Source of the DNA: Blastomonas sp.
GTDB taxonomy: Bacteria > Pseudomonadota > Alphaproteobacteria > Sphingomonadales > Sphingomonadaceae
Assembly: GCF_030373265.1 (NCBI RefSeq)
Contig: NZ_JAUCZC010000002.1
Span: forward strand, 62,001 to 126,000
Direction of reading: 5' to 3'
DNA: 64,000 nt
Below the pieces are notes generated by a model, which had not been told where the DNA came from, made no database searches, and saw nothing but the letters and a program-made list of their open reading frames with translations. The stretch's first letter is position 1. The number at the start of each line of letters is the position of its first letter. Position numbers and translations under genes: made by a program. Shown one piece after another: positions 1-64,000 of this stretch.

Positions 1-761
1 AGCTCAGCAAGAATGCCGGACATTCGACCGCGCTCCTCGATCTCGACCTGCATTTCGGCACCGGTGCGCTGACGATGGATCTCGAGCCGGGCCGCGGCCT
101 GACCGATGCAATCGACAACCCCAGCCGCATTGACGGTCTGTTCATCGAACGGGCGATGATCAAGGCGAACGACAAGCTGTCGATCCTCTCGGCCGAAGCG
201 CCGATCAGTTCGCCATTGATCACCGATGGGACTGCCTTCTTCCAGTTGCAGGAGGAATTCCGCCACGCGTTCGAGAACACCGTGGTCGACCTTCCGCGCC
301 AGATGTTGATCGACTATCCGCATCTCGTTTCCGAAACCAACATCGCGGTTCTGGTGACCGAACTGACCCTAGCGTCCGCCCGCGATGCCATCCGTCTGCT
401 GGCCTGGCTCAAAAGCAATGCGCCGGCCGCGCGCGTTCTGGTGGTGGCCAACAAGGTGCAGCCGACCGCCCTGGAGATCAGCCGCGCCGATTTCGAGACC
501 ACGATCGAACGCAAGATCGATTTCCTGATCCCCTCGGACCCCAAGACCGCAGCCCAGGCCGCGAAGCTTGGCCAGCCGTTCTGCGAGGCGGGCAAGACGA
601 CCAAGGCCGGCGCGGTGATGAAGTCGCTGACCGATCGTTGCCTGGGCATGGCGGAAGAAGAGGTCATGGTCGAAAAGGACAAGGGCGGAGCGAAGAAGTC
701 GCTTCTCGGCAAGTTCGGTGATTTCAAATCGCTGCTGCCGGTCAAGCCCGCCAGAAAGTAA
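1..761 (+). CDS. cpaE: CpaE/TadZ pilus assembly ATPase, C-terminal part (5' end outside window)
   Basis: The open frame runs in from base 3 with no stop, so the first in-frame ATG (75) is internal and the gene is cut by the window edge. About 253 residues are visible. The segment LLDLDLHFGTGAL is the Walker-A'-proximal beta strand region of CpaE/TadZ (MinD/ParA-like ATPases), which positions the Tad (Flp) pilus machine at the pole. The C-terminus is Lys-rich (KKSLLGKFGDFKSLLPVK), as in other sphingomonad CpaE proteins. The P-loop lies upstream and cannot be inspected. It is followed after 58 nt by tadB and then tadC, the usual end of a cpa/tad operon. Identity is from family pattern and gene context. 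Confidence 0.85.
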   Translation, partial: LSKNAGHSTALLDLDLHFGTGALTMDLEPGRGLTDAIDNPSRIDGLFIERAMIKANDKLSILSAEAPISSPLITDGTAFFQLQEEFRHAFENTVVDLPRQMLIDYPHLVSETNIAVLVTELTLASARDAIRLLAWLKSNAPAARVLVVANKVQPTALEISRADFETTIERKIDFLIPSDPKTAAQAAKLGQPFCEAGKTTKAGAVMKSLTDRCLGMAEEEVMVEKDKGGAKKSLLGKFGDFKSLLPVKPARK

Positions 762-770
762 CCGGCGCTG

Positions 771-795
771 CTGCCTCCCTGCGGGAGGAAGGCAG
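771..795. repeat. Short hairpin between cpaE and tadB
   Basis: CTGCCTCCC and GGGAGGaAGGCAG face each other across a TGC loop. It resembles the CCTCCC/GGGAGG palindromes found elsewhere in this window. It may be a minor interspersed repeat or an RNA stability element within the pilus operon. Confidence 0.5.
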
Positions 796-819
796 GCCCA
801 CAATGCGGACGGATTGCGC

Positions 820-1791
820 ATGAACATGGTGCAGACATTGCTGTTGGCCGCGGGCCTGATGACGGTGCTCGGACTGCTGGCCATGGCGTTCGTCGGGCCA
901 TCGCCGCGCAAGGAACTCCAGCGGCGCATTCTCGCCGTGCGCGAACGCTACAGCGAAAACGCCAGCGCCAAGGTCGAGGCCCAGATGCGCAAGGCAATCG
1001 CCAACCGCAAGCCGCGCTTCAACCAGACCGGCGAGGATCTGACCAAGGTTCAGATGCTCGCCCGCAGGCTGGCCATGACCGGCAAGAACTGGACGGTGAT
1101 GCAGTTTGCCCAGATGGTGATCGGCTTGGGTCTCGCCGTTGCGCTGCTCGTTTATTTGCGGTCGGGCCATCTCGTGATGAGCCTGTTCATCGGCTCGGCG
1201 CTCGGCTTTGGGCTGCCGCACATGGTGGTCGGCCACTTCATCAAGCGCCGCCTCAACGGGTTTACCAAGAACTTCCCCGACGCGATCGATCTGCTGGTGC
1301 GCGGCCTGCGCTCGGGCCTTCCGGTCACCGAGACGCTGCAGGTCGTCGCCAAGGAAATCCCCGGGCCTGTGGGCGAGGAGTTCAAGCTGGTCACCGAGCG
1401 GATCAAGATCGGTCGCTCGATGGAGGATGCGCTGCAGGAAAGCGCCAACCGGCTGCAGACGCCCGAGTTCAACTTCTTCTGCATCACTCTGGCGATCCAG
1501 CGGGAAACCGGCGGCAACTTGGCCGAAACCCTGTCCAATCTGGGAGCCGTGCTCCGCTCGCGCGCGCAGATGAAGCTCAAGATCCGCGCGCTGTCGTCCG
1601 AGTCCAAAGCATCGGCCTATATCGTGGGCTCGTTGCCGTTTCTGGTTTTCATCATGATCTGGTGGGTCAACCCCGATTATCTCGCCGGCTTCTTCAGCGA
1701 AGAACGCCTGATGATCGCGGGACTTGGCGGGCTGTTGTGGATGAGCATCGGGGTCTTCATCATGGCCAAGATGGTCAGTTTCGAAATCTGA
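820..1791 (+). CDS. tadB: Tad pilus inner-membrane platform protein TadB
   Basis: A 323-residue type II secretion system F-domain (T2SSF) protein. TadB and TadC form the inner-membrane platform on which the Tad ATPase assembles the Flp pilus. N-terminal hydrophobic segment (about residues 3-22), two central helices (about 95-135), the T2SSF domain (about 155-285, including NFPDAIDLLVRGLRSG) and C-terminal helices. I chose the ATG at 820 (alternative ATG at 826) because the upstream in-frame extension to 718 overlaps cpaE and has no family resemblance. Co-directional with cpaE and tadC, 18 nt before the latter. Confidence 0.93.
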   Translation: MNMVQTLLLAAGLMTVLGLLAMAFVGPSPRKELQRRILAVRERYSENASAKVEAQMRKAIANRKPRFNQTGEDLTKVQMLARRLAMTGKNWTVMQFAQMVIGLGLAVALLVYLRSGHLVMSLFIGSALGFGLPHMVVGHFIKRRLNGFTKNFPDAIDLLVRGLRSGLPVTETLQVVAKEIPGPVGEEFKLVTERIKIGRSMEDALQESANRLQTPEFNFFCITLAIQRETGGNLAETLSNLGAVLRSRAQMKLKIRALSSESKASAYIVGSLPFLVFIMIWWVNPDYLAGFFSEERLMIAGLGGLLWMSIGVFIMAKMVSFEI

Positions 1792-1809
1792 TCGGGGGAA
1801 GACGAAACC

Positions 1810-2808
1810 GTGCCTGACGCAGCCAATCCGACCCTGATGGGAATCGACGTTATCTTCGTCGCGACAATGCTGGCCGCGGTTGCGACGCTGGCTGTCCTGA
1901 TCGCGATCTATGCCGCCACCACCGTTCGCGACCCCATGGCCAAGCGGGTCAAGGCGCTGAGCGAACGGCGTGAGCAGCTCAAGGCCGGAATTACCGCGTC
2001 CACCGCCAAGAAGCGCACGCGCATCGTCCACAAGAGCGACACCACCGACAAGATGCGCAGCACGCTGCAATCCTTGCGGGTGCTGCAGGACGAACAGCTC
2101 AAGGCGGCGCAGCAGAAGCTGGCGCAGGCAGGCATCCGGTCCAAGGATGTCGCGGTCGCGATCATCTTCGGCCGCATGGTCATGCCGATCGTGCTTGGCG
2201 GCGGGGCTGCATTGCTGATCTATGGCTTTGGCATCCTGGTGCCCGACTGGACGCCGATGAAGAAGTTCGGACTGTTCGCGACGATCTTGCTGCTCAGCTA
2301 CAAGGCGCCCGATCTGTTCGTTCAGAACATCATCACCAAGCGCACCGACGCGATCCGCAAGGGCCTGCCCGATGCGCTCGATCTGCTGGTCATCTGCGCC
2401 GAAGCAGGCCTGACGGTCGATGCCGCCTTCAACCGCGTCGCAAAGGAACTGGGCCGCGCCTATCCTGAACTCGGTGACGAATTCGCGCTCACCGCGATCG
2501 AACTCGCCTTCCTCACCGAGCGGCGGCAGGCGTTCGAGAACCTGGCCTATCGCGTGGCGCTGGATTCGGTGCGCGGGGTGGTCACGACGATGATCCAGAC
2601 GGAGAAATACGGCACGCCGCTGGCCTCTGCGCTGCGCGTCCTGTCCGCCGAATTCCGCAACGAGCGCATGATGCGCGCGGAGGAAAAGGCCGCCCGTCTG
2701 CCGGCGATCATGACCGTGCCGCTGATCCTGTTCATCCTGCCGACGCTGTTCGTCGTCATCCTGGGCCCGGCCGCCTGTTCGATCGCGGACGCCTTCGCCA
2801 AGCAGTGA
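1810..2808 (+). CDS. tadC: Tad pilus inner-membrane platform protein TadC
   Basis: A 332-residue T2SSF-domain protein, partner of TadB. It starts with GTG at 1810, preceded by a GGGGAAGA ribosome-binding site at 1796. An N-terminal membrane segment is followed by a charged cytoplasmic stretch, paired central helices and the T2SSF motif GLPDALDLLVICAEAGL, with two C-terminal membrane helices. Last gene of the pilus operon. The convergent terminator-like hairpin 20 nt downstream could also end this transcript. Confidence 0.93.
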   Translation: MPDAANPTLMGIDVIFVATMLAAVATLAVLIAIYAATTVRDPMAKRVKALSERREQLKAGITASTAKKRTRIVHKSDTTDKMRSTLQSLRVLQDEQLKAAQQKLAQAGIRSKDVAVAIIFGRMVMPIVLGGGAALLIYGFGILVPDWTPMKKFGLFATILLLSYKAPDLFVQNIITKRTDAIRKGLPDALDLLVICAEAGLTVDAAFNRVAKELGRAYPELGDEFALTAIELAFLTERRQAFENLAYRVALDSVRGVVTTMIQTEKYGTPLASALRVLSAEFRNERMMRAEEKAARLPAIMTVPLILFILPTLFVVILGPAACSIADAFAKQ

Positions 2809-2827
2809 CGCCGGCGGCACAGCCACC

Positions 2828-2863
2828 AAAAAAAGGGGCGATCCCGCCAAACGGAATCGCCCC
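2828..2863 (-). terminator. Rho-independent terminator of the TonB receptor gene
   Basis: On the minus strand GGGGCGAT (2863-2856) pairs with ATCGCCCC (2842-2835) and is followed directly by seven T residues (2834-2828). This is a classical intrinsic terminator about 80 nt downstream of the receptor stop codon. On the plus strand the A-run precedes the stem, so the element acts mainly leftwards. Confidence 0.88.
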
Positions 2864-2941
2864 AGTCCACTGATGTACACCGCTTGAAGGTTCGCCCTTG
2901 CAGGCTGGCGATCAGGCGGTGTCCCCCATCAATTCCTTAGA

Positions 2942-5479
2942 TCAGTATTTCGCACGCACCGTGAGACCGTACATGCGCGGCTCTTCGACAAAGCCGATGC
3001 GCGAGCGGGTGCCTGCGCCACCGCGAAGCGGCGTGTTGGCGGTGATGCCGCGGGTGATCTCGTTGTTGAGGTTGGTGCCCCACAGTTCGAACGAGAATCG
3101 GTCATCGGGCGTAGTGAAGCCAAGCCGCGCGTTCATCTTGAAATAGCTCTGCTGGATGTCGAGCGGGATCGGCAGGCCATTGGTATCCAGCGGCGAGGTG
3201 CTGGTGCGCCGGTCGTCCGAATAGTTGATGTTGAAGTTGGCCAGCATCTTCCAACCGGAATCGGTGATCTGGTTGTCATAGGTGATGCCGGCGACACCGT
3301 TGAACTTGGGCGCGTTGGTCAGGTCCGCACCGCACAGGCTGCGCACCGTCTGCAGGGTCGCGGCATTGCCGACCACACCATTGGCGCAATTGCCGGGATA
3401 GCGTGCATCGGCATAGGTCACGGCAACGTTGACCGAGATGCCCGAGTCGAACTGGCCGAACATTTCAAGCTCGGCACCGGTCGATTTGGCGGCCGCGACG
3501 TTGAACGTCTGGAACTGGACGCCGGTGAACTCGAGAACCTGGAAATCGGTCATGTCCATGTGGAACAGCGCCAGGTTGGCACGGATGCGGCCATTGGCGA
3601 ACTCGGTCTTGATCCCTGCCTCATAGGCATCGACCTTTTCCGAATTGAAGCGCGGATCATTGCCATTGGCCGCTGCAGCGGGATCGAGGTTGAAACCACC
3701 CGACTTGAAGCCGCGGCTGAACCCGGCATAGGCCAGGAAACCGTTGTTGCTGTTATAGGCCAGCTGCGCGGTATAGGTCAGCTCGTCGTCCTTGAAGACC
3801 TCGTTGAACTCGCGCGGCAGCGGAAGTCCCGGGATCGAGCTTGCGAGCACGGTCCCGCCGGTACCGGGCACGGTAATGCCCACCGATGTGGCGAACGGGA
3901 AGCAGGTGGCACCCAATGCGCCTGCCCGGAGCGCAGCCGGGATGGCACCGGTGATCACGCCGTTGGTGATCGCCTGGCAGGCAGGCGAGGATGCTGCAAG
4001 CTGGTCGAAGCTGCCCCGCTTCTTCTCGTCGACATAGCGTGCACCGAGTGTCAGGCTCAGATTGTCGGTGAAATTGATGACGTTATGCGTGAAGATCGAG
4101 AAGCTCTCGGCATCCTGCTGGAAGCGGTTGACTGCAAAGTTGCCCGCTGCATTGACCGGAACCCCGCCATTGCCCAGCGCGGTCAGCGCAAACAGCGGAT
4201 TGACGCCAGCGAGGTTGCCGAAGTTGCCCGCGCTGACGGCCCGCTGATAGTCGGTGCCCAGGGTCATCGACTGCACTTCGTCGATCTGCTCGTCCGAATA
4301 ATAGACGCCGACGAGGAAATCGAGCGCATCGTTGAACGCACTGCCCTGGAACCGCAGTTCGTGGGTCATCGTTTCGATCGGACCACCGGTACGCGGGAAA
4401 CCCGGAGCCGAGGTCGATCCGCGCCCGGTGCTGAACAGGTTGAGACTGACGAAATCGGATTCTTGCGCCGATTCCGCCTCAAAATGGCGGAACGAGCCGA
4501 TATACGTCATCTGCGCGGGGCCGAGATCCCATTTCAGTTCGCCCGAAAAGCCATACTGTTCGGTGTTGTTGAGGAACTGTTGGCTGTTGGTCTGCAGGTC
4601 CCTGAGCGCCTGAGGGCCGGACACCGCCACGCCGTCATTGGGAAGACCGTTGAACGCGAAGAACGGCTGCAGTTCGGTTTCGCGCACGATCACGGCATCG
4701 CAGCAATTCTCGTTCGCCTTGGCGTAATCACCGATCAGACGCAGGCTGATGTCGGGCGAAGGCTCCCACAGCAACTGGCCACGGATGACATAGCGGTCAC
4801 GATTGCTGCTTTCCGCACCCGGGACGCCGACACTTTTCAGGAAGCCGTCACGCTTGCGATAGGCGCCCGACACCCGCAAGCCGAGTTGATCGCTGACCAG
4901 CGGGACGCTGACCCCGGCCTGGACGTTGAAGAAATCATAATTGCCGTAGGTGAAGTTGCCGAAGGCTTCGACCTTGGTCAGATTGGGGCGCTTGGTGGTC
5001 AGGTTGAGCGCACCGGCCGAGGTGTTGCGACCGAACAAGGTACCCTGCGGCCCGCGCAGAATTTCCAGCCGCTCCAGATCGAGCAGATCGCCCAGCGCGA
5101 TGCCGGGACGCGATTGATAGACGCCATCGATGAACACGCCGACCGAGCTTTCCAGCCCGGTGTTGTTGCCGGTGGTGCCGACACCGCGGATGCGGATAGA
5201 GGTGCCCTGGCTTTCGGTCTGTGACGACTGAACGTTGAAGCTTGGCGAGATCGAGGTCAGGGATTTGATGTCCTGAACGTTCTGGCGGTCGAGCTGCTCG
5301 GGGCTGACCGCGGTCACCGCGATCGGAATGTCCTGCACGTCGGCGGCGCGCAGCGTCGCGGTGACGATGATCACATCCCGCTCAGGGGCTTCCCTGTCTT
5401 GCGCATCCTGCGCCTGAGCCATCGATGTCATTGAGACAGTGCAAAGCAAGCCTAGAACGGGCTTCCACGAAGTGCGCAT
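2942..5479 (-). CDS. TonB-dependent outer-membrane receptor
   Basis: 845 residues from the ATG at 5479, which has a strong Shine-Dalgarno (GAGAAGAGG) 3 nt upstream; the longer frame to 5545 has no such site. Signal peptide about residues 1-24 (cut after AQA). The TonB-box-like DVIIVTAT precedes a plug domain with DIPIAV, RIRGVGTTG and RGPQGTLFGRNTSAG, then a 22-strand barrel ending in the aromatic residue of VRAKY. This is the subfamily abundant in sphingomonads, often for hydrophobic, aromatic or terpenoid substrates. The substrate cannot be read from sequence. It is divergent from a CoA-transferase family III gene, so a shared catabolic or uptake function is possible but unproven. Confidence 0.93.
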   Translation of the reverse strand: MRTSWKPVLGLLCTVSMTSMAQAQDAQDREAPERDVIIVTATLRAADVQDIPIAVTAVSPEQLDRQNVQDIKSLTSISPSFNVQSSQTESQGTSIRIRGVGTTGNNTGLESSVGVFIDGVYQSRPGIALGDLLDLERLEILRGPQGTLFGRNTSAGALNLTTKRPNLTKVEAFGNFTYGNYDFFNVQAGVSVPLVSDQLGLRVSGAYRKRDGFLKSVGVPGAESSNRDRYVIRGQLLWEPSPDISLRLIGDYAKANENCCDAVIVRETELQPFFAFNGLPNDGVAVSGPQALRDLQTNSQQFLNNTEQYGFSGELKWDLGPAQMTYIGSFRHFEAESAQESDFVSLNLFSTGRGSTSAPGFPRTGGPIETMTHELRFQGSAFNDALDFLVGVYYSDEQIDEVQSMTLGTDYQRAVSAGNFGNLAGVNPLFALTALGNGGVPVNAAGNFAVNRFQQDAESFSIFTHNVINFTDNLSLTLGARYVDEKKRGSFDQLAASSPACQAITNGVITGAIPAALRAGALGATCFPFATSVGITVPGTGGTVLASSIPGLPLPREFNEVFKDDELTYTAQLAYNSNNGFLAYAGFSRGFKSGGFNLDPAAAANGNDPRFNSEKVDAYEAGIKTEFANGRIRANLALFHMDMTDFQVLEFTGVQFQTFNVAAAKSTGAELEMFGQFDSGISVNVAVTYADARYPGNCANGVVGNAATLQTVRSLCGADLTNAPKFNGVAGITYDNQITDSGWKMLANFNINYSDDRRTSTSPLDTNGLPIPLDIQQSYFKMNARLGFTTPDDRFSFELWGTNLNNEITRGITANTPLRGGAGTRSRIGFVEEPRMYGLTVRAKY

Positions 5480-5820
5480 CCTCTTCTCCCACAAGCAAAG
5501 TGTTGTTCTTGCTCTTTTGCCCCCATCACTCTTCAGGCGATGCAAGGTGCAGTCAGAAAATTGTCACAACACGTGCCGCATTGCAATTTTTTAATGCAGT
5601 AGTGTGCATTTTGCATGTTTATCTAACGCGCAGAAATCCGGGCTTTATGGCTATACTGCAGTGCAACATCGACTTGACGTTACGGTAAGTTGCTGTTGTC
5701 AGTCGTCATTACCGGCTGGTGCGGCGGTGCAACAGCAATGCTGCCAAAAACACGCTTGCAAAGCCCGCCCCGGACGTTAGCGTCCCCCGTTTTAATCGAT
5801 TAATTAAACGGAAGAGTGAC
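5480..5820. promoter_or_regulatory. Divergent promoter region with palindromes
   Basis: This 341-nt A+T-rich spacer separates the TonB receptor (leftward) and the racemase-like gene (rightward). It holds a hairpin GCATT...AATGC near 5580, GGACG-ttag-CGTCC near 5772, and an inverted repeat at 5787-5811 (CCGTTT...AAACGG) enclosing the perfect palindrome TTAATCGATTAA (5792-5803). The last lies just before the ribosome-binding site of the racemase gene and is a good operator candidate. No regulator gene is adjacent. Confidence 0.5.
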
Positions 5821-6870
5821 ATGGCTGGAGCGCTTGCAGGGGTTACGATCATCGAACTGGCGGGCATCGGTCCCGGTCCATTTGCCGGGATGATGCTCGC
5901 CGATCATGGTGCCCGGGTGATTCGCGTCGAACGCGCGTCGAACCGCTCAACGGTGGGCGATGCGGGCAATCGCGATGTCCTCAACCGCAACCGCGAGATC
6001 GTGACCGCAGATCTCAAGTCGCCCGAGGGGGTGGCCCAGGTACGCGACCTGGCGCGCGCCGCCGATGGCCTGATCGAAGGCTTCCGCCCCGGTGTGATGG
6101 AGAGGTTGGGCCTGGGACCCGATGTGCTGCTCGCCGATAACCCTGCACTGGTTTACGGCCGGATGACCGGCTGGGGCCAGACCGGACCTTATGCGCCGCT
6201 GGCCGGGCACGACATCAACTATATCGCGCTGTCGGGCGCGCTGCACAGCTATGGCCGCGCGGGCGAAAAGCCGACCCCGCCGGTCAATGCGGTGGGCGAC
6301 TTCGGCGGTGGCGGCATGATGATGGCGTTCGGCATGCTCGCGGGCATCCTGTCGGCGCGCAGCACCGGCAAGGGCCAGGTGATCGACTGCGCAATGACCG
6401 ATGGTGCCGCGATCCTGTCGGCAATGACCTACACCTTTCTCGGCAACGGCCAGTGGCGCGACGAGCGCGGGGTCAACCTGCTCGATACCGGCGCGCATTT
6501 CTACGACACCTATGCATGCGCCGATGGCAAATATGTCTCGATCGGGTCGATCGAGCCCCAGTTCTATGCGCTGCTCCGTGAAAAGGCAGGCCTCACCGAC
6601 CCGGCGTTCGACGCGCAGATGGACCCCCGCCAATGGGGCCCGCTCAAGGAAAAGCTCACTGCGCTGTTCCTGACCAAGACCCGTGACGAATGGTGTGCCA
6701 TCATGGAACATACCGACATCTGCTTCGCCCCGGTGCTGAGCCTGACCGAAGCGCCCGACCATCCGCACAACAAGCAGCGCGGCACGTTCGTCGAGGCCGG
6801 CGGCCTGCTGCAACCCGCGCCCGCGCCAAGGTTCAGCGAGACCCCTGCGCCCCCGGTGCGGATGGGGTGA
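5821..6870 (+). CDS. Alpha-methylacyl-CoA racemase-like CoA-transferase family III protein
   Basis: 349 residues from the ATG at 5821 (ribosome-binding site GGAAGAG). A CaiB/BaiF-family fold whose motifs fit the racemase branch: His130 in GHDINY, Asp160 in GDFGGGGM and Glu245 in IEPQFY. These match the catalytic His126/Asp156/Glu241 of the mycobacterial racemase with a constant offset of 4. Expected reaction: epimerisation of 2-methylacyl-CoA thioesters in branched-chain or sterol/isoprenoid side-chain degradation. Its last 38 nt overlap the end of the convergent gene at 6833-7411. A formyl-CoA or other acyl-CoA transferase is less likely because the transferase nucleophile Asp context is absent. 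Confidence 0.88.
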   Translation: MAGALAGVTIIELAGIGPGPFAGMMLADHGARVIRVERASNRSTVGDAGNRDVLNRNREIVTADLKSPEGVAQVRDLARAADGLIEGFRPGVMERLGLGPDVLLADNPALVYGRMTGWGQTGPYAPLAGHDINYIALSGALHSYGRAGEKPTPPVNAVGDFGGGGMMMAFGMLAGILSARSTGKGQVIDCAMTDGAAILSAMTYTFLGNGQWRDERGVNLLDTGAHFYDTYACADGKYVSIGSIEPQFYALLREKAGLTDPAFDAQMDPRQWGPLKEKLTALFLTKTRDEWCAIMEHTDICFAPVLSLTEAPDHPHNKQRGTFVEAGGLLQPAPAPRFSETPAPPVRMG

Positions 6871-7411
6871 CGGAAGGGGCCTTGCCCTCTGCGGCTAATT
6901 CTGTCCTAAAATGCTGGAGATTGGTGGCAAGGCTTTGCACGGCAGAACGTAATCCAAGCAGCATGTCTTGAGCCATGGCTTCATCGATAAAAGTACGACT
7001 TGTCGTGGAATTGGCTTCTGACAACGTAATCATTTTGAACTCGGCCAGCCAAGAGCCTTCTCTGCTTGCGTATACCGTCATAGCACTATGGTTGAGGATG
7101 TTTCGCCATGCTCCCTGAGACTGAAATTTGTCTAATGATTGCGATGCCTTGCGAGCCCGCTTGAGAGCCTTGATATCGGGCTGGGAAAAGCGTGCAGCCA
7201 GTTCGGCAACCTTGTGCCCGAAGAGGTGCCCCGTCTTCGACCCAGAGCTTTTGCCTGTCACCTTTCGCAAAAGCGCGATCGTTTCGGAAATGGCATACTC
7301 CGCCTCGGAATAGCAGCTCATACATTTTGCGCGCCATATATGGACCGTGTCTTCAACCGGTTCCCAACCACAGGCGGCCTCTTCGGCGAGATTCCAAGTA
7401 ATCGCGTTCAT
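6833..7411 (-). CDS. Hypothetical protein, low-G+C orphan
   Basis: 192 residues, not recognised. Visible features are a CxxC pair (Cys30, Cys33) in WRAKCMSCYSEAEYA, a basic central stretch (KALKRARKASQSLDK) and otherwise helical character, with no signal peptide or membrane segment. The 3' end overlaps the convergent racemase-like gene by 38 nt. Base composition is visibly lower in G+C, and codon use less biased, than the flanking genes, which suggests recent acquisition. The Cys pair could bind metal or be incidental. Coding status is supported by length and lack of a better frame, not by a known family. Confidence 0.6.
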   Translation of the reverse strand: MNAITWNLAEEAACGWEPVEDTVHIWRAKCMSCYSEAEYAISETIALLRKVTGKSSGSKTGHLFGHKVAELAARFSQPDIKALKRARKASQSLDKFQSQGAWRNILNHSAMTVYASREGSWLAEFKMITLSEANSTTSRTFIDEAMAQDMLLGLRSAVQSLATNLQHFRTELAAEGKAPSVTPSAPGAQGSR

Positions 7412-7462
7412 ATGAACGAAGCTATCTTTATTCTCTTTCCAATTCGTTTCCTCGAATTGTTG

Positions 7463-8386
7463 TCACACAAACACGCTCCACCCGGTCGCTTCCACCAGCT
7501 CTTCGAGCGCGATCGCGCCAACCAGCGAGGTGCCGAAGGCGTTGAGACCGGGCGACCAGACCGCGATCGCGCCGTGGCCCGGCGCGATGCACAGGATGCC
7601 GCCGCCCACGCCGCTCTTGCCCGGCAGGCCGATGCGATAGGCAAAGTCGCCGCTGTTGTCGTAATGGCCGCAGCTCATCATCACCGCATTGATCCGGCGG
7701 CAGTTCTCGGGCGTGACGAGCTGCTCGCGGTTGATTGGATCGCGCCCGTCGAACGCCAGGAACAGGGCAGCGCGCGCCAGCTGGCGGCAGCTCATTTGCA
7801 CGGCGCACTGGCGAAAATAGGCATGCAGCGCGTCTTCCACCGGGTTGGCCATGTTGCCGAACGCCGCCATGAAATAGGCCAGCGCGCGGTTGCGCGATCC
7901 GGTGGCCGATTCCGACTGTGCCACCTCTTCGTCGATTCCGATCGTGTCATCGCCCGACAGCCGGTGAAAGCGCGCCAGCAGTTCGTCCAGCATCGCGTCG
8001 CGGTTGCTTGCGGCGACCAGCATGTCGGTCACTGCGATCGCGCCGGCGTTGATCAGCGGATTGCGGGGAATGCCTTTTTCGTTTTCCAGCTGGACGATCG
8101 AATTGAACGCGCTGCCCGAAGGTTCGCGGCCCACCCTGCCCCACACATCCTCGCCATAGTGCCGAAGCGCCATCGACAGCGTGAACACCTTGGATATCGA
8201 CTGGATCGAGAACAGCTCATGGCTGTCACCCAGCGTGACCATCTCGCCATTGCCTTGCACGATCGCCAACCCGAACTTGTGCGGATCGACCCTGCCGAGC
8301 GCGGGAATGTAATCCGCCACCTTGCCGCTGCCGATATGGGGCGCAACCGCTGTCTCGATCCGTGCGGTGATCGCCTGCCAGTTCAT
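7463..8386 (-). CDS. glsA: Glutaminase
   Basis: 307 residues from the ATG at 8386, the standard length of bacterial glutaminase A; the upstream extension to 8440 lacks similarity. A serine beta-lactamase-like fold that hydrolyses L-glutamine to glutamate and ammonia. The nucleophile/base pair is Ser63-x-x-Lys66 in FSIQSISKVF. Other family motifs are NAGAIAV, SESATGSRNRALAY and KSGVGGGI. Cytoplasmic. Divergent from the carrier gene at 8486 across a 99-nt spacer that must hold both promoters. Confidence 0.95.
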   Translation of the reverse strand: MNWQAITARIETAVAPHIGSGKVADYIPALGRVDPHKFGLAIVQGNGEMVTLGDSHELFSIQSISKVFTLSMALRHYGEDVWGRVGREPSGSAFNSIVQLENEKGIPRNPLINAGAIAVTDMLVAASNRDAMLDELLARFHRLSGDDTIGIDEEVAQSESATGSRNRALAYFMAAFGNMANPVEDALHAYFRQCAVQMSCRQLARAALFLAFDGRDPINREQLVTPENCRRINAVMMSCGHYDNSGDFAYRIGLPGKSGVGGGILCIAPGHGAIAVWSPGLNAFGTSLVGAIALEELVEATGWSVFV

Positions 8387-8485
8387 TGCTTCGCCCCCGG
8401 TTGTGTCCTGGCCTCTGTGTCGCATCCCGCAGGCTGCCAAGCAAGGCGTTGCGCCGCCAGCAGAAACATAGCAGGGGGAACGCCT

Positions 8486-9469
8486 ATGTCGATTATCTCA
8501 ACCCTGATCCCCGACCGGTTCGTCCTGATGCTGATGCTGACCATATTGGTAGCGGCGCTGCTGCCGGTGAGCGGTGTCGCAGCGGTGTATGCGGGCCATG
8601 CGGTCTCGGTGTCGATCTTCTTTCTGTTCTTCCTGCACGGCCTGCGCCTGCCCCGCGCCGAAGTCCTCGTGGCGATGCGCAACTGGCGGCTGCAAGCGAT
8701 CATGTTCGCCTTCGTTTTTGCGTTCATGCCGCTTCTCGCCTTCGGCGCAGCCTCGGCGCAGGGCGGGCTGATAGCCGGGGGCTTGCCCCAGGGACTGGTC
8801 GTCGGCTTGCTCTTCCTCGGCATCCTGCCCTCCACCGTCCAGTCGGCGATCAGCTACTCCTCGCTGGCGGGCGGCAACATCGCCGCATCGGTGATGGCGT
8901 CGGCGCTGCTCAATCTTGCGGGCATCTTCATGACACCGCTGCTGGTGGCGTTGCTCATCGGCGCGAGCGGCGGCGCGGCAATCGGGAGCGATACGGTGCT
9001 GCGCATCGTTGCGATCCTGCTGCTGCCCTTCGCGCTCGGCCAGATGGCGCAGGGATGGCTGGGCGCCTGGGCCGTCCGTAACAAGCCGATGCTCACCCTG
9101 CTCGATCGCACCGCCATCATACTCGCGGTCTATGTCGCGTTCAGCTCCGCAGTCGCGGGCGGGCAGATGCAGGCGCTGGACTGGCGCGTGCTGGGCGTGC
9201 TGACCGCAATCATCTGTGCGATGTTGGCCATTGCATTTGTGTCTGCATGGGCGCTGGGCGGGATTATCGGCCTGTCGCGTGCGGACCGGATCAGCCTGCT
9301 GTTTGCCGGATCGCACAAGAGCATCGCCACCGGGGCACCGCTCGCGGCCATCCTGTTTACTGGGCCGCTGGCGGGCCTCGCGATCCTGCCGGCGCTGATC
9401 TATCACCAGATCCAGCTGATCGTATCCGCCCCCCTCGCGGCAAAACTGGCAAAAGGCCAGGACGGCTGA
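8486..9469 (+). CDS. Bile acid:sodium symporter-like membrane carrier (PSBR/SBF-like)
   Basis: 327 residues from the ATG at 8486, preceded by an AGGGGGA ribosome-binding site. The long upstream open frame back to 7139 is antisense to glsA and is not coding. About ten hydrophobic helices fill the protein. It matches the SBF-like (DUF4137) carrier group with motifs FFLHGLRLPR, GILPSTVQSAISYSSLAGGN and GSHKSIATGAPLA. The substrate is unknown: family members carry bile acids, keto acids or arsenite, and there is no arsenic gene nearby. The radical SAM gene follows 45 nt later, so the two may be co-transcribed. Confidence 0.85.
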   Translation: MSIISTLIPDRFVLMLMLTILVAALLPVSGVAAVYAGHAVSVSIFFLFFLHGLRLPRAEVLVAMRNWRLQAIMFAFVFAFMPLLAFGAASAQGGLIAGGLPQGLVVGLLFLGILPSTVQSAISYSSLAGGNIAASVMASALLNLAGIFMTPLLVALLIGASGGAAIGSDTVLRIVAILLLPFALGQMAQGWLGAWAVRNKPMLTLLDRTAIILAVYVAFSSAVAGGQMQALDWRVLGVLTAIICAMLAIAFVSAWALGGIIGLSRADRISLLFAGSHKSIATGAPLAAILFTGPLAGLAILPALIYHQIQLIVSAPLAAKLAKGQDG

Positions 9470-9514
9470 CGATTTTCGCTTTGCCTGAGGCCTCGGCCCC
9501 GCGATAGATGGAGG

Positions 9515-10477
9515 ATGGATTCCACCAGCCCCTTTGCCGTCGCCGATGCTCCGCCGCTCGATCCTGCAAAGTTCCGCGATCCCTTGATCACCGCAAAAGG
9601 CGAGCGCCGCGCCAGCGTCGCGATGACCGCGCTGGAAACGTTGTGGTTCAACACCGGCACCCTGTGCAATCTTGCCTGCAAGAGTTGCTACATCGAAAGC
9701 TCGCCGCGCAATGACGCGCTTGTCTATCTGACCCTCGCCGAGGTCACCGCCTATCTCGACGAAATCGCTGCATCGGGCCTGCCCACCCGCGAGATCGCGT
9801 TCACCGGTGGCGAGCCATTCATGAACCCCGACATCATCGCGATCCTGGAGCTATGCCTGTCGCGCGGCTTTGCCACCCTGGTGCTGTCCAACGCGATGCG
9901 GCCAATGCGCCGCCACGAGGATGCGTTGCTGGCGATGAACGCGCGGTTCAGCCATCAGCTCACCATCCGGGTGAGCCTCGACCATTATACGCAAGACGTG
10001 CACGAGGCCGAGCGCGGCGGCAACAGCTGGGACAAGGCGATCAGCGGCCTGACATGGCTCGCCGAGAACGGCTTTGCCATCGCCGTCGCCGGACGGCATC
10101 TGGCGCATGAGAGCGACGCGCAGGCGCGCGCCGGCTTTGCCGCATTGTTCGCGCGGCACGGGCTTCCGATCAGGGTGAACGATCCGCAGAGCTTTGTCAT
10201 GTTCCCCGAAATGGATGCCGAAGCCGACATCGCCGAGATCAGCACCGGATGCTGGGACATTCTGGGCAAAAGCCCCGATGCAATGATGTGCGCCACCAGC
10301 CGCATGGTGGTGAAGCACAAGGGCGCTGAACGGCCCACGGTGGCGGCCTGCACGCTGCTGCCTTATGATCCGCAGTTCGACATGGGCGCGACGCTGGGCG
10401 AAGCTTCGCGCAGCGTATCGCTCAACCACCCGCATTGCGCGCGCTTCTGCGTTCTGGGTGGGGCGAGTTGCAGCTAG
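9515..10477 (+). CDS. Radical SAM protein of unknown function
   Basis: 320 residues. The SAM-cluster motif CxxxCxxC is Cys51, Cys55 and Cys58 (CNLACKSCY), followed by the GGEP motif at residues 98-101. The C-terminal part carries further cysteines (in AACTLLPYD, CARFC and GASC at the end: Cys308, Cys312, Cys319) that could hold an auxiliary Fe-S cluster, as in SPASM-like enzymes, although the full SPASM spacing is not seen. No precursor peptide gene or partner enzyme is adjacent. Upstream is the SBF-like carrier, downstream an ABC1 kinase. The reaction cannot be assigned. Confidence 0.85.
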   Translation: MDSTSPFAVADAPPLDPAKFRDPLITAKGERRASVAMTALETLWFNTGTLCNLACKSCYIESSPRNDALVYLTLAEVTAYLDEIAASGLPTREIAFTGGEPFMNPDIIAILELCLSRGFATLVLSNAMRPMRRHEDALLAMNARFSHQLTIRVSLDHYTQDVHEAERGGNSWDKAISGLTWLAENGFAIAVAGRHLAHESDAQARAGFAALFARHGLPIRVNDPQSFVMFPEMDAEADIAEISTGCWDILGKSPDAMMCATSRMVVKHKGAERPTVAACTLLPYDPQFDMGATLGEASRSVSLNHPHCARFCVLGGASCS

Positions 10478-10552
10478 CGGGCTGCGAACCTACATAGCAG
10501 CAGGACGGGCCTCTATCCCGAGGCAGCCACCGCGCACAGGTCATCACCCCGC

Positions 10553-11899
10553 ATGCTTCCCCCCAAATCGCGTTCCGAGTCCTCGCCATCCAGCACATCG
10601 TCCGGGCAGGCCGTGCCCAGCGGGCGGATTGCCCGGTTTGCAGGCTTCAGCAGCATGGCCGGCGGCATCGCGGGCACGATGCTGGTCGATGGCGCCAAGC
10701 AATGGGCGCAGGGCAAGCGCCCGAGCGTCGGCGATCTGCTGCTGACCCCCGCCAACGCGCGCAAGATCGCCGACAAGCTGGCGACCATGCGCGGCGCGGC
10801 GATGAAGCTGGGCCAATTGATGTCGATGGACACCGGCGACTTTTTCCCTCCCGAGCTGGCCGAGATCATGGGCCGATTGCGCGCCGATGCGCAGCATATG
10901 CCGCAGGGGCAATTGCGCAATGTGCTCAACCAGAACTGGGGGCGCGGCTGGGAAAAGCGTTTTGCCAGCTTCGACTTCAAGCCGATCGCGGCCGCGTCGA
11001 TCGGCCAAGTCCACCGCGCCCGCACCACCGATGGCCGCGACCTTGCAATCAAGGTGCAATATCCCGGCGTACGCCAGAGCATCGACAGCGATGTCGACAA
11101 TGTCGCCTCGCTGATCAAGCTCACCAAAATGCTGCCGCCCGAGCTCGACATCGATCCGATGCTGGCCGACGCCAAGGCGCAGCTGCACGAAGAGGCCGAT
11201 TACGGTCATGAAGCGGCGCATTTGGGGCGTTTTGGTGCGCTGCTCGCCGACCACCCCGACTTCATCGTCCCCGCGCTGCACCCCGACTTCACGACAACCG
11301 ACATTCTGGCGATGGACTTCATCGAGAGCATCGCGATCGAGGACACCGTCGCGATGGAGGTCGAAACGCGCAACCGGATCGTGCGGCTGGTGGTCGAATT
11401 GCTGCTGCGCGAGCTGTTCGAGTTCCGGCTGATGCAGACCGACCCCAATTTCGCCAACTACCGCTTCGATCCGGTCAGCGGGCGGCTGGTGCTGCTCGAT
11501 TTCGGCGCAACGCGGGTGGTGAGCGAGGCGGTGTCGAACAGCTACCGCACCCTGTTGCGCGGCGGGCTGGGCCGCGATCTCGCCCAGATGCGCGAGGCGG
11601 GGCTGGCGCTGGGGATGCTGCACCCCGATGCGCCCGAGAATCACAAGGTCGCGGTTCTGGGCATGTTCGACACCGCGTTCGAACCGCTTCGTCTCGACGG
11701 GCCGTTCGACTTCACCTCCAACGAGGTGACGACGGAGTTGCGCGACGAGGGCATGGCCTTTGCCAAGGAAAGAACGTTCTGGCAGATTCCCCCGGTCGAC
11801 ACGCTGTTCATCCAGCGCAAGATCGGCGGAATGTTCCTGCTGGGCAGCCGGTTGAAGGCCAACACCAATGTCAACCGGCTGATCCGCGCGGCGCTGTAA
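10553..11899 (+). CDS. ABC1/AarF (UbiB/COQ8-like) atypical kinase
   Basis: 448 residues. It shows the hallmarks of the UbiB/COQ8 family: a KxGQ-type motif in AMKLGQLMSMD, the alanine-rich nucleotide loop AAASIGQVHRA, the VAIK-type lysine in LAIKVQYPG, QTDPNFANY (equivalent of the HxDxxxxN loop) and LLDFGA (DFG). Members act as ATPases/kinases supporting ubiquinone synthesis at the inner membrane. It has no obvious C-terminal membrane anchor as seen in E. coli UbiB, so it is closer to the COQ8/ADCK3 group. Convergent with the SPOR/TPR gene, 24 nt apart. Confidence 0.9.
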   Translation: MLPPKSRSESSPSSTSSGQAVPSGRIARFAGFSSMAGGIAGTMLVDGAKQWAQGKRPSVGDLLLTPANARKIADKLATMRGAAMKLGQLMSMDTGDFFPPELAEIMGRLRADAQHMPQGQLRNVLNQNWGRGWEKRFASFDFKPIAAASIGQVHRARTTDGRDLAIKVQYPGVRQSIDSDVDNVASLIKLTKMLPPELDIDPMLADAKAQLHEEADYGHEAAHLGRFGALLADHPDFIVPALHPDFTTTDILAMDFIESIAIEDTVAMEVETRNRIVRLVVELLLRELFEFRLMQTDPNFANYRFDPVSGRLVLLDFGATRVVSEAVSNSYRTLLRGGLGRDLAQMREAGLALGMLHPDAPENHKVAVLGMFDTAFEPLRLDGPFDFTSNEVTTELRDEGMAFAKERTFWQIPPVDTLFIQRKIGGMFLLGSRLKANTNVNRLIRAAL

Positions 11900-11923
11900 C
11901 GGTACCAAAAACTGCCCGGGCGC

Positions 11924-14221
11924 TCAGCCGCCGATCTTGGTGACTTCCTGCCCTTCGGGGCTGGTGAAGGCAAAGCCCGACAGCTTGTTCTTGGCCAGCG
12001 TGTTGACGAACGTCTGCGCCTCGTTGGGACCGGAGAAGGGCCCTGCCAGCAATCGGTTGGTGGCGTTGAGCGGCGTCCACCAGGCCTGCTTGCCCTTGAA
12101 CACCGCAGGCGCCTCACCCGTCAGCCGCTTCCATTCCTTGGCAAGGTCGGCGCGGTTTGCCCCGCCTGCCACCTGCACCCAATAGCGCTTGGGGTGCTTG
12201 GGAGGTGCAGGCTTGGCCGCGGCCTTCTTGGCCTCTGCCTTCTTCGCTTCGGCCTTTTTGTCCTCGGGTTTCTTCACCTCGGGCGGCTTGGGTGCGGCCG
12301 GGGTGATCTTGGTGATATCGACCGCATTTTCGTCGGGCGCCAGTTCCTGCGGCGGAACCTTGATGCCGGCGATGACGGCAGAAAGGGTGATGCGCTCGGG
12401 TGCGGGCGGTGCGGAGCCAACCGATGCGCCGCTTTGGCTGCTGGCGGCGCTCGCCGTTGCCACTGGGCTGGGCGCGGGCGACGGTGCGGACGGCTGCCCG
12501 ACCTGCGCGAGGTCGAACCCGGGTCGAAGATCAGCAGGCGCACGCGCCGACGGCGGGGTCTGCTGGCCAGTCTCCACCGCTTGGACGGTCTGCACCGTTT
12601 GTCCAGGCGCACCCGATCCCGTGGCGGGAGGCGGGCCTTGAGGTATCGCCTGAGCTGGACCTCGTGACGGCTGAGCAGGACCGGCACCGGCAGAGGCTGC
12701 CGATGCACCGTTGCTCACAGGCGGAACCGACCTGAACCCCGGCCGGGGCAATTCGGTCACTCCGGCAAGCACCACCGCCGTGGTTCCGTCCGGAATAAGC
12801 GGAGATCCGACAGATGGCGTGCGCGATGCCGAAGTAGGCGGCGTGACGGCGACAGGAGGCGTTGCAGTGGCGGCTGCCTGCCGCGACGCAGCGACATCGG
12901 CGCGCGGGGTCGGCTGGACGAGCGGTGCACTCTGACCGCTGCTCGTTGGCGCGGTTGCCCCTGGCAGCGGCTGCACCGTGGCCACCGATCGCGGCGCTGA
13001 TCCGGGCAGAGCCTGCACGGTTCCCAGCCTCGGCTGCGATGCTCCGGGGAGCGGTTGCACGGTCCCGGGCGCAGGCTGCGCGGATGCGGACTGTGTCGCC
13101 ACGCCGCGACCGGGGATCAGCAGATCCGGCGGCGGCACCGGTCCTGGCGGACGGGTATCGACCGGCACCGGTGCGGCTGCCGCCGCCGCCTGCGCGGATG
13201 CGATCTGGGCGCGTTCTTTCTTGGACAGCTTGCCAGGCCTGCGCCGGCTCGACTTGTCGACCTGCGCTGTTTTGCGCGTCTTGCTCTCGGTTGTCGGGCC
13301 GAGGGGGTCGCCCGCGGGGATCAGGCCGGAATCCGCACGGCCAGCTCTCACGCGAGGCACCCCGGCGGAAGCGTACTGACGGTTGCGTGGATCGTCCTTG
13401 CCGATCGCAGCCGTTTGCGGAAACTGGCCAAAATGCGCGGCCGCTGCCTGTTGCGCTGGCGTCAGCCGTCCCATGAAGCGGAAAAAGGGTTCGATCGATG
13501 CCGCCATGCGCTTGGGCATCGTCGCATCGGCGATTGCGATGGCGCCCTGCGGGTCGCCCGACACCGCCAGCACAAAGGCACGCGTCCGCCAGGCGGCGGC
13601 GTCGCGTCGGCGCAGCAGCGGATCAAGCTGGGCCTCGGCGGCAGTGCGATCGCCAGCGATCGCCAGCGACAAGGCATAGCGCCGGATCGTCTCGTCGTCG
13701 TTGCCGCGCCGCAGCGCGAGCTCGTAGTCCGCCTGCGCGGCCCCGGAATTGCCGACCAGATCATAGGCCAGCCCGCGATCTGCGGCGAACACCGTTTCCG
13801 GAACGCCCAGCTTCTTGGCTTCTTCGAACAGGCGAAGCGCCTCATAGGGGTTTTCGTTGAGCAGCAGACCCGAACCCAGCCCGGCCTTGACCCGGCCATT
13901 GCCCGGCGACATCTCGTCGGCGCGCGCGAAAAAGCCGATCGCCGCCTGCGGATCGCCCAGCAGCAACGCCGCATTGCCGCCATCGATCAGCGCATCGATA
14001 TCGGCAGGGTTGAGCGCCAAACGCTGCAGGGCGTTCTGCAGCTCGCGGGTGCCTCGAGGCTGCGAAACATTGAGCGAGGAATAGCCCGTGTCACCCGTGT
14101 CGGGTGCATCGGGGCCTTCTTCCTGCGCATAAGCGGGCGTGGGCCCCACTGTTGTGATTGCCACCAGCAGGGCCGTGACCGAAGTGAAGCAGCGCAGACG
14201 GGAATAACGGATCAAAGCCAT
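11924..14221 (-). CDS. Secreted TPR and SPOR-domain protein downstream of ftsZ
   Basis: 765 residues. Signal peptide about 1-32 (cleavage after AYA), TPR-like helical repeats about 55-215, a long Pro/Ala/Ser/Thr-rich disordered linker (about 290-640), a KKAEAKKAEAKKAAAK basic stretch, and a C-terminal SPOR domain (about 685-762, starting RYWVQVAGG). SPOR domains bind denuded septal peptidoglycan, so a division-site periplasmic or outer-envelope role is likely. It lies directly after ftsZ in the same direction, but a strong hairpin separates them. No characterised homologue was recognised. Confidence 0.85.
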   Translation of the reverse strand: MALIRYSRLRCFTSVTALLVAITTVGPTPAYAQEEGPDAPDTGDTGYSSLNVSQPRGTRELQNALQRLALNPADIDALIDGGNAALLLGDPQAAIGFFARADEMSPGNGRVKAGLGSGLLLNENPYEALRLFEEAKKLGVPETVFAADRGLAYDLVGNSGAAQADYELALRRGNDDETIRRYALSLAIAGDRTAAEAQLDPLLRRRDAAAWRTRAFVLAVSGDPQGAIAIADATMPKRMAASIEPFFRFMGRLTPAQQAAAAHFGQFPQTAAIGKDDPRNRQYASAGVPRVRAGRADSGLIPAGDPLGPTTESKTRKTAQVDKSSRRRPGKLSKKERAQIASAQAAAAAAPVPVDTRPPGPVPPPDLLIPGRGVATQSASAQPAPGTVQPLPGASQPRLGTVQALPGSAPRSVATVQPLPGATAPTSSGQSAPLVQPTPRADVAASRQAAATATPPVAVTPPTSASRTPSVGSPLIPDGTTAVVLAGVTELPRPGFRSVPPVSNGASAASAGAGPAQPSRGPAQAIPQGPPPATGSGAPGQTVQTVQAVETGQQTPPSARAPADLRPGFDLAQVGQPSAPSPAPSPVATASAASSQSGASVGSAPPAPERITLSAVIAGIKVPPQELAPDENAVDITKITPAAPKPPEVKKPEDKKAEAKKAEAKKAAAKPAPPKHPKRYWVQVAGGANRADLAKEWKRLTGEAPAVFKGKQAWWTPLNATNRLLAGPFSGPNEAQTFVNTLAKNKLSGFAFTSPEGQEVTKIGG

Positions 14222-14320
14222 ATGTCCCGTCAGTCGGCGCTTGAACGGCTGATTGCAAGCGTAACGATTGACGCTCCACGGCAGAGCGTGGCGGGTATTC
14301 GACAGCTTGCGGGAACCTTG

Positions 14321-14349
14321 GGCCGACCGCCGTGTAGCGGCAGTCGGCC
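14321..14349 (-). terminator. Strong hairpin after ftsZ (terminator or attenuator without U-tract)
   Basis: On the minus strand GGCCGAC-U-GCCG pairs with CGGC-G-GUCGGCC around a CUACA loop, giving a 12-bp stem including one G-U pair. It starts 8 nt after the ftsZ stop. No T-run follows, so it may attenuate rather than fully stop transcription into the SPOR/TPR gene, or protect the 3' end of the dcw mRNA. Confidence 0.6.
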
Positions 14350-14356
14350 AGAGGTG

Positions 14357-15811
14357 TTACTGATTGTTCTGACGGCCCAGGAAGCGCGGAATGTTGAGCG
14401 GCGGCGCGTCTGCGTTGTTTTCGCCCTCTTCGTCTTCTTCGCTGCGGGCCCCGCCCCGCGACAGGCTGGACATGCGCTCGAACAATGTGCCGCCACCGGT
14501 CGATACCCGGGGCGCCTTGGCAACGGGCGCGGCGGGCTCGGCAGCCTGCGCCGCAGCAGGTGCAGGCGCCGATTGGCTGGCCCGGTTGGAGCTCTCGTCG
14601 TCGACACTGGCGTTGTCGAGCAGAAGCTCGTCGCCCGCAGTATCGTCATCATCCAGCGATTGCGCCGCCACACCCAGATCGAGCGCATCGGCAGGGTCTG
14701 CCGCGACAGGCGCCGGTGCAGGGGTGAACGATGGTGTCGGAGTCGATGCAGGGGTTGGAGCCGGCGCGGAAACCGGAGCGGTGAAGCTGCGGGTTCCACC
14801 CTGCGCCAGCGAGAACGGGCGGCTGTCCTCGGTGTTCTGCAGCGCTTCGCCATCGATGCCGGTGGCGACCACGGAGACGCGGATCTTGCCTTCGAGATCG
14901 GGATTGAACGCGCTTCCCCAGATGATGTTGGCGTCGGGATCGACCAGTTCCTTGATGTGGTTGGCGGCTTCGTCGACCTCCATCAGGCGCATGTCGTCGC
15001 CGCCGGTGATCGAGACGATGACGCCCTTGGCGCCCTTCATCGACACGCCATCGAGCAGCGGATTGGCGATCGCGCGCTCGGCAGCTTCGAGTGCGCGGCC
15101 ATCGCCTTCGGCTTCGCCGGTGCCCATCATCGCCTTGCCCATCTCGCGCATCACCGAACGGATATCGGCAAAGTCGAGGTTGATCAGGCCGGGATTGACG
15201 ATCAGGTCGGTGATCGAGCGAACGCCCTGCTGCAGCACTTCGTCGGCGAGCTGGAAGGCTTCCTTGAAGGTCGTGTTGGGGTTGGCGACCAGGAACAGGT
15301 TCTGGTTGGGGATGACGATCAGGGTGTCGACGTTCTTCTGCAGCTCGGCGATGCCGGCCTCGGCCGCGCGCATGCGGCGGGTGCCTTCGAAGGTGAACGG
15401 CTTGGTGACGACGCCGACGGTCAGGATACCGCGATCGCGCGCCGCCTTGGCGACGACGGGCGCGGCGCCCGTGCCGGTACCACCGCCCATGCCCGCGGCG
15501 ATAAAGCACATATGCGTGCCTTCAAGGATCGCCTCGATATCACCGACGGTTTCTTCCGCCGCCGCGCGGCCTACTTCGGGCCGCGATCCCGCGCCCAGAC
15601 CCTGGGTGACATCGGGACCCAGTTGGATCCGCTGTTCGGCGGTCGACGAGTTCAACGCCTGCGCGTCGGTGTTGGCGACGATGAAATCGACGCCTTCCAC
15701 ATGCGCCGCGATCATGTTGGCAATCGCGTTGCCGCCCGCGCCGCCGATACCGATCACCGCGATCCGCGGACGCAGTTCGTCGACGGTGGGCGGTCCAATG
15801 GTGATGCTCAT
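14357..15811 (-). CDS. ftsZ: Cell division protein FtsZ
   Basis: 484 residues. Tubulin-like GTPase that forms the Z ring. The GTP-binding glycine loop GGGTGTG is at residues 109-115, and the N-terminal [10 protein letters not shown] at about 21-30. After the globular core (to about 320) comes a long Ala/Pro/Ser-rich linker and the conserved C-terminal peptide [13 protein letters not shown], which binds FtsA and other tethers. The start is fixed by a good ribosome-binding site (GGGGAGA). It is separated from ftsA by 137 nt, the largest gap of the 3' half of the cluster, consistent with a dedicated ftsZ promoter. Confidence 0.98.
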
Positions 15812-15948
15812 GCCTTAATTCTCCCCTGCTTCATAAATTTGAAGCAAATTACATAGTGCACATTGCACAGATTGATTCGCGAATTCACGTAAAAAATCGG
15901 GTTTTTCCACCACTTCATGCGGTTCATCGCGCCTTTGGCCGTCCATGA
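15812..15948 (-). promoter_or_regulatory. Probable ftsZ promoter region
   Basis: A 137-nt A+T-rich spacer between ftsA and ftsZ, while most other junctions of the cluster are overlaps. It contains one GANTC site (15874-15878), the target of the CcrM methylase known to mark cell-cycle promoters in alphaproteobacteria, and an inverted repeat GTGCA-cat-TGCAC near 15856. A single GANTC is weak evidence. No clear -35/-10 pair was identified. Confidence 0.4.
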
Positions 15949-17262
15949 TCAGAAATTGCCGACCAAGGCACGCCATAGCCGCTGCAGCACGGCCGCACCC
16001 GAGTGCTTGTGAACCTGCTGATAGCTTGAGGCGATGCTGCGGATATCGACCGGTTCGTCGGCGGCAAACAGCGCGAGCCCGGCCAGCGTCGAGAAGGCAG
16101 GCCCGGCATGCGCATCGGGCAGACCCGCGAGCCCCGAAGGCCGTCCAATCCGCACCGTGCGGCCCAATGCCACCTGCATGTGATCGGCAAGACCCCGCAA
16201 TTCCGCGCACCCGCCGGTCAGCACGATCCGCTGGCCCTGCGCGCCGGTAAAGCCCAGCTCCTTCAATCCCTTGGTGATCTCGCCGATCAGATAATCGAGC
16301 GGCTGGCGGATCACCGAGACCAATTGCGCGCGGCTGATCGAATGCTTGTCATCGGGCGCGCGTCCGCCAGCGCCGACCAGCTTGCTGTCCTCTTCGGGCA
16401 GGCGCAGGTCGATCATGTCGTGGTTATCGCGCGGCGACGAGGTCGCCGCGCCGTGGAAGCACTTGATCCGCTCAGCCTCTGCCCGCCGCAGTCCGAAGGC
16501 GGACGCGATCGCATCGGTGATGTCCGCGCCGCCAAAGGGGATGGTGAACAGCCCGACCAGCATGCCGCCGGCATACAGCGAGATGTTGGTGACCGCCGCA
16601 CCCATCTCGATCAGCGCAACGCCAAGCTCGCGCTCTTCCTCGCCGAGGCACGCGGTGCCCGCCGCGATGGGTGCTGCAACGATGCCGCTGACGCCGAGAT
16701 ACGCCGCTGCCACGGTCTGGTCGATGTTGCGCACCGGCGCGCCATCGGCGAACACGACGTGGATATCGACCCCCAGCCGCTCGGCGTGGAGCCCGATCGG
16801 CTTCTTGACCCCGGTGGCGCCGTCGAGCGTGTAGAGCGCGGGCTGCGCGTGCAGCACCATCCGGCCGCCCGGCTGGATCGTCTCGCGTCCGGCGGCGAGC
16901 AGGTGATCGACATCATCCTCGTCGATACGGCCGCCGCCCAGATCGATCTCGACGCGCGCAATCGTGCTGGTCAGGCCGCCCGAAGAGCAGCTGACATGGA
17001 CATGATCGATGTTCAGCCCGGCGATCCGCTCGGCCTGCTCGACCGCCTCGCGCACCGCGAGCTCGGTCGCCTGCATGTCGGTGATGTAGCCGCGCTTGAC
17101 CCCGTCGCTGGCGCGCTGCCCGGTGCCCAGCACCAGCAGTTCGCCGGTCTCGGTGCGCCCGACAATCATCGCGCAGACCTTGGACGAACCGATATCGAGC
17201 GCGCCGAAGGTCTTTTCGATCCGCGGGACAGCGGCCCCGCCCTTGCGCGCCTTGCCGCTCAT
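15949..17262 (-). CDS. ftsA: Cell division protein FtsA
   Basis: 437 residues. Actin-like ATPase that anchors FtsZ to the membrane. The first phosphate motif is FGALDIGSSKVCAMIVG (residues 19-35); later motifs include EMGAAVTNISLYAGGML and IVLTGGCAEL. The C-terminus ends in a short amphipathic segment (LQRLWRALVGNF), the expected membrane-targeting helix. The start ATG overlaps the ftsQ stop (ATGA), giving translational coupling. Confidence 0.97.
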   Translation of the reverse strand: MSGKARKGGAAVPRIEKTFGALDIGSSKVCAMIVGRTETGELLVLGTGQRASDGVKRGYITDMQATELAVREAVEQAERIAGLNIDHVHVSCSSGGLTSTIARVEIDLGGGRIDEDDVDHLLAAGRETIQPGGRMVLHAQPALYTLDGATGVKKPIGLHAERLGVDIHVVFADGAPVRNIDQTVAAAYLGVSGIVAAPIAAGTACLGEEERELGVALIEMGAAVTNISLYAGGMLVGLFTIPFGGADITDAIASAFGLRRAEAERIKCFHGAATSSPRDNHDMIDLRLPEEDSKLVGAGGRAPDDKHSISRAQLVSVIRQPLDYLIGEITKGLKELGFTGAQGQRIVLTGGCAELRGLADHMQVALGRTVRIGRPSGLAGLPDAHAGPAFSTLAGLALFAADEPVDIRSIASSYQQVHKHSGAAVLQRLWRALVGNF

Positions 17263-18152
17263 TGTGCAGCCGATGCGATCGCATCGCCTTCAGGCTTGGC
17301 CGGGTTGCGCGGTTTGCGCAGGTACGCGCGTTCTGGGTCACGCAAATCGAAATAGGTTACGCCCTTGCCGAGCAGCCGGTTGACTCCGTCCATCCGCGCG
17401 AAGTTGACCAAAGCGGCTTCGGAAAGCTGCTCGCCCTCGGGCAAAGCCAGCACCTCGCCGGTGTGGAAGGTCAGGTTCCAGCGGCGGTTGCCGACCCATT
17501 CGGCCTCGCGCACCTGCGGGGTGAGCGCAGGGGCGGCATCGAGCAGTTCGGTGAGATCACCGATCTTTGCGTTGGCGCTCTTGCCGACGATGCGCAGCAT
17601 CTTGGGATCGATCTGGCCGGGGCTGGGCTCGAGCGCGACGCCCTCGGCATCGACCAGCATCACCTTGCCGCGATCCTCCCACACCGCCAGCGGTTCGCGC
17701 TCGACGATGTCGACGATCAGCGTATCGGGCAGCTGGCGCGAAATGCGCGCATCGGCGATCCACGAGAACGCGGTGAGCTCGCGCCGCAATTCCTCGAGAT
17801 CGACCTGCGGCATCGAGCGGTCCTTCTGGGCCAGAACAATCTCGTAGACCTTGAGCTCGTTCATCTTGTCGACGTTGCGCACCTCGACCTTCTTGACCTC
17901 GAAGCCCGCGCGTCCAGCCGCCAGCGCCATCTCGTTCTGCACCATTCCGGGCAGCCCCATGAACTGCGCGGTGATCACGCCCGCGAGCGCGAGCAGCCCG
18001 AGCACGCCGATGGTCGCGCCCTTCTGCAGCTGCGCTTCGGTGAACGGCAGACGCGCCAGCGCCGCGTTGGCGCGCGATCGTTGCGCGGTGCGCGGCTTGG
18101 CGCGCGTCGATCCGCGCTTGGCCGATGTGCCGCGTTTAATCCGTGTCGTCAT
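17259..18152 (-). CDS. ftsQ: Cell division protein FtsQ
   Basis: 297 residues from the ATG at 18152 (MTTRIKRG...); the upstream frame to 18203 lies deeper inside ddlB. A basic cytoplasmic tail, one membrane segment (about residues 48-68), a periplasmic POTRA domain and the beta domain, as in the divisome recruiter FtsQ/DivIB. The chosen start overlaps the end of ddlB by 17 nt, and the stop overlaps the ftsA start. Confidence 0.93.
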   Translation of the reverse strand: MTTRIKRGTSAKRGSTRAKPRTAQRSRANAALARLPFTEAQLQKGATIGVLGLLALAGVITAQFMGLPGMVQNEMALAAGRAGFEVKKVEVRNVDKMNELKVYEIVLAQKDRSMPQVDLEELRRELTAFSWIADARISRQLPDTLIVDIVEREPLAVWEDRGKVMLVDAEGVALEPSPGQIDPKMLRIVGKSANAKIGDLTELLDAAPALTPQVREAEWVGNRRWNLTFHTGEVLALPEGEQLSEAALVNFARMDGVNRLLGKGVTYFDLRDPERAYLRKPRNPAKPEGDAIASAAQ

Positions 18153-19149
18153 GCCGGGTGCCCCCCAAAGCCTGTTCAACGATAATCTCGACCAGATCGG
18201 CATAGCTGATGCCGATCTGCGCCGCCTGTTCGGGAACCAGGCTGAGCGGTGTCATGCCCGGCTGGGTGTTGACCTCGAGCAGATACAGCCCGTCGGCGCC
18301 CTTCTCGTCATCCCAGCGGAAGTCGGAGCGCGATGCGCCCTTGCAGCCGAGGATGGCGTGCGCGCGCAAGGCGAGGTCCATGCACATCGCGGCGATATCC
18401 TCGGGGATATCGGCCGGGCAGATGTGCAGCGTCAGGCCATCGGTGTACTTGGCGTCGTAATCGTAGAAGCCCGACTTGGTCTGCAGTTCGGTGACGCCCA
18501 GCGCGCGGTCGCCCAGCACGGCAGTGGTCAGTTCGCGGCCCTTGATGAAGGGCTCGGCGAGCAGTTCGTCGAACTTCTGCCAGGGGCCGGTGGCGTCGGG
18601 GCTGATCGGATCGCCGTAGTTGCTTTCGGCCTTGACGATGGCGACGCCGACAGACGAACCTTCGTTGACCGGCTTGAGCACATAGGGGCGCGGCAGCGGA
18701 TCGCCCGTGTACAGGCTTTCGGAGCGCACGATATGCCCGCCGGGCATCGGGATGCCGTGCGGCAGCAGCGCCTGTTTGGTCAGCACCTTGTCGATCGCGA
18801 TCACCGAGGTCGCCATGCCAGAATGCGTGTACGGGATCTGCATCAGATCGAGCATGCCCTGCACGCTGCCATCCTCGCCGGGCGTTCCGTGCAGCGCGTT
18901 GAACACCACATCGGGACGGATACCGGCGAGCACGGCTGCGACATTGCGGTCCATGTCGACGCGGGTCACGGTGTGCCCGCGCGATTCGAGCGCCTTGGCG
19001 ACGCCCGCGCCGCTCATCAGCGAGACCTCGCGCTCGGCCGACCAGCCGCCCATGAGGACGGCGATGTGCAACCGCCCCCTCTCCCCTTCAGGGGAGAGGG
19101 AAGAGCCGCGCAGCGGCGAAGGGAGAGGGGATTGTATTGAGGTGGTCAT
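18136..19149 (-). CDS. ddlB: D-alanine--D-alanine ligase with repeat-encoded N-terminus
   Basis: 337 residues in the full frame. An ATP-grasp enzyme making D-Ala-D-Ala for MurF. Conserved HIAVLMGGWSAEREVSLMSG begins at residue 28, then LHGTPGEDGSVQGML and the C-terminal VNTQPGMTPLSLVPEQA. The first 25 or so residues (SPLPSPLRG..SPEGERG) are not family sequence: they are the translation of an interspersed palindrome at 19077-19130. The ATG at 19149 gives a 4-nt overlap with murB (ATGA), so translation probably does start there. No ATG lies nearer to the conserved domain. Confidence 0.95.
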   Translation of the reverse strand: MTTSIQSPLPSPLRGSSLSPEGERGRLHIAVLMGGWSAEREVSLMSGAGVAKALESRGHTVTRVDMDRNVAAVLAGIRPDVVFNALHGTPGEDGSVQGMLDLMQIPYTHSGMATSVIAIDKVLTKQALLPHGIPMPGGHIVRSESLYTGDPLPRPYVLKPVNEGSSVGVAIVKAESNYGDPISPDATGPWQKFDELLAEPFIKGRELTTAVLGDRALGVTELQTKSGFYDYDAKYTDGLTLHICPADIPEDIAAMCMDLALRAHAILGCKGASRSDFRWDDEKGADGLYLLEVNTQPGMTPLSLVPEQAAQIGISYADLVEIIVEQALGGTRHDDTD

Positions 19150-19196
19150 GAAATGACTCCCCCTCTCCCCGGCCCTCTCCCCTGAAGGGGAGAGGG
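19077..19196. repeat. Paired interspersed palindromes at the murB-ddlB junction
   Basis: Two 10-bp-arm hairpins of the same type occur, CCCTCTCCCC-ttca-GGGGAGAGGG (19077-19100) and CCCTCTCCCC-tgaa-GGGGAGAGGG (19173-19196). Additional GGGAGAGGGG / CCCTCTCCCC half-elements lie between them. They span the last 15-18 codons of murB and the first 25 of ddlB and are read through in both. Related palindromes occur at 27823, 27978, 55119, 55213 and 57716. Confidence 0.9.
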
Positions 19197-20186
19197 AGAT
19201 TCATTGCCTATCCGCTGGATTTCCCATTCGAGCTCGACACCCGACTGCGCCTTGACCCGCGCGCGGACTTCCTCGCCGAGCGCTTCGATGTCGGCGCTGG
19301 TGGCGGTGCCGGTGTTGATCAGGAAATTGGTGTGCTTCTCGCTGACCTGCGCGCCGCCGATCGTCAGACCGCGGCAGCCCGCCTGATCGACCAGCTGCCA
19401 GGCTTTGTGCCCTTCCGGGTTCTTGAAGGTCGATCCGCCGGTCTTGCTGCGCAGCGGCTGGCTCGCCTCGCGCGAGGCGGCGATGCGGTCCATCTCGGCC
19501 TGGATGGCAGCAGGTTCGGCGGGCGATCCCTTGAAGGTCGCGCCGATGACGATCGCGCCTTCGGGCAATTCGGAATGGCGATAAGTGTATTGCAGGTCGG
19601 CGCGCGCGAGCGTGCGCCGCGAGCCATCGCGCAGCACCACGTCGCAGTCGATCAGCACATCCTTGACCTCGCGGCCATAGGCGCCGCCGTTCATGCGTAC
19701 GAAACCGCCGACGGTGCCGGGGATCGAGCGCAGGAATTCCAACCCGCCGATGCCTGCATCGCGCGCGGTGGAGGAAACGAGGATGCCCGAGGCCCCTGCC
19801 CCGCAGCGCAGGATCATGTCGTCTGTGCGCTCGACCTGCGCGAACGCCTTGCCCAGCCGCACGACGACGCCGGGAACGCCGCCATCGCGGACGATCAGGT
19901 TCGATCCCAATCCGAGTGCCATCACCGGGACCGACGGGTCGAGCGCTGCCAGGAACTGCGCCAGATCGTCGGCATCCTTCGGCTCGAACAGCCAGTCGGC
20001 CGCGCCTCCGGTTTTGAACCACAACAGCGGAGCGAGAGGGGCATCAGGAGTCAATTTCCCCCGCACCGCCACCCCCGTTTGTCCCGAGCGAAGTCGAGGG
20101 ACGTCGTGCACACGTCCCTCGACTTCGCTCGGGACAAACGGATGGGGGGCATCTGGTACAGAGGGAGAAGGTGCGGAAACGCTCAC
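19146..20186 (-). CDS. murB: UDP-N-acetylenolpyruvoylglucosamine reductase MurB
   Basis: 346 residues from a GTG at 20186, which overlaps the murC stop as GTGA, like the other junctions of this cluster; the frame continues to an ATG at 20234 that seems less likely. FAD-dependent reduction of enolpyruvyl-UDP-GlcNAc to UDP-MurNAc. Family motifs are [43 protein letters not shown] and [17 protein letters not shown]. Residues about 16-37 are encoded by a 67-nt palindrome (20075-20141), and the C-terminus after RIGNE by another repeat (19173-19196). Conserved MurB sequence begins at about [10 protein letters not shown], so a GTG just upstream of it (near 20074) is an alternative start that would exclude the repeat. 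Confidence 0.95.
20075..20141. repeat. Perfect 30-bp inverted repeat inside the 5' end of murB
   Basis: Left arm 20075-20104 and right arm 20112-20141 are exact reverse complements, separated by 7 nt (cgtgcac). The core GTCCCGAGCGAAGTCGAGG is of a type widely dispersed in sphingomonad genomes. It lies in frame in murB and encodes PFVPSEVEG and RLRSGQTG. Confidence 0.95.
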
Positions 20187-21595
20187 GCAGGCACCCTCCG
20201 CGACCCGATCGCATCGGCGAGGCCCGCCGCCCATTTGGTGATATCGCCCGCGCCCAGGCAGACGACCATGTCGCCGTCCTGCGCTTCGTCCGCGAGCAAA
20301 TCAGCCAGCTCATCCGGCCCGCTGATCGTGCGCGCCTGGCGGTGGCCGCGTGCCTTCAACCCGCTGGCCAGAGCCTCGGCGCTGACGCCCTCGACCGGGT
20401 CCTCGCCCGCGGCGTAGACCGGCGCGACATAGACGATATCGGCATCGTTGAACGCCTGCTGGAACTCGTCCATCAGATCGCCCAGGCGCGAATAGCGGTG
20501 CGGCTGGACCACCGCGATGATGCGGTTCTGCACACCCTCGCGCGCGGCGGCGAGCACCGCGCGGATTTCGACCGGGTGATGGCCGTAATCGTCGATGATC
20601 GTGACGCCGTCGACGATGCCCACGTTGGTGAAGCGGCGCTTGACCCCGCCGAACTTGGCAAAGCCGGTGACGATGTCGTTGTCGTCCATCCCCATCTGCA
20701 GCCCGACCGCGATCGCGGCGATGGCGTTCTGCACATTGTGCCGGCCCGGCATCGGCAGCTCGATGCCCGAAATCTGACGGGTCGAGCCATCGCGCTCGCG
20801 CACCGTGACGTCGAAGCGGTTGCCGCCGGGGATCGAGACGACATTGTCGCCGCGGATATCGGCCTGCGCGCTGAACCCATAAGTGACGATCCGGCGGTCC
20901 TTGACCCTCGGCAAGATCGCCTGGACCTCGGGATGGTCGAGACACAGGATCGCCGCGCCGTAGAAAGGCACATTCTGGACGAACTCGACGAACGCATCCT
21001 TGACCGCATCGAAGCTGCCATAATGGTCGAGATGTTCGGGATCGATGTTGGTGACGACCGCGATCGTGCCGTCGAGCCGCAGGAAGCTGCCGTCGCTTTC
21101 GTCGGCCTCGACCACCATCCATTCGCTCGCACCGAGGCGCGCGTTCGAGCCATAGCTGTTGATGATACCGCCGTTGATCACGGTGGGGTCGATACCACCG
21201 GCATCGAGCATCGCGGCGATCATCGAGGTGGTCGTGGTCTTGCCATGCGTCCCGGCGACCGCGACGGTGGACTTGAGCCGCATCAGCTCGGCGAGCATCT
21301 CGGCGCGGCGGACCACGGGGACGCGGGTTTCGAGCGCCAGATCGACCTCTGGGTTGCCGCGCTTGATCGCGGTCGAGGTGACCACCACCGCCGCATCGCC
21401 CAGGTTCTCCGCCTTGTGGCCGATCATCACCTTGATGCCACGCTTGCGCAGGCCGTCGATGACATAGCTTTCGGCGATGTCGGACCCTTGCACCTTGTAG
21501 CCCAGATTGGCCATCACCTCGGCGATACCGGACATGCCGATGCCGCCGATACCGATGAAATGGATGGTCCCGATGTCGACTCCGACGCCCTTCAT
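20183..21595 (-). CDS. murC: UDP-N-acetylmuramate--L-alanine ligase MurC
   Basis: 470 residues from the ATG at 21595 ([21 protein letters not shown]); the longer frame runs back into murG. A Mur ligase with N-terminal Rossmann motif [10 protein letters not shown]-loop [22 protein letters not shown] and DYGHHPVEI. It adds L-Ala to UDP-MurNAc in the cytoplasm. The start overlaps the murG stop by 4 nt (ATGA), and the stop overlaps the proposed murB GTG. Confidence 0.97.
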
Positions 21596-22782
21596 GCTTC
21601 TGCTCTTTCCGTATCGCGCGCGAGCGCCTCGCCGCCGATGGCATGGCCCTTGGCGGCAGGCGCCACGCGGATGACATCGACCAGCGGCGCACCGCCAAAA
21701 CTTTCGACCAGGTCGGCCAGATCGCGCACCGCGTGCGGATAGCCGCATTTGTGCGCGGCCAGCGCGGCGTTCTCGAGCGCGTGCGGGTCGAGCGCCATCT
21801 TCTGGATCTGCTTGGCCAGCTCCTTGGGGGTGAACCCTTCCTGCCGGATCGAGCGTGCGCCGCCGGCCTTGACCATCTCGCGCGCGTTGGCGGTCTGGTG
21901 GTCATCGGTGGCGATTGGCAGCGGCACCAGGATCGCGGGGCGTCCAGAGGCGGTCAGCTCGGCAATCGTCGAGGCGCCAGCGCGGCCGATGAACAGGTGC
22001 GCCCAGCCCAATTTTTCGGGCAGGTCGTTCATATAGGTGGCGAGCTCTGCCGGGATGCCATGCTCTGCATATTTGGCGCGGACGCCCTCGATGTCTTCCT
22101 CGCGGCACTGCTGGACGACCTGCAGCCGGCGGCGCAGATTGACCGGCAGCATCGCCAGACCATCGGGCACGACCTCGGACAGCACGCGCGCGCCCTGGCT
22201 GCCGCCGGTGACGAGCACACGGAAGATGCCGTCCTCGAGCAGCGGCGGATAATTCTCGCCGCGCAGCGCCAGCACTTCCTCGCGTACCGGATTGCCGACG
22301 ATGTGCACCCGGTCGGCCAGCTTGGGGTTCAACCGGTCGACCTGCTTGTAGGCGGTGGCGATCGCATTGACCCGGCCCGCCATGAAGCGGTTGACCCGGC
22401 CCAGCACGGCGTTCTGTTCATGAATGATCGTGGGAATGTCGGCCTTCTGCGCGGCCAGCAGCGTCGGCAAGGCAGGATAGCCGCCAAAGCCGACCACCGC
22501 GCTCGGCTGGAAGGTCTCGAACAGGTTGAGCGCCATAGCGCGTCCGGCCCAGATGCCCTTGATGCCCCGCAGCCAGCCCAGGGGCCCGCCTGCGATCCGT
22601 CCCGGCGGCAGGATGTGAACCTGATCGCCCTCGAAGATTCCCGGGATCTTGGCGCCGCGCTCGTCGGTGACCAGGGCGATGTGATGCCCGCGTTGCTGCA
22701 GCTCGCGCGCGAGCGCGAAGGCAGGAATCAGGTGCCCGCCGGTGCCGCCTGCTGCGAGCACATAATGGCGTGAAACGGTCAT
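21592..22782 (-). CDS. murG: UDP-GlcNAc:lipid I GlcNAc transferase MurG
   Basis: 396 residues. A GT-B glycosyltransferase at the inner face of the membrane that makes lipid II. Motifs are [14 protein letters not shown] near the N-terminus, the INEQNAV-like [20 protein letters not shown] and [12 protein letters not shown]. Start and stop each overlap a neighbour (ftsW, murC) by 4 nt. The C-terminal tail is about 30 residues longer than in E. coli MurG. Confidence 0.97.
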
Positions 22783-24011
22783 GTCCGGCTCCAGTCCTGA
22801 CCGAGCAGAGTACGGTCCTCGAACGGGTTACGCCGGGTGAGCGACAACAGCAATCCCGCGCCGATGCTCAGCGCGATCATCGACGATCCGCCATAGCTGA
22901 TGAACGGCAAGGTCATGCCCTTGGACGGGAAAAGCTGCAGGTTCACGGCAATGTTGATGAACGCCTGACCGCCCAATTGCGCCGTCAGGCCGGTCACCGC
23001 GAGGATGGTGAACAGATCGCGCTCGTCGAGCAGCCGCATGCACACCCGCACGATGATCGCGAAATAGACCAAGGCGATCGCCGCGCAGGCGAGCAGGCCG
23101 AATTCCTCGCCGATTACCGAGAAGATGTAATCGGTGTGCGCTTCGGGCAGGTTGAACTTGTGCGTGCCCAATCCCGGCCCGGTGCCGATCAGGCCGCCGC
23201 CGGTCAGCGTCTTGTGCGCGAACATCACCTGGTCGTATTCGCCCGCGCCGAACAGCCAGCCGTTGATGCGCTGGGTCGCAACCGGATAGAAGAAATACGC
23301 TGCCGTCATGCCCAGCGCGCCCGCACCGATACCGGCTGCGACCACCTGCATCGACAGCCCTGCCAGCAGCATCAGCGTGAACCAGATGCCGATGAACATG
23401 ATCGTCTGACCCAGATCGGGCTGGCGCATCAGCAGGAAGGCGATAAATCCGGTCAGCAGCATCGACAGGCGCAGCACCGGCAGCGTCGGGTCCTTGATCC
23501 TGAGCGAGATGATCCACGCCAGCGTCACGGCAAATGCAGGCTTGAGGAACTCGGACGGCTGGATACCGATGCCATAACCGATCCAGCGCTTGGCGCCGTT
23601 GACGGTGTTGCCGAAGATCGGCACCAGCATCAGCAGCACGAGGCAGCCGCACGCAATGATGATCGCCAGCCGCCGTGCCTCGCGCTTGGGCAACATCGAG
23701 ACCACGAACATAAAGCCCAGCCCGACGATCACCCAGCCAAGCTGGCGATAGAAGAAGTACAGCGGGCTCAGGATTTCGGTTGCTGTGGACAGGCGCCGCG
23801 CGGTGGCGGGCGAAGCCGCCTGCACCGCGATCAATCCGATCGCGATCAGCATCAGCATCAGCGCGAGCAGGACGCGGTCGAGTTCCCAGAACCAGATCGC
23901 CAGCTGCGAGCGGTCACTGCGCCCCAGGCGTCGGCTCAGGTTGCGCGGCAATTTGTAGGCGCGCGGGGCCGAAGGGGCGGCGGCGGGAGCTGTGGCGGCC
24001 AGATCGCTCAT
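22779..24011 (-). CDS. ftsW: Peptidoglycan glycosyltransferase FtsW (SEDS family)
   Basis: 410 residues, about ten membrane helices. A SEDS-family lipid II polymerase of the divisome, partner of FtsI. Recognisable family segments are WIGYGIGIQPSEFLKPAF, RQPDLGQTIMF, PEAHTDYIFSVIGEEFG and LPFISYGGSSMIA. A basic cytoplasmic N-terminal tail (about 55 residues) precedes the first helix. Overlaps murD and murG by 4 nt each. Confidence 0.97.
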   Translation of the reverse strand: MSDLAATAPAAAPSAPRAYKLPRNLSRRLGRSDRSQLAIWFWELDRVLLALMLMLIAIGLIAVQAASPATARRLSTATEILSPLYFFYRQLGWVIVGLGFMFVVSMLPKREARRLAIIIACGCLVLLMLVPIFGNTVNGAKRWIGYGIGIQPSEFLKPAFAVTLAWIISLRIKDPTLPVLRLSMLLTGFIAFLLMRQPDLGQTIMFIGIWFTLMLLAGLSMQVVAAGIGAGALGMTAAYFFYPVATQRINGWLFGAGEYDQVMFAHKTLTGGGLIGTGPGLGTHKFNLPEAHTDYIFSVIGEEFGLLACAAIALVYFAIIVRVCMRLLDERDLFTILAVTGLTAQLGGQAFINIAVNLQLFPSKGMTLPFISYGGSSMIALSIGAGLLLSLTRRNPFEDRTLLGQDWSRT

Positions 24012-25333
24012 TGCGCGGCTTCCTCCTGCTGTGTGTGATCATTGGCGATCAACGCATCGACGATCTTGCGGAAGGAATCGCCGCGCGCTTCGAAATCGCG
24101 GAACTGGTCGAAAGAGGCACAGGCTGGCGACAGCAGCACGACATCGCCGCCATGCGCATTGGCCATCGCGCTGCGGACGGCGTTGGCCATCATCTCGGCG
24201 CGGGTGACCGGCATGACCTTTTCGAGCTGGTCTGCAAAGACAGGACCCGCCTCGCCGATGGTGTAGGCGTGGACGACATGATCGAAGTGCTCGGCGCATT
24301 CCTCGAGGCTGTCGCCCTTGGGCAGTCCGCCGACGATCCAGTGGATGCGCGCAAAAGCACCGAGCGCAGGCGCGGTCGAGGCGGGGTTGGTCGCCTTGCT
24401 GTCGTTGACATAGAGCACGCCCTTGTGCTGCGCGATCTGCTCCATGCGGTGCGGCAGGCTGGAATAGGTGGCGAGCGACCGGCGGGTCTGGGCCTCGTCC
24501 AGCCCCAGCGCGGCTGCGACGGCGAGCGCCACCGCGACGTTCTGCGCGTTGTGCGGGCCCTGCAGCGTCGGCCAGGCGGACTGGTCGGCGGCGGGAATAT
24601 CGGCGGCGTGAACCTCGATCGCGTTCGCAAGGCCTGTGGCAATCGCGCGGGTCTGCGCGTCGTCCGTCGCGATCACCGCGGCATGATCTGTGCCCTGCAT
24701 CGCAAACAGCCGCGCCTTGGCGGCGCAATAGCCGGCAAAGCCGTCATAGCGGTCAAGATGGTCAGGGGTGATGTTAAGCAGCACCGCGACGTCGCAATCG
24801 AGGCTGAAGGTCAGGTCGATCTGATAGCTCGACAGCTCGAGGACATAGACGCCGCCTTCTGGCAGCGGCGGCTGCGACAGGATTGGCAGGCCGATATTTC
24901 CGCCCATGATCGTCGGCACACCCGCCTCGCGCAGGATATGGTGGATCAGCGCGGTGGTCGTGGACTTGCCGTTGGTGCCGGTGATGCCGACCACGCGGTG
25001 CGGCGGCAGGCTGGGGCGGGCGAGCGCGAACAGCTCGATATCGCCGATGATCGGTATATTGGCAGCGCGCGCGCGGTCCGCGACCGGATGCCGGTTGAGC
25101 GGAACCCCGGGCGAGACGATCAGCCCGTCAAAGCCTGCAAGATCGATCTCCATCGGATCGCCGATTGCGACATCGGGATGGCTGGCAATCGCCGTCTCGC
25201 GCGCTTCCTCGCGGTTGTCCCACGCGGTGCACTGCGCGCCCGAGGCCATCAGCGCGTCGAGCGTGGCAAGCCCCGAGCGGGCCAGCCCGAGGATGCAATA
25301 GCGTTTCGCGGCAAAGGCGGGCGAAACGATCAA
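24008..25333 (-). CDS. murD: UDP-N-acetylmuramoylalanine--D-glutamate ligase MurD
   Basis: 441 residues if started at a TTG at 25333, which overlaps the mraY stop as TTGA. No ATG or GTG lies between that point and the conserved N-terminus ([12 protein letters not shown]), and the upstream frame is inside mraY. Motifs are P-loop [26 protein letters not shown] and [13 protein letters not shown]. It adds D-Glu in the cytoplasm. The rare TTG start and the 4-nt overlap suggest that it is translated by reinitiation after mraY. Confidence 0.95.
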
Positions 25334-26400
25334 CGGATCTTCAACGTCGCAAGACCGGCAAGCGCCAGCACCAGCGCAATGATCCAAAAGCGCACCACCA
25401 CGGTCGATTCGGGCCAGCCCAGCTGTTCGAAATGGTGGTGGATCGGCGCCATGCGGAACACCCGCTTGCCGGTACGCTTGAAAAAGAACACCTGGATGAT
25501 CACTGACATCGCTTCGACCACGAACAGCCCGCCGACGATGCCGAGCACGATCTCGTGGTGCGATGCGACAGCGATCGCGCCGAGCGCGCCGCCCAGTGCC
25601 AGCGAACCGGTATCGCCCATGAACACCGCCGCCGGCGGCGCGTTGAACCACAGGAAGGCGAGGCATGCCCCGATGATGCACCCGCAATAGATCGCCAGCT
25701 CGCCCGCGCCCGGGACGTGCGGGATGCCGAGATAGTCTGCGAACCTGGCGTTGCCGACCATATAGACGATCAGCAGGAAGGTGAGGCTGGCGATGATCAC
25801 CGGAAAGGTAGCGAGACCGTCGAGACCGTCGGTCAGGTTCACCGCATTGCCAAACGCGACAATGGTGAACGCGGCAAACGGGATGTAGAACAGCCCAAGG
25901 TCGAACGGCGGATAATTGATGAATGGCACATAGAGCAACGTGCCGGTCTCGCGAAGAATGATCCAGCTGGCGACGCCTGCGATGACGAACTCGCCCAGCA
26001 GGCGGACCTTGCCCGACACACCCTTGTGGCTGGCTTTGCGCACCTTGTCGAAGTCATCGAGGAAGCCAATGAGGCCAAAGCCCAGCGTGACGGCCAGACA
26101 CGCCCAGACGAAGCTGCTCGAAAGGTCCATCCACAACAGCACCGATATGGTGAGGGCGATCAGGATCATCAGCCCGCCCATCGTCGGCGTGCCGCGCTTG
26201 GCGAGATGCGTCTGCGGGCCATCGGTGCGGATCGGCTGACCCTTGCCCTGGCGCGTGCGCAGCATCAGGATGAAGCGCGGGCCGATGAGCAGCCCGATCA
26301 GCAACGCCGTGACGATCGCAGCCCCCGAGCGGAAGCTCAAGTAGCGGATGAGGTTCAGAGGACCCTCAAAATCCAGATATTGCGCCAGAAGATACAGCAT
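25330..26400 (-). CDS. mraY: Phospho-MurNAc-pentapeptide transferase MraY
   Basis: 356 residues from the ATG at 26400, sharing one base with the murF stop (TGATG). Polytopic membrane enzyme making lipid I. Signatures are [19 protein letters not shown] and [12 protein letters not shown]. The standard length confirms the start. Confidence 0.97.
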
Positions 26401-27818
26401 CAAACCCCCTTCTGCGCCACAGCGGCGCCTGCTGGCGGCTGTGCCAGCGCGCGCACCAGCGCAGATAATCCCACGGAATTGGACCCCTTGACGAGCACCG
26501 CGTCGCCATCGGTCAGTTGTGCCTGCAACGCTGCAAGCGCCGCATCGGCGGCGGGCACATGCGCGATCTGCCCGTGCCACTCAAGCGAATTGGTAAGCGC
26601 ATCGGCAAGGGGTGCCATTTCATCGCCGACCAGAATGACCGAGGCGATTTTGGCCGCGATCACCGGACCAGCCAGCGCCGCGTGATACTGGTCGGACGTC
26701 TCGCCCATCTCCTTCATCGCGCCGAGGACAGCGATGCGGCGCGGGGCCGTTTCCTTGGACAGTTGCGCAAGGGTGGCCGCCATAGAGGCAGGGTTGGCAT
26801 TATACGCCTCGTCGATCAGCAGCGCGGTGCCGCCATCGGGCGTGGCAACCGTCTGCCGCTCGCCGCGTCCCGCAAGGCCGGGCAAGTTGGCAAGCGCAAG
26901 CCCTGCGATTGCAAGGTCGCCGCCTGCCGCATTGATCGCGGCCATCACCGCCAGTGCGTTCATGACCCAGTGTTCGCCGGGCGCGGCGATGCGGAAGCAC
27001 AATCGGCCCTCACCGATCTGCGCGGTGACCAAAGAACCGCCCTCGATCGCCGAGATGCTGTCGATCAGCCGTGCCTCGCTGTCGGCTTGGGTGCCGAAGC
27101 GAACGACGGCATCGGTGCAGTCCTTCGCTGCGGCGTACAGGCGCGCGAAATGGCGGTTGTCGTGCGGCAGGATCGCAGCGCCGCCCGCTTCCAGCCCTTC
27201 AAAGATTTCGGCCTTGGCATCGGCAATGCCTTCCTCGCCATGGACGAAGTTGCCGATATGCGCTGGCGCGATGGTGGTGATGATCGCGATATGCGGGCGG
27301 ACGATGCGGGTCAGTTCGGCCATTTCGCCGCTGTGGTTCATCCCCATCTCGAACACGCCGAAGCGCGCGTCGCGCGGCATCCGGGCGAGGCTCAGTGGCA
27401 CGCCGACATGGTTGTTGTAGCTTTTGACCGAGCGGTGCGCGCTGCCCGGCGCCATCCGGTCGAGCGCGTGGAACAGCGCCTCCTTGGTCCCCGTCTTGCC
27501 CGCGGAGCCGGTGACGCCGATGATCGTTGCGCTGCTGCGTGCGCGCGCGGCGCGGCCCAGCGCGGTGAGTGCAGCGGCGCTGTCGGCCACCAGCACATGG
27601 GGTTGATCGATCGGCTGCTCGGTGATCACGCCTGCAGCACCCGCTGCCACCGCGCGGTCGATGAACCGGTGGCCATCGGTCTCCTCGCCGCGCATCGCGA
27701 TGAACAGATCACCGGGCATGATTTCGCGCGAATCGAATGCCACCCCGGTGACGGTGAAGTCAGCCGAAGCCGTGCCGCCGGTCGCTGCCGCGATTTCAGA
27801 AGAGGTCCAGAGAGTCAT
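26400..27818 (-). CDS. murF: UDP-N-acetylmuramoyl-tripeptide--D-Ala-D-Ala ligase MurF
   Basis: 472 residues. Mur ligase with P-loop [26 protein letters not shown] and [12 protein letters not shown]. It adds D-Ala-D-Ala to the tripeptide. Preceded by a repeat-filled 202-nt gap after murE, one of the few larger interruptions inside the cluster. Confidence 0.97.
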
Positions 27819-28020
27819 GTATCCTCTCCCCTTGCGGGAGAGGAAAGACTTGGCTTGGCAGCTTGCTGCCTAGCAAGTCTTGGAGAGGGGGGAGCGAGAG
27901 CAACACGACATTTGCGCTTGCGCGCACTCACCCTCTCCCAGCTTCGACTAGGCAGCAAAGCTGCCAAGTCTGCGCAACCCTCTCCCGTCAAGGGAGAGGG
28001 AAAGATCGAGCAGATAGGCG
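27819..28020. repeat. Composite palindromic repeat filling the murE-murF gap
   Basis: This non-coding gap is made of hairpins: CCTCTCCC-cttgc-GGGAGAGG (27823-27843); a long stem AAGACTTG...CAAGTCTT (27845-27881) enclosing GGCAGC-tt-GCTGCC (27857-27870); partial reverse copies of these around 27940-27972; and CCCTCTCCC-gtcaa-GGGAGAGGG (27978-28000). The outer hairpins match those at the murB-ddlB junction. No promoter was recognised in it. Confidence 0.88.
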
Positions 28021-29448
28021 TCACGCCGCACACTCCCGTGCGACCTGCACATCGTCGAACGGCAGAACGCGGTCTCCGACAATCTGGCCCTGTTCGTGAC
28101 CCTTGCCCGCGAGCAGCACGATATCGTTCGCGCCCGCCATCGCCACCGCGGCGGCAATCGCCTCGCGGCGCCCGCCGATTTCGGTCGCACCCGGCGCTGC
28201 GGCCATGATTGCGGCGCGGATCGCGGCAGGATCTTCAGACCGCGGATTGTCGTCGGTGACGATCACGACATCGGACAGGTCGCTGGCCACCTTGCCCATC
28301 TCGGGGCGCTTGCCGGTGTCGCGGTCGCCGCCCGCGCCGAACAGCGTGATCAGCCTTCCGGTGACATGCGCGCGCAACGCCTCGATCGCGGCCTGCAGGC
28401 CATCGGGGGTGTGCGCGTAATCGACATAGACCGGCGCGCCGGCGCGGGTGATGACCGCGCGCTCGAGCCGTCCGCGCACCGGCTGCAACCGGCCCATATG
28501 ATCGAACACCTGCTTGGCGTCGCCACCCGCAGCGATGACGATACCGGCCGACACCAAAGCATTGGCGGCCTGATACGCGCCGATCAGCGGCAGGGTGACC
28601 TTTACCTCTTTGCCGTCGTGCTGCAGCACGAGCGACTGCCCCAGTTGCGTCGGGGTGCGGCTGATCAGCCGGATCGCCTCGCCTGCCGCGCCGACGGTCA
28701 TCACGTTGAGACCGCGCGCCTGCGCACGCTCGATCACCTTGTCGGACCAGGCATCATCCGCCCAGACGACAACATCGCCGTCCTCGACGACGACCTCGTC
28801 GATGAGCCGCATCTTGGCCTCGAAATAGGCCTCCATCGTGCCGTGATAATCGAGGTGATCGCGGCTGAGGTTGGTGAACGCAGCCACCTGCACCGGCAGC
28901 CCCTCGGTGCGGAACTGCGACAGGCCGTGGCTCGATGCCTCGAAGATCGCATGGCTTACACCCTCGCGCGCCAGGCCGGACATGTTGCCGAGAAAGGTGA
29001 CGATGTCGGGCGTCGTAAGCCCGGTAGAGGCCTGATCCACCGAGGTGGTGACCCCCAGCGTACCGATCGAGGCGGCATTGTGCCCCGCCATCCGCCACAA
29101 TTGGCGGGTCATTTCGGCGGTCGAGGTCTTGCCGTTGGTGCCGGTGACGGCAGCGACATGGGCGGGAAAGGGCGTGAAGAAGCGCGCGGCGATCTGCGCG
29201 AAGGCGCGGCGGGGCTCGACATCGGCGATGTGCACCGCACCATTCACGACCGCGCCAGGCGCAGCGACGATGGCGACAGCGCCAGCGGCGATCGCGTCGG
29301 CGATAAAATCCTCGCCATTAAAGCGCGCACCGACAAAGGCACCGAACACAGTGCCAGGGGCAACCTTGCGGTGATCGATGGCAAATCCGGTCACAGTCCG
29401 GGCGGAATCCGCGCCGGAAAGGCCAGAGGCCAGTTCACCCAGTTTCAT
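28021..29448 (-). CDS. murE: UDP-MurNAc-L-Ala-D-Glu--meso-DAP ligase MurE
   Basis: 475 residues. Mur ligase with P-loop VTGTNGKTSTAEM (about residues 101-113), SRDHLDYHG and the specificity motif DNPR (in TDDNPRSEDP). DNPR marks meso-diaminopimelate addition rather than lysine, so the wall is the Gram-negative DAP type. The 97-nt spacer to ftsI holds no recognised signal. Confidence 0.97.
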   Translation of the reverse strand: MKLGELASGLSGADSARTVTGFAIDHRKVAPGTVFGAFVGARFNGEDFIADAIAAGAVAIVAAPGAVVNGAVHIADVEPRRAFAQIAARFFTPFPAHVAAVTGTNGKTSTAEMTRQLWRMAGHNAASIGTLGVTTSVDQASTGLTTPDIVTFLGNMSGLAREGVSHAIFEASSHGLSQFRTEGLPVQVAAFTNLSRDHLDYHGTMEAYFEAKMRLIDEVVVEDGDVVVWADDAWSDKVIERAQARGLNVMTVGAAGEAIRLISRTPTQLGQSLVLQHDGKEVKVTLPLIGAYQAANALVSAGIVIAAGGDAKQVFDHMGRLQPVRGRLERAVITRAGAPVYVDYAHTPDGLQAAIEALRAHVTGRLITLFGAGGDRDTGKRPEMGKVASDLSDVVIVTDDNPRSEDPAAIRAAIMAAAPGATEIGGRREAIAAAVAMAGANDIVLLAGKGHEQGQIVGDRVLPFDDVQVARECAA

Positions 29449-29545
29449 TGCTCAACCCTTTTGCCGACCCTGTAAATTCCTGCCTCCTCTATGTCTGCCC
29501 TGCGCAGATGCAAGACCCCTGCTGCGCGTCAGATTGTATAATCGC

Positions 29546-31270
29546 CTATGCCGGATCGTCCGATTTGGACTTGCTCGCGGCCTTGACCGGGGCCTTCCAG
29601 AGCAGCGGCATCAGTTCGGACACATCGACATCGCGGCGATCGTCGGGGATGATTCCCAGCATCGGGCCGATGCGCGGCACCAGCCGTGCCACCACCGGTG
29701 CTGCCGTCCACCCGGCGGTACGCTGGAACGACGAGGCCTGGTTGCCTGCGGGCTCGTCGATCATGATCAGTACCACGAAGCGCGGGGCATCCATCGGGAA
29801 CACGGCGGCGAAGGTCGCGACCACCGAGCTGCGCTTGTATCCGCCGGCACCCGGCTTTTCCGCCGAGCCCGTCTTGCCGCCAACGCGGAAGCCCGGAGCC
29901 TCGGCCTTGCGCCCGGTACCGTCGCGCACGATCATCCGGAGCAACTGGTTCATCCGCGCGCTGGTCGATGCCTTGAAAACCCGCTCGCCGCGGGGCACTT
30001 CGTTGGGCTTGAGCTTGACCAGGGTTGCGGGGCGATACACCCCGCCGTTGACCATCGCGGCATAGGCGCTGGCCAGATGCAGCGGGCTGACCGCGATGCC
30101 GTGGCCATAGCCCACGGTCATGTTGGTCAGACGACCCCAGTTCGCGGGCCACAGCGGCTTGACGGTCTCGCGCAGGTTGATTTCGGCGGGACGGTCGAAG
30201 TGCAGCTTGCGCATCACCGCCTGCAGCCGCTCGGGGCCCAGCTCATCGGCAATCTGTGCGGTAACGATGTTCGAGCTGTGCACCAAAGTCTCGGGCACAT
30301 TGAGCCAGCGGCCCGACGAGTGGGAATCGCGGATCTGGAAGCCGGCGACTCTGAGCGGGCGGCTGGCATCATAGCGGCGCGCCATGCTGGTGACGGTGCC
30401 GGCATCGATAGCTGCGGCGACCGTCAGCGGCTTGAACGTCGATCCGAGCTCGAAGAAGCGGTAGGTGACCTGGTTCGCCTCGAACGCGGCGCTGCTGGCG
30501 TCGAACTGATTGGGGTTGAAGCTGGGCAGCGATGTCATTCCCATCACCTCGCCCGTTTCCACATCGAGCACGATCCCTGCCGCGGCCTTGGCATCATAGG
30601 ATTTCATCGCGCGGCCCAGCTCGTCCTCGAGGGCTGCCTGGACGCGGATATCGACCGACAGCGCCGAAGGCGTCAGCCGCATCTTGGGATCCATCAATTC
30701 GGCATCGAGCGCGCGCTCCATTCCCGAAACGCCGTGGCCATCGGGGTGGACATAACCCAGCACATGCGCCGCAAGCTGCAACTGCGGGTAGAAGCGTTCC
30801 TTCTCGCGCGGAAACTCGATCCCCACTTCACCCAGCGCATGGACGCGGTTGACCTCTTCGGGCACCGCACGGTGACGCAGGTAGGTCGGCTTCTTGCGGC
30901 TGAGCAGCTCGAAGAAGCGAGCCTCGCTGGTGTCGGGGAAAATCTGCGCCAGTTCGCCGGCCAGCACCTTGCGGTCGCCGATCAGCCGTTCGGGCACCAC
31001 GCGAATGGCATAGCCGTCGATCGTGCGCGCCAGCGGCACGCCGTTGCGATCGACGATGTCACCCCGGCCCGGATCGACCAGCGCCGAGCGGGTTGCCGCC
31101 TGCGCCTGTTCGCCAAACACGCCGATGAAGGTCAGCCGCAGCAGGATGGCGCCGACGCCGATGCCGAACAGTGCGAGCACGGCCACCAGCCGCACCTGCG
31201 CGGTCAGCGTCATATGCTGGCGCTTGCTGGCGAGGCGGACCCTGTGGCTACCGGATGCGAGCGCGGTCAT
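29546..31270 (-). CDS. ftsI: Division transpeptidase FtsI (PBP3)
   Basis: 574 residues. Class B penicillin-binding protein of the septum. A cytoplasmic tail and one membrane segment (about 25-46), PBP dimer region, and transpeptidase domain with the active-site triad Ser277-T-F-Lys280, SSN at 332-334 and KTG at 466-468. The ATG overlaps the ftsL stop by 4 nt. Confidence 0.97.
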   Translation of the reverse strand: MTALASGSHRVRLASKRQHMTLTAQVRLVAVLALFGIGVGAILLRLTFIGVFGEQAQAATRSALVDPGRGDIVDRNGVPLARTIDGYAIRVVPERLIGDRKVLAGELAQIFPDTSEARFFELLSRKKPTYLRHRAVPEEVNRVHALGEVGIEFPREKERFYPQLQLAAHVLGYVHPDGHGVSGMERALDAELMDPKMRLTPSALSVDIRVQAALEDELGRAMKSYDAKAAAGIVLDVETGEVMGMTSLPSFNPNQFDASSAAFEANQVTYRFFELGSTFKPLTVAAAIDAGTVTSMARRYDASRPLRVAGFQIRDSHSSGRWLNVPETLVHSSNIVTAQIADELGPERLQAVMRKLHFDRPAEINLRETVKPLWPANWGRLTNMTVGYGHGIAVSPLHLASAYAAMVNGGVYRPATLVKLKPNEVPRGERVFKASTSARMNQLLRMIVRDGTGRKAEAPGFRVGGKTGSAEKPGAGGYKRSSVVATFAAVFPMDAPRFVVLIMIDEPAGNQASSFQRTAGWTAAPVVARLVPRIGPMLGIIPDDRRDVDVSELMPLLWKAPVKAASKSKSDDPA

Positions 31271-31875
31271 TGGCCTGACTTCTTCATTTCGGCCTCGGCC
31301 TGTTTGTTGATCCGGTCGAGCAGCCGGTCGTCGAGCAGGCGGCGTCCTTCGGACTTGCTTTCGGTCGCGCCTGCGCCGCTGATTGCAGCCTTGGGCGAGG
31401 TCGTCGCCGCGGTGGCGGCGCGCGCCGGACTGATGATCGCAACGCTCGCCGAAACCGACAGAGGCTCGGGAGTGCGGACGGTGGAGGCCGCGAGCTCGGC
31501 AGGCTTGATCGCTTCGGGCTCGGCCTGCGGCTTGATGGTCATCGCCGCGACCCGCACCGGCCTGTCGAGCTGACGCATGTCATCCCCCAGATTGGCCAGC
31601 TCGCGCTCGCCATCGAGATATTGCGCGGCACTCGGCGCCTCATAGCCATATTCCAGATCGTTCCACATCGCGAGCTGGGTCAGGCTGGCGCGGGTGGCGA
31701 ATTCGGTTTCGAGATACCGGATTTCGGCACGGGTGTTGAGGATCTCACGCTCGGTACGCGTGAGGTCGCTGCGCAGCGTCGCCACGGACAGCGACAAAGG
31801 ATACAGCGCAATCGCCACGATGAAGATCAGCGCGATCCAGCCGATGGTCTTGAGGCGCTTGACGGCCAGGATCAT
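31267..31875 (-). CDS. ftsL: FtsL-like divisome protein with long C-terminal extension
   Basis: 202 residues, about twice the usual FtsL length. One membrane helix (about 12-32) is followed by a leucine-zipper-like coiled coil (about 34-65, [20 protein letters not shown]), then an alanine/proline-rich periplasmic tail ending in a basic, charged segment. Assigned from topology and its position between rsmH and ftsI, since FtsL sequences diverge strongly. It overlaps both neighbours by 4 nt. Confidence 0.88.
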
Positions 31876-32873
31876 GCTGCCCGCCTTTCCGCGTCGTCGT
31901 CACGGCCCCAGGCCGGCGCTTCGCTGCGAACTGCGACCCGCAAGGTGGCCGAACGCGCGCGGGGGTTACGCGCGCATTCGGCCTCGCCCGCCCGGGTCGG
32001 CCTGGCGGGTTTCTCGAAACTGGGGGTCCGGCGCTGGTCGGACAAATCGGGAAGGTGGCGCGATCCGGCGCCTTCGCTGCCGCTGCGCGCCTTCAGGAAG
32101 CGCTTGACGATGCGGTCCTCGAGGCTGTGGAAGCAGACCACGGCAAGCCTTCCGCCGGGCGCGAGCATCGCTTCGGCTGCGACCAAACCCTCGCGCAGTT
32201 CGTCGAGTTCGCCGTTCACATGGATGCGGATCGCCTGGAAGGTGCGGGTTGCCGGGTCCTTGGGTGCCCCAGGGCGATAGCCCAAAGCCTTGCGGACCAC
32301 GGCTGCGAGCTCGAGCGTGCGCACAAGCGGGCGCGCGGCAACGATCGCGCGGGCGATGCGCCGCGACTGGCGCTCCTCGCCGTAGAGATACAGGATGTCG
32401 GCGATATCGGCTTCGTCGGCGGTGTTGACGAAGTCCGCCGCGCTCAGCCCTTCCTGCCCCATGCGCATGTCGAGCGGTCCATCCGACTGGAACGAGAAGC
32501 CGCGCTCGGCCTGATCGAGCTGCATCGACGACACGCCGATATCGAAGACGATGCCATCGACCTGGGGAACCCCGGCATCACGCAGCACCTGCGCGAGCTG
32601 CGAAAAACGTGCGGCGTGGAAGGCAAAGCGGCCGTCGCTCTCGGCGACAAGCGCAGCGCCCGCTGGCGCCGCATCAGGATCGCGGTCCAGGCCGTGGACC
32701 TTTGCACCAGCAGCGAGCATCGCGCGGCTGTATCCGCCCGCGCCGAAGGTCGCATCGACATGCACTTCGCCGTCGGCGATGGCGAGACCTTCGAGGACCT
32801 CGGCGAGCAGCACCGGGACGTGCGGGGCGTCATCGGCGCCGATCATGGGCGATGGAGCTTCGCGGCGCGCCAT
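31872..32873 (-). CDS. rsmH: 16S rRNA m4C1402 methyltransferase RsmH (MraW)
   Basis: 333 residues from an ATG at 32873 that shares its A with the mraZ stop codon (TGATG). An internal ATG at 32846 is an alternative. SAM-dependent methyltransferase with [13 protein letters not shown], the SAM loop [29 protein letters not shown] and [13 protein letters not shown]. Confidence 0.96.
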
Positions 32874-33367
32874 CACGCCTTGCCCCCCAGTTCGTCCATC
32901 ATGAAACGGGCGACATATTGCTGCGAGGCCAGGCGCGTATCGTCGAGCGACAACAGGTGCTCGACGCCCCAGACGCTGAAATCGGTGCCGTTGCCGCTGA
33001 AGAACACGTGCTTGTCGATCCGCGCCATCGCGACCAGCAATTTGGGCAGGATCAACCGGCCGCTGCCATCGAAGGTGATGCGGAAGGTGGTGTTGAAGCG
33101 GGGTCCGCCGAACAGTTCGGTGCGGAACTCGCTGCCCTGCTCGCTCGCCAGGTCCTCGCGGTGCTGCATCTGGGCGAGCAGCGAATCGAGCCGCGCGGTG
33201 CCGCAGCCCTGCAGGCACTGGCCATCGGCGTTGAAGCTGAGCACGGCGATGCTCTCGCCCTTGCTGCCGTGAATGAGCGGATTGCGGAAGTTGGCAGGGA
33301 TGGCCATCCGGCCCTTGGGGTCGATGGTCGTCAGTGCAGAACCGAGAAAGGCACTGATTTCCGCCAC
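32873..33367 (-). CDS. mraZ: MraZ, DNA-binding regulator of the dcw cluster
   Basis: 164 residues. Two AbrB-like half-domains carrying [13 protein letters not shown] and [12 protein letters not shown], the fold with which MraZ oligomers bind tandem repeats before their own operon. First gene of the cluster. The matching repeat array lies at 33563-33606. Confidence 0.96.
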
Positions 33368-33664
33368 TAGTAAATGAACCCCTTGTGCCGCGCCGTTGCG
33401 TTTCCCTGACCGTTTCGAGGTTCCCGATCACCTGCCTGACCCTGCCTCTCCCTCCGGCCAGCCGGAAAAGGGCAAAGGCGTCAGCCACCCACCGCGCGGA
33501 CGCGCTGCAGGCCGGTCAGGCATGACAAATGATATGAACCCCGATTAAGGACATCCTTAACAGGGGAGATTTGGGGATGAAAGGGTTTTTTTGGGGTTAG
33601 AGGGGCATTGGCCGGGTCATTACTTGAAAAGCGGGACGAACCGAAGATGCCGCACTGCTGCTGG
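33368..33664 (-). promoter_or_regulatory. dcw leader/promoter region with MraZ-box-like array
   Basis: This is the nearly 300-nt gene-free stretch upstream of mraZ. On the plus strand, G-runs begin at 33563, 33573, 33583, 33593 and 33603, an exact 10-nt period (GGGGN6 units), the spacing reported for MraZ operator repeats. Directly beside it is the palindrome TTAAGGA-ca-TCCTTAA (33545-33560). The array is about 195-240 nt from the mraZ ATG, so the leader is long. No confident -35/-10 pair was found. Confidence 0.7.
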
Positions 33665-34453
33665 TCATGATGTATCCTTGCGCATCAGGTCGCTGATCAG
33701 AACAGATACGAAACGCCGGTTGGCACGCCCCGAATCGGCGGATTGGCTGATCAATGCCGGATCAAGCACATCGGCATCGCCAACCAGAATGGCCCTGCCC
33801 TCGCCCGGCTGGCAGTGTGCAACATGGCCCTCGCGTTCGATACGGCATGCCACGTCCCCAATTTTCCCCGGCGCAGGCGTGAATACCCCGGGATGCGCGA
33901 GCAGCGCCCCCGATGGCTGCAGCCGGACCGATTCAATCACCGGATCGACCAGCACGAGTCCCCAATGTGCGAGCAGCGGCGAGAGCAGGCCGGTGCGCTG
34001 CGGGCCCAGCGGATCGCCAAGCCCTTTGCCGCCAGGCCAATCGAGCACCGGATCGGTGAACAGCAACAGCCTTCCGCCGCGCCGAACATAACCGTCGAGC
34101 GCAACCAGAGCTTCGGGAGGCAACATGCGCGGCTGCACCAGGATCACCAGGTCCGCGCCTGCCAGCGTCTCGTCCGCCAGCGCATCGGCGACCACCAGAT
34201 CATGCGCCGCGTTCAGTTCTTCATGCAACGGATGGGGATTGCTCTGCCCCGCCAGCATGGCGGTCATATCCACGCCATCGCCGTGCACCAGCGGCAGGCT
34301 GCTCATCAGCACCACGCGCATGCGGGGCATATCCGGCACCAGTGGCGCGGCCTCCGGCGCAGGCTGCGGACTGTCGGCTTCGGCCGAGGGCGCAGCCGAA
34401 CAGCCGGTCGCCAGGGCCACCGCCAAACAGGCGGCAAGCGTCCGACTGATCAC
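33665..34453 (-). CDS. Lipoprotein with GldG-like (ABC-type uncharacterised transport) domain
   Basis: 262 residues. Lipoprotein signal peptide with lipobox LATG-C (Cys18), then a Pro/Ala-rich linker and a globular domain. VRRGGRLLLFTDPVLDWPGG resembles the GldG/IFT52-like domain of auxiliary ABC-system proteins, which bind no known ligand. The ATG overlaps the stop of the upstream small membrane protein gene by 4 nt, so they form a two-gene unit just upstream of mraZ. Function unknown. Confidence 0.7.
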   Translation of the reverse strand: MISRTLAACLAVALATGCSAAPSAEADSPQPAPEAAPLVPDMPRMRVVLMSSLPLVHGDGVDMTAMLAGQSNPHPLHEELNAAHDLVVADALADETLAGADLVILVQPRMLPPEALVALDGYVRRGGRLLLFTDPVLDWPGGKGLGDPLGPQRTGLLSPLLAHWGLVLVDPVIESVRLQPSGALLAHPGVFTPAPGKIGDVACRIEREGHVAHCQPGEGRAILVGDADVLDPALISQSADSGRANRRFVSVLISDLMRKDTS

Positions 34454-34818
34454 TGTTGGGGTGCGGGGCGGGTCCCGGATTGCGGATCGGGTTGCAATTC
34501 GCCCACCACCGGGGTCTGTCCGCCAGCGCTGTGCTGCGTGCCTTCTGCAGGCAGGTCGGGCACAACGCCCAGATCGACCAACGGCTCGCTGGCTGCCGGT
34601 GCCTGCACCACGGGGGGCGCTGCGGGCTCGAGCGTGCCTGGCACCGTCGCTGCGACATCTTCCACAGGGACGTCGCCGCCGGCGCGCTGCAGCAGCATAT
34701 CGGCCAATGCCACCATCACCAGCACGGCGAAGATGCCTGCAATGCCGATCTGCAGGCGGTGCATGATAGGGTTGCCCGCTGGATTGCGGGCCGGATTGCG
34801 AGCTTTTTCAGCGACCAT
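34450..34818 (-). CDS. Small single-pass membrane protein, function unknown
   Basis: 122 residues from the ATG at 34818; the frame to 34827 would need a TTG start. A basic N-terminus (EKARNPARNPAGNP), one membrane helix (about residues 25-44) and an acidic, Pro/Ala-rich periplasmic tail. Coupled to the downstream lipoprotein gene through an ATGA overlap and starting 16 nt after the cysteine synthase-like gene, so probably one transcript with it. No family recognised. Confidence 0.65.
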   Translation of the reverse strand: MVAEKARNPARNPAGNPIMHRLQIGIAGIFAVLVMVALADMLLQRAGGDVPVEDVAATVPGTLEPAAPPVVQAPAASEPLVDLGVVPDLPAEGTQHSAGGQTPVVGELQPDPQSGTRPAPQQ

Positions 34819-34833
34819 GCGGGGCAATATAGG

Positions 34834-35823
34834 TCAATCCGCCAGCCAGGGGAAGACCGGCAATCCCTTGGCGCGCAGCCACTCGGGATTGTACAATGTC
34901 GACAGATAGCGAAAGCCGGTATCGCACAGGATGGTGACGACGCGCGCGCCGGGTCCCAGCGTCCGCCCCAGTTCGACCGCGCCGGCGACATTTATTCCCG
35001 ACGACAGGCCGAGGCAAAGCCCCTCTTCCTTGAGCAGCCGCTGCACCCAGTACAATCCGACCTCGTCGGAAATGCGGAATTGGGTATCGATCGGCGCATC
35101 TTCGAGGTTGCCGGTGATCCGACCCTGGCCGATGCCTTCGGCGACCGAGGATCCTTCGGCCTTGAGTTCGCCGGTGGCGTAATAATTGAACAGCGCCGCG
35201 CCATGCGGATCGGTGAGCGCGATGGTGACGTTCTCGTCCTTGGCCTTGAGCCCCATGCTGACGCCCGCAATCGTGCCGCCGGTGCCCGCTGCGCAGGTGA
35301 AGCCGTCGATGCGGCCTTCCATCTGCGCCCAGATTTCTTCCGCCGTCCCCTCGATATGCGCGCGGCGGTTGGCGATGTTGTCGAACTGCTGCGCCCACAC
35401 CGCGCCCGGCGTTTCCTCGGCCAGGCGGCGCGAGGTGTGGACGAAATGGCCGGGGTTGGAATAGGGCGCGGCTGGCACCAGCACCAGCTCGGCCCCCAGA
35501 GCGCGCAAGGTGTCCATCTTTTCCTTGGACTGGGTCTCGGGCATGACGATGATCGTCTTGTAGCCCTTGGCATTGGCGACCAGCGCAATCCCGATCCCGG
35601 TGTTGCCCGCGGTGCCTTCGACGATCGTGCCGCCGGGCAGCAGCGTGCCGCGCTCCTCGGCATCGCGCACGATGTAAAGTGCAGCGCGATCCTTCACCGA
35701 CGCGCCGGGATTGGCGTACTCGCATTTTCCGAAGATATCGCACCCAGCCGCCTCGCTGGGGCCTGCGAGCCGCACGAGCGGGGTGTTGCCGATCAGGTCG
35801 AGCGTGCTGGGTGTCGTTTTCAT
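34834..35823 (-). CDS. cysK: PLP-dependent cysteine synthase-family enzyme
   Basis: 329 residues. Fold type II PLP enzyme: Lys44 in ASVKDRAAL is the Schiff-base lysine, the phosphate-binding loop is GTGGT, and IGNTPLVRL lies near the N-terminus. Expected reaction: O-acetylserine plus sulfide to cysteine. The substrate loop reads EGTAGNTGIG (residues 69-78) rather than the classical TSGNTG of CysK/CysM, a variant seen in the second cysteine-synthase-like subgroup that includes cysteine desulfhydrases. The direction of the physiological reaction is therefore open, and the symbol is provisional. Confidence 0.85.
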   Translation of the reverse strand: MKTTPSTLDLIGNTPLVRLAGPSEAAGCDIFGKCEYANPGASVKDRAALYIVRDAEERGTLLPGGTIVEGTAGNTGIGIALVANAKGYKTIIVMPETQSKEKMDTLRALGAELVLVPAAPYSNPGHFVHTSRRLAEETPGAVWAQQFDNIANRRAHIEGTAEEIWAQMEGRIDGFTCAAGTGGTIAGVSMGLKAKDENVTIALTDPHGAALFNYYATGELKAEGSSVAEGIGQGRITGNLEDAPIDTQFRISDEVGLYWVQRLLKEEGLCLGLSSGINVAGAVELGRTLGPGARVVTILCDTGFRYLSTLYNPEWLRAKGLPVFPWLAD

Positions 35824-35936
35824 CGCACGCTAGATAGCTATGCGGCTGCGCAGCGGCAAGCATTGGTGTGCCGCGGCAGGACGGACCGATGCAGGCAGGA
35901 TAACACCCGCACCGGTCCGACCTCATTAACCGGTGA

Positions 35937-38114
35937 TCAATCGCGATCGCCCGATGGTGTTCCGCCGACAGCCGCCACCCCGGTCGGGAAGCCGCGCCGC
36001 TTGAGCAACGCATTCACGTCGGGATCGCGGCCCCGGAACGCACGGTACGCCTCGACCCGCTCGGTCTCGTTGCCGGTCGACAGCAGTTCCTTGCGGAAGC
36101 GGTCTGCGATCTCGCGGTTCCAGACGTCACCCGATTCCTCGAACGCTGCCCAGGTGTCCGCGTCCATCGTCTCGGACCACAGATAGCTGTAATAGCCCGC
36201 CGAATAGCTGTCCGACGAGAACAGATGCCCGAACTGCGGCAGACGGTGACGCATCACCATCTGCGAAGGCATGCCGATTTCCGCCAGCGTATCCTTCTCG
36301 AAAGCGCGCGGATCGGCGACCGGGTCGGTCCGATAGTGCAGCTTCATGTCGACGATTGCCGAGGCGAGATATTCGACTGTCGAGAAGCCCTGGTTGAAGG
36401 TCTCGCTGGCGTTGATCTTCTGCACCAGCTCCGCCGGGATCGGCTTGCCGGTCTGATAGTGCGTTGCGTAGTTTTCCAGGATGTAGGGCGTCAGCAGCCA
36501 GTTCTCATTGACCTGGCTGGGATACTCGACAAAATCGCGCGGCGTGCCGCGCAGGCCGGGATACTCGACATCGGTCACCAGCGAATGCAGCGCGTGGCCG
36601 AACTCGTGGAACAGGGTGGCAGCATCGTCGAGGCTGATCAGCGCGACCTCGCCAGCCGCAGGCTTGACGAAGTTGTTGTTGTTCGAGGCCAGCACGTTGC
36701 GATCCCCGCCCAGCCGTTGCTGCGCGCGGTACGATGTCGCCCATGCGCCCGACCGCTTGCCGGTGCGCGCATAGGCATCCATGTAGAACAGCCCGACATT
36801 CTCGCCGGTCAGCTTGTTGGTGACGACATAGGTGGTGATGTCGGGGTGGAAGACCGGCACCTCGCCGGTGTTTTCCTTGAACTCCAGATCATACAGCTTG
36901 CCCGCAGCGTCGAACATGCCCTGGATCATCTTGGAAAGCTGGAAGTAAGGCTTGATCTCGTTCTGGTCGAGATCGTACTTTGCCTTGCGAACCTTCTCCG
37001 AATAGAAGCGATAGTCCCAGGGCTCGATCTTCAGACCCGCGCCTTCGGCATCCGCGACCGCCTGCATGTCGGCAACCTCCTGGTTGACGCGTGCCACCGC
37101 AGCGGGCCAGACCTTCATCATCAGGTCCATCGCCCGTTCGGGGTCCTTGGCCATGGTGTCGTCCATCCGCAGATGGGCGTGGGTCTTGAAGCCCAGCAGT
37201 TCGGCACGCTGCTGGCGCAGCTTGAGGATCTGCGCGATCGTGGCGTTGGTATCGTTGGCGTCGTTGTTGTCGCCGCGCATGACATACGAGCGGTACACCT
37301 TCTCGCGCAGCGCGCGGTTGGTGGCGTTCTCCAGCACCGGCTGCATCACCGAGCGGGTGTTGACCAGCACCCAGCCATCGACCTTGCGCTCTTCCGCCGC
37401 CGATTTGAGCGAACCGACGAAGCTGTCGGGAAGCCCGGCCAACTCCGCCTTGTCGGTGACGACGATGTACTTTTCCTCATCGGCCTGCAGCTTTTCGTTG
37501 AAGGTCGAATACAGCCCGGCCAGCTGACCGTTGATCGTGATCAACTGCGCCTTGGCGGCATCGTCGAGCAGCGCGCCGCCGCGCACCAGGCTGTCATAAT
37601 TGCGCTCGACCAGCCGCTTCTGCTGCGCATCGAGGTCCAAACGGTCGCGACGGTCATAGACCGATTTGATCCGTACCAGGATGCGCGGGTCCAGCGTTAG
37701 TTCGTTGTAGAACTTGGATATCTTGGGCGCCCATTCGGCCTGCATCGCGCGAACCTGCTTGTCGGCGAGGTTGCTGGTATAGACACCCCACATCGCGAAC
37801 ACGCGGTTCATCCGGTCGCCGGCCAGCTCGAGCGCAAGGTTGGTGTTCTCGAAGGTCGGCGCAGCCGTGTTGCTGGCAACCGCTTCATACTCGGCCTTGA
37901 GTTCGTCCATCGCAGCCTGGATCGCCATGGGGAACGCTTCGGTGCTGACCTGATCCCAAGGCGGAACACCTTCATAGGGGCCGGACCACTCCTGATAGAT
38001 CAGCTTCGCCTGTGCATCCGCGGAGACCGGGGCAGCCTGTTGTGCCATCGCCGGACCCCCTGCCAAACCCATTGCAAGCGCCGATGCCGCCATCAGCAGA
38101 ACTGTCTTTACCAT
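35937..38114 (-). CDS. Periplasmic M3-family metallopeptidase (peptidyl-dipeptidase Dcp-like)
   Basis: 725 residues from the ATG at 38114 (ribosome-binding site AAGGGA); the upstream frame to 38177 has none. Signal peptide about 1-24 (AMA/Q cut). The zinc motif HExxH is in LFHEFGHALHSL, with the downstream Glu helix typical of thimet/Dcp peptidases (GLRGTPRDFVEYPSQ). It probably trims oligopeptides in the periplasm. Separated by about 156 nt from the phosphodiesterase gene upstream, so probably a separate unit. Confidence 0.9.
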   Translation of the reverse strand: MVKTVLLMAASALAMGLAGGPAMAQQAAPVSADAQAKLIYQEWSGPYEGVPPWDQVSTEAFPMAIQAAMDELKAEYEAVASNTAAPTFENTNLALELAGDRMNRVFAMWGVYTSNLADKQVRAMQAEWAPKISKFYNELTLDPRILVRIKSVYDRRDRLDLDAQQKRLVERNYDSLVRGGALLDDAAKAQLITINGQLAGLYSTFNEKLQADEEKYIVVTDKAELAGLPDSFVGSLKSAAEERKVDGWVLVNTRSVMQPVLENATNRALREKVYRSYVMRGDNNDANDTNATIAQILKLRQQRAELLGFKTHAHLRMDDTMAKDPERAMDLMMKVWPAAVARVNQEVADMQAVADAEGAGLKIEPWDYRFYSEKVRKAKYDLDQNEIKPYFQLSKMIQGMFDAAGKLYDLEFKENTGEVPVFHPDITTYVVTNKLTGENVGLFYMDAYARTGKRSGAWATSYRAQQRLGGDRNVLASNNNNFVKPAAGEVALISLDDAATLFHEFGHALHSLVTDVEYPGLRGTPRDFVEYPSQVNENWLLTPYILENYATHYQTGKPIPAELVQKINASETFNQGFSTVEYLASAIVDMKLHYRTDPVADPRAFEKDTLAEIGMPSQMVMRHRLPQFGHLFSSDSYSAGYYSYLWSETMDADTWAAFEESGDVWNREIADRFRKELLSTGNETERVEAYRAFRGRDPDVNALLKRRGFPTGVAAVGGTPSGDRD

Positions 38115-38270
38115 CTTGTTCCCTTTGTCTCTGGCCCCCGCTGCTTTCCCATGTGGGCAGCGCGGAGTTGGTCGCAAGGGGCAGGCGCAAGCGTGCGCGC
38201 CCCGTGCCGATGGAGCGTGTTGGCATGTCCTCTATCGAATTGCCAGCGGCAGGCGACCAACCGCGCCCGG

Positions 38271-39119
38271 TTAAGCCGGCCGCTCGGCCAGCAGGCTGCG
38301 CACCAGCGGCTGCATCTTTTCGTCGTAACGCGCCAGCATCACATGGTCGTCGGCTGTCTCGTAATGCGTGATCAGCTCGCGACCGTTCCACCAGTGCAGC
38401 GCGAAGGCGGGCGGATCGGCGATGATCATGTTGCGGCCATCGGGCACATCGGGGTCGATCGGCGCGAGCTCGAGCGCCACCTGCGGCGCGCTCGACGGGC
38501 AGATCGCGACCGGAAAACCGCTCCAGCTGCTGACGATCGCGCGATGGATATGGCCGCAGACCATGCCGATGATGTTCGAGTGGCCCGCAAAGCAGTCGCG
38601 CAGCCGTTCGACCCAGGGTTCCTCGGGATGGGTGTTCATCCATTCGATCCCCACCTCGATCGGCGGATGGTGCTGAACGATCAGCGTCGGGCGATCGGTC
38701 TGCTCGGCCAGCCGCGCTCGCAGCCAGCGCGCCCGAACCTCGCAGAAAGCCCCGCCATGGCGCCCGTCCTCCAGCGTATCGAGCACCAGCAACCGGATCG
38801 GGCCGGCGTCGACCTCATACTGGACGAATCCGTCGACGACCGGGACGTCGGGGAATTGCGCGCGGAACGTGTTGCGCTGGTCGTGATTGCCCAGGCACAT
38901 ATGCACCGGGAACGGACATACCGAGAGCGCATTCTTCAGCCGGCGATAGCTGTCCTCGTCACCCCGGTCGATCAGATCCCCGGTCGCCAGCAGCATATCG
39001 GGCAGCGGATCGAGGTCGCACAGCATGTTGACCACCTGATCCAGCCGCTTGCGGTTGAATTCGGCAGGATTGTCCGGATCAAAGCCCAGATGAATATCGG
39101 TGATCTGGGCAATCAACAT
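38271..39119 (-). CDS. CpdA/class III-type metallophosphodiesterase
   Basis: 282 residues from the ATG at 39119 (MLIAQITDIHLG); the longer frame to 39293 is inside the cytochrome gene. All metal ligands of the calcineurin-like fold are visible: Asp8-x-His10, Gly47-Asp48, GNHD (77-80), the His pair in VQHHPP (150-151) and GHIH (189-192). The order and spacing resemble cAMP phosphodiesterase CpdA and glycerophosphodiesterase GpdQ. It starts 44 nt after the FHA-multiheme gene, whose operon encodes a protein with two cyclic-nucleotide-binding domains, so cyclic-nucleotide hydrolysis is a reasonable inference. Another phosphodiester substrate is possible. Confidence 0.87.
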   Translation of the reverse strand: MLIAQITDIHLGFDPDNPAEFNRKRLDQVVNMLCDLDPLPDMLLATGDLIDRGDEDSYRRLKNALSVCPFPVHMCLGNHDQRNTFRAQFPDVPVVDGFVQYEVDAGPIRLLVLDTLEDGRHGGAFCEVRARWLRARLAEQTDRPTLIVQHHPPIEVGIEWMNTHPEEPWVERLRDCFAGHSNIIGMVCGHIHRAIVSSWSGFPVAICPSSAPQVALELAPIDPDVPDGRNMIIADPPAFALHWWNGRELITHYETADDHVMLARYDEKMQPLVRSLLAERPA

Positions 39120-39163
39120 CCGGCGTGCTGGTCCTCGATTGTGGGTCAGGTCGGTCTCGCCGG

Positions 39164-41035
39164 CTATGGTCGCAATCGGGCCATTGCGACCGCTGGATGT
39201 GCCATGGCCGCCGTGTTCTCTGGCCGCTTTTTCTTCTTGTCTTGCTCGCGAAGCAGCCATGGAGCCCCCTTGTCGGCGTGGTAATCGTGACACATTGCGC
39301 AGGTGGATTCGACAGGTTTCTTGACCTTGATCAGCGCATCACCGGTTTCACCCACATGGCAGGTGCGGCAATCCTTGATCCCGGGAAGCAGCAGGTCGGA
39401 CGCCGCGCTGGATTTTTCGGCAAGGTGGCAGCTGGTGCACTCTTCCTTGTCGTGCGCGTCGTGCGTGAACCAGCCCTTCTGCAGATAGCGGCTGGTCTGC
39501 GCGACCGGAGCAATCTTGTAGTCCATTCCGCCCGAAGACGATGGCGGAACGACGACATGGCAATCATAGCAGGCGCCGCCGCGGCTGAAGACCTGGCGGA
39601 TCGCCTGATCGGCGCGGGTGCCGCGGAAGTTCACCGCGCGGGCATAGTCCGCCGCGGTCCGCCTGGAATTGACGATGCCAGGCCGCTGGCGCGCCAGACT
39701 GCCCAGGTTGATCGGCCGGGTCGGCGCGGTCGAGCGATAGAAGGCGCGAAGATCGGCCTTCACCTGCTCGGGTTCGCCATGGCGCAGCGTGCGGAAGGTG
39801 CCGCCGACCTTGTCGAACGACAGGCTGTGGCACATCGCACAGCTCTTCTCCATGTCGACCGCGACAAAACCGACGTTGTTCTTGTCCGCCTCATGGCAAT
39901 CGGAGCATTCGAGGGCATCACCGAAATCGTATTTCGCCGAGAGCCGCCGCCCCATCTGCGCAACACCGCCGGTCTTGTTGAGGTGCAGGTCGTGCGGGAA
40001 TTTGAGGCCGTTGTTTTCCTTCGGCTTCTTGTCGAGCGAGATGCGCTTGCGCGGCGCCTTGGCATCGTCGCCCGCGAGCGGACGCACCAGCACGGCGGGC
40101 TGGAACTGCGGATGCGCAGTGCCGAAATCGGCGGCATTGTCGAGCTTGGTGTTGGTCAAGCGCGTGTCCATCCCGTCATGGCATTCAGCACAGAATCGCT
40201 GCTGAGTAGCCTGCATAGCACCTGCCCCCTCATGCTCGGTGTGACATTCGACACAGCGTCCTGCCGGTTTGTTGAAACTGGCGGCCACGAATCGGGTGAA
40301 GGCGGCAAATCCGGTGGGGTCGCCGCGCGCGGTGAGCTGGCGCTGCATCGGCGCATGAGGGCCTGCATCCTTTTCGTGGCAGGTCATGCAGGCGTTGTCG
40401 CGGACCGAGACGAAGGCATCGACATGGCACGACTGGCAATCGTCCTTGAGCGTCTTGTGCGCGAGGCTCAGCTTGCCCGACGACCACAGGCTGTCGGCGT
40501 GGAAGCCATCAGGGCGCGAGACTTTTTCCTTGTACGCCAGGTCCTTGTAGCTCGACCAGGTATAGATCGGCCAGGCCAGGCACGCGATCAGGATCAGCAA
40601 CGCAAAGCCCCACGCGCTCATCCGCTTGCCGGGCAGCAGGCCCTTGAGCGAATAGATCGCACCCTCGTCCTTGTCCTCGGCGCTGTCGGACACCGCCTCG
40701 ACCCGGCGCACGGTAAGGGTGACCCCCTCGCCCTCGGAACCAACCGCAATGATATGGCCGCCAAAGCGCAGCTCGGCACCGCGCGCGATGTCGATCGTCG
40801 CCGTTTCCACGCTGCGACCGTCGACATCGAACGGCTGCTGCGATTGCGCGGTCACGATCAGGTCGTTGCCGCGCCGATCAACCCGCGCGTGAACCGGGTT
40901 CACCGCCAGATCGGGCAGGTGAACGCCATTGCTGGCATTGCGACCGATGAAGATCTCGTCGCCCGCCACCTCGGTCTGGCGGACAATCTCGCTGCCATCT
41001 GCCTTCAAGGCGACCTGGCGGACGATAAACATCAT
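39164..41035 (-). CDS. FHA domain-transmembrane-decaheme cytochrome c fusion
   Basis: 623 residues. Residues about 5-108 form a forkhead-associated domain (IGR at 30-32, His49), although the usual phosphothreonine-contacting Ser is Asn46 (VNPVH instead of VSxxH). A single membrane helix follows at about 140-160, then a multiheme region with ten CXXCH motifs starting at Cys200, 216, 261, 282, 377, 399, 489, 533, 556 and 579. The expected topology is FHA inside and hemes in the periplasm. Many extra His residues (for example FPHDLH, THDAH, DYHADKG) could be distal ligands. I know of no characterised protein with this architecture. It lies 43 nt after the cytochrome-b-like gene and 44 nt before the phosphodiesterase gene. 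Confidence 0.9.
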   Translation of the reverse strand: MMFIVRQVALKADGSEIVRQTEVAGDEIFIGRNASNGVHLPDLAVNPVHARVDRRGNDLIVTAQSQQPFDVDGRSVETATIDIARGAELRFGGHIIAVGSEGEGVTLTVRRVEAVSDSAEDKDEGAIYSLKGLLPGKRMSAWGFALLILIACLAWPIYTWSSYKDLAYKEKVSRPDGFHADSLWSSGKLSLAHKTLKDDCQSCHVDAFVSVRDNACMTCHEKDAGPHAPMQRQLTARGDPTGFAAFTRFVAASFNKPAGRCVECHTEHEGAGAMQATQQRFCAECHDGMDTRLTNTKLDNAADFGTAHPQFQPAVLVRPLAGDDAKAPRKRISLDKKPKENNGLKFPHDLHLNKTGGVAQMGRRLSAKYDFGDALECSDCHEADKNNVGFVAVDMEKSCAMCHSLSFDKVGGTFRTLRHGEPEQVKADLRAFYRSTAPTRPINLGSLARQRPGIVNSRRTAADYARAVNFRGTRADQAIRQVFSRGGACYDCHVVVPPSSSGGMDYKIAPVAQTSRYLQKGWFTHDAHDKEECTSCHLAEKSSAASDLLLPGIKDCRTCHVGETGDALIKVKKPVESTCAMCHDYHADKGAPWLLREQDKKKKRPENTAAMAHPAVAMARLRP

Positions 41036-41078
41036 TCAACTGCCCCCAAAACCCGTAAACCCTGCCCCCGGTGGCGCG

Positions 41079-41990
41079 TCACCAATAGAAGAACACGCTG
41101 AAAATATGCGCCGACAAGGCTGCGAGCAGCGCGAATGTCATCGGCACATGGACGAACAGCCACACCTGGAGCATCGACTTGATCTGCAGATGCTTGCGCA
41201 GCCGGGCCAGCGTCGATTCCTTGCGCTGCAAAAGTCCGTCGACCTTGTCGAGCGGATCGTCTCCCATCCGTGGCTGATAGGCGCGCATCCGCCGCAATTC
41301 GGCGATTGCCGCGCGAGTCTCGCAGCCGCGATAGCTGTTGCCGATGCGCTGGAAGAAATTGCCATCGAACGGGTCCTGCTCGAGCGAGGCCTGCACCAGC
41401 GCCGCCTGCGCCGGATCGAGCGGCTGTGCAGCATCGTGCAGCTGCCGGTCGAGCGAGCGCAATTGCTCGATCATCATCCGCTCGGTCACCGCGCCATCGC
41501 TGTCGGCGCGATTGTTCGACAGGTTGTCGGGCAGCGTGGCATAGAAATAGATGCCGAAGATCCCCGATATGATCACGATCATCATCAGCGACCACGCCAG
41601 TGTGTGGACGTTCCAGCCGAGCTGGAAGCCGGTGTGCAGTGTGCCGATGACGATCAGGCTCAGGCCCAGATAGACATGCGCGCTGGTCCAGGCCTTGAGC
41701 GACCAGCCCCCCGGCGTGATCGCGCGCTTGCGCAGGCCCAGGCAGGTCAACCACAGGATCAGCAGCGCACCGATGGTGCCCAGCGTATAGCCGTACCACG
41801 AGCCGCCATTGTGGCGCGGCTGCACATCGACCAGGAAATAGCTCACCAGACAGGTGATCGACAGCACCGTGGCGATCTTCATCCAGCGGAAGTTGCGATG
41901 CCGCAGAAAGCCATCGTGCATCGAATTGCGCTGGCGACCCGTGGTCTTCTTGCGGACCGCAGGTGCAGCGGGCTGTGCTTGGGTGGCCAT
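41079..41990 (-). CDS. Di-heme cytochrome b-like integral membrane protein
   Basis: 303 residues with about five membrane helices (37-55, 67-85, 102-122, 131-150, 272-302) and a cytoplasmic or periplasmic loop at 152-270. Two helices each carry His-x13-His: His105/His119 and His281/His295. That pattern is the classical arrangement for two hemes b stacked across the membrane between two helices, as in cytochrome bc1-type cytochrome b. His129 is an extra candidate. It starts 3 nt after the flavo-FeS gene, so the two are tightly coupled. The role as electron bridge across the membrane is inferred. Confidence 0.75.
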   Translation of the reverse strand: MATQAQPAAPAVRKKTTGRQRNSMHDGFLRHRNFRWMKIATVLSITCLVSYFLVDVQPRHNGGSWYGYTLGTIGALLILWLTCLGLRKRAITPGGWSLKAWTSAHVYLGLSLIVIGTLHTGFQLGWNVHTLAWSLMMIVIISGIFGIYFYATLPDNLSNNRADSDGAVTERMMIEQLRSLDRQLHDAAQPLDPAQAALVQASLEQDPFDGNFFQRIGNSYRGCETRAAIAELRRMRAYQPRMGDDPLDKVDGLLQRKESTLARLRKHLQIKSMLQVWLFVHVPMTFALLAALSAHIFSVFFYW

Positions 41991-41993
41991 GGC

Positions 41994-44549
41994 TTAAGCC
42001 TCTTCCTGCTCGAGCCGTGCGACGGTCAGGAATTCGTCGGGCGCGACGCGGATCGCCGCTCCCGTCGGGCAGGCGCGCACACAGCTCGGACCGCCCTCGA
42101 TCCCGGCGCACATGTCGCACTTGATCGCCTTTTTGGGCTTCTCGACACCGGGATCGCTGTTGGCATAGGCCCATTTCTTGCTCGGCTCGCCCGGGCCGGG
42201 GCCGAAGCCGAAGAACAGCCAGGAGAGCAGGCTGGGCTTCTTGGGCGGCACCTTGTCCATGCGGATCACGCCATAGGGGCAGTTGCGCTGGCAGTTGCCG
42301 CAACCGATGCAGGTGTCGTTGATATAGACCTCGCCATCGGGACCGCGGTTGATCGCGTTGGGCGGGCAATCGGCCATGCAGTGCGGGTGCTCGCAATGGC
42401 GGCAACTGGTCGGCACGTGCAGATGGGCATAGGACCGCCCGGCCTCGCGGTCGAGCCGCGAGAGCCCGTCATGGCTGTCGGCGCACGCCTTTTCGCAATT
42501 GTCGCAGCCCACGCACAGGCTCTCGTCGATCAGCAGCACGTCGGTCGCCTCGCCGATGCCGTTCTCGACGAGGAAGTTGGCGACGCCCGAATACATGTCG
42601 ACCACGCCCGAGAAGCTGTCCTTCTTGGCCTCGATGAAAGCGTTGATGTCCTGGCGGCTGGCCATGTCGCGCTTGGCGCGCTTGAGCAGTTCGGGATTGG
42701 CCTCGAGCACCTTCTTGAAGGCATCGCCGTCGATACGGATGACCTCGGACTTGATCGCGGCCTTCACCGTTGCGGTGCGCCTTCCGCCCGCGATCAGCGC
42801 CATTTCGCCGACGTAACTGCCTGCCGGCAGATACGACAGGAACACCGGCTTGCCGCCGATTTCCTTCTCGACGATCATCGATCCCACGCGGATCACATAG
42901 ATCTCGTTGCCCTCGTCGCCTTCCTTGAGGATCGCCTCGCCCGGCTTGACCTGACGGATCTTGCTGGTCTCGACCACTTCGGCGATGTCGTCCGGTTTCA
43001 GGCCCGAACCGAACATCTGCAGCAGCAGCCGCTCGGTCGAAATCCGCTCGATCGCCTTTTTCGCGGTCGGCACCTGGCTCTGCAGCTTGAGCGCCGCATT
43101 GCGCGAGATTTCGACGCAGATCGTGTCCTCGGCCGCCACCACGGTCGCCCCGCGCCGCCGCCCCGAGATCAGCCCGACTTCGCCGAAGATCGATCCCTGC
43201 CCGATCGGAACGATCTTGCTGGTGTCACTGGGATCGATCTGCACCGCGACCGAACCTTGCGCGATCGCGAACAGCGATGATCCGGGCGCGGCGCGTTCGA
43301 AGATCACATCCCCCTTGCGGTAGAACTTGGCATCGGAATCGAGCATGAATTCGCGCATCTGCAGCGGGTTCATGCCGTTGAGGATGGTGACGTTCTCGCG
43401 CAGCAGGTCGAGCCACTCGGCAACCGACTTGCGCCCCGGAAGGTCCCTGAACTTGGCTTCGAGGATGGGCTCGTCCGCCGGCTTCAGCTCGGTGTTGCCG
43501 TTGATGAACTCGATGACATCATAGCCCTGGTTCATGCAGTGCTTGATCAGCGGATAGCCCGCCAGCGCGCCGATGACGAAGATTCCCGGCGCGGTCGATT
43601 CGAACACCGGCGACAGCTGCGGAAATGCCAGGCGATCCGCGCTGGTGAACGCGATGCCGCATTCCTCGATGAAGGCGCGCGGCGGGGCAGAACCGATGCG
43701 GGCGATGATCCGGTCGCAGCGCACGCGTTCCTCACCATCGCGGGTGCTGAAGGTAATCCAGCCCGGCTCGACGCTGGCAGTATCGGTCTCGAAGCGGATG
43801 AATAGCTTGCCGGCATTGCGATCGCCGAGCAGCGCCAGCGCGTTGGCCTCCTTGGCGGTGGGGAAGGATTCCTTGGGGCTTGGCGCTTCGGGGCCACGGC
43901 TGACGATGGTGACGACATTGCCCTGCGCCGCATCCTCGGCAAGGCCGCGCGCGTTCTCTATCCCCGCATCGCCCGCACCGATGACCACGATATGCTCGTC
44001 GACATATTCGGTGGGATCGTCGAGCTGATACTGGACATGCGGCAGGTCGCCGCCGGGGCAGCGCATGCGGTTGGGGTTGCCCTGGGTGCCGATCGCGAAC
44101 ACGACGTTTTCCGCCATGATCTTCTCGCCGTTGGTCAGCTCGATCTCGTACGGCGGCGCGTAGCGCTGGATTTCCTTCTTGGTGATCGTGCCATCGCGTC
44201 CGCGCATCTCGATGACATGGACGCTGCCCTCGATGGCGGGGCCGGTGCCGCGGATCGCCTTGGCTTCCGCATTGAACTTGACGTTGACGCCGAGTTCCTT
44301 GGTGCGCTGGTTCCAATTTTCCAGAATCGCCTCGCGCTTGCCGGCCTCGAATTCCTGGTCCGAACGCAGGACGAGCTGCGATGGCGTCGCCATCACGTGC
44401 TTGCCCTTCTGGTACTTGTAGATCGTATCGGAAAGGTGGTCGGTCTTTTCGAGCAGGATGTGGCTCAAGCCAAGACTCGCGGCGCGACCGGCGGCGCTCT
44501 TGCCCGCCGGGCCCGACCCGATGATAGCAACGCGGAAAATCTCGCTCAC
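41994..44549 (-). CDS. FAD/NAD(P) oxidoreductase-double cNMP-binding-4x[4Fe-4S] fusion protein
   Basis: 851 residues, GTG start. Domains in order: a two-dinucleotide-binding oxidoreductase (FAD motif GSGPAG at 11-16, NAD(P) motif GAGDAG at 191-196, second FAD site GIFVIGALAG at 322-331) with no redox-active CxxC. Then cyclic-nucleotide-binding domain 1 (about 395-505, phosphate cassette FGEVGLISGRRRGATV at 455-470) and domain 2 (about 512-625, cassette VGEMALIAGGRRTATV at 580-595), both with the Glu and Arg that contact cNMP. Last comes a DmsB/HybA-like ferredoxin region with 16 cysteines in four clusters: Cys679/682/685/689, 716/719/724/728, 747/750/753/757 and 811/814/823/827. No signal peptide, so cytoplasmic. 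First gene of the four-gene operon. Confidence 0.9.
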   Translation of the reverse strand: MSEIFRVAIIGSGPAGKSAAGRAASLGLSHILLEKTDHLSDTIYKYQKGKHVMATPSQLVLRSDQEFEAGKREAILENWNQRTKELGVNVKFNAEAKAIRGTGPAIEGSVHVIEMRGRDGTITKKEIQRYAPPYEIELTNGEKIMAENVVFAIGTQGNPNRMRCPGGDLPHVQYQLDDPTEYVDEHIVVIGAGDAGIENARGLAEDAAQGNVVTIVSRGPEAPSPKESFPTAKEANALALLGDRNAGKLFIRFETDTASVEPGWITFSTRDGEERVRCDRIIARIGSAPPRAFIEECGIAFTSADRLAFPQLSPVFESTAPGIFVIGALAGYPLIKHCMNQGYDVIEFINGNTELKPADEPILEAKFRDLPGRKSVAEWLDLLRENVTILNGMNPLQMREFMLDSDAKFYRKGDVIFERAAPGSSLFAIAQGSVAVQIDPSDTSKIVPIGQGSIFGEVGLISGRRRGATVVAAEDTICVEISRNAALKLQSQVPTAKKAIERISTERLLLQMFGSGLKPDDIAEVVETSKIRQVKPGEAILKEGDEGNEIYVIRVGSMIVEKEIGGKPVFLSYLPAGSYVGEMALIAGGRRTATVKAAIKSEVIRIDGDAFKKVLEANPELLKRAKRDMASRQDINAFIEAKKDSFSGVVDMYSGVANFLVENGIGEATDVLLIDESLCVGCDNCEKACADSHDGLSRLDREAGRSYAHLHVPTSCRHCEHPHCMADCPPNAINRGPDGEVYINDTCIGCGNCQRNCPYGVIRMDKVPPKKPSLLSWLFFGFGPGPGEPSKKWAYANSDPGVEKPKKAIKCDMCAGIEGGPSCVRACPTGAAIRVAPDEFLTVARLEQEEA

Positions 44550-44816
44550 AGGTTCGCGTCCCCCATTTGCGGACGCACACGCGTCCGCGCTTGCATGGCT
44601 GTGGCAGACCAGCCTGGCATCGTGCTGCCCGATCTCTCCCCGATCGGTACCGCCAACGCCAGATTGCTCCGCAGCCGCAAGAACTTGCCCAAAATTCGGT
44701 TGCGAACCCTATGCCGATATTTCTAGCAAAGAATGTGATCTTTACCACTTAGAAATTGGAAATTTCGGGTGATCGGCTAGCATGAGCCCCTGACACGCGG
44801 ACGAAGAGACACCCAG
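44550..44816. promoter_or_regulatory. Divergent promoter region of the electron-transfer operon and CcmI-like gene
   Basis: A 267-nt spacer. At 44734-44749 there is a CRP-like site, TGTGA-n6-CCACT: the left half is perfect and the right half matches 3 of 5 positions of TCACA. Next to it is the inverted repeat GAAATT-gga-AATTTC (44752-44766). A possible rightward promoter is TTGGAA-16 nt-TAGCAT (44756-44783). A CRP-family activator would suit an operon whose first product binds cyclic nucleotides. Confidence 0.45.
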
Positions 44817-45833
44817 ATGACCCAGAGCACTCCGATATCTCCCGCCGCGCCGCCCGAGGGCCCCGCCCCGGCAGCACGCCCGCGCGGAGGATTCGGCATC
44901 GCCCGCATCGCATTGTTTGCTGCGGCGCTGATCGCCGCCGGAGCGGTGGGTTACAAGGTCTACACCGATCAGGCGCCGACCAACGCCGCGCCAACTGCGC
45001 CCCTCGCCGCCGATGGCGCACCCGCCTCGGTCGATCAGGTGATCGCCGCGCTCGAGGTCAAGCTGCAGGACAATCCCGATGACGCCGAAGGCTGGCGGAT
45101 GCTGGGCTGGTCATATTTCGAAACCGGGCGCTTTGCTGAATCCGCCACCGCGATGCGGCGAGCGATCCAGTTGGCTCCGGGCAATTCGGAGTTTCACTCG
45201 ATGTTGGGTGAGGCGTTGGTGATGGCCAGCAAGGACTCGGCGATCAGCCCCGATGCCCGCGCTGCATTCAAGCGCGCGGTGGAGATCGACCCCAAGGATG
45301 CGCGTGCACGGTATTTCCTTGCCGCCGCCAAGGACATCGACGGCCAGCATGCCGAGGCGATCGAGGACTGGTTCGGGCTGCTCGCCGAGACCCCTGCCGA
45401 TGCGCCTTACGCCAACGACATCCGCGACGTGATCCGCAATGTCGGCAAGGAACGCGGGATCGAGGTCGAGAAGCGGCTCGCCTCGGCGAAGTTTGCACCG
45501 CCCGCAGGCGGGTTCCAGACCGATGGGGCGCAGGCCGCGACCGCAGGCATCCCCGGCCCAAGCCCTGACCAGATGGCCGCCGCCGCAGCGCTGCCGCAGG
45601 GCCAGCAGGATATGATGGTCGCACAGATGGTCGACGGCCTTGCCGATCGGCTGAAGCGCGAGCCGGGCGATACCGATGGCTGGATCATGCTGCTGCGCAG
45701 CCGGATGCAGTTGGGTGAGACCGGAAAGGCGCAGGCCGCGTTGCGCGATGCGACCGCAGCTTTGAAGAACAACGCCGCCGATCAGCGCCGCGTGCGCGAA
45801 GCGGCGTCGGCACTGGGCGTACCGGGGGCCTGA
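44817..45833 (+). CDS. CcmI/NrfG-like TPR protein (c-type cytochrome biogenesis)
   Basis: 338 residues. A cytoplasmic Pro/Ala-rich tail, one membrane helix (about 27-47), then TPR repeats from about residue 70 (LEVKLQDNPDDAEGWRMLGWSYFETGRFAESATAMRRA) and a second TPR-like portion at the C-terminus (LADRLKREPGDTDGWIMLLRSRM). This is the layout of CcmI/CycH, which presents apocytochrome c to the heme ligation machinery in the periplasm. Divergent from the operon encoding a decaheme cytochrome. The rest of the ccm genes are not in this window. A general TPR lipid or cell-wall protein is an alternative. Confidence 0.8.
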   Translation: MTQSTPISPAAPPEGPAPAARPRGGFGIARIALFAAALIAAGAVGYKVYTDQAPTNAAPTAPLAADGAPASVDQVIAALEVKLQDNPDDAEGWRMLGWSYFETGRFAESATAMRRAIQLAPGNSEFHSMLGEALVMASKDSAISPDARAAFKRAVEIDPKDARARYFLAAAKDIDGQHAEAIEDWFGLLAETPADAPYANDIRDVIRNVGKERGIEVEKRLASAKFAPPAGGFQTDGAQAATAGIPGPSPDQMAAAAALPQGQQDMMVAQMVDGLADRLKREPGDTDGWIMLLRSRMQLGETGKAQAALRDATAALKNNAADQRRVREAASALGVPGA

Positions 45834-45883
45834 CCCTGGGGCTAAGGAGTCACCAATGGCTCCGATTTGGACCAATGTAACCG

Positions 45884-45924
45884 TATAATGATTGCTTGAA
45901 ACGTGGGGAGCAAATAGTTTGCTC
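45884..45924 (+). promoter_or_regulatory. Promoter element and palindrome upstream of luxR-type gene
   Basis: A consensus -10 hexamer TATAAT lies at 45884-45889, with a poor -35. Nineteen bases downstream lies a perfect inverted repeat GAGCAAA-tag-TTTGCTC (45908-45924), 95 nt before the proposed start of the LuxR-type gene. It could be a self-regulatory operator. It does not match the canonical 20-bp lux box. Confidence 0.5.
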
Positions 45925-46018
45925 TCAATGGTTTGCACGCCATTAGCCAAGTCGTGGCATGGGCGCTCGCGTCTCTGGCGCACCCTATCTTACCCATCAA
46001 CCTAAGCCGGGACGCTTT

Positions 46019-46771
46019 ATGCCGGAGCTGGATCATATCGAGCAGAGCTGGCGCGCGATCGAGTCTGCGTCGACGCTCGACCTTCTGCTGCACGTGATGG
46101 TGGCTGCCGCGCGCCATATCGGGTTCGAATACGGAGCCGTTGCGCGTCACGTCCATGTGCAATCCGGGCTGATGCTGCCTGAGATCAAAAGCAACTATCC
46201 CACCGAATGGCAGGACGTGTTCCGGCGCCGCGACTACAGCCTGTCCAGCCCCATTCTGGCCGCGTGCCAGCGCAGGGGCGGCGCGATCCGCTGGAGCGAG
46301 CTCGACGCCATCATCCCGCTCACCCGCATCCAACGCGAATATCTCGACGAACTGCGCAGGCTGGGCCTGGCCTCGGGGTGCACCGTCGCCAGCCATATGC
46401 CCGACAGGCCGACCGTTTCGGTGCATTTCGTGGTTCGTGACAACGGCGCGCTCAACCCGCGCGCGTTCATGCTGGCGATCCTGCTCGGCACCGCCGCAGG
46501 ACAACAGGCACGCTCCTTGTGGCAATCGGCGCTGCCCGACGCCGCGGCCGAACTGGCCGAAAAACTATCGCCGCGTCAGGTCGATTGCATCAAGCTGGTG
46601 GCGCGCGGCATGACGAGCTGGGAAATCGCCAGCGTGCTGGGCATATCCGACCAGACCGTCAGCGAATACCTGACCGACGCCCGCCGCCGCCTTGCCGTAT
46701 CCAACCGCGCGCAACTGGTGCTCAAGGCACTGAAGCAGGGCTATTTCACGCTGGACGATGTCACCGAATAG
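46019..46771 (+). CDS. LuxR-family transcriptional regulator (solo) with autoinducer-binding domain
   Basis: 250 residues from the ATG at 46019; an ATG at 45959 would add 20 residues. N-terminal autoinducer-binding domain (about 15-160) and C-terminal LuxR HTH (about 180-245, LSPRQVDCIKLVARGMTSWEIASVLGIS beginning at about 184). Of the ligand-pocket residues known from TraR/LuxR, Trp57, Pro71 and Trp85 are kept (Trp64, Pro78, Trp92 here), but Tyr61 is Phe68 and the acyl-homoserine-lactone-binding Asp70 is Ser77. No luxI synthase is nearby. A non-AHL or altered ligand is likely. Confidence 0.9.
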   Translation: MPELDHIEQSWRAIESASTLDLLLHVMVAAARHIGFEYGAVARHVHVQSGLMLPEIKSNYPTEWQDVFRRRDYSLSSPILAACQRRGGAIRWSELDAIIPLTRIQREYLDELRRLGLASGCTVASHMPDRPTVSVHFVVRDNGALNPRAFMLAILLGTAAGQQARSLWQSALPDAAAELAEKLSPRQVDCIKLVARGMTSWEIASVLGISDQTVSEYLTDARRRLAVSNRAQLVLKALKQGYFTLDDVTE

Positions 46772-46783
46772 GCAGGCCGCTGG

Positions 46784-47758
46784 CTATGCCCGTTGCGCCT
46801 GCCACCCCGGGATCATGGGATCTGGACCCACAGGGACCACCCCAGTCGGATTGATGGTGTCGTGGCTTTCATAATAATGATGCCGGATGTGCTTGAAGTT
46901 CACCGTCTCCGATAGACCGTCGAGCTGGTATAGTCGGCGCGTAAAGGCCGCGAGGTTGGGGTAGTCTGCAATCCGGCGGATGTTGCACTTGAAGTGGCCG
47001 TGATACACCGGGTCGAAGCGGATCAGCGTGGTCCAGAGCCGGATATCGGCTTCGGTGAGCTGCTCGCCGACCAGCCAGTCCTTGCCCTCCAATCGCGTCT
47101 CGAGCTCGTCGAGCATGTCGAACACCGGTACGACCGCGTCTTCATATGCCTTTTGCGTGGTGGCAAAGCCCGCCTTGTAGACGCCGTTGTTCACCGCGTC
47201 ATAGACCCGGTCGTTGAGCGCGTCGATCTCGTCGCGATGGCCCTCGGGATAGAGATCGAGATCGTTTGCGCCGCAGGCATCGAAGGCGGTACCGAGCATG
47301 CGCAGGATATCCGCGCTCTCGTTGTTGACGATCGTTCCGGTCTTGGTGTCCCACAAAACCGGCACCGTGACATGCCCCGAATAGTCGGGTTTGGCCCGGG
47401 TGTAGATCTGGTGCATATTGTCCGCGCCGCACAGCGGATCGGGGGTCACGCACTCACCCTCGCGGAAGGACCAGCCGCCTTCCTGCATCCGCCAGTGTAC
47501 CACCACGAGCTCGATCGCGCCGGCCAGTCCTTTCAGATGGCGTGCAATATTGGCGCGGTGCGCCCATGGACAGGCCAGGCTGATATACAGCCGATACCGG
47601 CCCGGCTCAGCTTCAAAGCCGCCCTCGCCGGTGGGCCCCGGCGCTCCATCGGGCGTAATCCAGTTGCGAAAAATGCTGTCGTCGCGCTCGAACGCGCCGT
47701 CATCGCCGTCGCCATAATCCCATCCGTCGTGCCATTTGCCGTCCTTGAGAAAACCCAT
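46784..47758 (-). CDS. Glutathionyl-hydroquinone reductase (YqjG/ECM4 family)
   Basis: 324 residues. Xi-class glutathione transferase fold with catalytic Cys63 in the CPWAH motif. The expected reaction is glutathione-dependent reduction of glutathionyl-hydroquinones, useful in quinone or chlorinated-aromatic metabolism. The C-terminal GST helical domain contains LVGEQLTEADIRLWTTLIRFDPVYHGHFKCN, a diagnostic block for the family. The gene ends 12 nt from the convergent LuxR-type gene. Confidence 0.93.
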   Translation of the reverse strand: MGFLKDGKWHDGWDYGDGDDGAFERDDSIFRNWITPDGAPGPTGEGGFEAEPGRYRLYISLACPWAHRANIARHLKGLAGAIELVVVHWRMQEGGWSFREGECVTPDPLCGADNMHQIYTRAKPDYSGHVTVPVLWDTKTGTIVNNESADILRMLGTAFDACGANDLDLYPEGHRDEIDALNDRVYDAVNNGVYKAGFATTQKAYEDAVVPVFDMLDELETRLEGKDWLVGEQLTEADIRLWTTLIRFDPVYHGHFKCNIRRIADYPNLAAFTRRLYQLDGLSETVNFKHIRHHYYESHDTINPTGVVPVGPDPMIPGWQAQRA

Positions 47759-47850
47759 CGCGTATCAACCCTTGCTTGATCTGTGTTCAGACAAAGAGCG
47801 AAGCGCGCGCGTTTGTGTTCCCTCCTGGCGCGGTTTCTTTGCGTCGGCAG

Positions 47851-48522
47851 CTATCGTGCGCCGAACAGCGCGGAGCCGATCCGGACATGCGTCGCGCCGA
47901 TGCGCACCGCTGTCTCGAAATCACCCGACATGCCGATGCTCAGCTGCTCGAGCCCTGCCTCGCGCGCCAGCTTGGCCAGCAACGCGAAATACGGGGCGGG
48001 TTCGACATCGGCGGGCGGCACCGCCATCAGGCCGATCACCGGAAGACCAAGCGCGCGTACCTGTTCCAGAAACTGCGGCAGATCGGCGATCGCACAGCCG
48101 CCCTTCTGCTCTTCTTCGCCGATGTTGACCTGGACGAAGCACGGCACCTGCCGCCCCGCCTTGTCCATCGCGGTGGCCAGCGCCTTGGCGAGCGACATCC
48201 GGTCGAGCGAATGGATGAAGTCGAACAGCGCGACCGCCTCATCCGCCTTGTTCGACTGCAACTGGCCAACCATGTGCAGTTCGAGATCGGGGTAGCGCGC
48301 GCGCAGATCGGGGAACTTGGCTTCGGCCTCCTGCACCCGGTTTTCGCCGAACACCCTCTGGCCCTCGCCGACCAGCGCCTCGATAGCCTCGACGGGCTTG
48401 GTCTTGGAAATCGCGATCAGCGTGGTCGATCCTGCCGGGCGACCGGCGATCTTTTCGGACTGGGCGATGGCGGCGCGGATCGTGGTCAGCGGCGTTGCGG
48501 TGGTGTGGCTGGGCATATTCAT
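47851..48522 (-). CDS. YggS/PROSC family PLP-binding homeostasis protein
   Basis: 223 residues. TIM-barrel PLP-binding protein; Lys40 in LIAISKTKP is the PLP lysine. Other signatures are FGENRVQEAEAKFP, LHMVGQLQSNKAD and SIGMSGDFETAVRIGATHVRIGSALFG. It buffers free PLP and affects amino-acid pools. Divergent from the ThiE/TenI-like gene with only 23 nt between starts. Confidence 0.95.
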   Translation of the reverse strand: MNMPSHTTATPLTTIRAAIAQSEKIAGRPAGSTTLIAISKTKPVEAIEALVGEGQRVFGENRVQEAEAKFPDLRARYPDLELHMVGQLQSNKADEAVALFDFIHSLDRMSLAKALATAMDKAGRQVPCFVQVNIGEEEQKGGCAIADLPQFLEQVRALGLPVIGLMAVPPADVEPAPYFALLAKLAREAGLEQLSIGMSGDFETAVRIGATHVRIGSALFGAR

Positions 48523-48545
48523 GGGTCGCGGCTATAAGCCCGGTC

Positions 48546-49103
48546 ATGCGCCGCCGCCAGCCCGGAAAATCAGCCCCGCCCCGCCTGTGGCTGATCAGCG
48601 ACGCGCGCAACGATGCGGTTCTGGAGCGCGCGATTGCCCGGATGCCCAGCGGATCAGGGCTGGTGTTCCGCCACTACCACCTGCCGCCGGAGGAACGGCG
48701 CGCGCGGTTTGACCGGCTGGCAAGGCTGATCCGCATGCGCGACGGCGTGATCGTGCTAGCAGGCGATGCCGGGGCCGCACGGCGCTGGCGGGCGGATGGA
48801 TGGTATGGCGCGCCCTGTGGCGGGGCAGCCGGCACGCTGATCCGTCTGGTCACGGTGCACGACCTGCGCGAACTGCGACGGGCAAATGCGTTGCACAGTC
48901 GCGGCACCCAGGCGCTGATCTCGCCCGCATTCGAAACACAAACCCATCCAGGCGGCGCAACGCTGGGTGTGCCGCGATTTGCAGCGCTGGCGCGATTGTC
49001 GCGCCTGCCCGTCATCGCCTTGGGCGGAATGACCCGCACCCGTGCCCGGCAGATCGCACATACCATCGACGGCTGGGCCGCGATCGACGGTCTGTCGGGT
49101 TAA
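48546..49103 (+). CDS. Thiamine-phosphate synthase/TenI-like protein, possibly degenerate
   Basis: 185 residues from the ATG at 48546. The C-terminal half matches the ThiE/TenI barrel (LISPAFETQTHPGG...LPVIALGGMTRTRARQI). The N-terminal substrate motif QLRxK of true thiamine-phosphate synthase is not seen (VFRHYHLPPEERRARF instead), so catalysis of thiazole-pyrimidine coupling is doubtful. No thiamine gene or TPP riboswitch is adjacent. Confidence 0.75.
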   Translation: MRRRQPGKSAPPRLWLISDARNDAVLERAIARMPSGSGLVFRHYHLPPEERRARFDRLARLIRMRDGVIVLAGDAGAARRWRADGWYGAPCGGAAGTLIRLVTVHDLRELRRANALHSRGTQALISPAFETQTHPGGATLGVPRFAALARLSRLPVIALGGMTRTRARQIAHTIDGWAAIDGLSG

Positions 49104-49194
49104 GCCGCCCAGCCGGTCACGGATCCGCAGACGGCAGGGCCCTTGTGCGGGACTGCCCCGATCAGAAACCGATCGGGACGCCGATTGCCATGGT

Positions 49195-49992
49195 CTATCC
49201 GCTATGGCCGTTTGGCAGCAGCGACACCCCCGACTTTGCGGCTGCGTGTCGGACAGCTGCGACCCAACTCCCCGTTATGGTAAGTGCCAGGAAGCCGGTC
49301 ACGATCGAATCCACGACCATGACGGTCCAATCGAAAGCGGAGGCACCATAATGGATTGCGGCATATCCAAGGGCATAGTGTAACGCCATCAACGGGAGCG
49401 CGCCGGCGATCATCAACACCACCGTTCGCCAGAACGACCCGTGCATGATGCGGATCGACCGCAAGGGGCCGATGGCGGCGTTGCCCAATGCCCAGGCCAC
49501 GCCCCATGCCACGAGATAGATGCCCAGGACGCTGCCAACCAGGCCGATTGATACATCGACCGCGCTAGCAATCGCTTCATCGGTCACACCGAGGAGTTCG
49601 CTCCATGGTGATCCGAACAGCCCCCAATAGGCCTGTCCGGCACTGAGCAGAAAAATCACCGACCAAAGTCCGGCGGCGGGCCATTCCACACGCCGCGCTG
49701 CGGCCGCATCATTCCCGAACAACACGAAGCGTGTCAGCCAGTAACCGGGCAGCAGCAGTACCAAGACCTTGGCAAAGCCGAACTGCATGCGCAGCGGGTC
49801 ATCCGCAAAGGCCGCAGCGCCTGCCGGACTGGCGTACATGCCGCCTTGCATCTCGGCCACATGCTGCGCGAATTCGACCAGCACTGGAATGCAAAACAGG
49901 ATGGGGCAGGCAAAGGCGAACGCCCACGCCCAGCGGTAAATCGATTTGATGTCGGATATCAGCACTGTGCAATCCTCTGCTTGCTGCGCCAC
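49195..49992 (-). CDS. Polytopic membrane protein, function unknown
   Basis: 265 residues with about five or six hydrophobic helices (near residues 20-40, 70-90, 108-125, 150-172, 188-210, 223-245). No signal peptide, no recognised family. It follows the XRE regulator gene by 54 nt on the same strand and may belong to its regulon. Confidence 0.75.
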   Translation of the reverse strand: MAQQAEDCTVLISDIKSIYRWAWAFAFACPILFCIPVLVEFAQHVAEMQGGMYASPAGAAAFADDPLRMQFGFAKVLVLLLPGYWLTRFVLFGNDAAAARRVEWPAAGLWSVIFLLSAGQAYWGLFGSPWSELLGVTDEAIASAVDVSIGLVGSVLGIYLVAWGVAWALGNAAIGPLRSIRIMHGSFWRTVVLMIAGALPLMALHYALGYAAIHYGASAFDWTVMVVDSIVTGFLALTITGSWVAAVRHAAAKSGVSLLPNGHSG

Positions 49993-50046
49993 GCATGGGA
50001 TCGCAGAGACGGGGCTTGAACCGCCATTGGATAAGGTTGACGCAGG

Positions 50047-50247
50047 TCATTCGCGCCATGGATTGAAGAAAATCGCTTCGACGGGCACATCGAAATAGGC
50101 CGCAAGCCGATACGCCATCGGCAGTGACGGATCATATTTGTCGGCCTCGATCGCGATGATCGTCTGGCGGGATATCTCGAGCGCATCGGCAAGCTCGGCC
50201 TGTCTGAGGCCACGCTCCTTGCGCAGGTCTTTCAGACAGTTCTTCAC
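50047..50247 (-). CDS. Small XRE/Cro-type HTH regulator
   Basis: 66 residues from a GTG at 50247 that overlaps the stop of the upstream membrane protein gene (GTGA); the long frame to 50985 is not coding beyond that. It is essentially one HTH_3 domain: LRKERGLRQAELADALEISRQTIIAIEADKYDPS, followed by AYRLAAYFDVPVEAIFF. This is the compact regulator type usually encoded beside a small membrane protein and thought to repress its own operon. The strong palindrome at 50678-50703 is its probable operator. Confidence 0.9.
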   Translation of the reverse strand: MKNCLKDLRKERGLRQAELADALEISRQTIIAIEADKYDPSLPMAYRLAAYFDVPVEAIFFNPWRE

Positions 50248-50627
50248 TCTGGCTCGCCTCGACCGCGAAAGCGCCAGATCAGCCACGCCATGACGAAGCC
50301 GGCACCTTGCCCAAAGACCAAGTAGCTCGCTCCAAGGGTGAGTTCGCTGTGCCGACCATAGAACATCAGCAGATAGACCATTATCGCAACGGTGCCGGAC
50401 ATGCCGCCCCACCACCAGCTGACGAGCTGGCCCTGCTGCTGCAGATCGTCGGTGCGCTTCCACCAAAGCCAGGTCGAGGCGAAGACAAGGCCCCACACAC
50501 CGAGCAAAAGCGGAGCCATCACCACAGGGTTCCCAACGCCTGTCTGGGTGGGGACCGCTTTGCCGATAACGATTCCGGCCAACGCCGCCACGCCGATCGC
50601 CAGGGCGAACAACGACCAATATTTCAT
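50244..50627 (-). CDS. Small four-helix membrane protein paired with the XRE regulator
   Basis: 127 residues from the ATG at 50627 (MKYWSLFALAIG); an ATG at 50660 would add 11. Four membrane helices, ending in a basic tail (WRFRGRGEPE). Translationally coupled to the XRE gene. Such membrane protein-regulator pairs are common, and their signal is mostly unknown. Confidence 0.8.
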   Translation of the reverse strand: MKYWSLFALAIGVAALAGIVIGKAVPTQTGVGNPVVMAPLLLGVWGLVFASTWLWWKRTDDLQQQGQLVSWWWGGMSGTVAIMVYLLMFYGRHSELTLGASYLVFGQGAGFVMAWLIWRFRGRGEPE

Positions 50628-50677
50628 TCGATAAGACACGGTCCGCGGCCCCTTGATCACGACAGATGTTCAGACCT

Positions 50678-50703
50678 TTTGACATTTTACAAAAAATGTC
50701 AAA
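50678..50703. promoter_or_regulatory. 26-bp perfect inverted repeat, probable XRE operator
   Basis: TTTGACATTTT (50678-50688) and AAAATGTCAAA (50693-50703) are exact reverse complements with a 4-nt centre (acaa). It lies about 50 nt upstream of the membrane protein start. Each half contains TTGACA, so repressor binding would cover a -35 box. Confidence 0.75.
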
Positions 50704-51073
50704 CTCTTTTAACATTCGGTGATCAGCGCAATCCGGTTTGCCGGCGCTTTGCCTTGCCACGAGTGTCGGAAACCAGACGGGGTTGCGTCCGGCATGTCCC
50801 CCTGCCCTTCGCGGCTTCGCGTGCGCTGGAATGCTACACCCGAAGACGCGATGGCGCGAAGATGGTGTGTGCGGACCGAGGCCCCTCGACACCCGCGACT
50901 GCCGGGGAGCGAGTGCGTGTGGAAGCTGCCGAGGGACTTGCGACGGGCTCAACCTGCACGAAGGGGATTGGTTCGGCGCGCGCATATACGGGCGCGCCGA
51001 ACACTGGCCACAGGAGATGGGCCCCTGCCTTCACAGGGGATCCGTTACCGGGGAATTGGGTAGACCAACGGGG
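50704..51073. other. Gene-free stretch with a G+C-rich hairpin
   Basis: No supportable gene lies in these 370 nt. The most visible structure is an 11-bp stem GTTCGGCGCGC (50971-50981) with GCGCGCCGAAC (50992-51002), about 70 nt beyond the stop of the outer-membrane-type gene at 51074. It could terminate that leftward transcript but lacks a T-run. A shorter CCCCTG/CAGGGG stem lies near 51025. Confidence 0.5.
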
Positions 51074-51808
51074 TCAGAAGCGGAATTCGGTTCCGACATA
51101 GACAGCCTGGCTGTCAAACTGCTCGTTGGTGAGGCCGGTCAGGCGGTCGCGCTCGCTGCGCAGGCGGATGCCGGCAGTGACGTCGAGATTGCGGGTGACC
51201 TTGTAAGCGCCGCCAACGTCGAGCGAATAGCTGCCCTGGTCGTTGAACGGGCGGACCGCACGGGTGGTGGGCGCCTGAATTTCGTCCAGCTCGATCCGCG
51301 GGCTGAAGCGGCTCTTGCGGCCGGAGGCCTTGCCCTGGCCAAGCTGGGCCAGATCGGGCAGCGATTCATCCTGATGGCGGATGCTGGAAGGCAGAGCGAA
51401 CTTGGTGAAGCCCTTGGCGACGCCCAGGCTGAACGCGGTCGGCGTGATCTGGACCAGACCAGCACCCTGACCGCCATCGCTGGCTAGATCAGGACGGATG
51501 TTGATCGCCTTGGCCGAGTCGGGACGCACGCGGACCGCGATGGTCAACGCGCGGGTGCCGTTGGCAGCGGAGGCGGCGGGCGTGAAGCGGAACATCTTGT
51601 CTCCGCGCAGCGCAGAGAATTTGAGCCTTTCGGCAAGCCGCGGATCAACCGACGCAGGGGTGAACGACCCGATGCCGCCACGCGCATCAATCGATACCGG
51701 ACGCGAGTCGAACCCGGAGGAAAATGCCAGGGCGATCGACGGCACCAATGCCGCAGCCCCGAGCAAAAGCCCCGAAATCGCCAGTTTTTTAACAACTCCC
51801 GCGTTCAT
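51074..51808 (-). CDS. Secreted, probably outer-membrane, protein of unknown function
   Basis: 244 residues from the ATG at 51808; the frame upstream to 52066 has no ribosome-binding site or similarity. Signal peptide about 1-28 (cut after ALA). The C-terminal half has alternating patterns such as SYSLDVGGAYKVTRNLDVTAGIRLR and ends in VGTEFRF with a terminal Phe, typical of a beta-barrel or autotransporter-like outer-membrane protein. No known family assigned. Confidence 0.75.
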   Translation of the reverse strand: MNAGVVKKLAISGLLLGAAALVPSIALAFSSGFDSRPVSIDARGGIGSFTPASVDPRLAERLKFSALRGDKMFRFTPAASAANGTRALTIAVRVRPDSAKAINIRPDLASDGGQGAGLVQITPTAFSLGVAKGFTKFALPSSIRHQDESLPDLAQLGQGKASGRKSRFSPRIELDEIQAPTTRAVRPFNDQGSYSLDVGGAYKVTRNLDVTAGIRLRSERDRLTGLTNEQFDSQAVYVGTEFRF

Positions 51809-52113
51809 GTCTTTTTTCCGACCCCACCTGTCCCTTGCCTGGAGTGTTACCACAATTCCGGGGGCTTGAATGCCCCTAGGCAGGTCCAGCAAAAATAATC
51901 TGAAACCGTTGCACACAATCCACAATAGGAAGCTTACATAGCACCCCGGCTTTGGTTCCCAGCGCCTGAGGGGTGACTCCCCGATGAAGATAATAGCGCG
52001 CTCCAACTTGCTGCTGCATGAACGCTGACGCCCGCGCGCAAGTGCTTGCCCAAGCCTGCAAAGCAACTATAGAAGGCCGCTGTTTCATGCGTCAGTTGTG
52101 TAAGGATTCCGCC
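51809..52113. promoter_or_regulatory. Divergent spacer between outer-membrane-type gene and DUF3576 gene
   Basis: 305 nt with no supportable gene. A small hairpin GGGGC-ttgaat-GCCCC (51861-51876) would lie in the leftward leader. No clear -35/-10 pair was found for either direction. Confidence 0.35.
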
Positions 52114-52557
52114 ATGCCTGTTCTTCCTTTCGCCCGCGCCGCGATCTGCGCTGTCGGCACCTTGGCATTGCTGTCCGCATGCGGCGGCGGCAACAAGCGG
52201 GCAGATGCGGACATCGCCGCCAGCCAGGTCACCACCATCGGCGTCAACAGCTATTTGTGGCGCGCTTCACTCGACGCCTTGTCGTTCATGCCCTTGTTGC
52301 AGGCAGACAGCGCCGGCGGCGTCATCGTCACCGATTGGTATGCCAACCCGCAGACTCCGGGCGAGCGGATGAAGGTCACGGTGTCGATCCTCGACCAGGA
52401 TCTGCGCGCCGATGCGTTGCGCGTCGCCGCCAGCCGCCAGGTCAGCCAGAACGGCCAGTGGGTCGATGCCGCAGTCGGCGCTGCCACGGTGCAGAAGCTG
52501 GAAGAAATCATCCTCACCAAGGCCCGCGATCTGCGCCAGTCCGCTATTCGCGAATAA
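52114..52557 (+). CDS. DUF3576 lipoprotein
   Basis: 147 residues from the ATG at 52114 (ribosome-binding site TAAGGAT); ATGs at 52018 and 52087 are less well placed. Lipobox LLSAC, then the DUF3576 domain with IGVNSYLWRASLDALSFMPL and GGVIVTDWY. A conserved alphaproteobacterial envelope protein of unknown role, commonly encoded just before leuS and lptE as here. Confidence 0.9.
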   Translation: MPVLPFARAAICAVGTLALLSACGGGNKRADADIAASQVTTIGVNSYLWRASLDALSFMPLLQADSAGGVIVTDWYANPQTPGERMKVTVSILDQDLRADALRVAASRQVSQNGQWVDAAVGAATVQKLEEIILTKARDLRQSAIRE

Positions 52558-52581
52558 CCTGCGAGTTCCAGAGGCGATACC

Positions 52582-55092
52582 ATGAACGAGACAACGCGGT
52601 TCAATCCGCTGGCCGCCGATTCCCGCTGGCAATCGGTGTGGGAAGAACGTCAGTCCTTCAAGGCGGACAGCAACAGCGCCAAGAAGAAGGCGTATGTGCT
52701 CGAGATGTTTCCCTATCCATCGGGACGCATCCACATCGGCCATGTGCGCAACTACACCATGGGCGATGTCATCGCGCGCTATCGCCGGATGCAGGGCTTT
52801 GAGGTGCTGCACCCGATGGGCTGGGACGCGTTCGGCATGCCGGCTGAGAACGCCGCGATGGAAAAGGGCGTGCATCCGGGCGGCTGGACCCGCGACAACA
52901 TCGCATCGATGCGCAAGCAACTGAAGCGGCTGGGCTTCGCGCTCGACTGGAGCCGCGAGATCGCCACCTGCGAGCCCGAATATTACGGCCACGAACAGGC
53001 GCTGTTCGTCGATCTGTATGAAGCGGGTCTGGTCTATCGCAAGGAGAGCGCGGTCAACTGGGACCCGGTCGACCAGACCGTGCTTGCCAACGAACAGGTC
53101 ATCGACGGCAAGGGCTGGCGCTCGGGTGCGCAGGTCGAGCGCCGCAAATTGAGCCAGTGGTTCCTTAAGATCACCGACTTTGCCGACGAGCTGCTCGAGG
53201 GCCTCGATACGCTGGGCGACTGGCCCGAAAAGGTCCGTTCGATGCAGGCCAACTGGATCGGCAAGTCGCAAGGACTCACGTTCAGCTTCAACGTGACGGG
53301 CTCTTTGACGATCCCCGTCTATTCCACCCGCCCCGACACCATCTTCGGCGCGAGCTTTGTCGCGATCGCGGCGGATCATCCGATCGCGCAGAAGATTGCA
53401 GCGGACAACCCTGAAGCTGCCGCATTCATCGAACGCTGCAAGGCCGGCGGCACCACCGCCGCCGAGCTGGAAACCGCGGAAAAGCTGGGCTTCGACACCG
53501 GGCTGCGCGCGCTGCATCCGTTCGACATCACCTGGGAACTGCCGGTGTTCATCGCCAATTTCGTGCTGATGGACTATGGCACCGGCGCGGTGATGGGCGT
53601 GCCCGCGCACGACCAGCGCGATCTTGATTTCGCGCGCAAATACATGCTGCCGGTGCCCCGCGTCGTCGCAGCCGAAGGTGACGAAGCCATCCCGATCCAG
53701 AGCGAGGCGTATACCGGCCCCGGCAAGATCATCAATTCGTCGTTCCTCGACGGCATGGGTGTCGACGAGGCCAAGGCCGCGGTGATCGCACGCGCCGAAA
53801 GCGAAGGCTGGGGCGAAGGCACCACCGTGTGGCGGCTGCGCGACTGGGGCGTCTCGCGCCAGCGGTACTGGGGCACGCCGATCCCGTTCATCCACTGCGA
53901 GGATTGCGGCGTGGTTTCGGTGCCCAAGGACCAGTTGCCAGTGGTGCTGCCCGAGGACGTCAGCTTCGACATCCCCGGCAATCCGCTCGAACGCCACCCG
54001 ACCTGGAAGCATGTCGATTGCCCCAAATGCGGCAAGGCTGCGCTGCGCGAGACCGACACGCTCGATACCTTCGTCGATTCCAGCTGGTACTTCCTGCGCT
54101 TTGCCAGCCAGCCCGACGACAAGCCGTTCGACCGCGACGAGATCGCCAAATGGATGCCGGTTGGCCAGTATATCGGCGGGGTCGAGCATGCGATTCTGCA
54201 TCTGCTCTACGCCCGCTTCTGGACCCGTGCGCTCGCGCGGATCGGCAAGCTCGATGTCACCGAGCCGTTTGCCAGCCTGTTCACCCAAGGCATGGTCACG
54301 CACCAGACCTGGCAGGATACCAGCGGCAAATGGCTGAGCCCCGATCAGGTTGAAAAGCGCGGCGACGACTGGATCATCACCGACACCGGCGAGGCGGCGG
54401 TTGCCGGGCGCGTCGAGAAGATGTCCAAGTCCAAGAAGAACGTGGTCGATCCCGATGCCATCGTCGACCAGTATGGCGCGGATGCGGTGCGCTGGTTCAT
54501 GCTGTCGGACAGCCCGCCCGAGCGCGATCTGCCGTGGAGCGAGGCGGGCATCGAAGGCTGCTGGCGCTTCGTCCAGCGGCTGTGGCGGGTGTTCAACTCG
54601 ATCGAGGCGGCCGAAGGCGAAGACAAGTCTCTGGAGCGCAAGCTGCACCAGACGATCGATCTGATCGGCAAGGACATCGAGGCGCTGGCCTTCAACAAGG
54701 CGGTGGCGCGGTTGTACGAGCTCACCAACGCCATCGAAAAGGCCGAGAAATCCGCCAGCCGCAACATCGCGATCCGCACGCTGGCCAAGCTGGTCGCGCC
54801 GATGGTGCCGCATTTGGCCGAAGAGGCCTGGAACCTGATGGAAGGCCATGGCTTGGTCGCCGATGCGAGCTGGCCCGAGGTCGATCCGGCCTTGCTGGTC
54901 GAGGACGAGGTCACCATTGCGGTGCAGATCAAGGGCAAGCTCCGCGATACGCTGACCGTGGCCAAGGGGCTGCCCAACGAGGAGCTCGAACGGCTTGCGC
55001 TGGCATCCGACAAAGTGCAGCGTAGCCTTGACGGCGCCGAGATCCGCAAGGTGATCGTGGTGCCTGACCGGCTGGTCAATCTGGTGGTGTGA
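52582..55092 (+). CDS. leuS: Leucyl-tRNA synthetase
   Basis: 836 residues. Class I synthetase with HIGH at residues 51-54, the CP1 editing domain (about 220-420) and KMSKS at 613-617, ending with the anticodon-binding and C-terminal domains. The full expected length is present. Confidence 0.99.
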
Positions 55093-55118
55093 TGGTGATG
55101 TGGAATGCCCTTTCAAAT

Positions 55119-55231
55119 CCTCCCCAGCAAGGGGAGGTGGCAGCCCGCAGGGCTGACGGAGGGGTGTCCCCTTCGGCGATGGGGTGTCACCCCTCCACCA
55201 CTTCGTGGTCCCCCTCCCCTTGCAGGGGAGG
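55119..55231. repeat. Interspersed repeat between leuS and lptE
   Basis: Two outer hairpins, CCTCCCC-agcaa-GGGGAGG (55119-55137) and CCTCCCC-ttgca-GGGGAGG (55213-55231), flank inner sequence with CAGCCCGCAGGGCTG (55141-55155). The right-hand GGGGAGG is 6 nt from the lptE ATG and is its only plausible Shine-Dalgarno. Confidence 0.88.
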
Positions 55232-55237
55232 ATTTTG

Positions 55238-55738
55238 ATGATGCGCCGCCTTTTGCCGCTCGCGCTGCTCGCCACGCTGTCCGCCTGCGGAATGCAGCCG
55301 CTGTATTCCTCGGGCACGCAGGGCGCCGTCGCCACGACGCTCGGCGATGTCAGCGTCGCGCCGATCCAGGGCCGTGCCGGCTGGCTGGTCAGAAACGCGC
55401 TCGACGACAGACTCGACGCACTGGGCGGCGGCACCAGCCGGTTCCAGCTGCAGGTGGTGCTGGATGACCAGATCACCGGGTTCGGCCTGCTCGCGAACGA
55501 CCAGGTGACGCGTGAGCGGCGGACATTGCGCGCGCGCTATCAGCTGGTGGAAGCTGCCACCGGTGAAGTGGTGCTCGATGCCACCGCCGCATCGGACGCA
55601 GGTATCGACATCGTCAGCAGCGAGTATGCAACCATCGCCGCGGAAAACCGCGCTCTGGAGAACCTGTCGCTCGAGATCGCCGACCAGATCGTCACCCGGC
55701 TGTCGCTGTTCGCGCGTGAGGTTGCGCCCGCGCAATGA
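55238..55738 (+). CDS. lptE: LPS-assembly lipoprotein LptE
   Basis: 166 residues from the ATG at 55238 (or 55241, the next codon). Lipobox LSAC followed by GMQPLY, then an LptE-like alpha/beta domain; plug partner of LptD in the outer membrane. The position between leuS and holA is the classical leuS-lptE-holA order. Its stop overlaps the holA start by 4 nt. Confidence 0.92.
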   Translation: MMRRLLPLALLATLSACGMQPLYSSGTQGAVATTLGDVSVAPIQGRAGWLVRNALDDRLDALGGGTSRFQLQVVLDDQITGFGLLANDQVTRERRTLRARYQLVEAATGEVVLDATAASDAGIDIVSSEYATIAAENRALENLSLEIADQIVTRLSLFAREVAPAQ

Positions 55739-56772
55739 AGGCGGACGCCGCATCGATCCGTGCCCTGGCGCGCAGGCCGCGCCCCGAAATCCGCCTGTAC
55801 CTGATCTTCGGCACCGATGACGGCGGCAATGCCGCGCTCGCAGCCGACCTGATCGCGGGCTTTGGCAAGGGCATCGAGCGTACCGAACTCGACGGACCGC
55901 AACTGTCGCGCGACCCCTCGCTGCTGGCGGGAGAAGCTGCCTCGATGTCGCTGTTCGGCGACACTCGCTATATCCGAGTCACCACCAGCGGCGAGGAAAG
56001 CCTGGCCGCGGTCGAGGCGCTGCTGGCGTCGGACAACGCGATCAACCCCGTGGTCATGCTGGCAAGCGGCATCAGCGAGAAATCACGCATCGCCAAGGCG
56101 GTGCTCGCCGCGCCCAACGCTCTGGCGGTACAGACAAAATTGCCCGGGCCCGACGACATGGCAAAAATCGTCATCGAACTGGGGCGCGAGGCCGGACTGA
56201 CCATCGAGCCCGATCTGGCGCACGTCATCGCGGGGTTCACCGCCGCCGATCGCAGGCTGGCGGCGCAGGAGATCGAGAAGCTCTCGCTGTATCTCGATTC
56301 AAGCGTTCAGGAGCCCAAGGCAGTGACCCGCGAAGCGATCGCCGCGCTGCGCGCCGATGCCGAAGACGATGCGATGCAACCGATCATCTCTGCTGCGCTG
56401 TCGGGTGATCTGAAGCGCCTTCCCGAAGAGCTCAAGCGGATGCGGGAACAGGCGGTGTCAGAAGTCGGTCTCGTCATCGTCATGCAACGGCAGGTGATGC
56501 AGCTGGCCGCCGCCGCGCAGCGCATGGGCAATGCGCGCGACGTTGGTGGCTGGGTCACCCAGGAAATGCGCAGCCGCCGCTTATGGGGCGGTGGAAGCCA
56601 GCAGGACTGGACCCGCCAGCTGCGCGCCTGGGGCCGGCCGCAGCATATGGCGCGGCTGATCGAACGGCTGCTCGCGCTGCAGCAGGCGATGATGCGGGCC
56701 ACCCCCGGCCCGGCGCTGCTGCTGGAGCAGGAACTGCTGGAAATCGCGCGGGTCGCCGCTCGCGCGTCTTGA
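55735..56772 (+). CDS. holA: DNA polymerase III delta subunit
   Basis: 345 residues. Clamp-loader delta. N-terminal [19 protein letters not shown], the central AAA-like region ([29 protein letters not shown]) and the C-terminal helical domain. The ATGA overlap with lptE indicates coupling. Confidence 0.94.
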
Positions 56773-56818
56773 CTGTGCCTGCAGTCGGCCCATGTTGTTA
56801 GCTCCCCAGGAGAGACCC

Positions 56819-57217
56819 ATGGCAGACAGCAAAAACAGCGAAACCGATTGGCGCGCAAAGCTCAGCCCCGAGCAATATCACGTGCTGCGCGAAGGCGGCA
56901 CCGAGCGCGCCTTCACCGGCAAGTACAACGACCACAAGGGCGACGGCATGTACCGCTGCGCAGGCTGCGGCGCGCCGTTGTTCGAATCGGACGCCAAGTA
57001 CAACAGCGGCTCTGGCTGGCCCAGCTTCACCGCACCGGTCGAAGGCGAGGCGGTCACCGAGATCGTCGATTCGAGCCACGGCATGATCCGCACCGAGGTG
57101 CGCTGCGCGCGCTGCGAAGGGCATCTGGGCCATGTCTTCCCCGATGGTCCGGGACCCGAAGGCCTGCGCTATTGCATGAACAGCGCGTCGCTCGAGTTCG
57201 ACCCCAAGGAGGATTGA
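56819..57217 (+). CDS. msrB: Peptide methionine-(R)-S-oxide reductase MsrB
   Basis: 132 residues from the ATG at 56819 (ribosome-binding site CAGGAGAG). Zinc ligands Cys47, Cys50, Cys96, Cys99; catalytic Cys119 in [17 protein letters not shown] and [11 protein letters not shown] are family signatures. It repairs oxidised methionine in the cytoplasm, using thioredoxin. Confidence 0.97.
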
Positions 57218-57228
57218 GCATCTTCGTT

Positions 57229-57302
57229 ATTCCCGCGAACGCGGGAATCCCGCTTTTGCGCTGACCTACAGGAAGCAGCGGGACCCCCGCGTGCGCGGGG
57301 GT
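57229..57302. repeat. Paired palindromes after msrB
   Basis: ATTCCCGC-gaac-GCGGGAAT (57229-57248) and ACCCCCGC-gtgc-GCGGGGGT (57283-57302), a dispersed-repeat type common in sphingomonads, sit between the convergent msrB and smr genes. They could act as a bidirectional barrier to transcription. Confidence 0.85.
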
Positions 57303-57322
57303 GACGACTTAGGGTTGTGAAC

Positions 57323-57952
57323 TCAGCCCCGCCGCCGCCTCAGCACGATGTACAAGGCCCCGTCCCCGCCGTGCCGGGGATGGGCATTGCGCACTGCGGC
57401 GATGTCGCCCGCGTGGCGCGAGGATTGCAGCCAGTCTGATACCGCCCCGCGGATCGCGCCGCGACCGCTGTCGGGCGCACGCGCCTTGCCGGTGATCAGC
57501 AGCATCAGCCGCATGTCCGCCGCCTTGGCCTGGCCCAGCGCCATGTCGAGCCGCGCATAGGCGCTCGACAGGGTATGGCCGTGCAGGTCGATCGTCACAT
57601 CCGGCTGCACCCCGCCTTTGGCCATCCGCCGGTCCCAGTGACCATCGAGATTGCCCGCGACCGAGGGCCGCGGGGCCTCGGTGAAGGTCCAGGATGGCGT
57701 GGGTTTGGTCACTCTCCCCTCCCGCAAGCGGGAGGGGTCGGCCAAAGCCGCAGGCTTTGCGCCGGGGGTGGGCCTGATCGGCAAGCCGGACTTTACAGGC
57801 CCACCCCCGGGCTGACCGGCCTTGCCGGACATCCCTGCCCCTCCCGCAGGCGGAAGGGGAGAAGGTTGCACCTTGTCCTTGAACGGCTCGACGGTGGCGA
57901 TCACCCGCTTCCACAGGGCCGCTTCCGCATCAGAAAGCGGCCGTCGGCTCAT
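57323..57952 (-). CDS. Smr-domain protein with repeat-encoded linker
   Basis: 209 residues. The C-terminal Smr domain contains DLHGHT and the GKAR...GAIRGAVSDWL block of the MutS2-type nuclease fold. The N-terminal 30 residues are conserved-looking (LSDAEAALWKRVIATVEPF). Between them, residues about 31-79 (rich in Pro/Gly/Ala) are the translation of a 144-nt palindromic repeat, an in-frame insertion of 48 codons. Starts 3 nt after mltA. Confidence 0.9.
   Translation of the reverse strand: MSRRPLSDAEAALWKRVIATVEPFKDKVQPSPLPPAGGAGMSGKAGQPGGGPVKSGLPIRPTPGAKPAALADPSRLREGRVTKPTPSWTFTEAPRPSVAGNLDGHWDRRMAKGGVQPDVTIDLHGHTLSSAYARLDMALGQAKAADMRLMLLITGKARAPDSGRGAIRGAVSDWLQSSRHAGDIAAVRNAHPRHGGDGALYIVLRRRRG
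57716..57859. repeat. 144-nt composite palindrome inserted in frame in the smr gene
   Basis: It contains CCCCTCCCGC-aa-GCGGGAGGGG (57716-57737), the 15-bp arms CCGGGGGTGGGCCTG (57762-57776) and CAGGCCCACCCCCGG (57796-57810), and an imperfect CCCCTCCCGC/GCGGAAGGGG (57838-57859). Its length is a multiple of three, and it carries no stop in the smr frame. Confidence 0.92.
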
Positions 57953-57955
57953 GAG

Positions 57956-59293
57956 TCAGCGCGCCTGCCGCGCCAGCCGGTCGTAGCTGCCGCGCGGCAG
58001 CAGGATCAGCGCGAGGCCGCGCGCGGACATGCCGCCGGCGATAACCTTGGCCTGCTCACCCGCGCCCCAGAAGGTGTCGAAGCGGTTCGCCCCCTTGATT
58101 GCGCCGCCGGTGTCCTGCGCGATCCACAGCCCGTTGGGCTCGGCGCGGTCCATCGAAAGGAACACTGGCGCGCCCAGGGGCACGAACTTGGGGTCGGCGG
58201 CAACGCTGCTGCCGGCTTCGACCTGATAGCCCAATGCGCCCAACGGGCCAGGCCCGGTGAGTTCGCGGAAGAACACGAAGCTCTTGTTCTCGCGCATGAT
58301 CGCGCGGCCTTCTTCGGGGTTGGCGCGCAAATAGGCGACGATGCCCTGCATGCTGGCCTGCCCCGGCGCGAGCAATCCCCGGTCGCGCATCAGCGCGCCG
58401 ATGCCGGTATAGTCGCGGCCGTTCTGGCTGGCATAACCAATCCGCACCACCGATCCGTCGGCCGCGCGCAACCGGCCCGATCCCTGCACCTGCAGGAAGA
58501 AGAAATCGATCGCGTCCGCCGCCCAGGCGATGACCGGCGCGCGACCATCAAGCGATCCCTGTTCGATCTGGGTGCGATCATCATAGGGGACAAGATCGGT
58601 GCCCTTGAGCTTGCCGCGCACGCGCTTGCCAGCCCATTCGGACGAAAATGGCGACAGGTCGACATCGACCAGGTCCGATGGGCGGCCATAGACCGGCACC
58701 TCGAAGCCCGGGCGGCGCGTGCGCGATCCGGCGATTTCGGGTTCGAAATAGCCGGTGGCAAAGCCTGCCCCCTCGCCCACCTGCACCGCCTCGAACTGAT
58801 CTGCAAAAAACCGCGCGGCATCGCTGTCAGACCAGCGCGCCGCAGCATCGCATGCGCCGCGCCAGTCCTCGGGCCGGGTCAGGCCGCTGGCATCGGTGCG
58901 CTTGGTGACCGCAGGACAGGTCAGGCGGAAGGCGACCAGCGCTGCGCGGGCATCATCCGGGGCAATCGGCAGGCTGGCGATGGCGGGGCCGCGCCGCAGC
59001 ATCTGGCCCGCAGCCTGTGTGCTATCCGCGCTCGCGGTGATTGCAGACCCGGTCAGCGCCGGCAGCGGCACCGCACGAGGGATCGCATAGCTGGAAGATG
59101 CGCCCGAAGGCGTCGGGGCTGGCGCCGGCCGAACCGGACCAGCTGCAGGAGGCTCGTTCTCATAGGGAAGCCGCGATGGTGGCTGCGTGGAGTTGGCGCC
59201 GCCCGAGGGGACTACGCCTGCGCAGCCGGCCAGCGCCAGCGGCAGCAGACCGATCGCGAGCCGGCGCGTGACGATCCCCCGGCGAGCCGACAT
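57956..59293 (-). CDS. mltA: Membrane-bound lytic murein transglycosylase A
   Basis: 445 residues. Lipoprotein signal with LAGC at residues 21-24. MltA barrel with GYFEPEI, IDFFFLQVQGSGR and the catalytic-Asp region QDTGGAIKGANRFDTFWG (3D domain). It cleaves glycan strands with formation of 1,6-anhydroMurNAc. The ATG shares one base with the stop of the timA-like gene. Confidence 0.95.
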   Translation of the reverse strand: MSARRGIVTRRLAIGLLPLALAGCAGVVPSGGANSTQPPSRLPYENEPPAAGPVRPAPAPTPSGASSSYAIPRAVPLPALTGSAITASADSTQAAGQMLRRGPAIASLPIAPDDARAALVAFRLTCPAVTKRTDASGLTRPEDWRGACDAAARWSDSDAARFFADQFEAVQVGEGAGFATGYFEPEIAGSRTRRPGFEVPVYGRPSDLVDVDLSPFSSEWAGKRVRGKLKGTDLVPYDDRTQIEQGSLDGRAPVIAWAADAIDFFFLQVQGSGRLRAADGSVVRIGYASQNGRDYTGIGALMRDRGLLAPGQASMQGIVAYLRANPEEGRAIMRENKSFVFFRELTGPGPLGALGYQVEAGSSVAADPKFVPLGAPVFLSMDRAEPNGLWIAQDTGGAIKGANRFDTFWGAGEQAKVIAGGMSARGLALILLPRGSYDRLARQAR

Positions 59294-59955
59294 CAGGCCT
59301 GATCGGTTTCGACCAGAATCCAGTTGGGATCATTGCTGCGCAGGTCGCGGGCAAAGGTCCACAGGTCGTGGGTGGCAACCGCATCGGTCAGCGACCCGGC
59401 GACGAGTTCGCCATCGGGGCCGCGAACGACAGCTGCGATGTCCGCATCGAAACGCACCGTGATCCGCGCCATCGGGGCATCGTATTCGGCATCGACAATC
59501 CGTGCCTCATCGATCCGCACGAGACGGTTTTCCAGCGTTTCGCCGCGCGTGGTGCGCTGCTCGATCGAGCTCGAGAAACTCTCGTAGACTTCGTCGTCGC
59601 AGAAAGTGCGCAGGTCTTCACGATTGCCCGCCCAAAAGGCTTCGAGGATCATGCCATAGGCCGCCTTGGCGCCATCGCGGAAGCGTGCGACGTCGAAGGT
59701 CCGGTCGGCAGCGAGCATCTGGCGGATGCCGGGCTCGGCGGCGATGTCGAACACGGTCGACGTGCCAGGTGTCATCGCAGCAGGCTTGTCGTCAAGCTGC
59801 GGGCGCTCGATCGAGGTCGGACGTTTGGCCACCGGCGTGTCCATGCCGCGCGTCAGGGGTTCCTGCTCGTGCCCGGTGCGTTTACCCAGGACCGAATAGA
59901 GGCGAAGGCCCAAAAACGCTGCAACCATGGCCAAGATGATGATTTCTACCGTCAC
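59293..59955 (-). CDS. Tim44/TimA-family membrane-anchored protein
   Basis: 220 residues from a GTG at 59955 (VTVEIIILAMVAAF); the ATG at 59988 would add 11 non-conserved residues. One N-terminal membrane helix, a linker, then a Tim44-like domain (about 95-215, AAYGMILEAFWAGNREDLRTFCDDEVYESF). The alphaproteobacterial TimA group is related to the mitochondrial import motor subunit Tim44 and is often encoded next to secB, as here. The bacterial role is unsettled. Confidence 0.88.
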   Translation of the reverse strand: MTVEIIILAMVAAFLGLRLYSVLGKRTGHEQEPLTRGMDTPVAKRPTSIERPQLDDKPAAMTPGTSTVFDIAAEPGIRQMLAADRTFDVARFRDGAKAAYGMILEAFWAGNREDLRTFCDDEVYESFSSSIEQRTTRGETLENRLVRIDEARIVDAEYDAPMARITVRFDADIAAVVRGPDGELVAGSLTDAVATHDLWTFARDLRSNDPNWILVETDQA

Positions 59956-60183
59956 AAGTCTTCCCGTTTGCCCGCCCGCTTCAACCACAATGCTGCTAAA
60001 AGGTCAGCGCGAATGCCTAACATAGGGCATGTCGGCCAATATGCAAATTGCTTTGGGGGACAAAAACTTGCATCGCGGAGTCGTTGGGCGCTGTGCATTC
60101 GCGGCGCTTGCACCGCACGGGAAGCGGCATTAGAGCGCCGCGCAAGACGCGCTGGCAGCGCCGATCAATGAAAGGGATTATCC

Positions 60184-60690
60184 ATGGCCGAAGACGGCAC
60201 CGTGAGCTCGCAGAACCCGGCGCTGAATGGCGCATCCGGCCCCCAGGCGGGCCTGATCTCGCAATATGTCAAAGACCTCTCGGTCGAGAACCCCAATGCG
60301 CCCGACAGCTATCAGTGGCCGGGCCAGCTGGCGTTCGATGTGCAGTTCCGCGCCGAATCGCGCCAGCTGAGCGAAGAAGTGCACGAGATGATCTGCACCT
60401 ATACCATCGCGGCCAAGGCCGAGCAGGGCACCGCCTATCTGGTCGAGCTGGCCTATGGCGCGTTGCTGGGCATTCGCGGAATGGATGAGGAACAGGTTCG
60501 CCGTTTCCTGTTTGCCGATACCCCACGGATGGTTTTTCCCAACATCCGGCTGATCCTGGGCAATGTCATCCGCGATGCCGGCTATCCGCCGCTGGTGCTC
60601 GAGCCGATCGATTTTGCCGCGCTTTACGAACAGCAGAGCCAAGACCCCAATTTCGGCGCCCCGATGCCCCCGGCAGAAGGCAACGCCTGA
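60184..60690 (+). CDS. secB: Protein-export chaperone SecB
   Basis: 168 residues. Tetrameric holdase that delivers unfolded precursors to SecA. SecB core from QYVKDLSVENPNAP to the C-terminal FAALYEQQ. The ribosome-binding site AAAGGGAT precedes the ATG. Divergent from the timA-like gene across a 228-nt spacer with no recognised operator. Confidence 0.97.
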   Translation: MAEDGTVSSQNPALNGASGPQAGLISQYVKDLSVENPNAPDSYQWPGQLAFDVQFRAESRQLSEEVHEMICTYTIAAKAEQGTAYLVELAYGALLGIRGMDEEQVRRFLFADTPRMVFPNIRLILGNVIRDAGYPPLVLEPIDFAALYEQQSQDPNFGAPMPPAEGNA

Positions 60691-60718
60691 CGCCCGGCAG
60701 CGCTAGGGCGCATCCGGC

Positions 60719-62296
60719 ATGAACCTGCTCCGCGCCGTATCCACCATCGGCGGCCTCACTCTGGTAAGCCGTGTGCTGGGTATGGCGCGCGACATGCTGA
60801 TGGCACGCTATATCGGCGCGGGGATGGCCGCCGACGCCTTCCTGATCGCCTGGCGGCTGCCCAATCTGTTCCGCGCGCTGTTTGCCGAAGGCGCGTTCGC
60901 AGCGGTCTTCGTACCGATGTTCAACCGCAAGCTGGCGGAGGGCGAAATCGCCGAGCCCGGCAGCGGCATGGACGTCGCGCGTGCCTTTGCCGGCCAGGTG
61001 CTTTCGGTGCTCGTCCCCTTCCTGATCGTGTTCACCGCGATCATGATGCTGGCAGCAGGCCCTGTGGTCTATGCGATGACCGGCGGCTTCCCCGATGGCG
61101 GGCCCGAGAAGTTCGCGCTCGCCCGGCATCTGACGATCATCACCTTCCCCTATCTGGGGCTGATCTCTTTGGTGTCGCTGCTCGGCGGGATCCTCAATTC
61201 GATCAACCGCTTCTGGGTCAATGCTGCAGCGCCGATCCTGCTCAACATCTGCATGATCGCGGCACTGGTGCTGTTTCGCGGACAGAGCGAGGCGGACACT
61301 GCGGTAACCCAGGCAGTCGCCGTGACCGTGTCTGGCGTGCTGCAGCTGGCGTGGCTGATCCTGGCCTGCCGCCAGAGCGGCGTCGTCCTCAAGCTCTCGC
61401 GCCCGCGGCTCTCGCCCGACGTCAAGGCGATGCTGGTGCTGATCGCGCCGGCCGCGATCGGCCAGGGCGCGATCCAGTTCAACCTGCTGATTTCGACCTC
61501 GCTCGCCGCGCGCTATCTGGGCGAAGGCGCGGTGTCGTGGATTTATTATGCCGACCGGCTGAACCAGTTGCCGCTGGGGCTGATCGGTATCGGCGTCGGC
61601 ACCGTCATCCTGCCCTTGCTCTCGCGTCAGATCGGCAGCGGCGATCCCACGGCGGCCCACAACACCCAGAACCGCGCGCTGGAGCTGGCGCTGTTCCTGG
61701 CGCTGCCAGCCGCCGTTGCGCTGGTGGTGGCGGCCGTGCCGATCATACACGGCGTGTTCCAGTATGGCGCGTTCAGCGCCGCTGATACCATCGCAACCGC
61801 GCGGGTGCTTGCGGCCTTCTCGTGCGGGGTGCCGGCCTATGTGCTGATCAAGGTGCTGACCCCGGGCTTTTACGCCCGCGCCGACACCAAGACCCCGGTG
61901 CGGCTGGCGCTGATCGCGATGGTGGTCAATCTGGTGGGCAACCTCATCCTTATCTGGCCGCTGGGGCATGTCGGGGTTGGCGTGGCGACGGCGATTTCGG
62001 CCTGGGTCAATGTCGCCCTGCTGTTCGGCGTGCTCTACAAGCGCGGTCATATCCAGCCAGATCCCCGGCTGATCGCCAAGCTGTGGCGCATGCTGGTGGC
62101 CGCTGCGATCATGGGCGCAGGGCTGTGGCTGGGTTCGCGGCTGGCGGACAGCTTCATGGATGGCAGGCTGATCGAGCGGATCGCGGCACTTGCCGTCTTG
62201 TGCGGCGGCGGCGCAGCGTTGTATGGGCTGGCGGCGCTGGCGCTGGGGACCTACCGGCCCGGCGAGATCAAGGCGATGCTGCGCCGCAAGGCGTAG
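60719..62296 (+). CDS. murJ: Lipid II flippase MurJ (MviN)
   Basis: 525 residues, about 14 membrane helices. MOP-superfamily flippase exporting lipid II. N-terminal signature SRVLGMARDMLMARYIGAG, plus FRALFAEGAFAAVFVPMF and YYADRLNQLPLGLIGIGVGTVILP. Starts 28 nt after secB, so the two are probably co-transcribed with trpS, which follows after 42 nt. Confidence 0.97.
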   Translation: MNLLRAVSTIGGLTLVSRVLGMARDMLMARYIGAGMAADAFLIAWRLPNLFRALFAEGAFAAVFVPMFNRKLAEGEIAEPGSGMDVARAFAGQVLSVLVPFLIVFTAIMMLAAGPVVYAMTGGFPDGGPEKFALARHLTIITFPYLGLISLVSLLGGILNSINRFWVNAAAPILLNICMIAALVLFRGQSEADTAVTQAVAVTVSGVLQLAWLILACRQSGVVLKLSRPRLSPDVKAMLVLIAPAAIGQGAIQFNLLISTSLAARYLGEGAVSWIYYADRLNQLPLGLIGIGVGTVILPLLSRQIGSGDPTAAHNTQNRALELALFLALPAAVALVVAAVPIIHGVFQYGAFSAADTIATARVLAAFSCGVPAYVLIKVLTPGFYARADTKTPVRLALIAMVVNLVGNLILIWPLGHVGVGVATAISAWVNVALLFGVLYKRGHIQPDPRLIAKLWRMLVAAAIMGAGLWLGSRLADSFMDGRLIERIAALAVLCGGGAALYGLAALALGTYRPGEIKAMLRRKA

Positions 62297-62338
62297 CCAG
62301 CTTAACCCCCTCCCGCAAAAGCGAAAGAGAAGATCATC

Positions 62339-63343
62339 ATGCGTGTCCTTTCCGGCATCCAGCCGACCGGCAATCTGCACCTGGGCAATTATCTGGGTGC
62401 GATCCGCAACTGGGTGAAGATGCAGGACGAGATGGATGCCGACAGCGCCTGCTTCTTCTTCCTCGCCGACCTGCACTCGATCACCGTGCACGAAGAACGC
62501 GAGACCCGCATCCGCAACGTGCGCGAGATGGCCGCCGCGCTGATCGCCTGCGGCATCGACGCGGACCGCAGCGTGCTGTTCAACCAGGCGCGGGTGCCTG
62601 CGCACGCGGAACTTGCCTGGCTGCTCAACGGCACCGCCCGCATCGGCTGGCTCAACCGGATGACCCAGTTCAAGGACAAGGCCGGCAAGAACCGCGAAGG
62701 CGCCAGCATCGGCCTGTTCGTCTATCCGGTGCTGCAGGCCGCCGACATTCTGCTGTACCAGGCAACGCACGTTCCGGTGGGCGAAGACCAGAAGCAGCAT
62801 CTGGAACTAACCCGCGACATCGCCACCAAGTTCAACACCGATTTCGGGGTCGAGGTGTTCGCCCTTCCGGAGCCATACATTCCCAAGGAATCGGCGCGGA
62901 TCATGAGCTTGCGCGATGGTACCGCCAAGATGTCTAAGTCGGACCCGTCGGAGATGAGCCGGATCAGCCTGACCGACGACGACGACGCGATCGCGCAGAA
63001 GGTGCGCAAGGCCAAGACCGATCCGGAGCCGCTTCCCGAGGTCGCGGCCGATCTGGCAGGCCGTCCCGAGGCGCTCAACCTTGTCGGAATCTACGCGACG
63101 ATGACGGAAGCGACCCCGGATTCGGTGTGCGCACGGTTTGCAGGCCAGGGTTTCGGCGCGTTCAAGCCAGCGTTGGCCGAAGTTCTGGTCGAAACGCTCC
63201 GCCCGATTCGGCAACGCTTTGTCGCCTTGAAGGACGACGACGTGGCGCTCGATGCAATTCTCGACAAGGGTGCTGCCAAGGCCCGCGCGGTGGCCGCGCC
63301 GACGCTGGCCCGTGCCTATGACGCGCTGGGGTTGATGCGCTGA
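62339..63343 (+). CDS. trpS: Tryptophanyl-tRNA synthetase
   Basis: 334 residues. Class Ic synthetase: HLGN at 14-17 (HIGH equivalent), KMSKS at 197-201, plus GLFVYPVLQAADIL and PVGEDQKQHLELTRDI. Full expected length. Confidence 0.98.
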   Translation: MRVLSGIQPTGNLHLGNYLGAIRNWVKMQDEMDADSACFFFLADLHSITVHEERETRIRNVREMAAALIACGIDADRSVLFNQARVPAHAELAWLLNGTARIGWLNRMTQFKDKAGKNREGASIGLFVYPVLQAADILLYQATHVPVGEDQKQHLELTRDIATKFNTDFGVEVFALPEPYIPKESARIMSLRDGTAKMSKSDPSEMSRISLTDDDDAIAQKVRKAKTDPEPLPEVAADLAGRPEALNLVGIYATMTEATPDSVCARFAGQGFGAFKPALAEVLVETLRPIRQRFVALKDDDVALDAILDKGAAKARAVAAPTLARAYDALGLMR

Positions 63344-63512
63344 GCCACCCCGATTCCGGAGTTTGGTTGCAATTGATCCATGCTAACATTGCGGGCAATC
63401 TGAGTCCGACCATCGCAAATGCGTTCAAACGGGGTTCATTCGCGACAGACTAGACCTATATCCATTACACGGACCGCGCAGAGTCGCGCGGGTCCGCGAT
63501 GGAGAGATATTC

Positions 63513-64000
63513 ATGACTGTTCGCAGCCGCTTTTCACGCCGTGCTGCCTTGATTGCGGTGCCTGCGCTGGCGCTCGCGCTTTCGGCATGTGCCACCCCTT
63601 TCAAGGCGGACGTCGCCCGCTTCCAGGCTTTGCCCGCTCCCCAGGGACAAAGCTTCGTCGTCACTGCCTCCGATCCTCGCCTGCAGGGCGGGCTGGAATT
63701 TGGGCAGTATGCCGGCCTCGTCACCCAGCAAATGTCGCAGCTCGGCTATGTGCCCGCCAGTGATCCGTCCCGCGCCGATATGGTGGTGAGCTTTGCCTAC
63801 ACCGTCGACAACGGCCGTGAAAAGGTCGTCTCGGACAATTTCGGCGGCGGCTTTGGTGGCGGGTTCGGTCCCTGGGGACGCGGTGGTTTCTATGGTCGCC
63901 GTGGCTTCGGTTGGGGGTTCAACGACCCGTTCATCTTCGGCAATGGCTGGAACAACGATGTTCGCAGCTACACGGTCTATACCAGCGAGATAGATCTGAA
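63513..64000 (+). CDS. DUF4136-type lipoprotein, 3' end outside window
   Basis: About 162 residues are visible from the ATG at 63513 (ribosome-binding site GGAGAG). Lipobox ALSAC at residues 22-26, then a DUF4136-like domain (LEFGQYAGLVTQQMSQLGYVPA, ADMVVSFAYTVD) interrupted by a Gly/Phe/Trp/Arg-rich stretch (about 112-142, FGGGFGGGFGPWGRGGFYG). Function unknown; envelope-associated. Confidence 0.82.
   Translation, partial: MTVRSRFSRRAALIAVPALALALSACATPFKADVARFQALPAPQGQSFVVTASDPRLQGGLEFGQYAGLVTQQMSQLGYVPASDPSRADMVVSFAYTVDNGREKVVSDNFGGGFGGGFGPWGRGGFYGRRGFGWGFNDPFIFGNGWNNDVRSYTVYTSEIDL

Follow-up and report, generated by a model that had tools for sequence, protein, structure and literature searches.

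Described electron conduits such as Mtr of Shewanella and Pcc/Ext of Geobacter use multiheme cytochromes to connect the inner membrane with a porin-like protein and a large multiheme cytochrome, and in known conduits electrons enter by quinol-oxidising subunits (CymA, CbcL and ImcH). NADPH oxidases and ferric reductases (NOX/FRD) pass electrons from a cytoplasmic NAD(P)H-FAD module to a stack of two b hemes, whose ligands are two His pairs spaced about 13–14 residues apart in two helices. A cyclic-nucleotide-binding (CNB) domain joined to an FAD/NAD(P) thioredoxin-reductase domain has been reported for a thioredoxin reductase from Red Sea brine (PMC6544261), and in Geobacter cGAMP and c-di-GMP are reported to control extracellular electron transfer via gene expression, largely through riboswitches (PMC8835794, PMC6456294, PMC12285248).

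The window, a stretch of 64,000 nucleotides from Blastomonas sp., contains four minus-strand ORFs, here P0001 to P0004, with intergenic gaps of 3, 43 and 44 nt when P0004 is started at Met59 of its longest ORF (position 39119). ORF, Pfam and motif scans agree with the gene arrangement and domain set given in an earlier note on this DNA. We consider it fairly likely, from sequence comparison, that P0001–P0003 form the inner half of a conduit from NAD(P)H to the cell surface, with its outer half encoded on another contig (C5) of the same genome and with a cyclic nucleotide controlling entry. Like Mtr and Pcc/Ext, this combined set would run from the inner membrane through multiheme cytochromes to a porin-like protein and a large multiheme cytochrome, but in place of a quinol-oxidising subunit its proposed entry protein combines an NAD(P)H flavoprotein and FeS clusters with two CNB domains. 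A further difference is that none of its proteins reaches the cut-off of the MtrA/DmsE or MtrC families, and neither Pfam nor NCBIfam contains a model for its porin-like family. P0001–P0002 resemble the NOX/FRD module in placing a cytoplasmic NAD(P)H-FAD unit before two predicted b hemes; in contrast to that module, the flavin domain resembles thioredoxin reductase and connects by way of four Fe-S clusters, P0002 matches neither PF01794 nor any PDB relative by profile, and the product would be a c-type decaheme cytochrome rather than O2 or Fe(III) directly. Compared with the Red Sea protein, P0001 has a second CNB domain as well as four [4Fe-4S] clusters, and its flavin domain lacks invariant Cys. 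As in Geobacter, nucleotide second messengers would regulate electron export, but here the sensor domains lie within the electron-carrying protein itself. A literature search found no description of this system among the papers listed, in line with the earlier view that no characterised system has this gene set.

Conserved features of the window proteins

P0001 (851 aa; 41994..44549, minus strand, as are all features of P0001–P0004) is the proposed gated point of electron entry. Its flavoprotein domain (residues 1–345; 43515..44549) matches Pyr_redox_3 (84.0 bits, Pfam cut-off 30) and has a thioredoxin-reductase/YpdA fold by sequence, with an NCBIfam YpdA score of 99.2 bits that is far under the cut-off of 339.9. 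We rejected assignment as a thioredoxin reductase (TIGR01292, 34.4 vs. a cut-off of 343.45 bits), and there is no invariant Cys before residue 679 that could belong to a redox-active CxxC. The cNMP_binding family PF00027 matches in two stretches (120.3 bits, cut-off 27.5), corresponding to CNB1 (about residues 405–490; 43080..43337; pocket FGEVGLISGRRRGAT) and CNB2 (residues 532–618; 42696..42956; pocket VGEMALIAGGRRTAT). In the ferredoxin domain (residues 672–843; 42021..42536), several 4Fe-4S Pfam models score above cut-off and four complete four-Cys motifs lie at residues 679, 716, 747 and 811, all 16 Cys being invariant across 21/21 aligned homologues. E457 and R466 of CNB1 and E582 and R591 of CNB2, which we take to be the ligand-binding Glu and Arg of the phosphate-binding cassette, are likewise invariant in all 21 rows, which were hand-chosen, as for the other alignments, and are 43–79% identical to the window protein. 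The two CNB domains and four clusters of the earlier description are thus borne out.

Conservation of the Glu and Arg in both pockets is hard to explain without a ligand, and the pocket residues do not discriminate between cAMP and cGMP. CNB folds can be non-binding, and the domains might have a structural role or respond to a signal other than a 3′,5′-cyclic mononucleotide, leaving a real conduit with no second-messenger gating. Among type II relatives, the pocket motif is found in one CNB domain of 6/9 proteins and in neither domain of the other three, and the substrate class of P0004 is reported to include 2′,3′-cNMP (PMC4222275). Against this stands the invariance of both pockets in the type I proteins, and we regard an ungated conduit as possible, if on the unlikely side.

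P0002 (303 aa; 41079..41990) has about five predicted membrane helices, with hydrophobic stretches near residues 39–57, 68–86, 100–122, 131–149 and 276–294. It matched no Pfam or NCBIfam family, and a profile search of the PDB returned nothing credible. Four heme-type His are invariant in 29/29 near and 25/25 distant relatives: H105 and H119 (helix at 41625..41693) and H281 and H295 (helix at 41097..41165), each pair 14 residues apart and in keeping with the two-pair spacing of NOX/FRD. The residues agree with the earlier reading of P0002 as a di-heme b membrane protein, and we propose it as an inner-membrane electron carrier that would hold two b hemes. Relatives of P0002 that lie beside other multiheme cytochromes pair with differing pyridine-nucleotide modules, FeS-FAD in four loci and NAD_binding_1 plus Fer2 in both of the type II loci and the single type IV locus that were scanned.

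P0003 (623 aa; 39164..41035) joins an FHA-like domain (residues 1–125; 40661..41035) by one transmembrane helix (residues 139–157; 40565..40621, from hydrophobicity) to a decaheme part (residues 179–590; 39266..40501). Ten CXXCH motifs and ten further His (193, 227, 268, 308, 348, 351, 419, 525, 528 and 586), these His being invariant in 23/23 near homologues, are enough for ten bis-His hemes. Across a 21-row set that reaches other classes, the heme motifs and nine of the ten extra His remain invariant and the tenth is at least 90% conserved. P0003 scores below the cut-off for MtrA/DmsE-family decaheme proteins (TIGR03508, 26.5 vs. 192.2 bits, NCBIfam). These features uphold the earlier description of a membrane-anchored decaheme cytochrome c, for which we predict a periplasmic heme domain. 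The FHA domain called earlier clears the Pfam threshold marginally (PF00498, 21.0 vs. 20.7 bits) and has a degenerate phosphothreonine site: Gly31-Arg32 is invariant in 23/23 near and 21/21 wider homologues, and the canonical Ser, presumably position 46 (placed by eye, four residues before a conserved His), occurs in 0/23 and 3/21, respectively.

P0004 (282 aa from Met59; 38271..39119) is a calcineurin-like phosphoesterase (Metallophos, 59.7 bits, cut-off 21.5) with all five metal-binding motifs, and its nearest solved structures are 2zo9 and Rv0805. It shares the metallophosphoesterase fold motifs of the class III phosphodiesterases SpdA and CpdA but scores under both NCBIfam cut-offs, lying closer to the 2′,3′-cNMP phosphodiesterase SpdA (138.8 vs. 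400 bits) than to the 3′,5′-cAMP phosphodiesterase CpdA (80.9 vs. 225 bits). The phosphoesterase part of the earlier CpdA-like call stands, while the CpdA identity is insecure. SpdA itself is reported to have little or no activity on 3′,5′-cAMP (PMC4222275). P0004 adjoins P0003 in 66/73 testable Sphingomonadales loci and is present in 1/20 loci outside the order; it is a companion gene in Sphingomonadales, and the case for it as a built-in part of the conduit is weak.

The fullest form of the earlier proposal combined gating by cyclic nucleotide with gating by FHA-dependent phosphorylation and made P0004 a dedicated cAMP phosphodiesterase. It draws on the cytoplasmic N-terminal position of the FHA-like domain, its invariant Gly-Arg and the adjacency of P0004 to P0003, but the FHA Ser is missing in all near and 18/21 wider homologues, and P0004 is missing from 19 of the 20 outside loci. 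Furthermore, a search for the Ser/Thr kinase family PF00069 had no match in the Blastomonas genome (95.8% complete), while the same search was positive in 11/14 control genomes. We consider this full version very improbable, and its claim that protein phosphorylation gates electron flow is not sustained.

Co-occurrence, gene order and a proposed outer module

P0001, P0002 and P0003 occur in an identical 39 of 196 Sphingomonadales genomes and are adjacent and in the same order in 39/39, which is more than chance and rules out that they are chance neighbours. Presence here means a strong class of matches, of at least 269 bits for P0002 (next 47), at least 414 for P0003 (next 56) and at least 867 for P0001 (next 202); the raw P0001 search hit 194/196 genomes through single domains. 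The genome searches were a loose first look in which part of the candidates was scored, so that misses are possible. In one genome P0001 is in two pieces. Five genera include both carriers and non-carriers. Relatives in other classes keep the P0001–P0002–P0003 order, which is thus conserved beyond close relatives, and in one such locus (L177) P0001 and P0002 are fused into a single 1118-aa protein. Together, co-occurrence and order support P0001–P0002–P0003 as one system. The co-occurrence of the four genes, put forward earlier as a check, holds for these three and largely fails for P0004 outside the order.

The earlier note had the four genes encoding every part of the wire, and we rejected the window genes as a complete system on finding a partner module, through a Sphingobium plasmid neighbour and a search of the Blastomonas genome itself. 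On contig C5 of this genome, the gene for a porin-like protein (720 aa) adjoins that for a decaheme LVIVD cytochrome (1440 aa), and the contig also encodes a tetraheme cytochrome and an HbpS-like lipoprotein. The 39 genomes that carry P0001–P0003 all have the porin-like protein and the decaheme LVIVD cytochrome, and no other genome of the sample has either, making five identical presence sets. In 22/39 genomes the outer module lies 3–32 kb from P0001–P0003; in the other 17 the distance exceeds 100 kb or the two are on different contigs (11 cases, some of which may be joined across a gap in the assembly). Linkage by itself therefore cannot account for the identical sets.

Searches with the porin-like protein itself gave no relative in Pfam, NCBIfam or the PDB, and PDB searches with its profile and that of the decaheme LVIVD cytochrome found nothing. 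We tentatively predict a beta-barrel, and call the protein porin-like, because its C-terminus is aromatic, amphipathic windows are in excess (to a degree that differs between homologues) and one homologue has a very weak porin match. About 50 residues of the decaheme LVIVD cytochrome align locally with ExtM of the Geobacter Ext selenite/tellurite operon, and its score for NCBIfam NF040943 (65.6 vs. a cut-off of 800 bits) led us to reject that identity.

In 14/20 loci outside Sphingomonadales, the genes for P0002, P0003, an HbpS-like and a porin-like protein lie together in an array on one strand, preceded by P0001 in 12 of these; the two loci with no P0001 in front (L167 and L168) belong to one genus. 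Two further loci (L161 and L164) have a different outer module, and in L169, L172, L176 and L177 a porin-like gene was not seen in the available flank, which for L176 reaches about 700 bases beyond P0003. Weak P0002 matches were examined for 7/13 candidates in the order search, 8/13 in the class search and 4/4 in the phylum search, with one genome (G535) in both of the last two.

Proposed electron path, direction and control

In the arrangement we favour, P0001 would take hydride from NAD(P)H onto FAD. Electrons would then move along its four [4Fe-4S] clusters, reach the two b hemes of P0002 and pass on to the ten c hemes of P0003, a protein that would sit anchored in the inner membrane and extend into the periplasm. 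The tetraheme, HbpS-like, porin-like and decaheme LVIVD proteins would form the onward path. Cyclic nucleotide bound to both CNB domains, which lie between the flavin and Fe-S domains, may open or close the entry. The set has no visible quinol-oxidising subunit, so that the conduit probably bypasses the quinone pool.

Multiheme chains are generally reversible, the genes give no direction, and the set contains neither an electron-consuming cytoplasmic enzyme nor a quinone reductase from which it could be decided. Electrons could accordingly flow inward, from an outer donor (reduced metal, humics or an electrode) through the decaheme LVIVD cytochrome to P0001, which would reduce NAD(P)+ or another cytoplasmic acceptor, with cyclic nucleotide controlling uptake. 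Reduction of NAD(P)+, however, requires a very low-potential donor or energy input, and three kinds of relatives pair P0002-like proteins with NAD(P)H-type flavoprotein or ferredoxin-reductase modules, which fits better with NAD(P)H as donor. Reverse flow appears improbable to us.

A second alternative ends the path in the periplasm, where P0001–P0003 would feed enzymes such as a peroxidase or the thiol/heme reduction of cytochrome c maturation, and the porin-like protein would only admit substrate. P0001 is divergent from a CcmI/CycH-type TPR gene (44817..45833, plus strand; PF23914, 84.6 bits), a neighbour that we do not claim as part of the conduit; this arrangement recurs in 76/80 named loci and ccmF is also nearby in 10/80 (these 80 are the top-ranking of 576 loci and all come from near relatives). 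Furthermore, the location of the LVIVD cytochrome and the porin-like nature of its partner are predictions. However, outside the order the ccm neighbourhood was seen in L172 alone among 20 loci, while the HbpS–porin–decaheme array does occur outside the order, and Ccm works in the 157/196 Sphingomonadales genomes without the system. We judge a periplasm-only role unlikely and retain export to the cell surface as the preferred reading.

Upstream of P0001 (81 sequences), FNR-, CRP-, FixK-, Dnr- and ArcA-like patterns had at most one match each, near or below shuffled means, and a scan for sigma-70 type promoters found none. A terminator scan found 5 against 4.5 expected. The genome encodes two class III cyclases, which we count in favour of the proposed reading. 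In Sinorhizobium, the activity of the cyclase CyaC is reported to follow the redox state of the respiratory chain (PMC10463352), which makes a loop from redox state to cAMP to the proposed valve a concrete hypothesis.

More broadly, and tentatively, the locus may represent a class of ligand-gated electron channels, NAD(P)H-driven and quinone-independent, that lead from the cytoplasm to the cell surface, in which a cyclic mononucleotide on the electron-carrying entry protein would switch the current within seconds and without new gene expression. Inner modules (with a built-in flavin or a separate reductase) and outer modules (with two porin-like families) would be combined variously in different Proteobacteria, among them aerobic sphingomonads for which respiration on solids is not known. 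If this is true, a second messenger would act directly on the current of a trans-envelope wire and not on its genes, widespread genes annotated as "hypothetical" and "cytochrome c3 family" would gain a function, and a switchable electron-export module would be available for bioelectronics. Aerobic, genetically workable Alphaproteobacteria would then have an unsuspected electron outlet, and a bacterium's moment-by-moment decision to dump reducing power outside would become a testable question.

Co-occurrence of the proposed inner and outer modules

We searched 196 Sphingomonadales genomes separately with P0002 (a 303-aa membrane protein, predicted di-heme b), P0003 (a 623-aa decaheme cytochrome) and P0001 (an 851-aa NAD(P)H/FAD and [4Fe-4S] protein with cyclic-nucleotide-binding, or CNB, domains), and strong matches to the three fell in an identical set of 39 genomes. 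The genes are adjacent and in the order P0001-P0002-P0003 in 39/39 carriers, bearing out the earlier note's view of them as a single system. All carriers belong to the same family as the window organism, and five genera in this sample mix carriers and non-carriers, so the set has come or gone as one unit on several occasions. At class level 37/385 genomes have a strong P0002 match; at phylum level 15/398 do, including five from outside the class. Among 62 loci taken from strong P0002 matches (some genomes counted twice), 58 have the P0002 gene flanked, on its own strand, by CNB/Fe-S coding sequence on the upstream side and decaheme sequence on the downstream side. Of the remaining four, L128 stops at a contig end, L136 and L137 lack P0001, and L149 has a short flank but is the same locus as L177, where it is complete. 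L177 encodes P0001 and P0002 fused as one 1118-aa protein, a fusion that favours a direct route for electrons between the two. Two loci from one genus count against the overall reading: L167 and L168 have P0002, P0003, HbpS-like and porin-like genes with no P0001 directly upstream. The system is also carried on large Sphingobium plasmids (L192, NZ_CP020539.1, and 11 further records, 12 in all), one of which is typed as conjugative.

Outside Sphingomonadales, the P0001-P0003 genes are followed on the same strand by an HbpS-like and a porin-like gene in 14/20 fetched loci, where a large decaheme cytochrome gene mostly comes next after the porin-like gene; against the reading, no porin-like gene is seen in the retrieved flanks of L169, L172, L176 and L177. 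A Sphingobium plasmid has a "multiheme c-type cytochrome" gene close to the system, and this cytochrome, used as a query against the window's own genome, identified a homologue on another contig, C5. The putative outer module there (about C5:10175–20183) comprises genes for a C554-type tetraheme cytochrome, an HbpS-like protein whose signal resembles that of a lipoprotein, a porin-like protein of 720 aa, and an adjacent decaheme cytochrome of 1440 aa with ten CXXCH motifs and LVIVD repeats. The decaheme LVIVD cytochrome and the porin-like protein are each found in 39/196 genomes, both times the same genomes as P0001-P0003. The module lies 3–32 kb from P0001-P0003 in 22/39 genomes, more than 100 kb away in 6/39 and on another contig in 11/39, and these last two groups (17/39 together) indicate that the match in co-occurrence does not depend on close linkage. 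Of all the results, the identical 39-genome set for inner and outer modules is the strongest, and it reaches past what the earlier note had found.

The C5 porin-like protein is a putative beta-barrel. It has no relative in Pfam, NCBIfam or PDB, and one homologue matches a porin model very weakly, at 18.6 bits vs a cut-off of 250. Amphipathic windows exceeded shuffles by 3.5, 1.6, 2.3, 1.0 and 3.2 SD in five proteins of two porin-like families, compared with −1.3, −0.1, 0.8 and 0.8 SD in four controls, and the porin-like chains end in Tyr or Phe.

Conserved residues and gene neighbourhood

Four minus-strand ORFs occupy 38271–44549, as first read from the sequence, with intergenic gaps of 3, 43 and 44 nt when P0004, a calcineurin-like phosphoesterase, starts at Met59 (39119). 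P0001 has the domains originally assigned to it, namely a pyridine-nucleotide/FAD domain, two cNMP-binding domains and four four-Cys [4Fe-4S] motifs, whose 16/16 Cys are invariant in 21/21 aligned relatives. The candidate heme ligands of P0002 (H105, H119, H281 and H295) lie on two predicted helices, each pair 14 residues apart, and none of the four varies among 29 near or 25 distant relatives. These His pairs recall the membrane core of NOX/ferric reductases, although P0002 itself has no family match in Pfam or NCBIfam. P0003 likewise has the expected FHA-like domain, one transmembrane segment and ten CXXCH motifs. Exactly ten further His are invariant in 23/23 aligned relatives (in a wider set, n = 21, nine are invariant and the tenth is kept in at least 90%), so that the total is the number needed for ten bis-His hemes.

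The earlier note placed a CpdA-like phosphodiesterase last in the set. P0004 is a metallophosphoesterase by family match and motifs, and it directly follows P0003 in 66/73 Sphingomonadales loci with a complete P0003 (three have it further away, four lack it); however, it occurs at only 1/20 loci outside Sphingomonadales and falls under the NCBIfam cut-offs of both SpdA and CpdA. Two loci carry a FAD-dependent oxidoreductase-like ORF, phytoene-desaturase-like by eye, between P0003 and P0004 (L084:14378–15994 and L098:13619–15331). Downstream of P0004 is an M3 peptidase, nearest to peptidyl-dipeptidase Dcp (35937–38177, minus strand), and further along the same strand a dcw-type cell division/cell wall cluster (11924–33488; ten ORFs scanned, among them FtsZ, FtsQ, MurB, Mur ligases, FtsW and MraW). 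A CcmI/CycH-type TPR gene (44817–45833, plus strand) is divergent from P0001, an arrangement seen in 76/80 named loci (the best 80 of 576), with ccmF also present in 10/80. It is followed by a LuxR-type regulator with an autoinducer-binding domain (45959–46771, plus strand; 77.5 bits). Scans upstream of P0001 for FNR, CRP and sigma-70 type sites found none, which also counts against the reading.

Relatives of P0002

Weak relatives of P0002 lie in other gene sets, and these show a modular design. In 9/11 of the loci L178–L188, a CNB and four-cluster protein without a flavin domain (type II) adjoins both a ten-heme cytochrome and a P0002-like protein, and the two with a scanned neighbour (L186 and L181) have a separate NAD_binding_1 and Fer2 reductase. 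Elsewhere, a FeS-FAD protein without CNB accompanies a P0002-like protein and cytochromes with 19–49 CXXCH (L101, L102, L103 and L107), or a P0002-like protein adjoins a seven-heme cytochrome (L104–L106), with a NAD/FAD/Fer2 protein present in L104, the one scanned. That P0002 proteins related to one another stand beside such varied pyridine-nucleotide modules speaks for NAD(P)H as the electron donor. A second porin-like family is common to loci with a P0001-like, flavin-containing entry protein (type I; L161 and L164) and to type II loci (L182, L184 and L186). Separately, a Sphingomonadaceae genome encodes a 1229-aa protein with 49 CXXCH (L102:10840–14529) next to a 24-CXXCH protein and the P0002-like protein, and in L101 an ankyrin-repeat-like protein, by eye (9845–11731), lies between the FeS-FAD and P0002-like genes.

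Known systems and possible regulatory control

Gene content and conserved residues point to a real, conserved trans-envelope electron-transfer system whose probable inner half lies in the window, and which most plausibly belongs among trans-envelope cytochrome conduits. P0001-P0003 and the C5 module would work like a porin-cytochrome conduit, and by the cut-offs tested the system lies outside the Mtr/DmsE, MtrC and Ext families. Apparently it has so far gone undescribed: a literature search aimed at the gene set, with thin coverage of subscription journals, returned no recognised description, and Sphingo-, Novosphingobium, Erythrobacter and Alphaproteobacteria are absent from the main text of a 2014 genomic survey of porin-cytochrome clusters (PMC4245776). 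The literature does include a thioredoxin reductase that carries a single CNB domain (PMC6544261), without the Fe-S part that P0001 has.

Gating by protein phosphorylation, proposed at first, is not supported. The FHA Gly-Arg is kept in P0003 relatives (23/23 and 21/21), but 0/23 and 3/21 have Ser where the canonical serine would stand, and the window's own genome gave no PF00069 kinase in a search that was positive in 11/14 controls. As to cyclic nucleotides, the P0001 CNB pockets keep Glu 457 and 582 and Arg 466 and 591 in 21/21 relatives; against the reading, type II proteins have the pocket motif in one CNB domain in 6/9 and in neither in 3/9. A search for class III cyclases found two in the window's own genome, one with a CHASE2 domain. 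Direct cyclic-nucleotide control of P0001, the proposed electron-carrying entry protein, would, if shown, be a new regulatory principle.
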